From Candidatus Woesearchaeota archaeon (GTDB lineage Archaea > Nanobdellota > Nanobdellia > Woesearchaeales > JACPJR01), in assembly GCA_016187565.1 (NCBI GenBank), contig JACPJR010000026.1:1-44231 (forward strand): a DNA stretch of 44,231 bases, read 5' to 3'. The notes under the pieces are model-generated. The model worked only from the letters and a program-made list of their open reading frames with translations, was not told the DNA's origin and made no database searches. This document shows, one piece after another, positions 1 through 44,231 of the stretch. Both the position numbers and the translations under genes were made by a program. The first letter of the stretch is position 1. Every line of letters starts with the position of its first letter.

Positions 1-14
1 ACTTCGTGACGTGG

Positions 15-749
15 CTACTGGTTTGCACTAACCACAATGCCCTTTTCAGAGATCTTCATGGGAATAGGACCACGTTCATGGTTTGTTTGCCGCATCTTGA
101 CAATGCGCAATGCACGATCAGCCTCGCCGCCCAATCCCATACTATGTAAAGAAATAACCGAGTCAGCAACAAACTCCTCAACGCCATCTCTGCTGTATCT
201 TCCTGCTCCACCACCACTAGACATGTCCAAGGGAGGTTCACCAACAACCTCTGAACTGATAAGTACCGTACAGTTAAATTTCTTTAACAGATTGATTAAG
301 GAGAATAATTGTTTTCTCGTCATGTACTCATCCTTGATGCTCATGGTAAACACCGAGAGTGAATCAATGCATACCCGTTGGGCTTTTGTCTTTTCAAGAA
401 GCATGACAAATTGTGATTGGATATCAGCAATGGTGTATGGTCCTGAATATACAAAAATGCACATGCCCTTTGCCTCTAATGCATTAAAGTCCCATCCAAA
501 ACGAGAGGCATCATTCTTGAGATGTTGCACATCTTCTTCAAAGGATACAAAGAGACCCTTCTCTTTATACTGGACAACGCCATTATACATGAATTGCTCG
601 AGAAAAATCGTTTTCCCTGATCCTGGTCCACCAGCAATAAGATTAACCGACTGTTTAACAAAGCCCCCTTCAACAAATTTGTCGAACCCTGGAATGCCAC
701 TTGGTGTTCGTTCAGGTACTGGTCCCACTTTCTTCACCAAGATAGACAA
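15..749 (-). CDS. KaiC-like RecA-fold ATPase, single domain
   Basis: Single-domain KaiC/RecA-superfamily ATPase of 244 aa. Walker A GGPGSGKT lies at residues 40-47 and a Walker B strand (RVCIDSLSVF) near residues 124-133, followed by a conserved ISSEV strand. In archaea such proteins are signalling or regulatory ATPases; no substrate can be deduced here. The long frame opens with TTG at 749, but a TATA box (764-771) predicts transcription starting near 742. A start at TTG 740 or GTG 737 on a leaderless transcript is therefore equally likely. It lies about 150 bp after the preceding gene and has its own promoter, so it is probably not strictly part of the polymerase operon. Confidence 0.8.
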   Translation of the reverse strand: MSILVKKVGPVPERTPSGIPGFDKFVEGGFVKQSVNLIAGGPGSGKTIFLEQFMYNGVVQYKEKGLFVSFEEDVQHLKNDASRFGWDFNALEAKGMCIFVYSGPYTIADIQSQFVMLLEKTKAQRVCIDSLSVFTMSIKDEYMTRKQLFSLINLLKKFNCTVLISSEVVGEPPLDMSSGGGAGRYSRDGVEEFVADSVISLHSMGLGGEADRALRIVKMRQTNHERGPIPMKISEKGIVVSANQ

Positions 750-763
750 AAGAGTGTCGTTTG

Positions 764-771
764 TATATAAA
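764..771 (-). promoter_or_regulatory. TATA box of the KaiC-like gene
   Basis: TTTATATA on the minus strand, centred about 19 bp before the TTG that opens the frame. Archaeal initiation about 26 bp downstream of the TATA centre would fall at or just inside that codon, which argues for a slightly later start. Confidence 0.5.
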
Positions 772-899
772 CCTTTGGTTTCAATTGCTCTGTCATACTG
801 TCCCTTTCTACCAAAATCTAGACCTTAGTATAGCCCATCTACAAGCATTTCTGTTTCTTTTCTGAAGAGGTTATATCTATTGGCATTTTTATTCACCTA

Positions 900-2877
<1,978 letters not shown>

Positions 2878-2897
2878 TTATTTTATCTAATCATTAA

Positions 2898-5606
2898 TTA
2901 TTTTTTTGGCTTGACTACTTGATTGACAATCGTTTGCACATTCAATGTTCCGTTTTCTGATTTGGAGACATCAATGCCATCATCACCATAAAGGAATTGG
3001 ATAATTCTTCCACTGGCATCTCTAACCGTATAATCATACTCTACCCGTAAGTCTTGTAAAGCATTAGCCAATCTCCTGTAGAGATATCCGGATTTTGGTG
3101 TTCGCAATGCGGTATCCATCAGTGAGTCTCGTCCGGTGATTCCCATAAAGAAAAACTCAGCTGGGGTTAAGCCTGATTTAAATCCTCCTCTGATAAATCC
3201 ATGAGCCGTTGCTCCCAAATCATTAGATTTAAAGCATGAGAGAGTTCGGTCACGGTATCCCTTAGTAATTCGTTTTCCACGCATAGCCTGTTGTCCTACA
3301 CAAGCGGCCATCTGAGCCAAATTCAAGAAATTCCCTCGTGCACCTGATTTTACCATGACCATGGTGGCTGTTCCTTGCGTCGAGTGTTCTGCAACAAGTT
3401 GTCCGGTTCTGTTTCTCGCTTTGTTGAGCGTTTCAAGAATACGAAGCTCTAGTGTTTCACGTACACTCCTTCCCGGGAAAGCTTCTAAGTTTCCACTCTC
3501 GAATTCTTTAATGAGTGCGTTAACATCTTGATACGCTTTATCAAGAACCTCGGCTATTTTTTCTTGGGCTGTTGGTGGAAGATCAGTGTCAGAGATGGGT
3601 GAGGAAAGTCCAACCTTCAGAAGAACTTTGATACCTAATCGGAAGAACTTACCTAAAAGGTCCAAGGTTGCTTTCTGACCGTATTGCTTATGAAGATTAC
3701 GGAGAAGTAATCCAGATTCCTCACCTAAATTATTCTTATCTAGATACCCTTCAACAATCTTTCCATTTTCAATAATTAATGGTGTACCATCCTTCGCTGT
3801 CCCACGATAATTAAAGTCTTCTGGTAACAACACGCTGAACACTTCAGTACCGGAGACCATTTTTTTCTTTGGTAGTCGAGATAAATCATAGTGACCAATA
3901 GCAAAGAGCAGATCAATGGCTTCATCTCTGGTTAATGCTAACTCTTTGGTAAGTAAATAATTTCCTGAGAGCGCATCCTGGACACAACCAATAACACACA
4001 ATCCGTATCGTGGACTGATCAGTTGGGTTTGTACTTCCATGAGAATTTCAGCCTCTGCACGTGCCTCTTCAGTTTGTGGGATATGGAGATTCATTTCATC
4101 GCCGTCAAAATCTGCATTATAAGGATGACAGACTGCAGGATTGAGACGAAGGGTTCTTCCAGGCAATACCTTAATACGGTGACACATCATGGACATACGG
4201 TGCAAGCTTGGTTGTCGGTTAAATATGGCAATATCTCCGTCAAGAAGATGGCGCTCTACGGTATAACCAGGCTTAACCTCTTCAATGATCTGTTCCTTGG
4301 TTTCTTCAGTAATTTTTTTCTTTTTTCCATCCGGTCGAATAATATAGTTAGCTCCAGGATATTGATTTGGTCCCTTTTCCAAAAACGTTCGCAAATATTT
4401 CTCATTCAAAGCGTTCATCACTTCAGGAACAGTTAATTTCATGGCAATGATTTTTGGGACACCAACCTCATCTAGGTCAATCATGGGATCGGGGCTGATA
4501 ACGGTTCTAGCGCTGAAGTTAGTACGTTTTCCTGCAAGATTGTGGCGAATACGTCCATCTTTACTTTTGATACGCTCAGTGATGGTCTTTAATGGCTGTC
4601 CGCTTCTATGACGGGCTGGCGGAAGCTGGGCAATATTGTTATCAAAAAAAGTCGTAATGTGATATTGCAGCAGATCCCAAAGATCTTCAATGATAATTTC
4701 AGGAGCTCCTGCGTTGATATTTTCAAACAAACGCTGGTTGATACGGACCATATCACCAAGCTTATGCGTTAAATCATCCTCAGAGCGTTCTCCTGATTCC
4801 AGGGTAATGGAAGGCCTCATGGTTACTGGTGGGATGGGCATAATCGTCAATATCATCCACTCAGGCCGTATTGCCTTTGGATTTAATCCGAAGAGGAAAC
4901 AATCATCGTCAGTTATCTTTTCCAATCGTGCACGTATTTCAATGGGAGAGACACGTTTTTCATTCTCCATAAACGTCGTTGGTTTTTCTAAGGTTATCTT
5001 GTACTGACGCGCTTTACAATAAGGACATTTGTTAACGGTCTTGAGGTTTGCAATAATCTCCCGAATGCGCTTTCTCCGCGTTTCAAGACCCTGCTCCTTT
5101 TCAATTTCATCGAGCTGTTTCGTATATTTATCAATGCTCTGACTTGGAATAAGAACACGTGAACATTCACGACAGGTACATTTGAGTAGTGTCAGAACAA
5201 CACCGACAAATTTGACGTGAATGACTGGTCGTGCAAGCTCAATATAGCCAAAATGACCAACACATTCTTTAAGTTTTGAACCGCAGGTTTTACATTTGAG
5301 ACCTGGATCGATAACGCCAAGACGGATGTCCATCAAACCACCATCAACAGGATATCCTTCTTTATCATACAACTCGGGGGTTACAACCTTAGCAGAGGCC
5401 ATCTTTTTAATCATACTTGGAGACATAAAACCAAAAATAATACTCTTCACTCTCTTGTGGACAATCTGACTTTCTTCATCGGTTAATCCAAAGTCTTTCT
5501 CTTCTTTTTTTACCGGTGCTTGTTCTGTTATTTCTTCTGGTGACAATTCTTTACTCTCTAAGCTGTTGTCTGTTTCCATTTCTTTTTTCTTTGTCATGGT
5601 GTTCAT
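2898..5606 (-). CDS. rpoA1: DNA-directed RNA polymerase subunit A'
   Basis: N-terminal part of the largest subunit, about 902 aa. It carries the catalytic Mg-binding motif NADFDGDEMNLH, an N-terminal zinc site (CKTCG...C..H), a further CRECS...CPYC zinc site in the clamp, and the RPSLHRMSMM segment. It follows rpoB1 by about 40 bp. A GTG at 5609 lies directly before ATG 5606, and a third candidate ATG is at 5597; I see no strong Shine-Dalgarno, so the start is uncertain by a few codons. An acidic, lysine-rich extension of about 40 residues precedes the conserved core. Confidence 0.97.
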   Translation of the reverse strand: MNTMTKKKEMETDNSLESKELSPEEITEQAPVKKEEKDFGLTDEESQIVHKRVKSIIFGFMSPSMIKKMASAKVVTPELYDKEGYPVDGGLMDIRLGVIDPGLKCKTCGSKLKECVGHFGYIELARPVIHVKFVGVVLTLLKCTCRECSRVLIPSQSIDKYTKQLDEIEKEQGLETRRKRIREIIANLKTVNKCPYCKARQYKITLEKPTTFMENEKRVSPIEIRARLEKITDDDCFLFGLNPKAIRPEWMILTIMPIPPVTMRPSITLESGERSEDDLTHKLGDMVRINQRLFENINAGAPEIIIEDLWDLLQYHITTFFDNNIAQLPPARHRSGQPLKTITERIKSKDGRIRHNLAGKRTNFSARTVISPDPMIDLDEVGVPKIIAMKLTVPEVMNALNEKYLRTFLEKGPNQYPGANYIIRPDGKKKKITEETKEQIIEEVKPGYTVERHLLDGDIAIFNRQPSLHRMSMMCHRIKVLPGRTLRLNPAVCHPYNADFDGDEMNLHIPQTEEARAEAEILMEVQTQLISPRYGLCVIGCVQDALSGNYLLTKELALTRDEAIDLLFAIGHYDLSRLPKKKMVSGTEVFSVLLPEDFNYRGTAKDGTPLIIENGKIVEGYLDKNNLGEESGLLLRNLHKQYGQKATLDLLGKFFRLGIKVLLKVGLSSPISDTDLPPTAQEKIAEVLDKAYQDVNALIKEFESGNLEAFPGRSVRETLELRILETLNKARNRTGQLVAEHSTQGTATMVMVKSGARGNFLNLAQMAACVGQQAMRGKRITKGYRDRTLSCFKSNDLGATAHGFIRGGFKSGLTPAEFFFMGITGRDSLMDTALRTPKSGYLYRRLANALQDLRVEYDYTVRDASGRIIQFLYGDDGIDVSKSENGTLNVQTIVNQVVKPKK

Positions 5607-5649
5607 CACAAAACGTTTGTTATTTTCGTTGATTTTTATTATCAGAGTA

Positions 5650-7452
5650 TCAATATTTATTCTCCAGTGTTAATCGTGGATATACTCCTAAAGACTTGAG
5701 CTCATCCAAGAGTAACTTAAATGCATAGGAGATTTCAATATTACTTATCGTGACATTATCTCCACAGATTGCACAGTACGATCTGTTTTTATATTCGTCG
5801 TGAATCGCGATAATACCACAACTTTCACAGACCGGTACAATGGTTTTATCTGAGTCAAACCGTTCTTTGAGCAAAAGGGATGCACCATGTGCAACAAAGG
5901 TATCTTTTTCCATTTCTCCCAAACGCAAGCCACCTTCTTTTGCCCTTCCTTCGGTTGGTTGACGAGTGAGAAGCTGGATTGGTCCTCGAGCTCGTGAATG
6001 TAATTTATTAGCAACCATATGCTTTAACTTGAGATAGTACATATTGCCGACAAAGATTTTTGCTTTATATTGCTCTCCCGTAATCCCATTGTACATGGTT
6101 TCATTACCATTTTCTTTAAATCCCATGTTCAGTAATTCTTTTCGTAGATCAGTTTCTGATTCAGAACTGAAGGTTGTTCCATTGATATACCTTCCTGAGA
6201 GACAGCCGACCTTCCCAGCTAACAATTCAATAAGATGTGCAATAGTCATACGAGAAGGAATTCCATGAGGAGAGAATATAAGATCTGGAGTAATGCCTGA
6301 TGCGCTAAAAGGCATATCTGCTTCAGGCACAATCAATCCAACAACTCCTTTCTGTCCGTGTCGGCTGGTGAACTTATCACCTATTTCGGGAATACGTTCA
6401 TCACGAATACGAACCTGAACAAGCTTATTTCCTTCTTCATTCTCAGTTACAAGAACGAAATCAATAATACCCTGCTCACCATGTTTCAGTGCAACCGAAG
6501 ACTCTCTTCTGCTACTCGTGGCAAGATTGTATTCTTCTAAGCTGCTTAAGAATCGTGGAGGACTGGTTTTTCCAATAATAACATCACCTTCCTTAACCAC
6601 TGATTCTTGCGTGATAATACCATCCTCCTCAAGGAAGCGGTAATCTTTTTCACTTTTATATCCTTTAATATCTTTATCAGGAACGCAAATAGTATCAACT
6701 AATCCTCCGGAATAACGGAGCTCTTCTGCAACCGAGGGGCGATAATAGACAGATCTACCAAGACCACGATCAATAGAACCCTTGTTGAGGATAATGGCGT
6801 CCTCCATATTGTATCCTTCATAGCTCATAATCGCGACTACAACGTTCTGTCCAGAAGGATGTTTATCGTACTCGGCAATATCATGCATGATTGATTGCAC
6901 AATCGGTCTATGGGGATTGAGCAACAGGTTCACATCCATATCCATGCGTACAGCAAAATTTGCTGCGTAGAATCCTAATGCCTGTTTTTGGTTTTTTGAT
7001 CCTGCATTTAAACGAGTAGATTGGTTATAATTTCCATAAGGAACAAGTGCGGTACACAAACTGACCATGGCAAGAGGATCTATCTCAAGATGGGTATGCT
7101 GTTCAGTTAACTCCTGCTCGAAGAACGCAACATAGGCATTTTCTTCTTCTAATGCATCAAGATATTCGATAATCCCTTGGTCGATCAAATCAGACCAGCT
7201 AATTTCGTTCTTCTCAAGCTGTTGGAAATGTTTTTCAGTTAAGGTTGGTTTACCATCCTTCACCACAATGAGAGGTCTTCGCACTCTTCCATGAGAAGTT
7301 TCGATAAAAATGCTATTGATGTTTGGATCATAGCTGACATTAAGGTTATGGGTTACTTTGTTTTTTCTTCTTTCCGCAATTAACTTTGCAACAAAATCCT
7401 TTGCGTCTTGCACATCGCCGACATATTTTCCGTTGAGATAGATTTCGCTCAT
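5650..7452 (-). CDS. rpoB1: DNA-directed RNA polymerase subunit B' (C-terminal half of B)
   Basis: C-terminal half of the second-largest subunit, 600 aa. Visible landmarks are SYEGYNMEDAIILNKGS, RHGQKGVVG, the GGLRLGEMEKD segment near the C-terminus, and a zinc site CESCG...CAICG at residues about 550-575. A GGTGATC Shine-Dalgarno precedes the ATG. It starts 8 bp after rpoB2 ends. The split of B into B'' and B' occurs in many euryarchaea and DPANN lineages and is not a frameshift artefact: both halves have proper ends and the downstream half has its own ribosome binding site. Confidence 0.96.
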   Translation of the reverse strand: MSEIYLNGKYVGDVQDAKDFVAKLIAERRKNKVTHNLNVSYDPNINSIFIETSHGRVRRPLIVVKDGKPTLTEKHFQQLEKNEISWSDLIDQGIIEYLDALEEENAYVAFFEQELTEQHTHLEIDPLAMVSLCTALVPYGNYNQSTRLNAGSKNQKQALGFYAANFAVRMDMDVNLLLNPHRPIVQSIMHDIAEYDKHPSGQNVVVAIMSYEGYNMEDAIILNKGSIDRGLGRSVYYRPSVAEELRYSGGLVDTICVPDKDIKGYKSEKDYRFLEEDGIITQESVVKEGDVIIGKTSPPRFLSSLEEYNLATSSRRESSVALKHGEQGIIDFVLVTENEEGNKLVQVRIRDERIPEIGDKFTSRHGQKGVVGLIVPEADMPFSASGITPDLIFSPHGIPSRMTIAHLIELLAGKVGCLSGRYINGTTFSSESETDLRKELLNMGFKENGNETMYNGITGEQYKAKIFVGNMYYLKLKHMVANKLHSRARGPIQLLTRQPTEGRAKEGGLRLGEMEKDTFVAHGASLLLKERFDSDKTIVPVCESCGIIAIHDEYKNRSYCAICGDNVTISNIEISYAFKLLLDELKSLGVYPRLTLENKY

Positions 7453-7460
7453 GAGATCAC

Positions 7461-8942
7461 CTAGTGTACAGGATTAAGACCAATTTCTTTGAGGTATTTT
7501 ATGACCTCATCTTCATCAGAGTCACCGCTTACTTCTGCAAGTAATGAGAGGTTTTTTCTCAACCCGATGTTTGTTCCTTCAGGTGTTTCAATCGGACACA
7601 GTCTTCCCAAATGGGTTGGATGAAGTTCTCGAGCCTCAAAATTTTCTTGTGTCGTGCTGAGCGGACTAACAACACGCTGTAAATGCGATAAGGTTTCGAG
7701 GAAATTCAAGCGTTGAATTCTTTGACTGATTCCCTTTCTTCCACCAATCCATACACCGGTTGCCATGGAACTGTAGATACGCGAGGTCAATAATTTGTCT
7801 CGGATGACTACTTTAATTGAAGGGAATTTTCCTCGTTTGACGATACGTTGGAAGTTATAGAGCATATCTCCAATAAGTACTTTTAAGTTAACACGCAATA
7901 AATCAGCAAGAAGGTCACCACTCAACTTTACTCGCTTATTCATGTAGTGGTCTTTATCATCAGCATCAAGCTCTCCTGAACTAACTAAGATATACTGTTT
8001 GATGAGCTTGCAGAGATTATATGCTTTGAACAGCCGATCTTCTTTCACAATTCCCAAATGAGGTAAGAGATACTTATCCAAAATTTCACGCATACGTTCA
8101 ACACGGATCTCCTTTGATTGGGTAATTCCTATTCTTTTTGCAATATAGTCCAAGGCATCATCTTCAGATTTGATATCGACAAATTCGTAGAGGTTAATGA
8201 ACACTTCATCGTTCTTTTTTGGTGTGATAAAGCGCATGATCTCTTCATCTTTTAAGAGACCTAAGGCCTTGATAATGACAATTGCAGGAATTCTTCTCAC
8301 GCGAGTAAATGAAAGATAAAAAAGACCATCCTTCATTTTTTCAACGGTATGGGGAATCTTAAAGGAACCGCGCTCTGAGAATAATCTTCCGACAAACAGG
8401 GACGGGCCAACAGAACTCTCTTCGACAAGCAGTTTGTTCGGAGAAAGGTCTTCGACATCAATAAGCACCTTTTCTGTGCCATTAATAATAAAATAACCAC
8501 CAAGATCATCAGGATCTTCACCTTTTTCAATAAGCTCTTCTTTGCTTAACTTATTAAGATGGCAGTATTTTGACTTTAACATGATGGGAAGGCTTCCAAT
8601 TTGTGTGGTAAAGGATTCCCGCTGTGCGCCATTAATGTGTGCACTAATATCGATATAGATAGGAGCAGCATAGGTTATCTTTCGTAGTCGTGCTTCAATA
8701 GGATAAATTGCTCGCTTAGATCCATCTGCTTCAGTAATCTCGGGCTTGGTCACCCAAATCTTATCAAAGCGAATCTTAAATTCTTCGATGTTGTGAGGGA
8801 TGATGGTTGGTTCAACTTCTCTATTTTCGTTAATGATTCTTTGGAGTTCATGGTCGATAAATTCATTAAAGGAACGGATATCAGAATCAACAAAGCTCTG
8901 TTCTTCAAAGTATTTCTTAACTAAGAGTTTCGCATTAATCAT
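7461..8942 (-). CDS. rpoB2: DNA-directed RNA polymerase subunit B'' (N-terminal half of B)
   Basis: N-terminal half of the second-largest subunit, 493 aa: protrusion, lobe and fork regions, ending shortly after the conserved HPTHLGRLCPIETPEGTNIG segment. The frame opens at GTG 8951, but the ATG at 8942 is preceded by GAGGTG at Shine-Dalgarno distance and overlaps the rpoH stop (ATGATTAA), so I prefer 8942. rpoH, rpoB2 and rpoB1 are packed with overlaps or single-digit gaps, which implies a single transcript. Confidence 0.96.
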   Translation of the reverse strand: MINAKLLVKKYFEEQSFVDSDIRSFNEFIDHELQRIINENREVEPTIIPHNIEEFKIRFDKIWVTKPEITEADGSKRAIYPIEARLRKITYAAPIYIDISAHINGAQRESFTTQIGSLPIMLKSKYCHLNKLSKEELIEKGEDPDDLGGYFIINGTEKVLIDVEDLSPNKLLVEESSVGPSLFVGRLFSERGSFKIPHTVEKMKDGLFYLSFTRVRRIPAIVIIKALGLLKDEEIMRFITPKKNDEVFINLYEFVDIKSEDDALDYIAKRIGITQSKEIRVERMREILDKYLLPHLGIVKEDRLFKAYNLCKLIKQYILVSSGELDADDKDHYMNKRVKLSGDLLADLLRVNLKVLIGDMLYNFQRIVKRGKFPSIKVVIRDKLLTSRIYSSMATGVWIGGRKGISQRIQRLNFLETLSHLQRVVSPLSTTQENFEARELHPTHLGRLCPIETPEGTNIGLRKNLSLLAEVSGDSDEDEVIKYLKEIGLNPVH

Positions 8943-9177
8943 TAACCACACCTCGGTAAAACTGGGTTGGCCCTGTGGAAGGATTCATCCGCGTAATCTT
9001 AATCACATCACCTGTTTCGACATTCAGATCAGTAAGGGCAGCATCGGATTTCAGGATTTTGGGCAACTCTCGAAGAGAAATATTGTACCGTTCAAAAAGC
9101 TCTTTTTTTTCTTTTTCAGAAAGTTTGGTGTGTTTTGGCATCAACACGTGTTCTTTTATGGTAATGGTTTTTTTCAT
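8935..9177 (-). CDS. rpoH: DNA-directed RNA polymerase subunit H
   Basis: Small polymerase subunit (counterpart of the C-terminal domain of eukaryotic Rpb5), 80 aa, the usual archaeal length. It has the HVLMPKHTKLSEKEKKELF start and the GDVIKITRMNPSTGPTQFYRGVV end typical of the family. It opens the RNA polymerase operon and overlaps the start of rpoB2. Only 22 bp separate it from the 3' end of tRNA-Lys, and I see no TATA box in that gap, so rpoH may be transcribed through the tRNAs or from a promoter further upstream. Confidence 0.96.
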   Translation of the reverse strand: MKKTITIKEHVLMPKHTKLSEKEKKELFERYNISLRELPKILKSDAALTDLNVETGDVIKITRMNPSTGPTQFYRGVVND

Positions 9178-9199
9178 GGTATGATACCCTTCACGATTA

Positions 9200-9303
9200 C
9201 GGGCCGGACGAGACTTTCCCGCAGTAGGCTAGGCCTACCTTGTTTCGAACTCGCGACCACCTGATTAAAAGTCAGGTGCTCTACCAGCCTGAGCTACCGG
9301 CCC
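9200..9303 (-). tRNA. tRNA-Lys (anticodon TTT) with T-loop intron
   Basis: The minus strand folds as a tRNA: acceptor GGGCCGG/CCGGCCC, D-arm GCTC/GAGC, anticodon arm CCTGA-CTTTTAA-TCAGG (anticodon TTT, Lys), T-stem GCGAG/CTCGT, discriminator G, no encoded CCA. The T-loop is interrupted after TTCGAA by 30 nt (9214-9243) that must be removed to give a normal 74-nt tRNA. The gene lies 22 bp upstream of rpoH and 27 bp downstream of tRNA-Asp. Confidence 0.92.
9214..9243 (-). other. tRNA-Lys intron in the T-loop (position about 59/60)
   Basis: A 30-nt insert between TTCGAA and TCTCG of the T-arm. It contains a 6-bp hairpin GTAGGC/GCCTAC. A relaxed bulge-helix-bulge can be drawn: T-loop UUC pairs with intron GAA, and the 3' splice site falls in an AGU bulge. 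The mature T-loop TTCGAAT is restored exactly by its removal. Confidence 0.8.
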
Positions 9304-9344
9304 TTTCTCTTGCTTTTTCAGAAACAAAGACGCCCTGGCCGGGA

Positions 9345-9361
9345 TTTTCGATTCAAAGGTT
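9345..9361 (-). other. tRNA-Asp intron in the T-loop (position 59/60)
   Basis: A 17-nt insert after TTCGAA. A well-formed splicing motif is visible: T-loop UUCG pairs with intron CGAA over 4 bp, with bulges AA^A on the 5' side and AA^U on the 3' side. This places the cuts exactly where the mature T-loop requires them. It occupies the same site as the tRNA-Lys intron. Confidence 0.82.
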
Positions 9362-9402
9362 TTCGAACCCGGGTCGAAGCCGCGACAGGGCTTCATGATA
9401 GG

Positions 9403-9443
9403 TTTCTCCCAAAAAAAGCAATTTTTGAGATTGTTTAGTTGGT
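9403..9443 (-). other. tRNA-Asp intron in the D-loop
   Basis: About 41 nt (40 is possible) inserted after the GG pair of the D-loop. A splicing motif can be drawn: exon CUC pairs with intron GAG, the 5' bulge is GG^A, and an inner helix CCAA/UUGG is followed by a CAAU/AUUG hairpin. The 3' cut lies in the AAA before CCTATCAT, so the exact end is uncertain by one base. Confidence 0.75.
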
Positions 9444-9655
9444 CCGAGCTACACTACCAGGGCATTTTTGCTTCAAATGGCATAGATTTCTCTTTTGGTT
9501 AAAATACACGCTTATTAAGGCCGCGTTTGACCAAAGAAAGACTTTCCTGCCATATCCCTTGAAATTGTTTTCCATTTAAAAAGCTTGCGATTTTGTGGAG
9601 AGATTTATAGTCGAGAAAGAAAACAGTTGCTCCAAGGATAAGGAAAAACCTAAAT

Positions 9656-9664
9656 CCTTAAAAA
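9656..9664 (+). promoter_or_regulatory. TATA box of the IPP isomerase gene
   Basis: CCTTAAAAA about 35 bp before the ATG at 9695, which predicts a very short 5' leader. The rest of 9464-9655 (no gene) shows an imperfect inverted repeat (CTTTTGGTTAAA / TTTGACCAAAG near 9491-9537) and a TATA-like run on the minus strand that could serve tRNA-Asp. Nothing else is recognisable. Confidence 0.5.
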
Positions 9665-9694
9665 CTTTTTCATTTTGTACGCTGTCTGAATACC

Positions 9695-10216
9695 ATGCAT
9701 ACTGAAACCCTTATTTTAGTCGATGAACATGACCAAGTTATTGGTTATGGAGAGAAAATGGCTGTCCATCGTGAGGGCAGGCTTCATAGGGCATTTTCTC
9801 TTTTTGTAATCAATGAAAAAAAAGAACTCATGCTGCAACAGCGTGCATTGGGGAAATACCATTCTGGCGGGTTATGGACCAATACCTGCTGTAGTCATCC
9901 GCGACCCGACGAAACAATATCTTTGGCAGCTCATCGAAGACTACCAGAGGAAATGGGATTTGATTGTGATCTCCACGAGCTTTGTTCCTTTACCTATGAG
10001 GTAAAGTTTCCCAATGGATTGCAGGAGCACGAATTTCTTCATGTCTTGGTTGGTCATTATAACGGAAAGCCAGTGTTGAATAACGAGGAAGCTGAAGACT
10101 GGAAATGGGCAAGTTTTTCATGGTTGCAAAAAGATATCGTTCTTCATCCTGAGCACTACACCGCGTGGTTTCTCATTGCATTTCCGCGAGTCGTACAAGC
10201 ATTAAGGAGCAGGTAG
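9695..10216 (+). CDS. idi: Isopentenyl-diphosphate delta-isomerase, type I
   Basis: Nudix-fold type I IPP isomerase, 173 aa, interconverting IPP and DMAPP for isoprenoid lipid synthesis. Visible motifs are LHRAFSLFVIN, the catalytic-cysteine region WTNTCCSHP, the Nudix-like RRLPEEMGF, and the EHEFLHV strand with metal-binding Glu/His. Length matches the bacterial enzymes. Many archaea use the unrelated flavin-dependent type II enzyme, so this copy suggests acquisition from bacteria or a lineage-specific choice. It is monocistronic and points away from the tRNA/rpo operon. Confidence 0.92.
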   Translation: MHTETLILVDEHDQVIGYGEKMAVHREGRLHRAFSLFVINEKKELMLQQRALGKYHSGGLWTNTCCSHPRPDETISLAAHRRLPEEMGFDCDLHELCSFTYEVKFPNGLQEHEFLHVLVGHYNGKPVLNNEEAEDWKWASFSWLQKDIVLHPEHYTAWFLIAFPRVVQALRSR

Positions 10217-10365
10217 ACTTCTTTTAACTTAGATAACTGTTGCGTCCAGCGTCCCAACTGGTTACGCTCGGTTGACATGCAAGGAAGAGCATGAAGCTCT
10301 TCGGCGCGGTGACGGTAAGTAGACGTATTCTTTTATAAGAGCTAGTATAATTGTAAGAAGAGAAA
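10217..10365. other. Gene-free interval with a strong hairpin, possible small RNA
   Basis: This interval between idi and tRNA-Tyr is richer in GC than other spacers. It holds a perfect 7-bp hairpin GAAGAGC/GCTCTTC (10284-10302) and further short complementary blocks (CCAG/CTGG). A minus-strand TATA-like CTTATAAAAG near 10332-10341 could drive a transcript through them. I cannot match it to SRP, RNase P, box C/D or H/ACA RNA. It may simply be a terminator region for idi. Confidence 0.3.
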
Positions 10366-10491
10366 TCCCCGTGGCCGGATTCGAACCAGCAACCTTCCGG
10401 GATCAGCTGACTTATGATCATCCAAGGTTCATACCTCGTCGATAAGTGAAGACATCTACAGCCGAACGCTCTGCCGTTGAGCTACACGGGG
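10366..10491 (-). tRNA. tRNA-Tyr (anticodon GTA) with canonical intron
   Basis: Minus-strand tRNA with acceptor CCCCGTG/CACGGGG, including the C1-G72 pair characteristic of archaeal tRNA-Tyr. D-arm GCTC/GAGC, anticodon arm TTCGG-CTGTAG[intron]C-CCGGA (anticodon GTA), T-arm GCTGG-TTCGAAT-CCGGC, discriminator A. A 54-nt intron interrupts the anticodon loop at the usual 37/38 position. The mature tRNA would be 72 nt. No CCA is encoded. Confidence 0.92.
10402..10455 (-). other. tRNA-Tyr intron at 37/38
   Basis: 54 nt between CTGTAG (ending at base 37) and C38. The location is the canonical archaeal one, in contrast to the D-loop and T-loop introns of the two other tRNAs in this window. Confidence 0.85.
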
Positions 10492-10561
10492 CTATTGAAA
10501 AGAAACATGGACTTGTTTATAAAGATTATGTTCTTGGTTCTGTTTCTAGGACGAGAAGTGT

Positions 10562-11044
10562 TTACTGGATAACAACGGTTGTGGTTGCCTTATTATTCTC
10601 TCGAGAAGACTCTTCAAAGGCCCGATGTTTTACGATTGCTGCAGTAACAACATAATTTCCCGGTTCGGTGTAGGTGTGTGTGGTATCAAAGGTGTACACC
10701 TTTTTTGGCTTGAGTCCATGGATATCTTGCACGACATCAACAGAGCCATCACCATACTGAAATTGAACATCGAGGGTTTCATCAAGAATATCATTGCCGT
10801 TGTTTTCTATCTGGAATTGAAAGGTTACTGGTACACCAACACGCTGTATGTTTGTTGTTGCCCACAGCTCTCGAGCTATAAGATCAACATGGTCTGCATT
10901 GAGGTTTTGAGAAAAGGCCATTCCGGTCAGTTGAATGGTTCCGTTTTTGAGAGAGAGCGATGCTACGAGGATAAGTAATCCAAATGCAAGAAGAGCAAGT
11001 ACCGTGCGTTGCATAACCGCTGACTCTTTTACTTGTTTTACCAT
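10562..11044 (-). CDS. Membrane-anchored protein with extracellular PKD/CARDB-like domain
   Basis: 160 aa from the ATG at 11044. One N-terminal hydrophobic segment (TVLALLAFGLLILVASLSL, about residues 14-32) acts as an anchor or signal. The exported remainder has a beta-sandwich of PKD/CARDB type (VTFQFQIENNGND, FQYGDGSVD, HTYTEPGNYVVTAAI), as in archaeal surface proteins. The frame continues upstream to 11095, but a TATA box at 11067-11074 puts transcription start at about 11045, directly before ATG 11044, so that start is preferred. Binding partner unknown. Confidence 0.72.
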   Translation of the reverse strand: MVKQVKESAVMQRTVLALLAFGLLILVASLSLKNGTIQLTGMAFSQNLNADHVDLIARELWATTNIQRVGVPVTFQFQIENNGNDILDETLDVQFQYGDGSVDVVQDIHGLKPKKVYTFDTTHTYTEPGNYVVTAAIVKHRAFEESSRENNKATTTVVIQ

Positions 11045-11066
11045 ACCATTCTTGGAGGAGAAAGAG

Positions 11067-11074
11067 TATTTAAA
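11067..11074 (-). promoter_or_regulatory. TATA box deciding the start of the PKD-like gene
   Basis: TTTAAATA on the minus strand, about 26 bp before the ATG at 11044, giving a leaderless transcript and excluding the upstream in-frame ATG at 11095. Confidence 0.6.
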
Positions 11075-11104
11075 GGTTTCTAAAATGCCTGGCAAAATCT
11101 TACC

Positions 11105-11704
11105 TTATCTGCTCGAATCTGCCTGACGTTCTACTTCAAGCTTTTTTGCAATAGCATTGCTCGAATGGCTTAATTGGTAAGCCGCAGTGATCTCATCAGC
11201 TAATGCTGAGGCAGCAGGAGTCTTACTATTAAAAGAACGATGAAACGCTCCCTGGCTCATGTGACGAAGAGCCTTATCGATGCGACGCTGTGGAGAACAT
11301 TCAACAGCTTTTGGATAACGTGCACCACCATATTCAATGGTAACAATTTCTTCACGTTGCGCACTATTTTCAAGTGCCTTGGTGAATACGTCAATAGGGT
11401 TTTTCTTCAATTTTTGCTCGATCTGCAAGAATGCCTGCTCAACAAGATCGTAAGCAGTGTGATATTTTCCTGTTGATGGCCCAGATGTCTTAAAATGTTT
11501 TTTTCCTTTATGACCTGGAACCATGATTTTGTTAATGAGTCGCTCAACAATGAAAATCTTTGATTTGTGAAACCGATTCCCTGCATATCTCCCACAGCTT
11601 CTTGGGACAAGAGGACCCTCAAGGTTAAGGTAGCGCTGGAGCCCTTTATCTGCAACAGTAATTCCCTCACAGGACCATCGATTAAATACTTTTTGAGATT
11701 CCAT
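11105..11704 (-). CDS. rps7: Small ribosomal subunit protein uS7
   Basis: Archaeal-type S7, 199 aa, which binds the 3' major domain of 16S rRNA. Conserved features include VERLINKIM, the GKKHFKTSG loop, and the block ENSAQREEIVTIEYGGARYPKAVECSPQRRIDKALRHM, with an archaeal C-terminal SSNAIAKKLEVERQADSSR tail. It follows uS12 by 16 bp and is the last gene of the eL30-NusA-uS12-uS7 operon. EF-1alpha and uS10, which often follow, are not present here. Confidence 0.96.
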   Translation of the reverse strand: MESQKVFNRWSCEGITVADKGLQRYLNLEGPLVPRSCGRYAGNRFHKSKIFIVERLINKIMVPGHKGKKHFKTSGPSTGKYHTAYDLVEQAFLQIEQKLKKNPIDVFTKALENSAQREEIVTIEYGGARYPKAVECSPQRRIDKALRHMSQGAFHRSFNSKTPAASALADEITAAYQLSHSSNAIAKKLEVERQADSSR

Positions 11705-11720
11705 TTTATCTTTATCGGGT

Positions 11721-12158
11721 TTACTTTCTTGCCTTTTCTAACTTACCAGCAAGAAGTGCTACTAATGATTGATCGTTTACTTTGATAATCTGCCATCGTA
11801 CACCAGGAATGTCGCCTTTTGCTTTTCCCATCTTCCCACCAATACATTCTACGATAACTTCATCGTGTTCATCAACAAGCTTGGTTGCTCCATCTCCCGG
11901 TACAAACGCAGTGATCTGTTTTCCGTTCTTGGTAAGTTGAACTCGTGCACATTTTCTCATTGCAGAGTTAGGCTGCTTTGCCTCAATTTGGACTTTTTCA
12001 AGAACAATACCCTTTGCTTGGGAAGATCCTGCTAATGGGTCAGATTTTCTTTTAAGATCAAGCATTCGTCGAAGGATAGATTTCTTACTTTTTCTGAATT
12101 TCTTCCTTCGCTTCATGAGCTTTTTTGCAGCATTTAAGCCAGATGATTTTGATCCCAT
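11721..12158 (-). CDS. rps12: Small ribosomal subunit protein uS12
   Basis: 145 aa, the normal archaeal length; a decoding-centre protein. The conserved block [20 protein letters not shown] and the PGDG turn with D-E-H-D are present, and the N-terminus is a basic lysine/arginine-rich extension. It is second to last in its operon, between NusA and uS7. Confidence 0.97.
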
Positions 12159-12190
12159 GTAGACAACCTATATTTGATTATACTTTTATT

Positions 12191-12613
12191 TCATGCTACT
12201 TTTATTTCTTTGAGTTCAGGAAAATATCGTTTTGCAATGGATTCATAGTTGCGAAGATTTTGTCCGTTTCGCCCGATTAACATTCCACGGGTTTTGCTGT
12301 CATCAGCTTCAACAACAACGATACCCTCTTCAACACGTACCTCTTTTGCCGTTAATGGATAGATAATATTACGCACAAAAGAAACCAGCGTGGGATTGTA
12401 TGCTACTATTTTAATCTTTCTATTTAAAGCCCGCTCGATTTGTTTCACAAGAATTCCTCGTTTACCAACAGCTTTTCCAACTTGTGAGGGTTCAACAACA
12501 AAGGTCAGTAAGGCATTAGTATCAATAAAGCAATCACGCACCTTACTGTTGGTCAATGTTTGAAACAATGACATATACTGAATTAAATTAATATCATACT
12601 TAATTCGGGTCAA
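12191..12613 (-). CDS. nusA: NusA-like KH-domain transcription factor
   Basis: Archaeal NusA, 140 aa, reduced to two KH domains and lacking the N-terminal and S1 domains of bacterial NusA. The GxxG loops are GKRG (about residues 49-52) and GRNG (about residues 115-118). The start is a TTG at 12613, preceded by GGTGG and overlapping the eL30 stop (TTGA), so it is translationally coupled; an internal ATG at 12574 would remove conserved sequence. It always neighbours eL30 and uS12 in archaea, as here. Confidence 0.93.
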   Translation of the reverse strand: MTRIKYDINLIQYMSLFQTLTNSKVRDCFIDTNALLTFVVEPSQVGKAVGKRGILVKQIERALNRKIKIVAYNPTLVSFVRNIIYPLTAKEVRVEEGIVVVEADDSKTRGMLIGRNGQNLRNYESIAKRYFPELKEIKVA

Positions 12614-12906
12614 TTTCCACCTTTAAGAACGCCCAATACAGAAATCGCAAATGGCTTTTTGCAAATAATTCCTAATTCGTCATTCGGTTGTTCGAGCTGT
12701 ATAACCTCGGTACCACTGATGCTCTTATAGTGAGCAAGATCATTGTTTACTCCCACAGGACAGTTACTCGTGACATAGACCGTCGCTAGTCTGCCCAAAC
12801 GCATATTTTTTATGGTTTCTTTTGTCCCAATGACCATGTTCCCTGTCTCAAGGATTTTCTTAATCGTCCGGATATTTTCATCTTCAACAACTTTTTTTCG
12901 TGCCAT
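12610..12906 (-). CDS. rpl30e: Large ribosomal subunit protein eL30
   Basis: 98 aa, usual for L30e, with the family fold and motifs GNMVIGTKETIKNMRLGRLATVYVTSNCP (in part) and LGIICKKPFAISVLGV. Leaderless: a TATA element at 12931-12938 lies about 28 bp before the ATG. First gene of the eL30-NusA-uS12-uS7 operon. In most archaea this block follows rpoA2; here it is placed upstream of the rpo operon in the same orientation. Confidence 0.95.
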   Translation of the reverse strand: MARKKVVEDENIRTIKKILETGNMVIGTKETIKNMRLGRLATVYVTSNCPVGVNNDLAHYKSISGTEVIQLEQPNDELGIICKKPFAISVLGVLKGGN

Positions 12907-12930
12907 ACCCGTGGGGAAAATCGAATTGTT

Positions 12931-12938
12931 TTTTAAAT
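12931..12938 (-). promoter_or_regulatory. TATA box of the eL30-NusA-uS12-uS7 operon
   Basis: ATTTAAAA on the minus strand about 28 bp before the eL30 ATG. Confidence 0.5.
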
Positions 12939-13048
12939 GTTGCGTTTCTGTTCAGTGAAATAGGTAATAACTGGGAAAGTAAATCTCACTTATGTAAACA
13001 CTATACGTTAATTCGAGAATGTAACCAAAAAGAGTTTCGGCACCTATT

Positions 13049-13954
13049 TTATTCTGCTGCAAAAAGTTGCAATGCTCCTGGATACTTCTCTTCAATTGTT
13101 AAAGTGAAGTCATGCACTTTTGGATCATAAAGTTTCCCCTCGGATAAAACTCTATGCCAAAATGTTGGGTCATTGCATGATGCGATGGCTCTACTTCTTT
13201 GCTCGGCACCTTGGTCACCTAACAATCCAGTATGTAAGACATGGACATCAAAAACATTACTTACTCCATAAATATCAAGATAAGCAGCGACATCTGCTTC
13301 AGGACACTCCCGTGAGCTCATAAAGGATTGAACTCTTTCTTCAGGAACTGAACCTGCATCTAATGATTCTATTCTTTCTCCAACAAACCTAACTGCTCTA
13401 TTCTTGATATCATAATCACTTTTACCTCTATAACCTAGGGTTGATAAAGTTGACCAAGCATCCAATCTTCTCGTTGACGGATGATCTGGCTCAACATCAT
13501 AAATTTCTTTAGTTCCTTCGTCTGCATAACGTGATGGTGTAAACTCGATCAATTTAGATCCACTATGTAGAATGACTAAATCAATATCACGTGGCTTATC
13601 ACTTCGTAGAGTCGATCCGTACAATAAAACTCCCTCTAAACGTGCATTTGCCCACGATTTTCCATGAAGTATTGCCGCTGTATCTCTTGCAATTTCATAA
13701 AAAGATTCATTTGCAGAATTCAACCACGGATCAATTAACTGAAGAGCTATTCCTACTTGAGAAGCATCACCACAGAATCTATAAACACCATCAATTTGTT
13801 CAACTAGTCCTTGTTGGCTTAGCAATCTTAGAGAACGTTCAACTGGTCTTGCCCTGTAACCTGCGGATGACGCAATTTCATCTAATGAAGCATCACTTTT
13901 CGTTAATCTCTTCAATACAGCAAGATTTCTTAAAACAATGCTTTCTTGATACAT
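13049..13954 (-). CDS. wHTH - nucleotidyltransferase (MNT-type) fusion
   Basis: 301 aa. Residues about 10-65 form a winged helix (SLDEIASSAGYRARPVERSLRLLSQQGLVEQ). A minimal nucleotidyltransferase domain follows, with the signature GSTLRSDKPRDIDLVIL (G-S...D-x-D) near residue 115. MNT domains occur in toxin-antitoxin modules and in regulators fused to wHTH domains. No HEPN partner lies next door, so it may be a stand-alone regulator that modifies a target. The transcript is leaderless (TATA at 13975-13984, ATG 13954). The function is inference from domains only. Confidence 0.75.
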   Translation of the reverse strand: MYQESIVLRNLAVLKRLTKSDASLDEIASSAGYRARPVERSLRLLSQQGLVEQIDGVYRFCGDASQVGIALQLIDPWLNSANESFYEIARDTAAILHGKSWANARLEGVLLYGSTLRSDKPRDIDLVILHSGSKLIEFTPSRYADEGTKEIYDVEPDHPSTRRLDAWSTLSTLGYRGKSDYDIKNRAVRFVGERIESLDAGSVPEERVQSFMSSRECPEADVAAYLDIYGVSNVFDVHVLHTGLLGDQGAEQRSRAIASCNDPTFWHRVLSEGKLYDPKVHDFTLTIEEKYPGALQLFAAE

Positions 13955-13974
13955 AGTGAATGAAAATGAGCCTC

Positions 13975-13984
13975 TATTTAAAAA
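13975..13984 (-). promoter_or_regulatory. TATA box of the wHTH-nucleotidyltransferase gene
   Basis: TTTTTAAATA on the minus strand, 25-26 bp before ATG 13954. Confidence 0.5.
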
Positions 13985-14016
13985 GATTTTTTAAATAGCA
14001 CATCTTTGCATGTTTC

Positions 14017-15033
14017 TTACGCTACGTTGTTGATGATCTTTCCTTTGCTAAAGCCCTGGATGTTTGCAAGTGTTGTTTCAAGGATGCGTTGGATTGCTTC
14101 CTGAGAATTAAACGCATTATGTGGGGTAATGATGACATTGTTCATTTTCATGAGAAGATGATCCTCTAAAATGGTCTTTAAGTTTGCTGTTGCCTTAAAC
14201 TGCTTGGTCAGCAATGAAAATTCTTCTTTTACCTCGCCTTCTTCTTCAAGAACGTCAAGTGCAACAGCAGCGATCTTTCCTTGCTGAAGAGCCTTGACCA
14301 AGGCATCGGTATCAATAATACCCCCACGAGCAGTGTTGATGAGAACAACACCTTTTTTCATCTGCGCAATGGTTGTATGATTGATCAGATGATGCGTCGG
14401 TTTGATGAGCGGTACATGTAAGGTGATAATATCTGCTTTCTTGAGGAGACTCGGTAGTGAGGCGTAGTGGAATCCTACCTGTTTTGCCATTTTTTGATCT
14501 CTATGGGGATCATAGACAAGAACACGCATGGCAAAACCAACACCAATTCGTGCAACATGTTTGCCAATATTCCCTCCACCGATAATCCCTAATGTTTTTC
14601 CTTGGAGATCAAATCCCCGTAACGAAACATCAGTTTCAAACCGTTGCTGTTCATGGGTTCGTTGGATTGAAGGATAGATCTTTCGAGAGAGTGCCAACAT
14701 CAATGCAAAGGTATGTTCAGCAACCGTATTTTCACCATAGGTTGGAACATTACAGACGACAATGCCTTTTTTTTTGCAGGTTGCGAGGTCAATATGATCC
14801 ACACCTGTTGACATCGTTGCAATTAATTTCAGGTTTGGCAATGCCTGAAGGATTTCTTTGGTGAAGCAAGAATACACAAAGGCAGCAACAACCTCAACAT
14901 CTTTTAGTTGCTTGCAATGTGACCTTTGCAGCGGACTGTCAAAGTATTGGACGTCATGGCTCTTGAGTTGTTTTCGAATAAGCTCTTTCTGCCATGGTTC
15001 AACATCAAAAAATGCGATACGAATGTTATTCAC
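14017..15033 (-). CDS. D-2-hydroxyacid dehydrogenase (D-lactate dehydrogenase-like)
   Basis: 338 aa, NAD-dependent D-isomer-specific 2-hydroxyacid dehydrogenase. The Rossmann motif GGGNIG is at residues 152-157. The catalytic set is Arg236 (NTARGG), Glu near 264 (DVLEEE) and His305 (TPHNAFNS), with the substrate loop STGVDHID near 75-82. It resembles the LdhA group that reduces pyruvate to D-lactate, but related 2-oxoacids are possible. The start is GTG at 15033; an AGAGGTGA run overlaps it, so the true start could be slightly different. Single gene, divergent from the P-type ATPase. Confidence 0.87.
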   Translation of the reverse strand: MNNIRIAFFDVEPWQKELIRKQLKSHDVQYFDSPLQRSHCKQLKDVEVVAAFVYSCFTKEILQALPNLKLIATMSTGVDHIDLATCKKKGIVVCNVPTYGENTVAEHTFALMLALSRKIYPSIQRTHEQQRFETDVSLRGFDLQGKTLGIIGGGNIGKHVARIGVGFAMRVLVYDPHRDQKMAKQVGFHYASLPSLLKKADIITLHVPLIKPTHHLINHTTIAQMKKGVVLINTARGGIIDTDALVKALQQGKIAAVALDVLEEEGEVKEEFSLLTKQFKATANLKTILEDHLLMKMNNVIITPHNAFNSQEAIQRILETTLANIQGFSKGKIINNVA

Positions 15034-15231
15034 CTCTTTTTATGAGCATGATCATTATCATCAAACAAAGGTTCTTTAAAAACTTTCCGCTAATGTACTT
15101 CAAAAACTTCGTTCCTTTTACTCTCCCAATCATCGGACCAAGCCAATTTGGGTACGGTGTCTTTTATTTCTCATGGGCTTACATAAAACCCCTGCATTCA
15201 AGTGTTTCATTGAAACATCCAATGTACATAC

Positions 15232-15409
15232 ACGCCACGCCGATGGCGGCTGACGGATTGCTTGCGAGCAATCCTACGAAGCACCCCGAAGGGGGCGTGT
15301 CCCCCGCTTCGTCAGCGCCGACTTTGGCGTGCACGAGTCGGGGGACGCCCCAGTTGGGGTGACTCGTAGGCTGCAAAGCAGCCGTGGCACCGCCATTACC
15401 GGCGCTGTG
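15232..15409. repeat. GC-rich nested palindrome (paired three-hairpin modules)
   Basis: In the 15034-15520 spacer, which otherwise holds no gene, lies a GC-rich block centred near 15321. Each arm carries three hairpins in mirrored order: an outer CGCC/GGCG hairpin (15238-15248; 15391-15404), a middle one (GGATTGCT/AGCAATCC at 15255-15274; GGCTGC/GCAGCC at 15369-15383), and an inner stem with a CCCC/GGGG core (ACGAAGC/GCTTCGT at 15276-15312; ACGAGTC/GACTCGT at 15333-15367). The two arms differ in sequence, yet both keep every stem. That looks like compensatory change in a structured RNA or a DNA cruciform rather than a simple recent duplication. Confidence 0.75.
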
Positions 15410-15490
15410 AAATTAAGATTTACTTTGTAGGTAGTCCATTCGTCAATCAGCGACTGACCAATTGTTATTTTTGGTTTAACTTTAGAAACC

Positions 15491-15498
15491 TTTATATG
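15491..15498 (+). promoter_or_regulatory. TATA box of the P-type ATPase gene
   Basis: TTTATATG about 27 bp before ATG 15521; a leaderless transcript is predicted and the upstream in-frame TTG (15506) is excluded. Confidence 0.6.
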
Positions 15499-15520
15499 CA
15501 AGGATTTGCTTGATAATACT

Positions 15521-18274
15521 ATGTCTGTTCATCAGAGAGAAAAAAGAGGAACTAGTTCTGAGAATACTGATTGGTACCTTTTACCTCCCGAAGATATCCT
15601 TCTTCGTTTGCATACAACCGAAAAGGGGTTAGTTTCCGAGGAGATTTCTGAACGAGTTAAAATACATGGAAAGAACAAACTCAAAGATCACCATCGCACT
15701 ACAGGAGTTGAACTTTTTTTTCGACAATTTCGTGCCTTTGTTATTTGGGTTCTTCTTGCAGCGGGTGTTCTTTCTTATGTAACTGGTCATATGGTTGAGG
15801 TTGTTGTCATTGCTCTTATCATTCTTTTCGCCATATTACTTGGCTTTTTTGAAGAATACAAAGCTTCTCGTGATATGGAAGCACTTCTGGAGTTATCACC
15901 TAAAAAAGCCATGATTCTTCGAGATGGTAAGAAACAAGAGATCATAACCGAGGATATAACCGTGGGTGATGTGCTGATACTCCATCGTGGAGATATCGTG
16001 CCAGCAGATGCTCGTCTCCTTGAAGTCAATGATCTTGCTGTTGACGAATCTCCCTTAACCGGGGAGAGTATTGCCATTACGAAAGAGGTTGTGACATACA
16101 CGGAAAAAAAGCCTGTTTCAGAGCAAAAAAATATGATTTTTGCAGGAACTCATATTGTCAATGGTGATGGACGAGCAGTTGTTGTTGCTATCGGTGAACA
16201 TACAGAAATTGGACAGATCTCAAGTATGATGCAAGGGATTGAAGAACAGACGACACCGCTCCAAAAACGCCTTGATCGCTTGACGAAAGAGTTGTCCTTT
16301 GCAGCCATTATTCTGGCTTTTTTAGTATTCCTCTTTGGTATCTGGCGAGGTAATGAATGGAGCAGCATGCTTCTTTTTTCTCTTGCAGTTATTGTCTCAG
16401 GCATACCAGAAAGTCTTCCTGCAGTCGTTGCGGTTACCCTTGCAGCAGGTGTTAAACGTATGGCCCATAAGCAGGCAATTATCAAACGTTTGCCAGCAGT
16501 TGAAACACTGGGGACTTGTACGGTTATCTGTACTGACAAAACAGGTACCTTAACCCAGAATAAGATGGTTATCCAGACCATTTATACCTTAGATGCTGAG
16601 GTAAAAGTAACTGGGAACGGTTACAATCCTGATGGGGTCTTCTTTATTGAGGATGCACAGATCGAACCAACAAAACACGCAACGGTTTCAAAAATTATTG
16701 AAATTGGTGTGCTCTGTAATAATGCAGATATCCGTTTGGAAAAAGAGGAATGGATTGTCGATGGAGAGGCAACTGAGGGAGCGCTTATCGTTCTTGCGCG
16801 AAAAGCAGGGATCCTTAAAGAGGACTATCATCAACAGTATCCACGGAGAAAAGAACATCCCTTTGATCCGGTAAGAAAATGTATGAGTGTGGTGCATAAA
16901 GTCAAGAAAAAGCATATTGCCTACTCAAAGGGTGCTCCAGAGATTCTCATTAAAAAAGCATTATTTGCCTTGCATGACGGCAAGATTGTTCGATTAACAC
17001 CTGAGCTAAAGAAGAAGTTTCTCAACCAGGCAAAGCTCTATGAGGAAAAGGGTTTACGTGTTTTAGGTTTAGCATACAAAGAGCATAAGGGATCATTTGC
17101 CTTAACGAACGTCGAACAGCAACTTATCTTTGTTGGTTTGGTTTCTATGCGTGATCCACCTCATGTCGATGTTAAAGAATCCATTGCCAAATGTCATGCA
17201 GCAGGAACTAAAGTGGTGATGATTACTGGAGATAATGAACTTACCGCAAAGGCTATCGCAGAAGAGTTGGGCATTTATCATCATGGCGATGTTGTTCTTA
17301 CCGGCATGCAATTAGAGCATCTGAAAGAGCAAGAATACGAACAAATCATTGATGCAGTTTCGGTCTATGCGCGTGTCACACCAAAGCATAAATTAAAAAT
17401 TGTGGCAACCTTACAAAAGAAAGGACATATTGTTGCAATGACCGGTGATGGAGTAAATGATGCACCTGCGCTTAAGAAAGCAGACATAGGGATTGCTATG
17501 GGTCAAACCGGTACAGAGGTTGCCAAAGAAGCTGCTGAAATGGTTTTGAAAGATGATCAGTTCACAACTATTGTCAATGCCATAGAACAAGGAAGGACAA
17601 CCTATGCAAATATCCAGAAATTCATTTATTTTCTCTTATTAGGAAATTTTTGTGAAGTGATTCTTGTTGTTGTTGCGGTCATGGCAGGAGTAAACCTTCC
17701 CTTGACGACGCTTATGATCCTCTTTGTTAATCTCGTTACCAGTGATATTCCTGCCTTAGGGCTAAGCATTGAAAAACCATCACCTCACATCATGAAACAA
17801 AAGCCACGAAATCCGCGAGAAAGTATCTTGAATGAATACATCTTGTTACGCATTACTGAGCTTGTTCCTTTAGTTGTCCTTGGAACACTTGCCTTATACA
17901 TCTGGTATCTACAGATTGCTATTGTTGATCTTCCAAAGGCACAAACCGTTACCTTTGCCACGATTATCTTTTTTGAACTCTTCCATGCACTCAATGCCAA
18001 AAGCTTAAACGAAAGCATATTTTCAAAACGATTTTTTTCGAATCGCTATATGCTTGGTGGTATTTTCATTTCAACCCTTCTCACCTTAACGGTCATTTAT
18101 TGGTCTCCTTTACAAGATATCTTTGGCACGGTTGCTCTTGGTTTTACGGATTGGATACCTATTCTCCTTATCTCCTCGAGTATTCTCTTTTTTACTGAAA
18201 TCCAAAAAACCCTTGTCTCTGCAGAATTTAAGGAACGGGCGAAAATAGAGCTCTCTCCAGAGAGAAGCCAATAA
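15521..18274 (+). CDS. Cation-transporting P-type ATPase (P2, Ca2+-type)
   Basis: 917 aa membrane ion pump. Order: N-terminal cation-ATPase domain, M1-M2, actuator domain with DESPLTGES, M3-M4, phosphorylation motif CTDKTGTLT (Asp339), nucleotide-binding domain, TGDGVND hinge (Asp643), then six C-terminal membrane helices. Transport-site residues resemble Ca2+/Mn2+ pumps: Glu297 in M4 (GIPESLP), Asn709 and Glu712 in M5, Asn737 and Asp742 in M6. The M6 motif reads NLVTSD rather than NLVTDG as in SERCA, so specificity is not certain. Start at ATG 15521 is set by the TATA box. Confidence 0.92.
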   Translation: MSVHQREKRGTSSENTDWYLLPPEDILLRLHTTEKGLVSEEISERVKIHGKNKLKDHHRTTGVELFFRQFRAFVIWVLLAAGVLSYVTGHMVEVVVIALIILFAILLGFFEEYKASRDMEALLELSPKKAMILRDGKKQEIITEDITVGDVLILHRGDIVPADARLLEVNDLAVDESPLTGESIAITKEVVTYTEKKPVSEQKNMIFAGTHIVNGDGRAVVVAIGEHTEIGQISSMMQGIEEQTTPLQKRLDRLTKELSFAAIILAFLVFLFGIWRGNEWSSMLLFSLAVIVSGIPESLPAVVAVTLAAGVKRMAHKQAIIKRLPAVETLGTCTVICTDKTGTLTQNKMVIQTIYTLDAEVKVTGNGYNPDGVFFIEDAQIEPTKHATVSKIIEIGVLCNNADIRLEKEEWIVDGEATEGALIVLARKAGILKEDYHQQYPRRKEHPFDPVRKCMSVVHKVKKKHIAYSKGAPEILIKKALFALHDGKIVRLTPELKKKFLNQAKLYEEKGLRVLGLAYKEHKGSFALTNVEQQLIFVGLVSMRDPPHVDVKESIAKCHAAGTKVVMITGDNELTAKAIAEELGIYHHGDVVLTGMQLEHLKEQEYEQIIDAVSVYARVTPKHKLKIVATLQKKGHIVAMTGDGVNDAPALKKADIGIAMGQTGTEVAKEAAEMVLKDDQFTTIVNAIEQGRTTYANIQKFIYFLLLGNFCEVILVVVAVMAGVNLPLTTLMILFVNLVTSDIPALGLSIEKPSPHIMKQKPRNPRESILNEYILLRITELVPLVVLGTLALYIWYLQIAIVDLPKAQTVTFATIIFFELFHALNAKSLNESIFSKRFFSNRYMLGGIFISTLLTLTVIYWSPLQDIFGTVALGFTDWIPILLISSSILFFTEIQKTLVSAEFKERAKIELSPERSQ

Positions 18275-18282
18275 TTATATAT
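18275..18282 (+). promoter_or_regulatory. TATA box of the small membrane protein gene
   Basis: TTATATAT directly after the ATPase stop codon and about 29 bp before ATG 18308, indicating a separate promoter. Confidence 0.5.
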
Positions 18283-18307
18283 ACGAAAGGTGAAACAAAC
18301 GCATACT

Positions 18308-18574
18308 ATGAAACTTTCAACTCTCGTGCTATGCATAACCTTGCTTATGATTATGGTGTTGAGCCTTTTTATAGGCACACATACTGCTCCCTTACTTCCC
18401 GTGATGGTTACTGGTTTTACCGTGGCAGAGCATCCTAACTCTGTCTTGTATGTCCCGACCCTGTTGCCTTATTTTCTCTTTTTTTCCAGCCTTATTTTTC
18501 TGTTAACCGCGATCTTGTCAGGCAAGCCAAAGCAAGGCAATAAAATGACATACTCCCAAAATAAATCCAGCTAA
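18308..18574 (+). CDS. Small two-helix membrane protein
   Basis: 88 aa with two hydrophobic segments (about residues 4-24 and 45-70) and a short polar, glutamine/lysine-rich tail. No family recognised. A GTG at 18290 in the same frame would add six residues, but the TATA spacing favours ATG 18308. It follows the ATPase and may be an accessory subunit, though it has its own promoter. Its stop codon lies in a hairpin. Confidence 0.55.
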   Translation: MKLSTLVLCITLLMIMVLSLFIGTHTAPLLPVMVTGFTVAEHPNSVLYVPTLLPYFLFFSSLIFLLTAILSGKPKQGNKMTYSQNKSS

Positions 18575-18580
18575 AGCTGG
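18567..18580. terminator. Hairpin CCAGC-TAAA-GCTGG at the island edge
   Basis: Perfect 5-bp hairpin overlapping the stop codon of the small membrane gene and followed by GGGTTTCTC. It lies in the 31-bp spacer between convergent genes at the left edge of the AT-rich island, and could be a terminator. Short hairpins like this also form IS200/IS605 ends, but no transposase or TnpB is present, so that reading is weak. Confidence 0.35.
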
Positions 18581-18605
18581 GGGTTTCTCACGCAAACCAC
18601 TTTAC

Positions 18606-19637
18606 TTAAACTTTTCCCCCTTGTTTAAGCAATTTCTTAGTGGCTTTGTCAAAATCAGATTCAAACAGCCTATCCTGAATTATCCTATACTCCTCAAATT
18701 CATTTTCTGCAAATTGCTTGGCAATCTCAGCAGTTACTTTTCCTGAGTCCTCCAATATTTCCCTATCATTGAATTTTAAAAAAGCGTTCAATTTTTTGGA
18801 CCAGTCTTCCATGGTCATTGGTATTTTCCTCTTTGCTTGATCCTCAGCATAATCCAAATACATGGTTATTATCCGATTAAGTGACTGTATTTCTTCTTTT
18901 TGCAGGTAATTTTTGGCTATGCTGACATCGCTTCTAATAATTTTCCCCAGAGGGGAGTGTTTCCAAGTAGTTAATCCCATATTTCTCTTTGTTTTGCTTG
19001 CTCGTTGCATGATTAACTCAGCCGCTGTATTTCCATGGATGGCATAATGCATCTTGTTTTGAACTGTTGCAAAAAATTCTTTGGTCAGCTTATCTTCTGA
19101 GTTATAATCAACTGCGGTAGCGTAAATATCGGTAATTTTCTGGTAAAACCTTCTTTCACTAGCCCTAATCTCCCTAATTTCTAATAATAAATCCTCAAAA
19201 TATTTCTCTCCTAAAAAAGTCCCATTTTTAAGCCTCTCACTATCAAGAACATATCCTTTAATCGCAAATTCTCTTAAAATCTTGGTTGCCCACTGCCTAA
19301 ATTGCGTGGCTCGGTGTGAGTTAATACGATATCCTACTGAGATTATAGCATCCAAATTATAGAAATTAGTGTTATACTTCTTCCCATCGCTGGCAGTTAT
19401 TAGGAATTTCCTAATAACTGAACTCTCGCTTAATTCCCCTGAACTGAAGATATTCTTCAGGTGCTCATTAATTGTAGGGATGGATACCTCAAATAATTTA
19501 GCCAGCATCTTCTGAGTCAGCCAGACCGTTTCATCCTCAAATTTAACTTCAATGCTCTTTTCTCCTGATTGTGAAGTAAATATCAGAAATTCGGCGGTGC
19601 TGTTTCTGATGGCTAAATCTTTATTTTCTTTGGTCAT
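18606..19637 (-). CDS. rhuM: RhuM-family protein
   Basis: 343 aa RhuM-like protein. It has an N-terminal winged-helix-like segment (ETVWLTQKMLAKLFEVSIPTINEHLKNIF in part), the family block YNLDAIISVGYRINSHRATQFRQWATKILREF, and a C-terminal region with the conserved KMHYAIHGNTAAELIM. RhuM proteins are common in bacterial and archaeal accessory islands next to restriction-modification or toxin genes; their biochemical role is not established. The start is the ATG at 19637 just after the preceding stop; a TTG at 19652 is less likely. Last gene of the island operon. Confidence 0.9.
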   Translation of the reverse strand: MTKENKDLAIRNSTAEFLIFTSQSGEKSIEVKFEDETVWLTQKMLAKLFEVSIPTINEHLKNIFSSGELSESSVIRKFLITASDGKKYNTNFYNLDAIISVGYRINSHRATQFRQWATKILREFAIKGYVLDSERLKNGTFLGEKYFEDLLLEIREIRASERRFYQKITDIYATAVDYNSEDKLTKEFFATVQNKMHYAIHGNTAAELIMQRASKTKRNMGLTTWKHSPLGKIIRSDVSIAKNYLQKEEIQSLNRIITMYLDYAEDQAKRKIPMTMEDWSKKLNAFLKFNDREILEDSGKVTAEIAKQFAENEFEEYRIIQDRLFESDFDKATKKLLKQGGKV

Positions 19638-19638
19638 T

Positions 19639-19938
19639 TTAATCAGCCCCAATCATCTTATCAAAGCATTTATCGCACATTTCTGCGTGCCAGTCTTTAT
19701 TGTGCGCTGATATGCTTAGAAATGTGCTCATTTCTGGCACACCAGAAAAGTGTACTTTTCTGAGTGTTTTAATCTTGCATTGTTTGCAGTTGTAATTCAT
19801 TTCTTCATTATGCTTCATATGAATGGTGCGTTCTTTTAGTTTCATTTCTTCTGGACTTACTGATTCAATGAAAGAGCCTTCTGCCCAGAGATTGTCTTCT
19901 TCGGGCAGGTCTTCTCCGTTGAGTGTTTTTTGCGGCAT
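19639..19938 (-). CDS. Small zinc-binding protein
   Basis: 99 aa, not assigned to a family. Two CxxC pairs, CKQC (about residues 51-54) and CDKC (about residues 88-91), with a histidine-containing segment between (HNKDWHAEMC), look like a single zinc ribbon or treble-clef. The N-terminal 40 residues are acidic and probably flexible. GAGGT lies at Shine-Dalgarno distance. It sits between the REase-like gene and RhuM, one base before the latter's start, so the two are probably translated together. Confidence 0.65.
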   Translation of the reverse strand: MPQKTLNGEDLPEEDNLWAEGSFIESVSPEEMKLKERTIHMKHNEEMNYNCKQCKIKTLRKVHFSGVPEMSTFLSISAHNKDWHAEMCDKCFDKMIGAD

Positions 19939-19950
19939 TTTATTTGACCT

Positions 19951-22257
19951 CTATCTGAATATCATGTCTTTTAATTGTTTCATTTCATCTTCCTTTAATC
20001 TGTTTTTTGCATTTGGATTCGGGATTATATCACCCTTCAATATTATTTTTGGCTTTTTATCAACAAAGATTAGTTCTTGTTTAAAATAAATTGCTCCTGA
20101 GATTACGTCTGTATTTTTGTTCTTATGGGAAAGACTATCTTCCTTTCGAGTCATATACTTATTTATAACTTTTCCAGTCTTCTTCTCAATTTGCAATGTA
20201 TAAGCAAGACTTCCTAAAAAAGAATCAATAAGCTGGTGCTCATCGATGGTAGAATTGCTTCTATCAATCACTACAAAAAATAAGTCTTTTCTTTTACCAC
20301 TTTCAATTTCTTGTAATGTTTTTTTAGCAAATAACTGTCTATACTTTTTATCAATGGTAGAGAAAGCTTTGTTTTTTAGAGCAACAGCACCATTTGCTAA
20401 TCTTAATTCCCTATCCATTTTAGGTCTGGTTATTTCAAAGTAGATATCTCTCTTGAATAAGTTCACTTTTAAATCTAAATATTTTTCAGACTTATTTGGT
20501 GGTAATGGTTCAATTAACTTAATGCCTTTATCTTTAAACCTGTTGATAAAAATTAACTCACTGAAATAATCCCAAAAATACCTTTCAGTGGCGAAATTTT
20601 GCTTAATATTTTTTATGAGATGCTCTTTTTTCTTATATTTATCATTTTTCTCTTGTTCAATAGTAGAAATATCCTGGTTTAACTCACCGAGGTAGGCTTG
20701 AGGCCAGAATCTACTTTTCGCAAAATCCAATTTAACTGCTCTATTTAATTCAGAATCTTTATCTGAAATATCAATATCATCTAAATTAGGTTGTTCATTT
20801 TCTCCTAACCATAATAATGGTGTGAATTGTTTATTTTTTTTAGAGTCTTTAATAACATCTTCTGCATATAGGTATAGGTTTGGATATTTCTTAAGATTGT
20901 TTTCAATCTTGGTAAAGTCGTAGTCCTCTTTTCTATTCCTCAATTGATTAAGAAGTTCTCCTGCAATATCTATTAGAAAATCATAATCATCTTTAGTCAA
21001 TACTGATTTTTCTTTCTTTTCTTGATATTTATCTCGGTTATAATCAATGAAACCTCTTTCTTTTGTTCTCTTAATTAAATTATCAATTTGCTTTATGACA
21101 ATATCTTTTTTATTTATGTCTTGATATATATTGCCAATGATTACTCTGTTTAACTCAAAAAAGAGGTATTCTTCTTCTTTATCAGACAGATCAAACTTTA
21201 GCACTTGTCCTAAAGCATAAGCAGTATGGTGTTTTGATATGGTTTTGAATAGGTGAGGTAGGGTAATAATATATAATTTTGACTTCTCGGTTTGAATCTT
21301 TTTATAATTCTCTAAGAAATATTTAATAAACAGCTTATTCTTCTTTACAAGTTCTTCTAATACCCAATCAAAATGCCTTAGTTTAAACTCTAAGTCTCTA
21401 TTTAACCAGTAAATAAATAAATCTGAGATTTGTTTGTATGGTTTTGGAAATTTTCTTAACACTTTCACTATTTTATCTATTACAACCTCATCTGAATCTT
21501 TTGAATACTCAATAAGCTCTAGAATTTGCTTTTGGTTTAGTATGTCCTGAAACGTTAATCTATCAAAAACTAAGTAGGTAATATTTTTTTCTTTTAGTTT
21601 CACTAACTCAATAATTTTACTGTAAAAATAAGTCTTGTTTTTCTTATAGAATATCAAACAGAGATTAGTGAGCTCTTGAAGAACATTCTTTTCTTGAGAG
21701 TTAGATGCTTTATCTAAGAAAGAGTAAATTTCTTTTGGTAGCTTTGAAAAATCATATTTCACCTGAATTGCTTTAAGCAGAGAATTTGTCAGAGGATATT
21801 CAATCTTATTTTTCAAGCGGTTTAATAGGGCTTCTTTATTGTTTATAGAAAATCCACCTAACATCAATCCAGAAATTACTTTAAAATCATTGTCTCTTGA
21901 TTTTGCGATTATTCTCTCATAAAGCGGCATTGCAAAGCCGGGTTTGTTTTTCCCAATATCTTCCAGTGTTCTTAAGAATGGTCCTTGAGCCATGTCTCTC
22001 TTAATTTTTTCATAAATCTTCTCTAATAATACAATATAATTATCAGAGCTTTCTGCTAAATCATAAGCGATTGTAGAAACAAGTTCAGAATAACCCCAAA
22101 AATCCGATCCTGATAGAAAATGTTCAACCAATTTGTATTTTTCTTCATTAGACAGTTTAGACTTATGACTATTGTAAATTTTTATTTGCTCTTCAAACTT
22201 GTAATATTTATCTTTTAGTTGCTCAAGCATTTTCTGATTTAACCTCATAATTATCAT
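19951..22257 (-). CDS. Large alpha-helical protein with C-terminal restriction-endonuclease-like domain
   Basis: 768 aa. Residues about 1-520 are almost wholly helical with short repeating helix pairs, resembling HEAT-like repeats. Residues about 555-700 carry a PD-(D/E)XK-type pattern: Glu567 (YFSELIF), Asp595 (KYLDLKV) and Glu608 (IYFEITRP), where the usual lysine position is Thr610. I infer a nuclease or nuclease-derived effector with a scaffold that could sense a target. It overlaps the HslV-like gene by 35 bp from ATG 22257. ATG 22230 (overlap ATGCTTGA) is a credible alternative start that would remove nine residues. Confidence 0.7.
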   Translation of the reverse strand: MIIMRLNQKMLEQLKDKYYKFEEQIKIYNSHKSKLSNEEKYKLVEHFLSGSDFWGYSELVSTIAYDLAESSDNYIVLLEKIYEKIKRDMAQGPFLRTLEDIGKNKPGFAMPLYERIIAKSRDNDFKVISGLMLGGFSINNKEALLNRLKNKIEYPLTNSLLKAIQVKYDFSKLPKEIYSFLDKASNSQEKNVLQELTNLCLIFYKKNKTYFYSKIIELVKLKEKNITYLVFDRLTFQDILNQKQILELIEYSKDSDEVVIDKIVKVLRKFPKPYKQISDLFIYWLNRDLEFKLRHFDWVLEELVKKNKLFIKYFLENYKKIQTEKSKLYIITLPHLFKTISKHHTAYALGQVLKFDLSDKEEEYLFFELNRVIIGNIYQDINKKDIVIKQIDNLIKRTKERGFIDYNRDKYQEKKEKSVLTKDDYDFLIDIAGELLNQLRNRKEDYDFTKIENNLKKYPNLYLYAEDVIKDSKKNKQFTPLLWLGENEQPNLDDIDISDKDSELNRAVKLDFAKSRFWPQAYLGELNQDISTIEQEKNDKYKKKEHLIKNIKQNFATERYFWDYFSELIFINRFKDKGIKLIEPLPPNKSEKYLDLKVNLFKRDIYFEITRPKMDRELRLANGAVALKNKAFSTIDKKYRQLFAKKTLQEIESGKRKDLFFVVIDRSNSTIDEHQLIDSFLGSLAYTLQIEKKTGKVINKYMTRKEDSLSHKNKNTDVISGAIYFKQELIFVDKKPKIILKGDIIPNPNAKNRLKEDEMKQLKDMIFR

Positions 22258-22867
22258 AATCCGTTATATTGGGTTTGAAACTTACTTTAAATTTCTTAGA
22301 TGGCTTATTCTTCTCAAGAAGATAAACCTCTAAGCCGAATACTGCCGGATGACCTGTAAAAGCATCACCCCTTCCCAAGAAACAATAAATCTCGACTATT
22401 GTTTTGAAAAGATGCGTCCCAAATGGAAACCCGTAAACTTTACCTAACATTTGCTGAACTTCTCCGATATGTGGATTCCCAGAGCCAATTAATTCAATAC
22501 TTTTTGTACTATTTGTTAATCCATTAGAAATTATCACTGATTTAATATTTTTTGAATCGATGATCATAAACTCACAACTATCAATATCCCCCACAGTAAA
22601 ACTTGATCCAATTCTACTAAATTCTTCTTTCTTTTCTTTTGTAAGTTTTAATATTTTCTTGGAACAAGAAGTTATGGACTTTAGAGTATTTATCTCTGGA
22701 TAAATCCACCAGATAATGCGGTCGTATCCAGACGCACAAAACAATAGTTTTCCAAATTGTTCTAACTTCGCTTCTTCTTTAGTACTATACGGGTAAGTAT
22801 GTCGTGTATCACCTACAACTACCATTTGATTTCCTTTATTCAAGAGAAACATAAGAATAGAAGTCAT
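22223..22867 (-). CDS. HslV/proteasome-like Ntn hydrolase
   Basis: 214 aa resembling HslV and proteasome beta subunits. After Met1 the sequence begins with Thr2, the expected N-terminal nucleophile. It is followed by GDTR with Asp at the Asp17 position, a lysine (EAKLEQFGKLLFCASG) at the Lys33 position, LIGSGNP matching the IGSGGP motif of HslV, and GRGDAFTGH matching the HslV GDICIYTN segment. The catalytic triad therefore seems complete. No HslU or proteasome-activating ATPase is nearby. The start ATGA overlaps the previous stop. Role inferred: a protease coupled to the adjacent nuclease. Confidence 0.7.
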   Translation of the reverse strand: MTSILMFLLNKGNQMVVVGDTRHTYPYSTKEEAKLEQFGKLLFCASGYDRIIWWIYPEINTLKSITSCSKKILKLTKEKKEEFSRIGSSFTVGDIDSCEFMIIDSKNIKSVIISNGLTNSTKSIELIGSGNPHIGEVQQMLGKVYGFPFGTHLFKTIVEIYCFLGRGDAFTGHPAVFGLEVYLLEKNKPSKKFKVSFKPNITDYDNYEVKSENA

Positions 22868-23283
22868 TTTCCAAACCCCTCAACAATCTTAATATCTTCC
22901 GGCGTTAATTCGTATAATTTGTAAACTAGTTGGTCAATCTCTTTCTCCAAGCGTTTTACTTTGGCTTGTTTATCAGGAGAGTCTAAGTAATCGTCGTCTT
23001 TGGTGATGGAGAGGATTTGGTCTACGAAGTGGATGAATGGGGTTTGCTGTACTTCTTTTTTTGATTCTGAAATCAATTCAAATGTTTCTTTGTCTGCGCT
23101 AATGCCAATCAGAACCCTAATCTTCTCAGTTTTTTCTAATGATTTATAGATGCTATAAAAACCGCTTGCATAGAAATATCCGACCAAACAGTAAAAATAT
23201 CTTGTATCTTTGATTAAAGCAGTAAATCTGTGAAGAAGACTCTGCCCGCCTTCATTAGTTATGAAAGTCAAATCACTTGACAT
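22864..23283 (-). pseudogene. Chimera of PLD-type helicase start and Eco57I-type methylase tail
   Basis: 139 aa open frame made of two unrelated ends. Residues 1-75 match the start of PLD-domain helicases of restriction-type systems (FTALIKDTRYFYCLVGYFYASGF in part, then IRVLIGISAD), but stop before the HKD motifs. Residues about 80-139 look like the extreme C-terminus of Eco57I-type adenine methylases (PFIHFVDQIL, then EIDQLVYKLYELTPEDIKIVEG in part). The simplest reading is a large deletion that removed the helicase body and methylase body in frame, leaving a scar. The product may still be made, since it is overlapped on both sides, but neither activity can remain. Confidence 0.7.
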
Positions 23284-23424
23284 TTTCTCGCCCCCTCTTC
23301 TCTAACTCTGCTTCCATGCACTTCTCAAACTGACGAGATACAATCCAGCCTTCTTTCTTGCATATCTCCTATATTTATCGTAAAGTTCAGAATTTACTTT
23401 CAGTGTGATATTTTTTGTTTTCAT
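23273..23424 (-). pseudogene. Ribbon-helix-helix regulator, frameshifted
   Basis: Starts MKTKNITLKVNSELYDKYRRY, a typical RHH N-terminus, then stops out of frame at 23302 after 40 codons. In the -1 frame the expected continuation CKKEGWIVSRQFEKCMEAEL runs on to a stop at 23273 overlapping the next gene's ATG. The junction reads TATGC where TATTGC would keep the frame, so loss of one T explains it. AGGTGGGG is at Shine-Dalgarno distance, and a TATA-like element is near 23458-23468. The intact protein would probably have been the operon's repressor or an antitoxin. Confidence 0.72.
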
Positions 23425-23574
23425 AAACCCCACCTAACAAAGAAATACTTGCACAGACTTATAAATATTGCTGTTTTCTCGCCCTCTATTACACCGCTTC
23501 TGCCTACGATTTTATAAATGGTTAACGTAAGGGTACAATCCCGTAACAGCATATTCGCATAAGAATCACTATCA

Positions 23575-24513
23575 TCAGATATAAGCAAAGGAAAGAAGAA
23601 AGAGAATAAAGCCAATCAAGAAACTGGGGATAAACGGGATTCCTTCTTTGACAAGCACCGTATCTATTTTTCCTTTCGCCTTTAGTTGCTGAAGCAATTG
23701 AATTTGTTCTTTTGAAATCCCCAGATCCTTTGGACCGGTAATTACTTTTCCCTCAACAATGACTGGTTCTGCAATCCAGTCTCCTTCAGTCAGTTTACTT
23801 GGTTCAAGCTGCTTGTACATGCATGCACGCTCAACTGCTTTTAGAATAAATAATAGTTCAAGTGTGATAATCGTTATCACAAACAAAACAAACAAAATGA
23901 TTTTATCTGATAGAGAAAGACTACTCACCAAAATCATTGGCAGAAAAAGGATGAAAACAATACGACTGGCTATTTGTAACAGCCGTACTTTTTTCTTCCT
24001 AATAAACAGAAAATATTCCTGCTTAAACCGCTGCCTATGCTTTATCGTGAGATAGGCACTCCAGCATATGCCCCAGATTGCTCCACTGAAGAGAAGGATG
24101 ACAAAAAAGCGGAAAAGGAGGGGAATGCCTCCTAATGAAAACCCCCCTAAAAAGTACTCGGTTGAGTACAATGAGGTATAATGAAATCCAATCATCATGC
24201 CAAGTGCCATCAGCATTTTACTGTCTCCTCCACCCCACTGCCCGGTATAAAACATAAGATACGCAATGCCAAGGAAGATCAGAAATCCAAGAATACCTTC
24301 CCACAGCACTATCCACGATCCTGTATGGACAGCATATAATAAACGATAACCAAAAGCAGTAATCAGTAATGCATAGTTTAGCCAGTCAGGTACTTCTCTG
24401 CTTTTAAGATCAGCAATACTTGCAATCAAAAGAGCAATACTGCTTGTCGTTACCATGAGGAGCATTATTGGTTGTGCTATTCCCCATGCTGAGGACAATA
24501 AGGCAAACGTCAT
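23575..24513 (-). CDS. Prepilin/preflagellin peptidase (A24 aspartic protease)
   Basis: 312 aa polytopic membrane protease that would process class III signal peptides of archaeal type IV pilins or archaellins. The two catalytic aspartates are Asp35 (ASIADLKSREVPDWLN) and Asp97 in the GGGD motif (GQWGGGDSKML). About eight hydrophobic segments are present. A soluble insert near residues 245-290 (EGDWIAEPVIVEG...GKIDTVLVKEG) lies before the last helix, as in archaeal family members. The start ATG 24513 is leaderless, about 26 bp from the TATA box shared with the divergent gene. Confidence 0.88.
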   Translation of the reverse strand: MTFALLSSAWGIAQPIMLLMVTTSSIALLIASIADLKSREVPDWLNYALLITAFGYRLLYAVHTGSWIVLWEGILGFLIFLGIAYLMFYTGQWGGGDSKMLMALGMMIGFHYTSLYSTEYFLGGFSLGGIPLLFRFFVILLFSGAIWGICWSAYLTIKHRQRFKQEYFLFIRKKKVRLLQIASRIVFILFLPMILVSSLSLSDKIILFVLFVITIITLELLFILKAVERACMYKQLEPSKLTEGDWIAEPVIVEGKVITGPKDLGISKEQIQLLQQLKAKGKIDTVLVKEGIPFIPSFLIGFILFLLSFAYI

Positions 24514-24534
24514 GTACGAGAAAAAAACATAAAT

Positions 24535-24544
24535 CTTTAAATAT
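24535..24544. promoter_or_regulatory. Shared bidirectional TATA box
   Basis: CTTTAAATAT reads as a TATA element on both strands (TTTAAA is self-complementary). Its centre is about 26 bp from ATG 24513 (minus) and 33 bp from ATG 24573 (plus). No other TATA-like sequence lies between the two divergent genes. Confidence 0.6.
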
Positions 24545-24572
24545 CTATTTGTTTCTTTACTGTCGAGTAAAA

Positions 24573-25310
24573 ATGTTAGATAAAGAAATACTTGATAAGT
24601 TCACTGAAATGGTTAAACGAACGACACCACTTCTCGATAAGTCTGAAAAAGAGAGACCTCTACATGTCGCGGTTACTATTCGTGGAAACCTGGCATGGGC
24701 AAAGAAAAAAAATAACGATCTCGCCACTGCGTTTACGAAGAGTTTTCAATTGCTTCATGAGTGGATTGATGAGCAAGTCCAACAACAAGTCCCGATGATG
24801 ACCTATCTTTTACTTTCTGAGGAGATGCATAATGCAGCAGTCTTCCCTGTTTTTCTTGAACATCTCTCGGTGTTTTTAACCATGCTTCAGGGAGATGAAT
24901 CTATTGACAGAAATCATATCAGAATTACTTTTTTAGGAAAATGGTACGATCTTCCAGGACGAGTGGTTGATACCATGAAAGCGCTTGGAGAAAAAACCAA
25001 GGATTATGATCATTATTTCCTTAATTTTTGTATGAATTATGATGGCCAACAAGAGATTGTTGATGCCTTTAAACTCTTAGCACGAAAGATAAAAGAAAAC
25101 AAACTTGAGCCAGAATCGATTACACCAGCATTAGTCAAGGAGAATCTTTATACTTCTTTTTTTATTCCGCCAGATCTACAACTCATTACCGGTACGACAC
25201 GAACCCTTTCTGGATTACTTTTGTGGGACTCAATGTCTTCTCGTATTGTTTTCTCTGATAAACCCTGGCCAGAGATGACACGACAGGATTTTAAGGATTT
25301 GATGTTGTAA
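24573..25310 (+). CDS. Divergent cis-prenyltransferase (UppS-like) lacking catalytic residues
   Basis: 245 aa with the undecaprenyl/dehydrodolichyl diphosphate synthase fold. The order of family motifs is kept: HVAVTIRGNLAWAKK replaces HVAxxMDGNxRWAKK, then the strand ITFLGKW, FCMNYDGQQEIVDA, and PPDLQLITGTTRTLSGLLLWDSMSSRIVF. The catalytic Asp of the MDGN motif is Arg37, and the arginines of RTSGExRLS that bind IPP phosphate are not conserved. It may be an inactive partner subunit (compare eukaryotic Nus1/NgBR) or have a changed reaction. Start is ATG 24573, from TATA spacing; the frame is open 105 bp further upstream. Confidence 0.75.
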   Translation: MLDKEILDKFTEMVKRTTPLLDKSEKERPLHVAVTIRGNLAWAKKKNNDLATAFTKSFQLLHEWIDEQVQQQVPMMTYLLLSEEMHNAAVFPVFLEHLSVFLTMLQGDESIDRNHIRITFLGKWYDLPGRVVDTMKALGEKTKDYDHYFLNFCMNYDGQQEIVDAFKLLARKIKENKLEPESITPALVKENLYTSFFIPPDLQLITGTTRTLSGLLLWDSMSSRIVFSDKPWPEMTRQDFKDLML

Positions 25311-25329
25311 CGCATTGACTTTACTATAA

Positions 25330-25370
25330 TAGAAAACCTAAATGTTTAATATTATTTGTTAGGTTTTCTA
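25330..25370. terminator. 12-bp inverted repeat between convergent genes
   Basis: TAGAAAACCTAA (25330-25341) and TTAGGTTTTCTA (25359-25370) form a perfect 12-bp stem with a 17-nt AT-rich loop. It lies 20 bp after the stop of the prenyltransferase-like gene and about 60 bp before the end of the opposite gene, so a bidirectional transcript end or RNA-stabilising hairpin is likely. Confidence 0.55.
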
Positions 25371-25431
25371 GTATATAATTGAGGAAAAAACATATTAAAA
25401 ACTATTGTCCTCTATTATATTACGTAACTGA

Positions 25432-26088
25432 TTATTTAGTAAACTTTTTCCACGAACGATCAAGTCCTTTAGGATTAGCACCGAGAAGACCTGCTCGGAT
25501 CATCAACGATGAGGCTGGAATAAGTTGTCTTTTGTTTTTTTTCGGAACAAAAGGAAAATGTTTTGCCTCATCCAGAGCTTGACTAATATAGTGAAGATCT
25601 TCTGCTGTTGTTTGCCAGTTTGTGAACCGGTTGAGGTTGAACGGTAACGAATATTCTCGTAGTGTTTTTTTTCCTTTACTGTTAAAATAAAAATCAAAAT
25701 AGGAAAGAGCAAGCTCTCGTATGTTCTTGTAAATCGGATCTCGGGAACGGAGCGTGGTGAAATTGGATTTTGCTAGCGAACCCCAATACTTATTTTTTTT
25801 ATAGACGGCAATGACATGATCATCATCATGCTTCGCTCGTAAGTCAACAATGAATGGTGGAAATCCCTGCACGTGAAGGCACGCAGCAGCAAACAATGCT
25901 CCCTCACAACAATGTGCTTTTCTTTCCTCGAGAACCTTTTGTGGAGACCGTATTTCATGAAGAGGATTGTAGGCAATAGTATCTAAAAAGTTCTGAATCT
26001 TTGCTGGTGTGTTTAATGTTTTGAGAAATGTTAATTCTGCTAAACTCCAGGGAAGAGTTTTTTTCCTTTCTTTCATTGCTTTACTCAT
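25432..26088 (-). CDS. Transglutaminase-like fold protein
   Basis: 218 aa. The central region resembles papain-like transglutaminase-core proteins: Cys60/Cys61 at the start of a helix (RKAHCCEGALFAAACL), a strand FIVDLRA, then His91 (DDDHVIAVYKKNKYWGSL) followed by a strand with polar residues. The N-terminal TPAKIQNFLDTIAYN segment precedes it, as in predicted archaeal transglutaminase-like proteins. The substrate is unknown; it could be a protease or a cross-linking enzyme. Single gene with no signal peptide visible. Confidence 0.65.
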   Translation of the reverse strand: MSKAMKERKKTLPWSLAELTFLKTLNTPAKIQNFLDTIAYNPLHEIRSPQKVLEERKAHCCEGALFAAACLHVQGFPPFIVDLRAKHDDDHVIAVYKKNKYWGSLAKSNFTTLRSRDPIYKNIRELALSYFDFYFNSKGKKTLREYSLPFNLNRFTNWQTTAEDLHYISQALDEAKHFPFVPKKNKRQLIPASSLMIRAGLLGANPKGLDRSWKKFTK

Positions 26089-26173
26089 TCCTCTACCAAA
26101 CCCCTGGTCTTATTTATGCTTTGTGGTTCATTCTTGTGGAGCTGCCCAAAACGAAAAACAACATGAGAAAAAA

Positions 26174-27127
26174 TTATTTAAAAACTCTTTCCAATGCCTC
26201 GATAACTCTGCCTTCTAAATCATCTACTTTATCTAGGGGGACAGAGGCAAGAGGTACTTGAGAACGTGAAATACTCACCATTGCTGGTTCTTTTTTTGCT
26301 TGTACAAGGATGGCTTTTAGGGTAGCTAGTCTCTGCTCATAATCTTGTTCCGTACATTTCTCTGCAACGCTCATATAATCCTCGGGTTTTTTCTGATCTT
26401 CAAGCTCAAAATCAGAGGGATATGAAGCATAGGTTGATTGTCCAGTGAAATATGCCTCTTGCTCCCGACGAGCATTGGTCAGGAATCGACACAAGTCTTC
26501 TGCATACGTTTTATTTCTCTCTTTTCTCATTTGCTGTCGAAGAAAATGAAATCCATTTAAGTCAACAGCAACAACAAAGGGATGTGGACTCTTTTTCAAT
26601 CCTCGTGCTAGTCGTTGTGGTGAGATCGTTCGCGCGGTAACATCAGAATACCATAGTGGTGGAAATTTATAGGGATCCATCCAAGGGTATTGCCACTTTA
26701 CATAGTTCCCGCCGGTGCACTCGGCATAATAACTGCGGAGGGTTCGCGTCTTGAGGTTCAAACCCTGTTTTTCTTTGTACGCATGCAATTTTCCTTCGTA
26801 GGGATAGCAAACCGTAAGCGTACGGATCTTTCCTGCATAATCTGCTGCACAAAGCCAATCCTGTGGAGAACATACCCGTTTACTGTACAGTATAAGATCT
26901 TTCATGGCTGAAGGAGGACGTACTTCGATGTGATCTGAGTGAAGTTTTCCACTGCACATGGCGTAGATGCCTGTCACCACCAGCAGATCAACATGCTCCT
27001 CTGGAAATAGCTCTACTAGACGAGGAAGAAGAGATGGTGATTGGTTTACTACCTCAATCTGGATCCCATGGACCATTTCAGTTCTGGTAAGTAATTGACC
27101 ACTTCTCTCTATCCTGTATACTTCCAT
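26174..27127 (-). CDS. Uncharacterised protein
   Basis: 317 aa, not recognised. No membrane segment or signal peptide. Several cysteines (MCSGKLHS, SKRVCSPQDWLCAADY, YYAECTGGNY) and aromatic residues lie in the first 150 residues; the C-terminal 80 residues are charged and helical. The start ATG 27127 lies about 40 bp downstream of a TATA element (TTTTTTAAAA, minus strand, 27164-27173). It is divergent from the wHTH gene at 27218, which could regulate it. Confidence 0.6.
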   Translation of the reverse strand: MEVYRIERSGQLLTRTEMVHGIQIEVVNQSPSLLPRLVELFPEEHVDLLVVTGIYAMCSGKLHSDHIEVRPPSAMKDLILYSKRVCSPQDWLCAADYAGKIRTLTVCYPYEGKLHAYKEKQGLNLKTRTLRSYYAECTGGNYVKWQYPWMDPYKFPPLWYSDVTARTISPQRLARGLKKSPHPFVVAVDLNGFHFLRQQMRKERNKTYAEDLCRFLTNARREQEAYFTGQSTYASYPSDFELEDQKKPEDYMSVAEKCTEQDYEQRLATLKAILVQAKKEPAMVSISRSQVPLASVPLDKVDDLEGRVIEALERVFK

Positions 27128-27186
27128 TGCCTGAGAGAAGGGAAGTGCCTATTAGACACCACCTTTTAAAAAACCTAAAGCAAAAG

Positions 27187-27195
27187 CTTTAAAAA
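27187..27195 (+). promoter_or_regulatory. TATA box of the wHTH gene
   Basis: CTTTAAAAA 26-27 bp before ATG 27218, giving a leaderless transcript. Confidence 0.55.
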
Positions 27196-27217
27196 CAAGT
27201 TTTTCCTTTTATCACTG

Positions 27218-28090
27218 ATGAGCTTTGATATTTTATTTCTTACTACTGAACATGACAGCTCGACAAAGGGGCTTATAGTGAAGACACTTGCCGCTCATGG
27301 AGCATTGACCATTACGCAACTCCAGAAAGTGCTGAGGCGTGAGTTTCAAAAAAAAATTTCTTACCAGGCCATACGGCAGGCACTGGTTGAGCTTCTTGAG
27401 AAGACGGTGCTTGAAAAACACGGAAAGTATTACGCCTTGAGTAAGCAATGGATTGAGGAATTAAAGAATATGGTAATGTTGCTTGAACATTCCTTAGGTA
27501 AGCAGAAAGAGATTCGCATTCTTGATAAGAATACCACGCAGATAAACCTTACTAATTTGGACGAATTGGGTCATTTTATTCTGTATAGTCTTGAGCAAAA
27601 GTACTTTGACGTAAAGCAAGGTGATGAAATTCTGATGCAGATAGATCATCTCTGGATTCCCTTTGGAAATCCTGACAAAAGACATAGATTAGAACAACTC
27701 ATGAAACAGGCCACTCTGCGAGTAGCAGTTAAAAATAAGTCCGCAGGAGATCTGATGTTGTACCATTGGTACAAACGGTTTGTTGATGTTCGTCTTGGTA
27801 TGAAGTTCACGTCATCTTGTGATTACATTGTGCATAGAGACACGGTTGTCCAGATCTATCTGAGCCAAGCATTACGCAAGAAAATGGATACGGTTTACTG
27901 CCTCAAAGGACTAGTCTCATTAAAACTCATTGATCAGCTTGCAGCAATGACCTTTACCACGTATGGCATTGAAGTGGTTATTACCAGAAATAGTAACATC
28001 GCAAACCAAGTTAGGCAGCACATTCGTTCGTTGCTTTCATTGCAGCAAAAAACAAAAGTTATACAAGTAAGGTATAACTTACTTTGGTGA
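27218..28090 (+). CDS. Winged-helix protein with unknown C-terminal domain
   Basis: 290 aa. Residues about 15-75 form a winged helix (GALTITQLQKVLRREF, SYQAIRQALVELLEKTVLEKHGKYYALS). The remaining 200 residues (starting near INLTNLDELGHFILYSLEQ) are an alpha/beta domain I cannot assign; it could bind a ligand or dimerise. Probably a transcriptional regulator. It is followed after 4 bp by a 45-codon gene, so the pair may be an operon. Confidence 0.65.
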   Translation: MSFDILFLTTEHDSSTKGLIVKTLAAHGALTITQLQKVLRREFQKKISYQAIRQALVELLEKTVLEKHGKYYALSKQWIEELKNMVMLLEHSLGKQKEIRILDKNTTQINLTNLDELGHFILYSLEQKYFDVKQGDEILMQIDHLWIPFGNPDKRHRLEQLMKQATLRVAVKNKSAGDLMLYHWYKRFVDVRLGMKFTSSCDYIVHRDTVVQIYLSQALRKKMDTVYCLKGLVSLKLIDQLAAMTFTTYGIEVVITRNSNIANQVRQHIRSLLSLQQKTKVIQVRYNLLW

Positions 28091-28094
28091 TCCT

Positions 28095-28232
28095 ATGGAA
28101 TATGCAATAGCAAAAGTAAGCACAAAAGGGACGAGGGAATTGTATGTAAAACCCTATCGATTAGCATATGCGTATCTTCCGCAACAAGAAAAGATTATTT
28201 TTATTGATCTTTATCATAAAGATAAGCAGTAG
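28095..28232 (+). CDS. 45-aa RelE/ParE-like peptide
   Basis: Short open frame (MEYAIAKVSTKGTRELYVKP, then YRLAYAYLPQQEKIIFIDLY, ending HKDKQ) starting 4 bp after the stop of the wHTH gene. The second half matches the last beta strands of RelE/ParE-superfamily toxins (YRxxYxxxxxxxIIFIxIYHKxxK). The N-terminal helices of a normal toxin (about 40 residues) are missing. It is either a truncated toxin or a small protein with that sheet alone. The coding frame is clean and amino-acid use is protein-like. Confidence 0.5.
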   Translation: MEYAIAKVSTKGTRELYVKPYRLAYAYLPQQEKIIFIDLYHKDKQ

Positions 28233-28299
28233 TTTCTTTCATTTCTCTACCAAACCTAGGCTTAATTATACTCTGTGTGGACTATTCATGGAAATTCGC

Positions 28300-29427
28300 T
28301 CAAAGTGCCTGTTTTAGCTTCCCAAAGAAACTCTTCGAAGGTTTGATATCTTTACCCATGGTTTTGGCAAATTCCTCTAATGCCTCTTTCTGTGTTTTGT
28401 TGAGCTTTGTTGGAACTTGAACAATAACCTGGACATTTTGATTTCCTCTAGCTCCGTTTTGTATGTCTGGCATACCTTTTTCACGCATGCGAAAGACGGT
28501 GTTTGTCTGCGTTCCTAGTGGTATTTTCAACCGCGCTTTTCCATCGATGGTTGGTACTTCAATTTCATCTCCAAGACTCGCTTGAATAAAACTGATAGGA
28601 ACTTCACAATAGAGATCGTCACCATGACGTTCAAAGAATTTATGTGCTCGAACATAGACGCGTACATAGAGATCTCCAGTCGTGCCATTTTTCTCCCCTG
28701 CCTCACCATGTCCTGCAATCCGTAATCTGGTGCCATTTTCTATCCCTGCGGGAATAGTAACACCCATCTTCGTTGTTGTATGTACTCTTCCGGTTCCATT
28801 ACACTCTTCACACGGGTCTTCAATAATTTGGCGCTCTCCTTTACACTGTGGACAAGTTGTACTTGTACTAAATATGCCGAAGGGTGTTCGTTGTGCCCGT
28901 TGAATAAAGCCAGAACCTTGACACTCTGGACAAGTCTTTACTGCTGAAGAAGAAGATGCTCCACTCCCCTGGCAGGGAGCACATGCTGCCATACGAGGGA
29001 CGGTAATTTCCTTAGTCAACCCATGGAAAGCATCCTCCAGCGTAATCTCTAAATCGTACAACAGATCTGCTCCACGACGACTACTTCTCCTTCGTCCGCT
29101 AAAGAAACCACCACCAAAGAAACTTTCAAAGATGTCATCAAAATCTACGGGTCCGGTGTCAAAACCGAAATCACGGAAGTCAAAGCCAGTTGTGCCATTT
29201 CCAAAATCCTGAGCAGTTGTTCCAAAGCGGTCATACTGCGCGCGCTTCTTCTCGTCCCCAAGGACAGAAGCAGCTTCATTTATTTCCTTAAATTGTTGGG
29301 TTGCATCAGGATCTTTGTTAAGATCAGGATGATATTTCTTTGCCAAGCGTTTATAGGCTTTCTTAATATCTTCTCGAGACGCTTCTCGAGCTACGCCCAG
29401 TACTTCATAGTAGTCTTTTGCTGCCAT
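28300..29427 (-). CDS. dnaJ: Chaperone protein DnaJ
   Basis: 375 aa, full-length type I DnaJ and Hsp70 co-chaperone. The J-domain carries the HPD motif ([10 protein letters not shown] near residue 33), followed by a glycine/phenylalanine-rich region, four CxxCxG-type zinc repeats ([32 protein letters not shown]) and the C-terminal substrate domain. The third repeat lacks the final glycine, which is common. Own TATA box at 29459-29466, so it can be transcribed separately from dnaK. Bacterial-type Hsp70 systems in archaea are considered horizontally acquired. Confidence 0.97.
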
Positions 29428-29458
29428 ATGATAATCCTTTTCGCAAATCCTCTTAGGG

Positions 29459-29466
29459 TATATAAA
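29459..29466 (-). promoter_or_regulatory. TATA box of dnaJ
   Basis: TTTATATA on the minus strand about 35 bp before the dnaJ ATG. Confidence 0.5.
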
Positions 29467-29520
29467 TGTTTAGTGGCTTTTTGATGATTGTTTACACGTG
29501 TGCCATGTCTAAACTTTTTT

Positions 29521-29835
29521 TTACGATCTTTTGTCGTCCTTTCCGTCGTTTTTTCCGAAAAGATTGTTGATCATTGCTTCTTTCTGCTTGGTAACCCACC
29601 CTTCAAGGATCAACAAGACTTCGGGAAGAGGAAGCTTTTGTGAAGCTGCCTTCACCTCGATATTTACTTTCTTTGTTGTCGGATCAATGGTCTTGTGGAT
29701 ACGTAAGGCAAAGAGCTGTTCAATGATCTCATCCTTATCTGTATTTTTCTTGCCCTCTTTCTCTTGGTGTCCAGCAGTTCCTATCACATCCTCTTCTTTC
29801 TCGTTTTTGTTTTCTTTAGTCTTTTTTGGTGTCAT
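29521..29835 (-). CDS. Small charged protein between dnaK and dnaJ
   Basis: 104 aa, unrecognised. The N-terminal 35 residues are lysine/glutamate-rich and probably disordered. The middle ([20 protein letters not shown], then [25 protein letters not shown]) looks like a compact alpha/beta fold; the tail is charged. Its ATG overlaps the end of dnaK by 20 bp, so it is translated from the dnaK message and may act with the chaperone. No paralogue is visible in the window. Confidence 0.65.
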
Positions 29836-31702
29836 CGTCTTCTACCTTGTAATCAGCATCAACAACATTTTCTTTCTTTCCGTTTTTTCCCTGTTCCTTC
29901 TCAGTGGATTTGCTTTTTGCTTTTTGCTCTTTTGCTTGTTCTTGTTGCGCAGCCTTTTGGTAGAGCTCAGTGCTTGCCTTCTGCACTTTTTCATTAATCT
30001 CGTCGAGCTTTTTCTTTATTGCTCCGACATCTTTTTTCTCTGGCTCAAGCAGTTTCTTTAACTCTCCAATGTCTTTCTTGAGATCCTCAAGCTCTTTTGC
30101 GTCTACTTTTCCTTCAAAGTCCTTGAAAAGTCTCTCGGTGGAGTAAACGAGTGCATCCGCTTGGTTGATGAGCTCGATCTCTTCTTTCTTTTTTTTGTCC
30201 TCTTCTGCATGCGCTTCAGCTTCTTTACGCATACGTTCTACTTCCTGCTCACTCAGTTTGTTCGGTGCAGTGATTCTAATCGATTGCTGTCTTCCTGTAC
30301 CGAGGTCTTTTGCGGTTACATGAAGGATTCCATTTGCATCAATATCAAAGCTAACCTCCACTTGTGGTATCCCTCGCGGAGCTGGCGGAATGCCAATGAG
30401 ATCAAATCTACCAAGGCTTTTATTATCAGCAGCCATAGGTCTCTCTCCCTGAAGGACATTAATCGTTACCGCTGTTTGGCCATCGGTTGCTGTGGAAAAC
30501 ACCTGACTCTTCTTCGTCGGAATAGTGGTATTTCTCGTAATAAGCGAGGTACTTACCCCACCGAGTGTTTCAATGCCTAAGGTCAATGGAGTTACATCTA
30601 AGAGCAAAATATCCTTGACTTCACCTGCTAAAACACCTGCTTGGATTGCTGCACCCTGTGCAACACATTCCATGGGATCAACCCCTCGTTCAGCAGGTTT
30701 TCCGACGTAATCCTCAACAAACTTTCTGACAATAGGCATTCGTGTTGGACCACCAACGAGAATGATCTTAGTAATATCATTCGTGCCTAACTTTGCATCT
30801 TTGAGAGCCTGTTCCAATGGTGCTTTACATTTTTTGATAAGATCTTCAACAAGCTGTTCAAGCTTTGTTCGCGTTATCCTCATCTGCAGATGTTTTGGTC
30901 CTTTATCGGTTGCTGTAATAAACGGAAGATTAATATCTGTTTCCATAGTGGTCGATAGCTCGATCTTTGCTTTTTCTGCTGCCTCTCGTAACCGTTGGAC
31001 TGCAGTATCATCATCACTAAGATCAACCCCCTCTTTTGCTTTGAAGTCTTTCATAATGAAATTCATAAGGGCATTATCCATATCCGTACCACCAAGTGAT
31101 GTATCACCTGAAGTTGCCTTCACTTCAAATACGCCTTCACCAAATTCCATAATGGTAACGTCTAAGGTACCACCACCGAAATCAAACACAAGGATCTTGA
31201 TGTCCTGGTTGCCTTTATCAAGACCATAAGCTAGTGCGGCTGCAGTAGGTTCATTGATAATACGAACAACCTCTAGGCCAGCAATTGTTCCCGCATCTTT
31301 TGTTGCCTGACGCTGATTATCATCAAAATAGGCAGGAACAGTGACAACGGCTTTTTCCACAGTCTCACCAAGAAATTCCTCAGCATCTTTTTTTATTTTC
31401 TGCAGAATAAACGCTGAGATCTGTTGTGGAGTGTATTCTCTTCCAAGAATCGTATACTTAAACGTTGTTCCCATTTTTCGTTTAGCAGCAAGAATAGTGT
31501 TCTCTGGATTGCTTACTGCCTGTCGTCGTGCAGGCTCTCCCACAAGAACGTGGCCCTCTTTCGTAAATGCTACGACAGAAGGAAAGGCCTTTCCATACTG
31601 TGTTGTGCCTTCTGCACTTGGGATAATCGTTGGTTTTCCTGCTTGAAGAACTGCAGCAGCAGAATTGCTTGTTCCTAAATCAATACCAATAATTTTTGCC
31701 AT
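29816..31702 (-). CDS. dnaK: Chaperone protein DnaK (Hsp70)
   Basis: 628 aa Hsp70. The ATPase domain has [10 protein letters not shown], the [30 protein letters not shown] region, [12 protein letters not shown] and [10 protein letters not shown]. The substrate-binding domain begins [14 protein letters not shown], and the C-terminus is a charged, disordered tail. GGAGG lies 8 nt before the ATG, and a TATA-like element at 31751-31759 gives it a leadered promoter apart from grpE. It works with GrpE (upstream) and DnaJ (downstream). Confidence 0.98.
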
Positions 31703-31750
31703 GTTTCATTCCTCCATAGGTATTATCAATGTATAAACTTCTCACATAGT

Positions 31751-31759
31751 CATATACAA
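31751..31759 (-). promoter_or_regulatory. TATA box of dnaK
   Basis: TTGTATATG on the minus strand. Initiation about 26 bp downstream leaves a leader of roughly 30 nt that holds the GGAGG at 31711-31715. Confidence 0.45.
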
Positions 31760-31794
31760 GTATCGTAAGTTACTTTAGCGTGTATGTCCCTGTA

Positions 31795-32334
31795 CTATAC
31801 ATCCTCACACGTTAACATCCGTTGCAATCTTTCTTTGTTCGGGATAATTTCCTCAAGCGAACCTCCTGGAATTGCCATATGAGCCCTGAGATAATGTGCC
31901 CATTGACGGATACTCTCTGCATCCTCCTTCTGTACACAGTGATTGAGCCAATACCATTGCAGGAACCTTTCTCCAAATGCATTACAAGAGCCAATCCTAC
32001 AAAACAATGGCTTCACCGGATGGATTGAGCAGAGATTGTTATGTAAAAACACACATGGACCTCTTGGTTGCACGTCTGTTTTCTCCATACGTGCCCGCCA
32101 TACTTCTGTATTAAACCGCTCGCATTTCTCGAGATATTTTTGTTTGCATTCCTCAGCGGAAATGTTGAGGAAGTTTGCTATCTTTGGAATTTCGTCTTCA
32201 TTGAGGATAGCGCTTTCGTATTTGCAGCAATGGGCGAATTTTCCACAGCCGTGAGGATCGCAGGTTGCAAGCACCTCTACCTCATTGGCTTTAGACTGCT
32301 TGGTTATCTGGATTGGTTCGATGGGTATCTTCAT
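31795..32334 (-). CDS. YkgJ-type cysteine-cluster protein
   Basis: 179 aa with the zinc/iron-binding cysteine cluster of the YkgJ (CxxCxxCC) family: C-x4-C-x5-CC near residues 25-37, a further C-x(n)-C in the middle, then CVFLHNNLCSIHPVKPLFCRIG. The family's function is unclear; metal chelation or insertion is assumed. A GAGG six bases before ATG 32334 fixes the start, although the frame is open to 32355. It overlaps the end of grpE by 44 bp and so belongs to the grpE transcript, an unusual partner for chaperone genes. Confidence 0.82.
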   Translation of the reverse strand: MKIPIEPIQITKQSKANEVEVLATCDPHGCGKFAHCCKYESAILNEDEIPKIANFLNISAEECKQKYLEKCERFNTEVWRARMEKTDVQPRGPCVFLHNNLCSIHPVKPLFCRIGSCNAFGERFLQWYWLNHCVQKEDAESIRQWAHYLRAHMAIPGGSLEEIIPNKERLQRMLTCEDV

Positions 32335-32947
32335 CAGTTGCCTCTTTTTCATCACTACTTTCTTTTGGTTCTTTTTTTTCTGATCCTGCGCTGACCTTTA
32401 CCTTGCTGTGCCGGAGAACCATATTCTCAAGCATATACCCTCGCTGAATCTCTCCAATAATGGTATCTTCGGGTGTATCATTAGCTACTTTTAACATGAC
32501 TTCATGATAGTGAGGATCAAATACCTTACCCCCTCCATTTGTGTTGGTGATTTCAATAGGCCGCAATCCTTCCTGGCTTAGGATCTTCCAAAATTGCTGG
32601 TAAAGCAGCTGCATACCCTGGTAAAATTCATCCTCTGCTGGGACAGAGATAAACGCTGTCTCAAAGGCGTCAACAATGGGCAACAGTTTTTGTACGAAAT
32701 GAGCCTTTGTCATCAGCTGAAAGCGTTCTTGTTGCTTCTCATTTGCCTTTTTGTAATTGGCAAACTCGGCCTGGAGTCGTTGTAAGTCCTCGGTAAGCTG
32801 CGTTATCTGTTCAGCAAGTGCCTTTTTTTCTCCATCTTCAACATCATGGTCAGCATTCTGTGGTTGGACAACAGTTTCTTGTTTCCTAACCTTCTCGTGC
32901 TTCTGCTCGCCTGCTTTTGTGCTTGTTGTTCTTGTATTTTTCTCCAT
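32291..32947 (-). CDS. grpE: GrpE nucleotide exchange factor
   Basis: 218 aa. A long N-terminal coiled coil (LAEQITQLTEDLQRLQAEFANYKK in part) is followed by the C-terminal beta-wing (LRPIEITNTNGGGKVFDPHYHEVMLKV in part, then GYMLENMVLRHSKVKVS). It promotes ADP release from DnaK. Both termini are charged and disordered; the 30-residue C-terminal tail is longer than usual. First gene of the grpE-ykgJ unit, with a probable operator (33041-33057) upstream. Confidence 0.95.
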   Translation of the reverse strand: MEKNTRTTSTKAGEQKHEKVRKQETVVQPQNADHDVEDGEKKALAEQITQLTEDLQRLQAEFANYKKANEKQQERFQLMTKAHFVQKLLPIVDAFETAFISVPAEDEFYQGMQLLYQQFWKILSQEGLRPIEITNTNGGGKVFDPHYHEVMLKVANDTPEDTIIGEIQRGYMLENMVLRHSKVKVSAGSEKKEPKESSDEKEATDEDTHRTNPDNQAV

Positions 32948-33040
32948 TGCTTCACACTCGTAATAGCACTGAGATGTTTATTGAATGTCTACCTTGCGTA
33001 GCTTTTGTGCTTTTATTTTCGTACCTCATTTCCTACAATT

Positions 33041-33057
33041 GTCGATCTTAGATCGAC
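33041..33057. promoter_or_regulatory. Inverted repeat operator between grpE and the wHTH regulator
   Basis: Perfect palindrome GTCGATC-TTA-GATCGAC in the divergent intergenic region. Minus-strand TATA candidates (TTTATATA at about 33084-33091, or CTTTAGATAA at about 33062-33072) would start grpE transcription at or beside the repeat. A repressor bound here would block it. The neighbouring wHTH protein is the obvious candidate binder. Confidence 0.6.
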
Positions 33058-33113
33058 CACGTTTATCTAAAGTAGACGCCCCTCCTATATAAACTTTTCT
33101 CTTTTGAGCGGAA

Positions 33114-33121
33114 CATTTAAA
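33114..33121 (+). promoter_or_regulatory. TATA box of the heat-shock-linked wHTH regulator
   Basis: ATTTAAAA about 28 bp before ATG 33146. A second TATA-like TATATAAA lies at 33085-33092. Confidence 0.5.
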
Positions 33122-33145
33122 AAGAAGTATGTTCTTTTATCCCTG

Positions 33146-33559
33146 ATGGCCAATGATGTTCAACGCATTACCATTATCCGACTGCGAAAGCCTGTCAAAC
33201 ATGATGTGAATGAAGAGCTTCAGTGGTTAGGAAGTTCACTAGGATTGTTTAATCTCCGTGATAAAGACAAGTCGTGCTTCCGCATTTTCATCGAATTGCT
33301 CAAGAGTAGCAAGAAAAATGAAGCGCTTTCAAGCGATGCCATGGCCGAGCGTTTATTGCTGAGTCGAGGAACTATTGTTCATCATCTGAATAAACTGATG
33401 GAATGTGGGCTTGTTGTTCAGCGAAGAAATCGGTATCTTTTACGAAAAACAGATCTCCAGAGTTTAGTTGAAACCCTTCATGAGGATATGGAACGGAGTT
33501 ACAAGGAAATGGAGGATATTGCTCAAGACATCGACCATTGGCTTAACGGACAGCGCTAG
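33146..33559 (+). CDS. ArsR-like winged-helix regulator, divergent from grpE
   Basis: 137 aa. The winged helix spans residues about 40-105 (FRIFIELLKSSKKNEALSSD, then RLLLSRGTIVHHLNKLMECGLV in part), flanked by an N-terminal strand region and a C-terminal dimerisation helix. The likely role is a heat-shock repressor analogous in position to archaeal Phr-type regulators, but I cannot show homology to Phr. The long frame begins with a TTG at 33104; the TATA spacing supports ATG 33146 on a leaderless transcript. Confidence 0.72.
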   Translation: MANDVQRITIIRLRKPVKHDVNEELQWLGSSLGLFNLRDKDKSCFRIFIELLKSSKKNEALSSDAMAERLLLSRGTIVHHLNKLMECGLVVQRRNRYLLRKTDLQSLVETLHEDMERSYKEMEDIAQDIDHWLNGQR

Positions 33560-33596
33560 TAGAGCAGATATGCTACGCATTTTTTTGTACCAAAAA

Positions 33597-33605
33597 CTAT
33601 TTAAG
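33597..33605 (+). promoter_or_regulatory. TATA box of the riboflavin operon
   Basis: CTATTTAAG about 29 bp before the ribK ATG at 33630. The leader is too short for an FMN riboswitch. Confidence 0.6.
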
Positions 33606-33629
33606 TAACACCTCTTTTCTTGTTTACTC

Positions 33630-34295
33630 ATGAAGGCTGATGATTTTGGTATTCTTCTGATGATTGCAGAAAAGGGTGGACTTTACAACGAGTTTTCTTG
33701 CTCAACGACCCGATTAAGTCGAGAATTTGGGTTAAGCCAGCAGGCATTGTCACGACGTTTAATTCAGTTGGAGCATGCTGGTTTCTTGCAACGTTCAGTA
33801 AGCCCTCGGGGATTGGTAATGAGGCTAACGACAAAGAGTAGTACCTATCTACGAGCACAGCACCAGATCCTCGCTCGTCTTTTTCAAACCGTTTCTCATG
33901 TTGAGGGCACTATTATCGATGGCATTGGCGAAGGAAGCTACTATGTTAAGCAGCGAAAATATCAGCAACAGTACCTTGCCTTTCTTGGGTTTCGCCCTTT
34001 CTCTGGAACGTTAAACTTGCGCGTAGTACCTGCTGCATGGAAGCAGTTTGTCCATGGCATGGCTGCGTTTCGTGTTAAAGGGTTTGTGACAAAGGATAGA
34101 ACATTTGGTGGGTTTGTGCTCTACAAAATAGCCATAGCACGAAAGGGTTCTCCAACGTTTCTTGATGCGGCTATTGTCCTTCCTGACCGGACAAGATATG
34201 GTGACGATGTCTTAGAGATTATTGCACCTGTACATTTGCGGGATACGTTTCAGCTTAGTTCTGGTGATACCATGATTATGCAGCCGAGGTCATAG
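33630..34295 (+). CDS. ribK: CTP-dependent riboflavin kinase with N-terminal winged helix (RbkR type)
   Basis: 221 aa archaeal riboflavin kinase making FMN with CTP. The N-terminal winged helix (TTRLSREFGLSQQALSRRLI in part, residues about 25-65) is followed by the kinase beta-barrel with GIGEGSYYVK, FRPFSGTLNLRV and RTRYGDDVLEIIAPVHLRD. Proteins with this architecture (RbkR) in other archaea are both FMN-forming enzyme and transcriptional regulator of riboflavin genes. As first gene of the rib operon it probably autoregulates it. Leaderless or nearly so. Confidence 0.93.
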   Translation: MKADDFGILLMIAEKGGLYNEFSCSTTRLSREFGLSQQALSRRLIQLEHAGFLQRSVSPRGLVMRLTTKSSTYLRAQHQILARLFQTVSHVEGTIIDGIGEGSYYVKQRKYQQQYLAFLGFRPFSGTLNLRVVPAAWKQFVHGMAAFRVKGFVTKDRTFGGFVLYKIAIARKGSPTFLDAAIVLPDRTRYGDDVLEIIAPVHLRDTFQLSSGDTMIMQPRS

Positions 34296-34297
34296 TC

Positions 34298-35281
34298 ATG
34301 CTTCATCAACAACGACAACAACAGGTTCAAAAGGTTGCGCAGCAATTCCCGAGCAAGGTACTTGTTATTGGTATAGCTGATACGACCTTTGCTCGCGTCG
34401 ATCTTTACCCTATTGTCGCCGAAGTTATTCAGAAAAACAACGAGATTACAGGAGCGGTGAAGATTGAACGATATACTGTCCCGGGAATAAAGGATCTGCC
34501 TGTTGCCTGCTTACGCTTACTTGAGGACTATAACTGTGCTATTGCCATGGCAATTGGTATGCCAGGAGCAAAGCCCATAGACAAGCAATGTGCCCATGAA
34601 GCCTCTATTGGATTTTCACAGGTGCAACTCCAAACAAAAAAACACATCCTTGAAGTATTTATTCATCTGGATGAAGTAAATCTGGCGTCATCAACATATG
34701 CAACAGAAATGGCAAAGCTTGCAAGAAATCGGGCTGCAAAGCATGCTGAGCATCTCCTTTTCCTCCTTCAAGGAAAGGAATCTTTAAGTCCCTTTGCTGG
34801 AACAGGAAAGCGTCAAGGATTTGCTGATGCCGGTTCCTTCGAGCAAGAAATACAAAAAAGCAAGCAAGTCCAACAACCGCTAACGCTTGGCATTGTTGCT
34901 GCTCACTTTAACCTTCCCTTGACCTTGGCAATGGTAGAAGAGGCTAAGAAAGAGGCTACACATGCAGGCTGTCGTATGGTGCTGTATGAGGTTCCTGGTG
35001 TTTTTGAAATCCCCTTTGTAGTTCAGAAACTCCTCGATCAAGGTGAAGTTGATGGCATTGTCACGCTTGGGGCTGTTATTCAAGGCGAGACAGGTCATGA
35101 TGAGCTTATTGCTCAGGTTACCGCAGCACAACTGACCATGCTTTCCCTTCATTACCGTAAGCCGGTAACCCTTGGTTTTTCTGGTCCACGGATGACCGTT
35201 GAACAGGCAAAAAAACGTAGTAAGCCATATGCACAACGAGCTGTTCGCTCGTGTCTTGAAATGATTAAAGTCTCGTATTAG
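34298..35281 (+). CDS. Fusion of archaeal riboflavin synthase (RibC) and lumazine synthase (RibH)
   Basis: 327 aa with two related domains. Residues about 17-180 are archaeal-type riboflavin synthase RibC: GIADTTFARVDL, TVPGIKDLPVACLRLLEDYNC in part, GMPGAKPIDKQCAHEASIG, KRQGFADAG. Residues about 193-325 are 6,7-dimethyl-8-ribityllumazine synthase: AAHFNLPLTLAM, VPGVFEIPFVVQKLL, GAVIQGETGHDELI, SGPRMTVEQAKKR. The two enzymes catalyse consecutive steps and are normally separate proteins. There is no stop or frameshift at the linker (near residues 165-190). ATG starts 2 bp after the ribK stop. Confidence 0.9.
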   Translation: MLHQQRQQQVQKVAQQFPSKVLVIGIADTTFARVDLYPIVAEVIQKNNEITGAVKIERYTVPGIKDLPVACLRLLEDYNCAIAMAIGMPGAKPIDKQCAHEASIGFSQVQLQTKKHILEVFIHLDEVNLASSTYATEMAKLARNRAAKHAEHLLFLLQGKESLSPFAGTGKRQGFADAGSFEQEIQKSKQVQQPLTLGIVAAHFNLPLTLAMVEEAKKEATHAGCRMVLYEVPGVFEIPFVVQKLLDQGEVDGIVTLGAVIQGETGHDELIAQVTAAQLTMLSLHYRKPVTLGFSGPRMTVEQAKKRSKPYAQRAVRSCLEMIKVSY

Positions 35282-35301
35282 TAAGTAAGCTGCACGCCAC
35301 C

Positions 35302-36510
35302 ATGGAAGAATCTATGCAATCGAACAACATCACGAAAGCTCTTGAAGACCTTCAGCAAGGCAAATTTATCATTGTTCAGGATAGTGCTGAGCGAGAGCAT
35401 GAGGGAGATTTAGTCGTTGCTGCAGAAAAAATAAATGAAGAGCAGATGGCTTTTATGATTAGGTATACCTCAGGTATTATCTGTGTCCCACTTCCTGAGG
35501 AACGTTTACAAGAGTTGGAGCTTCCTCAAATGGTTGATAAAAACACCGCAAAACATCAAACTGCTTTTACGCTTTCCGTAGACGCTGCTCAGGGAACTAC
35601 TACGGGAATTTCTGCTGTTGACCGCTTGCGAACGGTAAAGACATTAATCCATCCATTCACCAAGGCGTCTGATCTTATTAGACCAGGGCATGTTTTTCCC
35701 TTACGTGCTCTTGATGGAGGTGTCCTCAAACGACCAGGTCATACTGAGGCATCCCTAGATTTGATGCGATTAGGAGGACTGTATCCTGCTGCAGTTATTG
35801 GAGAGATCATGAATGATGATGGCACGGTTGCTCGAGGTGCATTTTTAGAAAGGTTTGCGCAACTCCACCATCTTACTACGGTAATGATTGCTGACCTTAT
35901 CCACTATCGAAAAAAAACTGAGGTATTGGTAACACGACATACACCGGTAAAGTTCCCTACAGCCCACGGTTCATTCATGCTTGTTCCTTACACTGACCGT
36001 CTCACACAGGCAACCCATCTTGCTCTGGTCCAAGGAGACCCTCATCTTTCTCAGCCAGTTCTTGTTCGCATTCATTCGGAATGTTTAACTGGAGATGTCT
36101 TTCATTCCCAACGCTGTGATTGTGGAGCCCAACTTGCTAAGGCAATGGACCTTGTCAATGAAGCAGGACAAGGGATTATTCTCTATATGCGTCAAGAGGG
36201 TCGTGGTATTGGTTTGCTGAACAAACTCTCAGCATACCATCTCCAAGACAAGGGTCTTGATACGGTTGAGGCTAATGAGCATTTAGGTTTTCAGGCAGAT
36301 GCCCGTGATTATGGAATCAGTGCCCAGATCTTGTATGACCTTGGCGTTAAACACATCAGGCTTTTGACCAATAACCCGAAAAAGGTAAAGGGTCTTGAAA
36401 GTTACGGCATTACCATTGTCGAGCGTATTCCCTTAATCATTCCTGCAACGTTGCATAACGAACATTACTTAACAACCAAGAAAACAAAGCTGGGTCATAT
36501 GATTTCTTAG
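35302..36510 (+). CDS. ribBA: Bifunctional DHBP synthase / GTP cyclohydrolase II
   Basis: 402 aa. The N-terminal DHBP synthase domain (RibB) shows EREHEGDLVVAAE, the GHVFPLRA stretch and GHTEASLDL. The C-terminal GTP cyclohydrolase II domain (RibA) has the zinc site SECLTGDVFHSQRCDCGAQL, the catalytic QEGRGIGLLNK and LTNNPKK. It makes 3,4-dihydroxy-2-butanone 4-phosphate from ribulose 5-phosphate and the first pyrimidine from GTP. This is the bacterial route; most archaea use GTP cyclohydrolase III instead. Third gene of the rib operon, 20 bp after the fusion gene. Confidence 0.96.
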   Translation: MEESMQSNNITKALEDLQQGKFIIVQDSAEREHEGDLVVAAEKINEEQMAFMIRYTSGIICVPLPEERLQELELPQMVDKNTAKHQTAFTLSVDAAQGTTTGISAVDRLRTVKTLIHPFTKASDLIRPGHVFPLRALDGGVLKRPGHTEASLDLMRLGGLYPAAVIGEIMNDDGTVARGAFLERFAQLHHLTTVMIADLIHYRKKTEVLVTRHTPVKFPTAHGSFMLVPYTDRLTQATHLALVQGDPHLSQPVLVRIHSECLTGDVFHSQRCDCGAQLAKAMDLVNEAGQGIILYMRQEGRGIGLLNKLSAYHLQDKGLDTVEANEHLGFQADARDYGISAQILYDLGVKHIRLLTNNPKKVKGLESYGITIVERIPLIIPATLHNEHYLTTKKTKLGHMIS

Positions 36511-36531
36511 TACAGGAACGTGGTCAAATAG

Positions 36532-37674
36532 ATGATAACGAAAAAACCTACTGAAAAAGCTTCTTACCATCAGGAAGATGCTGCTGATGTTTTTTTTATG
36601 CGAAAAGCTCTGCAGCTTGCTGCAAAAGGATATACAAGCCCTAATCCAAAGGTTGGTTGTATCCTTGTTAAGGAAGGTACTATTATTGGTAAAGGATACC
36701 ATCAACAGGCAGGATTACCTCACGCGGAAATAAATGCACTCACGGATGCAACTAAACAAGGATATTCTCCAAAGGATGCAACGATGTATGTTACCTTAGA
36801 GCCCTGTTGTATGCAGGGAAGAACACCTCCTTGCGTCCCTGCAATTTGTGCAGCAGGAATAAAAGAAGTGGTTGTTGCCATGGAAGATCCTAATCCTTTA
36901 GTTCATGGCAAGGGTATTGCATTACTCAAACAGGCTGGAATTTCTGTTCGTTCAGGTATCCTTGCTACCGAAGCAGAAAACCTGAATGAATCCTATCGTC
37001 GTTGGATTACGACCAAGTTACCTTTTGTTATTCTGAAAGTAGCGATGACATTAGATGGAAAGATCGCGATCGTTACTGGAGATTCACGATGGATAAGCAA
37101 TGAGGCTTCACGGCGTTATGTCCATCGCTTGAGGTCTTCAGTAGATGCTGTACTGGTAGGAGTCAATACGGTTCTTAAGGATAATCCACAACTCACGAGC
37201 CGTGTTCGGGGAGGAAAAAATCCTTGTCGTGTCGTGCTTGATGCTCATGCAAGAATTCCGTTAGATATTCATGTTCTTAATGCAGATGCAAAGACCATTA
37301 TTGTCACCAGTTCAAAAGCTCCAGGAGCAAAGGTTGCAGCACTCAAAGAACACGGAGTTGGAGTCATTGTTGTCAATACTATCAACGACCATGGTAATGA
37401 TCACCTTGATATGCATCAGCTCCTCCAACTACTCGGAAAACGCGAGATAACAAGCATCCTCGTAGAGGGAGGACGTGAGATCTTTACGACCTTTGTTACC
37501 CAGCAATTGTTTGATAAAATTCTCGTTTTTATCGCACCAAAACTTCTTGGAGGAGAGCATTCATTATCCGTGTTGGGTGGAAAAGATCCGATAGCAATGA
37601 CTGATGCGTTACTTCTCAAGAACATTACGACCAAACGTTTTGGTGATGATTTCCTTATTCAAGGGTATCGTTAG
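36532..37674 (+). CDS. ribD: Bifunctional riboflavin deaminase/reductase RibD
   Basis: 380 aa. The N-terminal deaminase domain has its zinc ligands in HAEINAL (His64, Glu66 catalytic) and PCCMQGRTPPC (Cys92, Cys101); the usual histidine between them is Met. The C-terminal reductase domain includes VAMTLDGKIA, DSRWISN and the DAVLVGVNTVLKDNPQLTSR region. It converts the RibA product in two steps. Bacterial-type RibG/RibD. Last gene of the operon; no phosphatase gene follows. Confidence 0.95.
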   Translation: MITKKPTEKASYHQEDAADVFFMRKALQLAAKGYTSPNPKVGCILVKEGTIIGKGYHQQAGLPHAEINALTDATKQGYSPKDATMYVTLEPCCMQGRTPPCVPAICAAGIKEVVVAMEDPNPLVHGKGIALLKQAGISVRSGILATEAENLNESYRRWITTKLPFVILKVAMTLDGKIAIVTGDSRWISNEASRRYVHRLRSSVDAVLVGVNTVLKDNPQLTSRVRGGKNPCRVVLDAHARIPLDIHVLNADAKTIIVTSSKAPGAKVAALKEHGVGVIVVNTINDHGNDHLDMHQLLQLLGKREITSILVEGGREIFTTFVTQQLFDKILVFIAPKLLGGEHSLSVLGGKDPIAMTDALLLKNITTKRFGDDFLIQGYR

Positions 37675-37749
37675 CCTTTAGAGCTTTAAAACGAGAGGAT
37701 TTACCTACCCGGATCCTATATACAGAAATCTATGAGCAGTCTCTTATTT

Positions 37750-38508
37750 TTAGGGTTTACTATGTTCAAATAACCTTCTGATCGTATCCATGGTATACAG
37801 AATCATGGCATGGCACTGCTCTTTTGACGGATAGAACACAGTAGCTTTTTTGTGGACAGAATAAATCCGTACTTTGTTGATGAGATGGATCTGATCATGA
37901 ATGCCTGGGTCAAGCAAAACCTGTGCTTCACTCAACTTTGCGATTAATTTTCCCAAGCCAATGTCAGGTGCTGTTGCAAGTAAATCCTTTCCTGTTGCTT
38001 CATAGTATTTTCGGTATAAGCAGGTTTCAAGAACTCTGCCACAGAGAATAACTGCACTTCGATAACACGTAGCTGTAAAGCATTTTCTGAGTTCTTGAAA
38101 ATCCGCAATCATCTCTTCCTGAATACTTGTAGGAAGTTGAGGAAGGGTGAAAATCATCACTTGTTTAGGAGCTTGTTTTGATGTACTTTGAGAAGAGGGA
38201 AACTCAAGAAGTGGTACCATCTTCTTAATCTTTTCAAGAGATACGGGTAGGGTAGAAGGTTGGATTTCAGTGACTATCTGTAACAACTGCAACAGCTCTC
38301 GCTCGTTATCTTCATGAGGCGGAGGAATGGCAAGTTTCCATGCCTCTTGCTTGAAACTTTGCAGGGCTAGGTAAAGTTTCTGCTCATGATAGCTTCTATT
38401 CGCTCCCGAAAACGTGTAGAACTTGTCATGGGTTGCTTTTCCCTTAAGACACTGTTCATAGCTCTTTTCTACAGCCTTGAGCGCTGTTAAAAACTGTTCT
38501 AATCCCAT
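37750..38508 (-). CDS. HEPN-like (DUF4145-type) protein
   Basis: 252 aa. The C-terminal 115 residues (RKCFTATCYRSAVILCGRVLE in part, YRKYYEATGKDL, HLINKVRIYSVHKK) look like a DUF4145/HEPN-type helical domain with an R-x4-H motif (Arg214...His219), the ribonuclease signature of HEPN proteins. The first 100 residues are helical and unassigned. It may be a solitary RNase effector or simply a structural HEPN. No antitoxin lies next to it. Convergent with the riboflavin operon. Confidence 0.65.
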   Translation of the reverse strand: MGLEQFLTALKAVEKSYEQCLKGKATHDKFYTFSGANRSYHEQKLYLALQSFKQEAWKLAIPPPHEDNERELLQLLQIVTEIQPSTLPVSLEKIKKMVPLLEFPSSQSTSKQAPKQVMIFTLPQLPTSIQEEMIADFQELRKCFTATCYRSAVILCGRVLETCLYRKYYEATGKDLLATAPDIGLGKLIAKLSEAQVLLDPGIHDQIHLINKVRIYSVHKKATVFYPSKEQCHAMILYTMDTIRRLFEHSKP

Positions 38509-38588
38509 GCTCTGTATAAACCATTACTTGTTAATAAATGTATGGCCATTCGTGCTCTTGAATCCGTTAGCACAACCTAAAACCCAAA

Positions 38589-38598
38589 CCTTAAATAC
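38589..38598 (+). promoter_or_regulatory. TATA box of rfcL
   Basis: CCTTAAATAC 26 bp (centre) before ATG 38620; leaderless. Confidence 0.6.
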
Positions 38599-38619
38599 AT
38601 CGCAATATTCTATAATTCT

Positions 38620-39840
38620 ATGGAACGTGGGACTGAAAAACCTTGGACAATAACCTATGCACCAAAGTCTTTGAAAGAGGTCATTGGACAGGAATCTCTT
38701 GCTAAACTCAAAGGCTTTGTTGAAGCCTATCGAACACACAAAAAAAAAGCAGCATTTCTCTATGGGCCGTCAGGAACAGGAAAGACCTGCTCGGTGTATG
38801 CACTTGCTCGTGATGTAGGGTTTGAGGTTATTGAAGTCAATGCTTCAGATATCCGTAATAAAGAACACATTGAGACGTTCCTTAGTGCAGCAACCAAGCA
38901 GCGAAGTTTGTTTTCCCAAGGAAAGATTATCCTTATTGATGAGGTTGATGGTATTAGTGGTACGTATGATCGTGGTGGTATTCCTTCATTGATAAAGATG
39001 ATCAGTGAGTCGTTTTTTCCTGTTGTTATCACCGGAAATGATCCCTGGGATCATAAGTTTGGCAAACTTCGTACGCTTTCCTTGATGCTTGCTTTTGAGC
39101 CTGTCCCCTTGCAAAGCATGGTACTTTTGCTTTCACAGATATGTCATCATGAAGGGATCCATGCAGAGCCTGATACGTTAAAGACCCTTGCACGCCGTTC
39201 TGCAGGTGATGTTCGTGCTGCTATCACTGACCTTTACGCGCTAACACGTCTTACTCGTACATTGAATAAAAAAACACTTGAGGAGCTTGATGATCGCAAT
39301 CGGGAAGAAAGCCTTCCTATGGCGCTGGTTAAAGTTTTCAAGACCAATGATCCTCTCATTGCGAAGGATGCATTCGAAAACATCAACGAGGATCTTGATA
39401 CCTGTCTACTTTGGATTGATGAGAATCTTCCGTATGAATACACCACGGTAGAAGCACGGGCAAGAGCGTATGATGCACTGAGTAAAGCAGACATCTTTAA
39501 TCGACGTATCCGGAGATGGCAACACTGGCGTTTTCTGGTATATGTCAGCGCGCTCCTTACTGCAGGGGTTGCGGTTGCCAAAGATGAAAAACTTAAAGAG
39601 TTTGTTCCTTATCATGAAACAAAGCGATTGTTAAAAATCTGGATGGCAAACCAAAAATACCAGAAGCGGAAGGTTATTGCAGGAAAGATTGCACGAAAGA
39701 CCCATACATCCACAAGACGTGCATTGCAAGATACCTTACCCTATCTTCAAATAGCAATCCAAAAAAACAAAACTATGGCGAAACTCCTCCAACACGAGCT
39801 TGACCTTGACGAGGAGGAGATGCAGTGGCTAAAGAAGTAG
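38620..39840 (+). CDS. rfcL: Replication factor C large subunit
   Basis: 406 aa clamp-loader large subunit that opens and loads PCNA. AAA+ motifs: Walker A GPSGTGKT (residues 49-56), Walker B ILIDEVDG (about 103-110), sensor ITGND and SAGDVRAAITDL. The C-terminal collar follows. It is shorter than most RfcL proteins (about 470-500 aa) and ends DLDEEEMQWLKK without a recognisable PIP box, which in many archaea terminates the subunit. The 3' end overlaps the opposite-strand patatin gene by 68 bp. Confidence 0.93.
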   Translation: MERGTEKPWTITYAPKSLKEVIGQESLAKLKGFVEAYRTHKKKAAFLYGPSGTGKTCSVYALARDVGFEVIEVNASDIRNKEHIETFLSAATKQRSLFSQGKIILIDEVDGISGTYDRGGIPSLIKMISESFFPVVITGNDPWDHKFGKLRTLSLMLAFEPVPLQSMVLLLSQICHHEGIHAEPDTLKTLARRSAGDVRAAITDLYALTRLTRTLNKKTLEELDDRNREESLPMALVKVFKTNDPLIAKDAFENINEDLDTCLLWIDENLPYEYTTVEARARAYDALSKADIFNRRIRRWQHWRFLVYVSALLTAGVAVAKDEKLKEFVPYHETKRLLKIWMANQKYQKRKVIAGKIARKTHTSTRRALQDTLPYLQIAIQKNKTMAKLLQHELDLDEEEMQWLKK

Positions 39841-41284
39841 TTCTGCATGGGAAATGTACGTACTCGCGAGAACCATTAAAGAACTGACCGATCCATGCAT
39901 GGATAGGTCCATCGTACTGTTGTCGTAATGGAGCAAATTTTTTTGTATGGAACGGACGTTCTGGTGAGCCTTGTTCGTCGGATGTTTTTGTTGATAACGG
40001 TAGGGAGCATCCGTAATGCCTCAACACTTCTGTTGCTGTACGGTAGCCAATGTACATCACGCGTCGAAACAACTCAGGTGATAAGCTTAGATGATCTCCA
40101 CCTTGGATAAATGGTGGTGCAGGACAATAGATAATGGTGTAACGCTGCATGATCCCTGAGAGTCGTTCATATTCAGCAAGCATGTCTTCTTGGTGTTGTG
40201 CTGTTAATCCATATCGTTCTCGGAAGGTATCAGAGCCTAACCATGCATACACGGTCTGTTGTTGCTGTCGTGCAGCTCGTGCGGTTTGTATTTTTTGATA
40301 CAAAATCGTGTTGAATGTGTGAAACAGAAGATCAACTAATGAGGAAGTTCGTGGCGCTGTTCCTGAATCTCTTCCTAATGCCTCTGGAGTAAAGGTATGA
40401 GAAACAATGATGAGATCTGCGCCATTTTCAATGGGAACTTGGAGCGAAAGCGTGTTTTTTACCTCACCATCAGTATAGGAATGGCCATCAATCATTCGAG
40501 GTTTGAAGAGCAGAGGAATAGCACATGAGGCACTCAGTGCCTCAGAAATCGTCGCGTTATTGAGATAGAGATCCCTGCACGGTTGATTGCTGGGAAGCGT
40601 AACCCTTCCTTGTTCGTCTATAACTACCTCTGGCGAACTTTTTTTCCCAAAAGCTACTCTACGAGGGGCGTCGCAGTCAGTTGCAATGAGATAGACCTGA
40701 GCAGGCAAATCAAAGAAGTTGTTCGTTGGTAGTACGTTTCGATAGTATGCTTCGATGCCATCGGTGGTAAAAAAACCACCTAAGGGAAGCTCTCTGAGAC
40801 GTGCCTCGAGTCCCCCAAGACCTGCATATCGCTCATGAAAAGAATGACCATTAAAAAGCGATCCTACTGCTCTAGTGATGTCCCTTATCCTTGGAACATT
40901 TGGCCTGAAAATATCCCAGTAATTAATGCTGCATAGTGACCCTTGCTCATGTCGCTGGGGGAAATAATAACTCAAACGGGAACGCGTTGTTCCCATGGCA
41001 ACGATTTCAGAAGCAGTAAATCCAGCAATCTCGTTAACAACAGCAACAGCCCCACCACTTGAGCCAACAAAACAATCAATACCTCTCTGGGGTTGTTTAT
41101 CTTCTCTAGTCTGCATGTTCTGATCAGTATCACGTAACGAGGGAATACTAAAACCATGTTCGCGGAGTGCTTGAAAAAAACCATGATGGTATGCTGTCGG
41201 AAGCAGTCCTCCACCAGTGCACACAACTGCCCCTCTTTGAAACTGGTCTAATGAAAGAAAGAAATGCTGACCATCACTGGGCAT
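39773..41284 (-). CDS. Patatin-like phospholipase
   Basis: 503 aa from ATG 41284. The patatin dyad is present: oxyanion loop TGGGLLPTAYHHG, nucleophile motif GSSGG (Ser76 by this start) and catalytic Asp in the TDGEVKN motif. The fold is typical of serine acyl hydrolases acting on lipids. The middle and C-terminal parts are longer than in minimal patatins. GGAGGGG upstream of ATG 41284 supports that start; the frame is open to 41368, inside the previous gene. Its last 22 codons are antisense to the end of rfcL. It occupies the place where ksgA often follows DUF655 in archaea. Confidence 0.82.
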   Translation of the reverse strand: MPSDGQHFFLSLDQFQRGAVVCTGGGLLPTAYHHGFFQALREHGFSIPSLRDTDQNMQTREDKQPQRGIDCFVGSSGGAVAVVNEIAGFTASEIVAMGTTRSRLSYYFPQRHEQGSLCSINYWDIFRPNVPRIRDITRAVGSLFNGHSFHERYAGLGGLEARLRELPLGGFFTTDGIEAYYRNVLPTNNFFDLPAQVYLIATDCDAPRRVAFGKKSSPEVVIDEQGRVTLPSNQPCRDLYLNNATISEALSASCAIPLLFKPRMIDGHSYTDGEVKNTLSLQVPIENGADLIIVSHTFTPEALGRDSGTAPRTSSLVDLLFHTFNTILYQKIQTARAARQQQQTVYAWLGSDTFRERYGLTAQHQEDMLAEYERLSGIMQRYTIIYCPAPPFIQGGDHLSLSPELFRRVMYIGYRTATEVLRHYGCSLPLSTKTSDEQGSPERPFHTKKFAPLRQQYDGPIHAWIGQFFNGSREYVHFPCRTTSLATASPPRQGQARVGGVSP

Positions 41285-41354
41285 TGATAAGATCCCCTCC
41301 GTAAAAACAATGAAATGTGTACTATAAAAAACAGTGCTACACAAAAATGTAGTT

Positions 41355-41918
41355 CTACCTATCAACAAAGAGGTGATGCTTTTCTTTACCCTCTATTTCT
41401 GAGATGATACGTTTGATAATTGCTGCCTCAGGGTTGGGCATAAGCTTTACTCTCTTCTTCAGGTCGGCAAAGCTTGTAAAGGGTGATGCCTTCCGTTCCT
41501 CAATAATCTCCCACATATGTTTCTTGCCCAAGCCAGGTATTAATTCAAGCTGGTGCATCCGTGTGGTGAGAGGCTGTGCATTGTTGAAAAATGTCATAAA
41601 TCGTTCTTCACTCTTCTTTATCATATCCTCTACGACAAACTTCAGCTCTGATCTGGCTGTTTGCGTTAATCGTTCAAGTGGTAATCTTCCAAGGATATGA
41701 TGAATTTTGTCTCGTTTTCCTTCACCGATGTAAATCTCCTCATACGGTTGGAGAAAAATACCTTTTTTTGGAACAAGTTCAAGAAGTGTAAAATGATTTT
41801 TCCCTAAGGCTTGGACTATAGCATTCTTCCGATGGCTGGGTGTGGGATCAAAGGGATATCCATTCGGTAAAAAATCCAGCACTATTGCAACTTCCTCTTT
41901 AGGTCTTGCAGGAATCAT
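41355..41918 (-). CDS. DUF655 helix-hairpin-helix protein
   Basis: 187 aa archaeal DUF655. An OB-like N-terminal part (IVLDFLPNGYPFDPTPSHRK in part, then KNAIVQALGKNHFTLLELVP in part) is followed by a helix-hairpin-helix (LELIPGLGKKHMWEIIEER) for nucleic acid binding. In archaea it is consistently found after eL21 and RpoF, as here, suggesting a role in RNA or translation, but the function is not established. Confidence 0.9.
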   Translation of the reverse strand: MIPARPKEEVAIVLDFLPNGYPFDPTPSHRKNAIVQALGKNHFTLLELVPKKGIFLQPYEEIYIGEGKRDKIHHILGRLPLERLTQTARSELKFVVEDMIKKSEERFMTFFNNAQPLTTRMHQLELIPGLGKKHMWEIIEERKASPFTSFADLKKRVKLMPNPEAAIIKRIISEIEGKEKHHLFVDR

Positions 41919-42008
41919 CGTAAAAACAGAACGAGGGGTTGTATTTAAATCTTATGTGTTAAACTTGAGTGAATAAGCACGGTTACTTTTTGCGTGAATA
42001 GAGAAATC

Positions 42009-42365
42009 TTATCCTTTCCCCGGTACAACTTCCTTGACGACACTGACGATTTTTTTCATATTATCGTTGTTAATCGTCAGAGGATAGGCCGAAAGAATAA
42101 CTTTGAGATCATCAACTGTTTCTGGAAGAATATCAACAATTTTGACAATATGGCTGTCTCGCAAGCGAGGAATATTCAATTCAACTAATTTTTTTTTTAA
42201 CTCTTCTTCTTTTTTTTGATCGAGATGAGCAAACAGCTTAAGATAATCCTCTGTTTTTTGGGTACGAAGATTGAGGTCTTTGTCACGTTTCTTAATGGCT
42301 TGTACCTGCTGCTTTACCTCACCCATTGTTAGCGCAACTTCAGTAAGAATTGTTGGTTGAACCAT
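42009..42365 (-). CDS. rpoF: DNA-directed RNA polymerase subunit F
   Basis: 118 aa, Rpb4 homologue that forms the stalk with RpoE. It has the helical RPB4 fold with the typical TEDYLKLFAHLD segment and the C-terminal IVKIVDILPETVDDLKVILS HRDC-like part. The gene follows eL21 by 4 bp and precedes DUF655 by 90 bp, the usual archaeal arrangement. RpoE is not in the window. Confidence 0.93.
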   Translation of the reverse strand: MVQPTILTEVALTMGEVKQQVQAIKKRDKDLNLRTQKTEDYLKLFAHLDQKKEEELKKKLVELNIPRLRDSHIVKIVDILPETVDDLKVILSAYPLTINNDNMKKIVSVVKEVVPGKG

Positions 42366-42369
42366 GTGA

Positions 42370-42675
42370 TCATACCTTCGGTGTTTGTGCCTTTTGGAGA
42401 TGAACGGGATGGACTATCAGTGTTTTTTTCTTTCCCTGATCATTAATAACGACATGATAACAGTGTCCTGTTTTTCCTTCAACAATGCCAGCTAATCCAT
42501 GATACCGTGGAAAATACATCCCTCGCTGGATACTTGGTTCTGCTTTTAAAATAACTGCATCGCCCTCTTGAAATACTTGGAGATATCGTGTTAAGCTAAG
42601 CTTTCCTCGTTGACGTAAACCCTTACTTAGTTTATATCGCGTTTTTCTTCGAAATCCACCAACACGTTGTACCAT
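42370..42675 (-). CDS. rpl21e: Large ribosomal subunit protein eL21
   Basis: 101 aa, usual length. Basic N-terminus (GGFRRKTRYKLSKGLRQRGK), then YLQVFQEGDAVILKAEPSIQ, RGMYFPRYHGLAGIVEGKTG and HCYHVVINDQGKKKTLIVHP, all family blocks. GAGGT lies 6 nt before the ATG. First gene of the eL21-RpoF-DUF655 unit, divergent from uL1. Confidence 0.96.
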   Translation of the reverse strand: MVQRVGGFRRKTRYKLSKGLRQRGKLSLTRYLQVFQEGDAVILKAEPSIQRGMYFPRYHGLAGIVEGKTGHCYHVVINDQGKKKTLIVHPVHLQKAQTPKV

Positions 42676-42711
42676 AGTTAAACCTCTTGAATGGTTTGGA
42701 GAATTGGGACG

Positions 42712-42722
42712 TTATATTTAAA
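42712..42722 (-). promoter_or_regulatory. TATA box of the eL21-RpoF-DUF655 operon
   Basis: CTTTAAATATA on the minus strand about 42 bp before the eL21 ATG, leaving a 16-nt leader with a GAGGT. Confidence 0.55.
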
Positions 42723-42768
42723 GCTGTCGAAAAGCTCAGCTCTGAAAGAGCTTCACAAAACCAGTACA

Positions 42769-42776
42769 TTTATAAA
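42769..42776 (+). promoter_or_regulatory. TATA box of the uL1-uL10 operon
   Basis: TTTATAAA, self-complementary, about 100 bp before the uL1 ATG. This predicts an unusually long leader (about 75 nt) for this genome. Confidence 0.45.
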
Positions 42777-42818
42777 TGATACCAATATTCCGTGTCCCAG
42801 CAAATAGCGTAGTCATTT

Positions 42819-42841
42819 ACAGTAATCCCGTAGACTACTGT
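42819..42841 (+). promoter_or_regulatory. Hairpin in the uL1 leader, possible L1 autoregulatory site
   Basis: ACAGTA/TACTGT perfect 6-bp stem with an 11-nt loop (ATCCCGTAGAC), placed in the long leader before the Shine-Dalgarno GGAGG (42863-42867). L1 is known to repress its own mRNA in bacteria and methanogens; I do not see a clear match to the L1 binding consensus, so the role is a guess. Confidence 0.35.
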
Positions 42842-42875
42842 TTATTTTGACAGTAGGAGGGTGGAGGAAATCCTG

Positions 42876-43526
42876 ATGGATAAAAAAAAGCTTAAAGAAG
42901 CCATTACTAAGCTTAAAGAAGGTAAAATCAAGCGTAATTTTAAACAAAGATTTGATCTTATTCTTACCTTGCGTGGCCTTGATCTCAAAAAGACTGATGA
43001 GCAGGTAGATTTCTATGCAAAGCTCAACTATCCAACAGGTAAGCCAAAAAAAATTTGTGCTTTGATTGGACCTGAACTCAAGGAAGAGGCTGCTGTTTGT
43101 GATCAAGTGATTATGAGCGATCAGTTTGATGCCCTTGCTCAAGACAAAAAGGCACTGAAGAAATTAGCCAGGTCATGTGATTATTTTATTGCCCAATCAA
43201 ACATTATGCCAAAGGTTGCAACCGCATTTGGAAAGGTCCTTGGTCCTCGGGGTAAAATGCCAAACCCTAAGGCAGGATGTGTTGTCCCTCCAAAAGCGAA
43301 TCTTAAACTCTTGTATGATCAGCTTCAAAGGACCGTGCGTATTACCGCTAAAACCAGCCTGATGGTACAGGTTCCTGTAGGCATCGAAGATCAAATAGAA
43401 GAGGAAGTCGTTGAAAATATCCTTTCGCTGTACGATCAAATTATTCATCATTTGCCCCAGGAGCAACAGAATGTTAAGGCTGTTTTGCTTAAGCTTACGA
43501 TGTCACCAGTAGTGAGGGTAGTCTAA
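42876..43526 (+). CDS. rpl1: Large ribosomal subunit protein uL1
   Basis: 216 aa from the ATG at 42876, with GGAGG 8 nt upstream; a GTG at 42861 in the same frame overlaps that Shine-Dalgarno and is rejected. Family blocks: FDLILTLRGLDLKK, LNYPTGKPKKICAL, the invariant GKVLGPRGKMPNPKAG near residue 125, and TAKTSLMVQVPVG. It forms the L1 stalk near the E site and is often a translational autorepressor. Followed immediately by uL10. Confidence 0.96.
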   Translation: MDKKKLKEAITKLKEGKIKRNFKQRFDLILTLRGLDLKKTDEQVDFYAKLNYPTGKPKKICALIGPELKEEAAVCDQVIMSDQFDALAQDKKALKKLARSCDYFIAQSNIMPKVATAFGKVLGPRGKMPNPKAGCVVPPKANLKLLYDQLQRTVRITAKTSLMVQVPVGIEDQIEEEVVENILSLYDQIIHHLPQEQQNVKAVLLKLTMSPVVRVV

Positions 43527-43527
43527 G

Positions 43528-44231
43528 ATGGCACACGTCGCAGCATACAAACAACAAGAGGTTAAGGATCTCACTGAACTCTTTGAATCTTCTCCGGTTG
43601 TTGGTATCTTAAACATGGAGAACATGCCTGCTCCACCATTACAAAAAATGCGGGCACGGTTACGGGGTAAGGTTGTTATCCGTATGAGTAAACGGAGGTT
43701 GATGAAGCTTGCGCTGCAGCAGGCCAAAACAAAGAGAAAAGGACTTGAGATTTTAGAGCAGCATCTGCAAGGAATGCCTGCATTGATGTTTACCCAAGAA
43801 AGCCCCTTTAAACTTGCTCATATTCTTCAAAAGAGTAAATCAGCTGCACCTGCAAAGGCCGGTCAAAAAGCTCCAAGGAATATTACGGTAACTGCGGGAC
43901 CAACGCCATTTTCACCAGGCCCGATCATTGGAGAACTTGGTCAAGCAGGAATCCCCGCAGGAGTTGAAAATGGTAAGGTTGTTGTTAAGAAAGATACGGT
44001 TGTTGCAAAAGAAGGTGATGTGATCACACCACAACTAGCCGCGTTACTTGCTCGTTTAGGAATAGAGCCTATGGAAATAGGGTTAGATTTGACTGCTGCT
44101 TATGAAGATGGACAGTTGTATACCAAGGCGGTTTTATCTATTGATGAAGAAACCTATCTGACGCAACTAGCACAGGCTGGACAGTGGGGAATGAATCTTG
44201 CCTTAGAGCTTGCATATACCTCTCCGGAAAC
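43528..44231 (+). CDS. rpl10: Large ribosomal subunit protein uL10 (P0), 3' end beyond window
   Basis: Starts with ATG one base after the uL1 stop codon and stays open to the window end (about 234 codons). Family blocks: MAHVAAYKQQEVKDLTELFE, VVGILNMENMPAPPLQKMRA in part, IRMSKRRLMKLAL, GPTPFSPGPIIGELGQAGIP, and LLARLGIEPMEIGLDL. It forms the base of the P stalk that binds P1/L12. The C-terminal helices for P1 binding are cut off. Joined to uL1 as in most archaea. Confidence 0.95.
   Translation, partial: MAHVAAYKQQEVKDLTELFESSPVVGILNMENMPAPPLQKMRARLRGKVVIRMSKRRLMKLALQQAKTKRKGLEILEQHLQGMPALMFTQESPFKLAHILQKSKSAAPAKAGQKAPRNITVTAGPTPFSPGPIIGELGQAGIPAGVENGKVVVKKDTVVAKEGDVITPQLAALLARLGIEPMEIGLDLTAAYEDGQLYTKAVLSIDEETYLTQLAQAGQWGMNLALELAYTSPE

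Follow-up and report, generated by a model that had tools for sequence, protein, structure and literature searches.

The window analysed here, a 44,231-nt stretch of DNA from a Candidatus Woesearchaeota archaeon, carries at positions 15232-15409 two inverted copies, M1 and M2, of one module of ~75 nt. In each, a basal stem interrupted by a single bulged base encloses hairpins A and B, which are joined by a TAC linker; hairpin B contains a CCCC/GGGG core. A preliminary description of this DNA had claimed two mirrored three-hairpin modules around a centre near 15321, with CCCC/GGGG cores in both; each module indeed comprises a basal stem and hairpins A and B, the cores are found in M1 and M2 alike, and the segment between the modules lies at 15320-15325. 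The GC-rich core of the element sits within an AT-rich spacer, also as described. The proposed extent of 15232-15409 is slightly too short for the repeated unit, since AT-rich flanks (~15200-15230 and 15408-15427) are partly conserved across copies. The features are listed below; the left and right outer arms were read from the sequence.

15200-15229, no strand: left AT-rich flank (AAGTGTTTCATTGAAACATCCAATG...), partly conserved, with AAGTGnTTAACTGAAACATCCGAATCATAAA recurring before the core among 17 copies of the source genome set side by side
15230-15239, no strand: left outer arm ACACGCCACG, which can pair with the M2 5' arm (GGCGTGC)
15245-15319, plus strand: module M1 (covariance-model match with E 4.7e-12, fold and pair counts)
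15245-15253/15312-15319, plus strand: M1 basal stem, with bulged G15248
15255-15274, plus strand: M1 hairpin A, followed by a TA linker
15277-15311, plus strand: M1 hairpin B, with CCCC at 15284-15287 and GGGG at 15291-15294
15320-15325, no strand: centre spacer GACTTT, a position occupied by a hairpin array, E2, in other copies of the source genome
15326-15394, minus strand: module M2, inverted homologue of M1 (covariance-model match with E 2.1e-12 on the minus strand)
within 15326-15394, minus strand: M2 basal stem GGCGTGC.../...GCACCGCC, with a bulged C
15334-15366, minus strand: M2 hairpin B'
15369-15383, minus strand: M2 hairpin A'
15401-15407, no strand: right outer arm GGCGCTG, which can pair with the M1 3' arm (CAGCGCC) and recurs in copies
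15408-15427, no strand: right AT-rich flank, ending in TTTACTTT, conserved across several copies of the source genome

Folded as RNA, a 201-nt stretch of this DNA reached -112.5 kcal/mol, compared with -76.2 +/- 4.5 for shuffled sequences (z -8.1), and folding of the same stretch as DNA gave z -8.0; none of 200 shuffles reached the folding energy of the element. M1 and M2 were each matched separately by the covariance model in the source genome (E ~1e-12), both being among the 18 sequences used to build that model. The GCACGCCAC/GTGGCGTGC relation of the left outer arm was seen again in pair-type copies of genome G110. In Rfam, gathering and relaxed thresholds gave only tRNAs and sub-threshold chance matches, mostly to miRNA-type families. 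A hammerhead-like three-way junction was dropped, its conserved core being absent.

Copies, distribution and genomic context

Further copies, for which the preliminary description had suggested a search, were found both in the source genome and in relatives. Within the source genome (1.94 Mb), BLAST with the element as query identified 21 places and the covariance model 36 module matches; these copies share the module plan and differ in stem sequence. The module is used singly within its own terminal inverted repeat (the solo subtype has an outer inverted repeat of its own, AAAATCCAGCCA...TGGCTGGATTTT) or as an inverted pair, sometimes with E2. This further array of ~125 nt, read as five hairpins, sits within hairpin B in some copies and separates M1 from M2 in others, and longer versions exist too. 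E2 within hairpin B was seen again in a second family of Woesearchaeales (L161 in G052) and likewise in G110. Inverted M1/M2 pairs ~5-6 nt apart occur in several genomes, an arrangement of the REP/iREP type. The window itself contains one broken copy:

10237-10315, plus strand: degenerate long-form fragment with the M1 end and the first two E2 hairpins (E2 query matches 10242-10309, 88% identity, E 2.7e-16)

An intron-containing tRNA gene lies close to this fragment, at window positions 10366-10491 on the minus strand. On contigs C1, C12, C15, C33 and C35 of the source genome (G000), elements are located near contig ends, with several copies within ~1 kb. This placement and the equal scores of the modules at C33:22-100 and C35:22-100 suggest that the repeats probably break the assembly.

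Among 241 genomes of the order Woesearchaeales (Woesearchaeota in NCBI), 61 are module-positive by the covariance model. A phylum-wide draw of 279 genomes, a mix whose share outside Woesearchaeales is not stated, yielded 39 positives, all of the same order, and the model found no module in any genome placed outside it. Named records with model-confirmed modules belong to Woesearchaeota, plus one titled Nanoarchaeota. Contamination, raised earlier as a possible refutation, is contradicted by the recurrence of the same family in many Woesearchaeota genomes. The distribution is patchy, ranging from 0 or 1 up to 16-19 matches even within families, and patchy within genera too. Three bacterial pattern matches (Gemmatimonadetes, Saccharomonospora and Alphaproteobacteria) were due to chance and contain no module by the covariance model. 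Two core patterns, searched as exact patterns of limited sensitivity, had 0 matches in IMG/VR and thus give no sign of a viral home. No prior description of the family was found in the literature within reach of our search, which excluded subscription papers and preprints; archaeal REP-like sequences are described by RepRanger (PMC12306157), whose text mentions neither Woesearchaeota nor DPANN.

The modules have no coding ORF between them and are flanked by unrelated host genes. With two duplicate sites removed, a simple ORF call places 17 unique sites between divergent genes and 4 between convergent ones, which is not a terminator pattern. Elements at 9 of the 45 loci lie within ~300 nt of a tRNA, which looks like more than expected. 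The tRNA-adjacent loci are listed as L002, L096, L098, L028, L031, L095, L104, L092, L108 and L030; at L030, a further intron-bearing tRNA-like sequence adjoins the element. The divergent excess and the tRNA proximity would both suit a functional cis-element, that is, a regulatory DNA or RNA structure of 5' regions that was domesticated or is kept by selection, as would the L159 intergenic region, whose element is of the solo subtype in G052 and of the pair subtype in its congener G110. However, divergent intergenic regions are usually longer, so that the divergent excess may be neutral and is no proof of function, and the patchy distribution, the lack of a conserved gene partner and the empty sites in congeners make a cis-element quite improbable.

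Covariation and the level of pairing

In the 18 modules used for model building, 92% of cells are paired, with 58 two-sided changes, where shuffles gave 19 and slid controls 2-11. Among 49 modules from relatives, whose alignment was fitted to the covariance model and leans in its favour, 91% of pairs are kept and 141 two-sided changes were counted versus 39 in shuffles and 10-17 in slid controls; covariation in homologues, the check proposed earlier, is thus positive. Such covariation and the strong fold are what a family of structured non-coding RNA genes would show. RNA compensatory change is commonly thought to run via G-U, but only 3 of 879 pairs in the 49 modules are G-T. As judged from these sequences, this scarcity suggests DNA-level pairing, or replacement of both arms in one event, rather than an RNA-level constraint. 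Together with the absence of an Rfam family, the patchy copy number and the occurrence of solo, paired and nested forms, it renders the RNA gene reading very improbable. From the range of interpretations offered earlier, a MITE-like element and a DNA structure are favoured, and a structured RNA is not.

At palindromes, a single template-switching event can alter both arms (PMC8794818), which means that covariation by itself is no proof of selection. The earlier view that compensatory stems reflect selection on structure accordingly stands for the covariation, while its step to selection is insecure. We infer that the module may be recognised as folded DNA.

A variant of hairpin B has CTC on both arms of its outer stem, not GAG/CTC (M2 of L010, L011, L014, L018, L024, L048, L028 and L030). 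It breaks two or three pairs and recurs across different families; pairs 88:171 and 89:170 are unpaired in 18 of the 49 modules. This CTC/CTC form is possibly a template-switch footprint or an alternative fold.

Presence/absence polymorphism, putative movers and known systems

Genomes G052 and G110 belong to one genus and are ~88% identical. At L151, L154, L160 and L162, the element is present in G052 and absent from the homologous G110 region; at C6:68857 and C13:151125 of G110 it is present and the homologous G052 site is empty. Another genus adds L296, where G185 carries two elements and G166 lacks them, which brings the presence/absence polymorphism to seven homologous sites in two genera. 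The elements at L150 and L152 are common to G052 and G110, and at L289 in G166 the divergence is too high for presence or absence to be called. At C6:68857, the filled site in G110 reads ...AAAAGT-TTTAATTT-(TATTCTTAGAAAATTCCACC...GGTGTAATTTTCA)-TTTAATTT-ATTGG and the empty site in G052 reads AAGAGT-TTTAATTT-ATTGG. The exact 8-bp direct duplication TTTAATTT is the sole clean one among the junctions, that of C13:151125 being ambiguous in poly-A and the others blurred by ~12% divergence. The ends of the element are not defined to single-base precision, and single presence/absence cases could represent loss rather than gain. A separate repeat of ~155 nt, unrelated to the module, occurs near two element sites in G052 (L154:3470-3637 and L159:2371-2533) and has ~15 copies in G110.

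The many copies, the homology between genomes with covariation, the patchiness and the presence/absence polymorphism together argue that the element is one copy of a dispersed, non-autonomous mobile palindromic DNA family of Woesearchaeales, a reading to which we assign a probability of about 0.78. The family is apparently undescribed and of the MITE/REP kind. A transposase supplied in trans would recognise the folded module DNA, probably single-stranded or cruciform, and would insert the element at AT-rich sites upstream of genes; transposase recognition and replication template switching may together keep the arms complementary.

Several kinds of mover can be considered. In a classical MITE, a DDE transposase would recognise the outer inverted repeats and duplicate ~8 bp, the folding being incidental. 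The outer inverted repeats AAAATCCAGCC/GGCTGGATTTT and GAAAATTcCACC/GGTGtAATTTTC and the one empty-site comparison with an exact duplication are consistent with this scenario. It is nevertheless unlikely, given that the clean duplication is single, that covariation sits in the inner module and not at the ends, that the module is common to subtypes with different outer arms, and that no DDE element with such ends was seen (no search by DDE families being included).

Alternatively, hairpin A may correspond to a REP and M1+M2 to a REP/inverted-REP pair, moved on single-stranded DNA by a Y1 HUH transposase (TnpA-REP/RAYT). TnpA-REP determinants include a bulge plus GTAG (PMC8266576). On the bottom strand of the modules, hairpin A has GTA+G before it in 28 of 49 modules (CTAC on the top strand) or GCA+G in 11 (CTGC), with C+GTC after it, a stem mismatch is frequent (pair 15:81 is unpaired in 23 of 49) and modules form inverted pairs. 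Y1_Tnp genes are also commoner in element-positive genomes (36/61 versus 52/180, Fisher p 5e-5), an association uncorrected for phylogeny, genome size and completeness. However, the tag overlaps the first stem pair, its G being the first stem base, so that the match is only GTA, and hairpin A makes up a single arm of a larger three-way module. None of the five Y1 genes of the source genome has a module within 1.5 kb, and GTAG-hairpin-CGTC was found neither near them nor in a 12-kb stretch around the G110 Y1 gene. Likewise, no Y1 gene flanked by repeats, as in REP/BIME systems, was observed in the source genome or at the G110 Y1 gene. A Y1 match is absent from 5 of 17 element-rich genomes (G003, G033, G046, G052 and G060). 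Finally, bacterial REPs have a downstream/convergent placement (PMC3733652), opposite to that of the modules. On balance, a Y1-driven REP/BIME system is a doubtful candidate.

The Y1 genes of the source genome look IS200/IS605-like, and two adjoin DGR-like genes: at L118 ~2058-3381 and L120 ~1-1208 (G000 C5 and C35), such Y1 genes lie beside what resemble parts of a diversity-generating retroelement, namely repeated ORF ends that look variable-region-like, to which L118 adds an ORF resembling a reverse transcriptase. In four element-dense loci, we saw no transposase gene. A non-exhaustive inspection of these loci and ~1 Mb of G110 revealed no autonomous relative encoding a transposase, and G110 has no gene-bearing versions between matching ends. 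Within the mobile palindrome reading, we tentatively consider an order-specific family moved via the folded Y-shaped module by a non-Y1 transposase, with nested hairpin arrays as optional conserved parts; this possibility is rather unlikely as well.

Present in a quarter of the genomes sampled from this uncultured archaeal order, the apparently undescribed repeat family offers a route to how folded DNA moves in DPANN archaea. Its covarying fold with almost no G-T pairs is a good natural case for weighing selection on DNA structure against template switching.

Among known systems, the family resembles bacterial REP/BIME/REPIN with TnpA-REP (RAYT) as dispersed, non-coding intergenic palindromes in inverted pairs, with a GTA(G)-like foot and stem irregularities. 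Unlike these 20-50-nt hairpins, its module has ~75 nt and a three-way junction, and it was found here in Woesearchaeales, with no linked RAYT and with upstream/divergent placement. CGTC-tagged palindromes, reported from bacteria without a dedicated transposase (PMC3733652), share with the modules a C+GTC after hairpin A, whereas in the modules this tag shares bases with the stem and is enclosed by a larger basal stem. As in prokaryotic MITEs (for example Correia/NEMIS, ERIC and Sulfolobus MITEs), the elements are short (100-300 bp), non-coding, dispersed and intergenic, with terminal inverted repeats, presence/absence polymorphism and one clean 8-bp duplication; they differ from these MITEs in that no parental IS was found and in their strongly covarying inner Y modules and nested second hairpin array.
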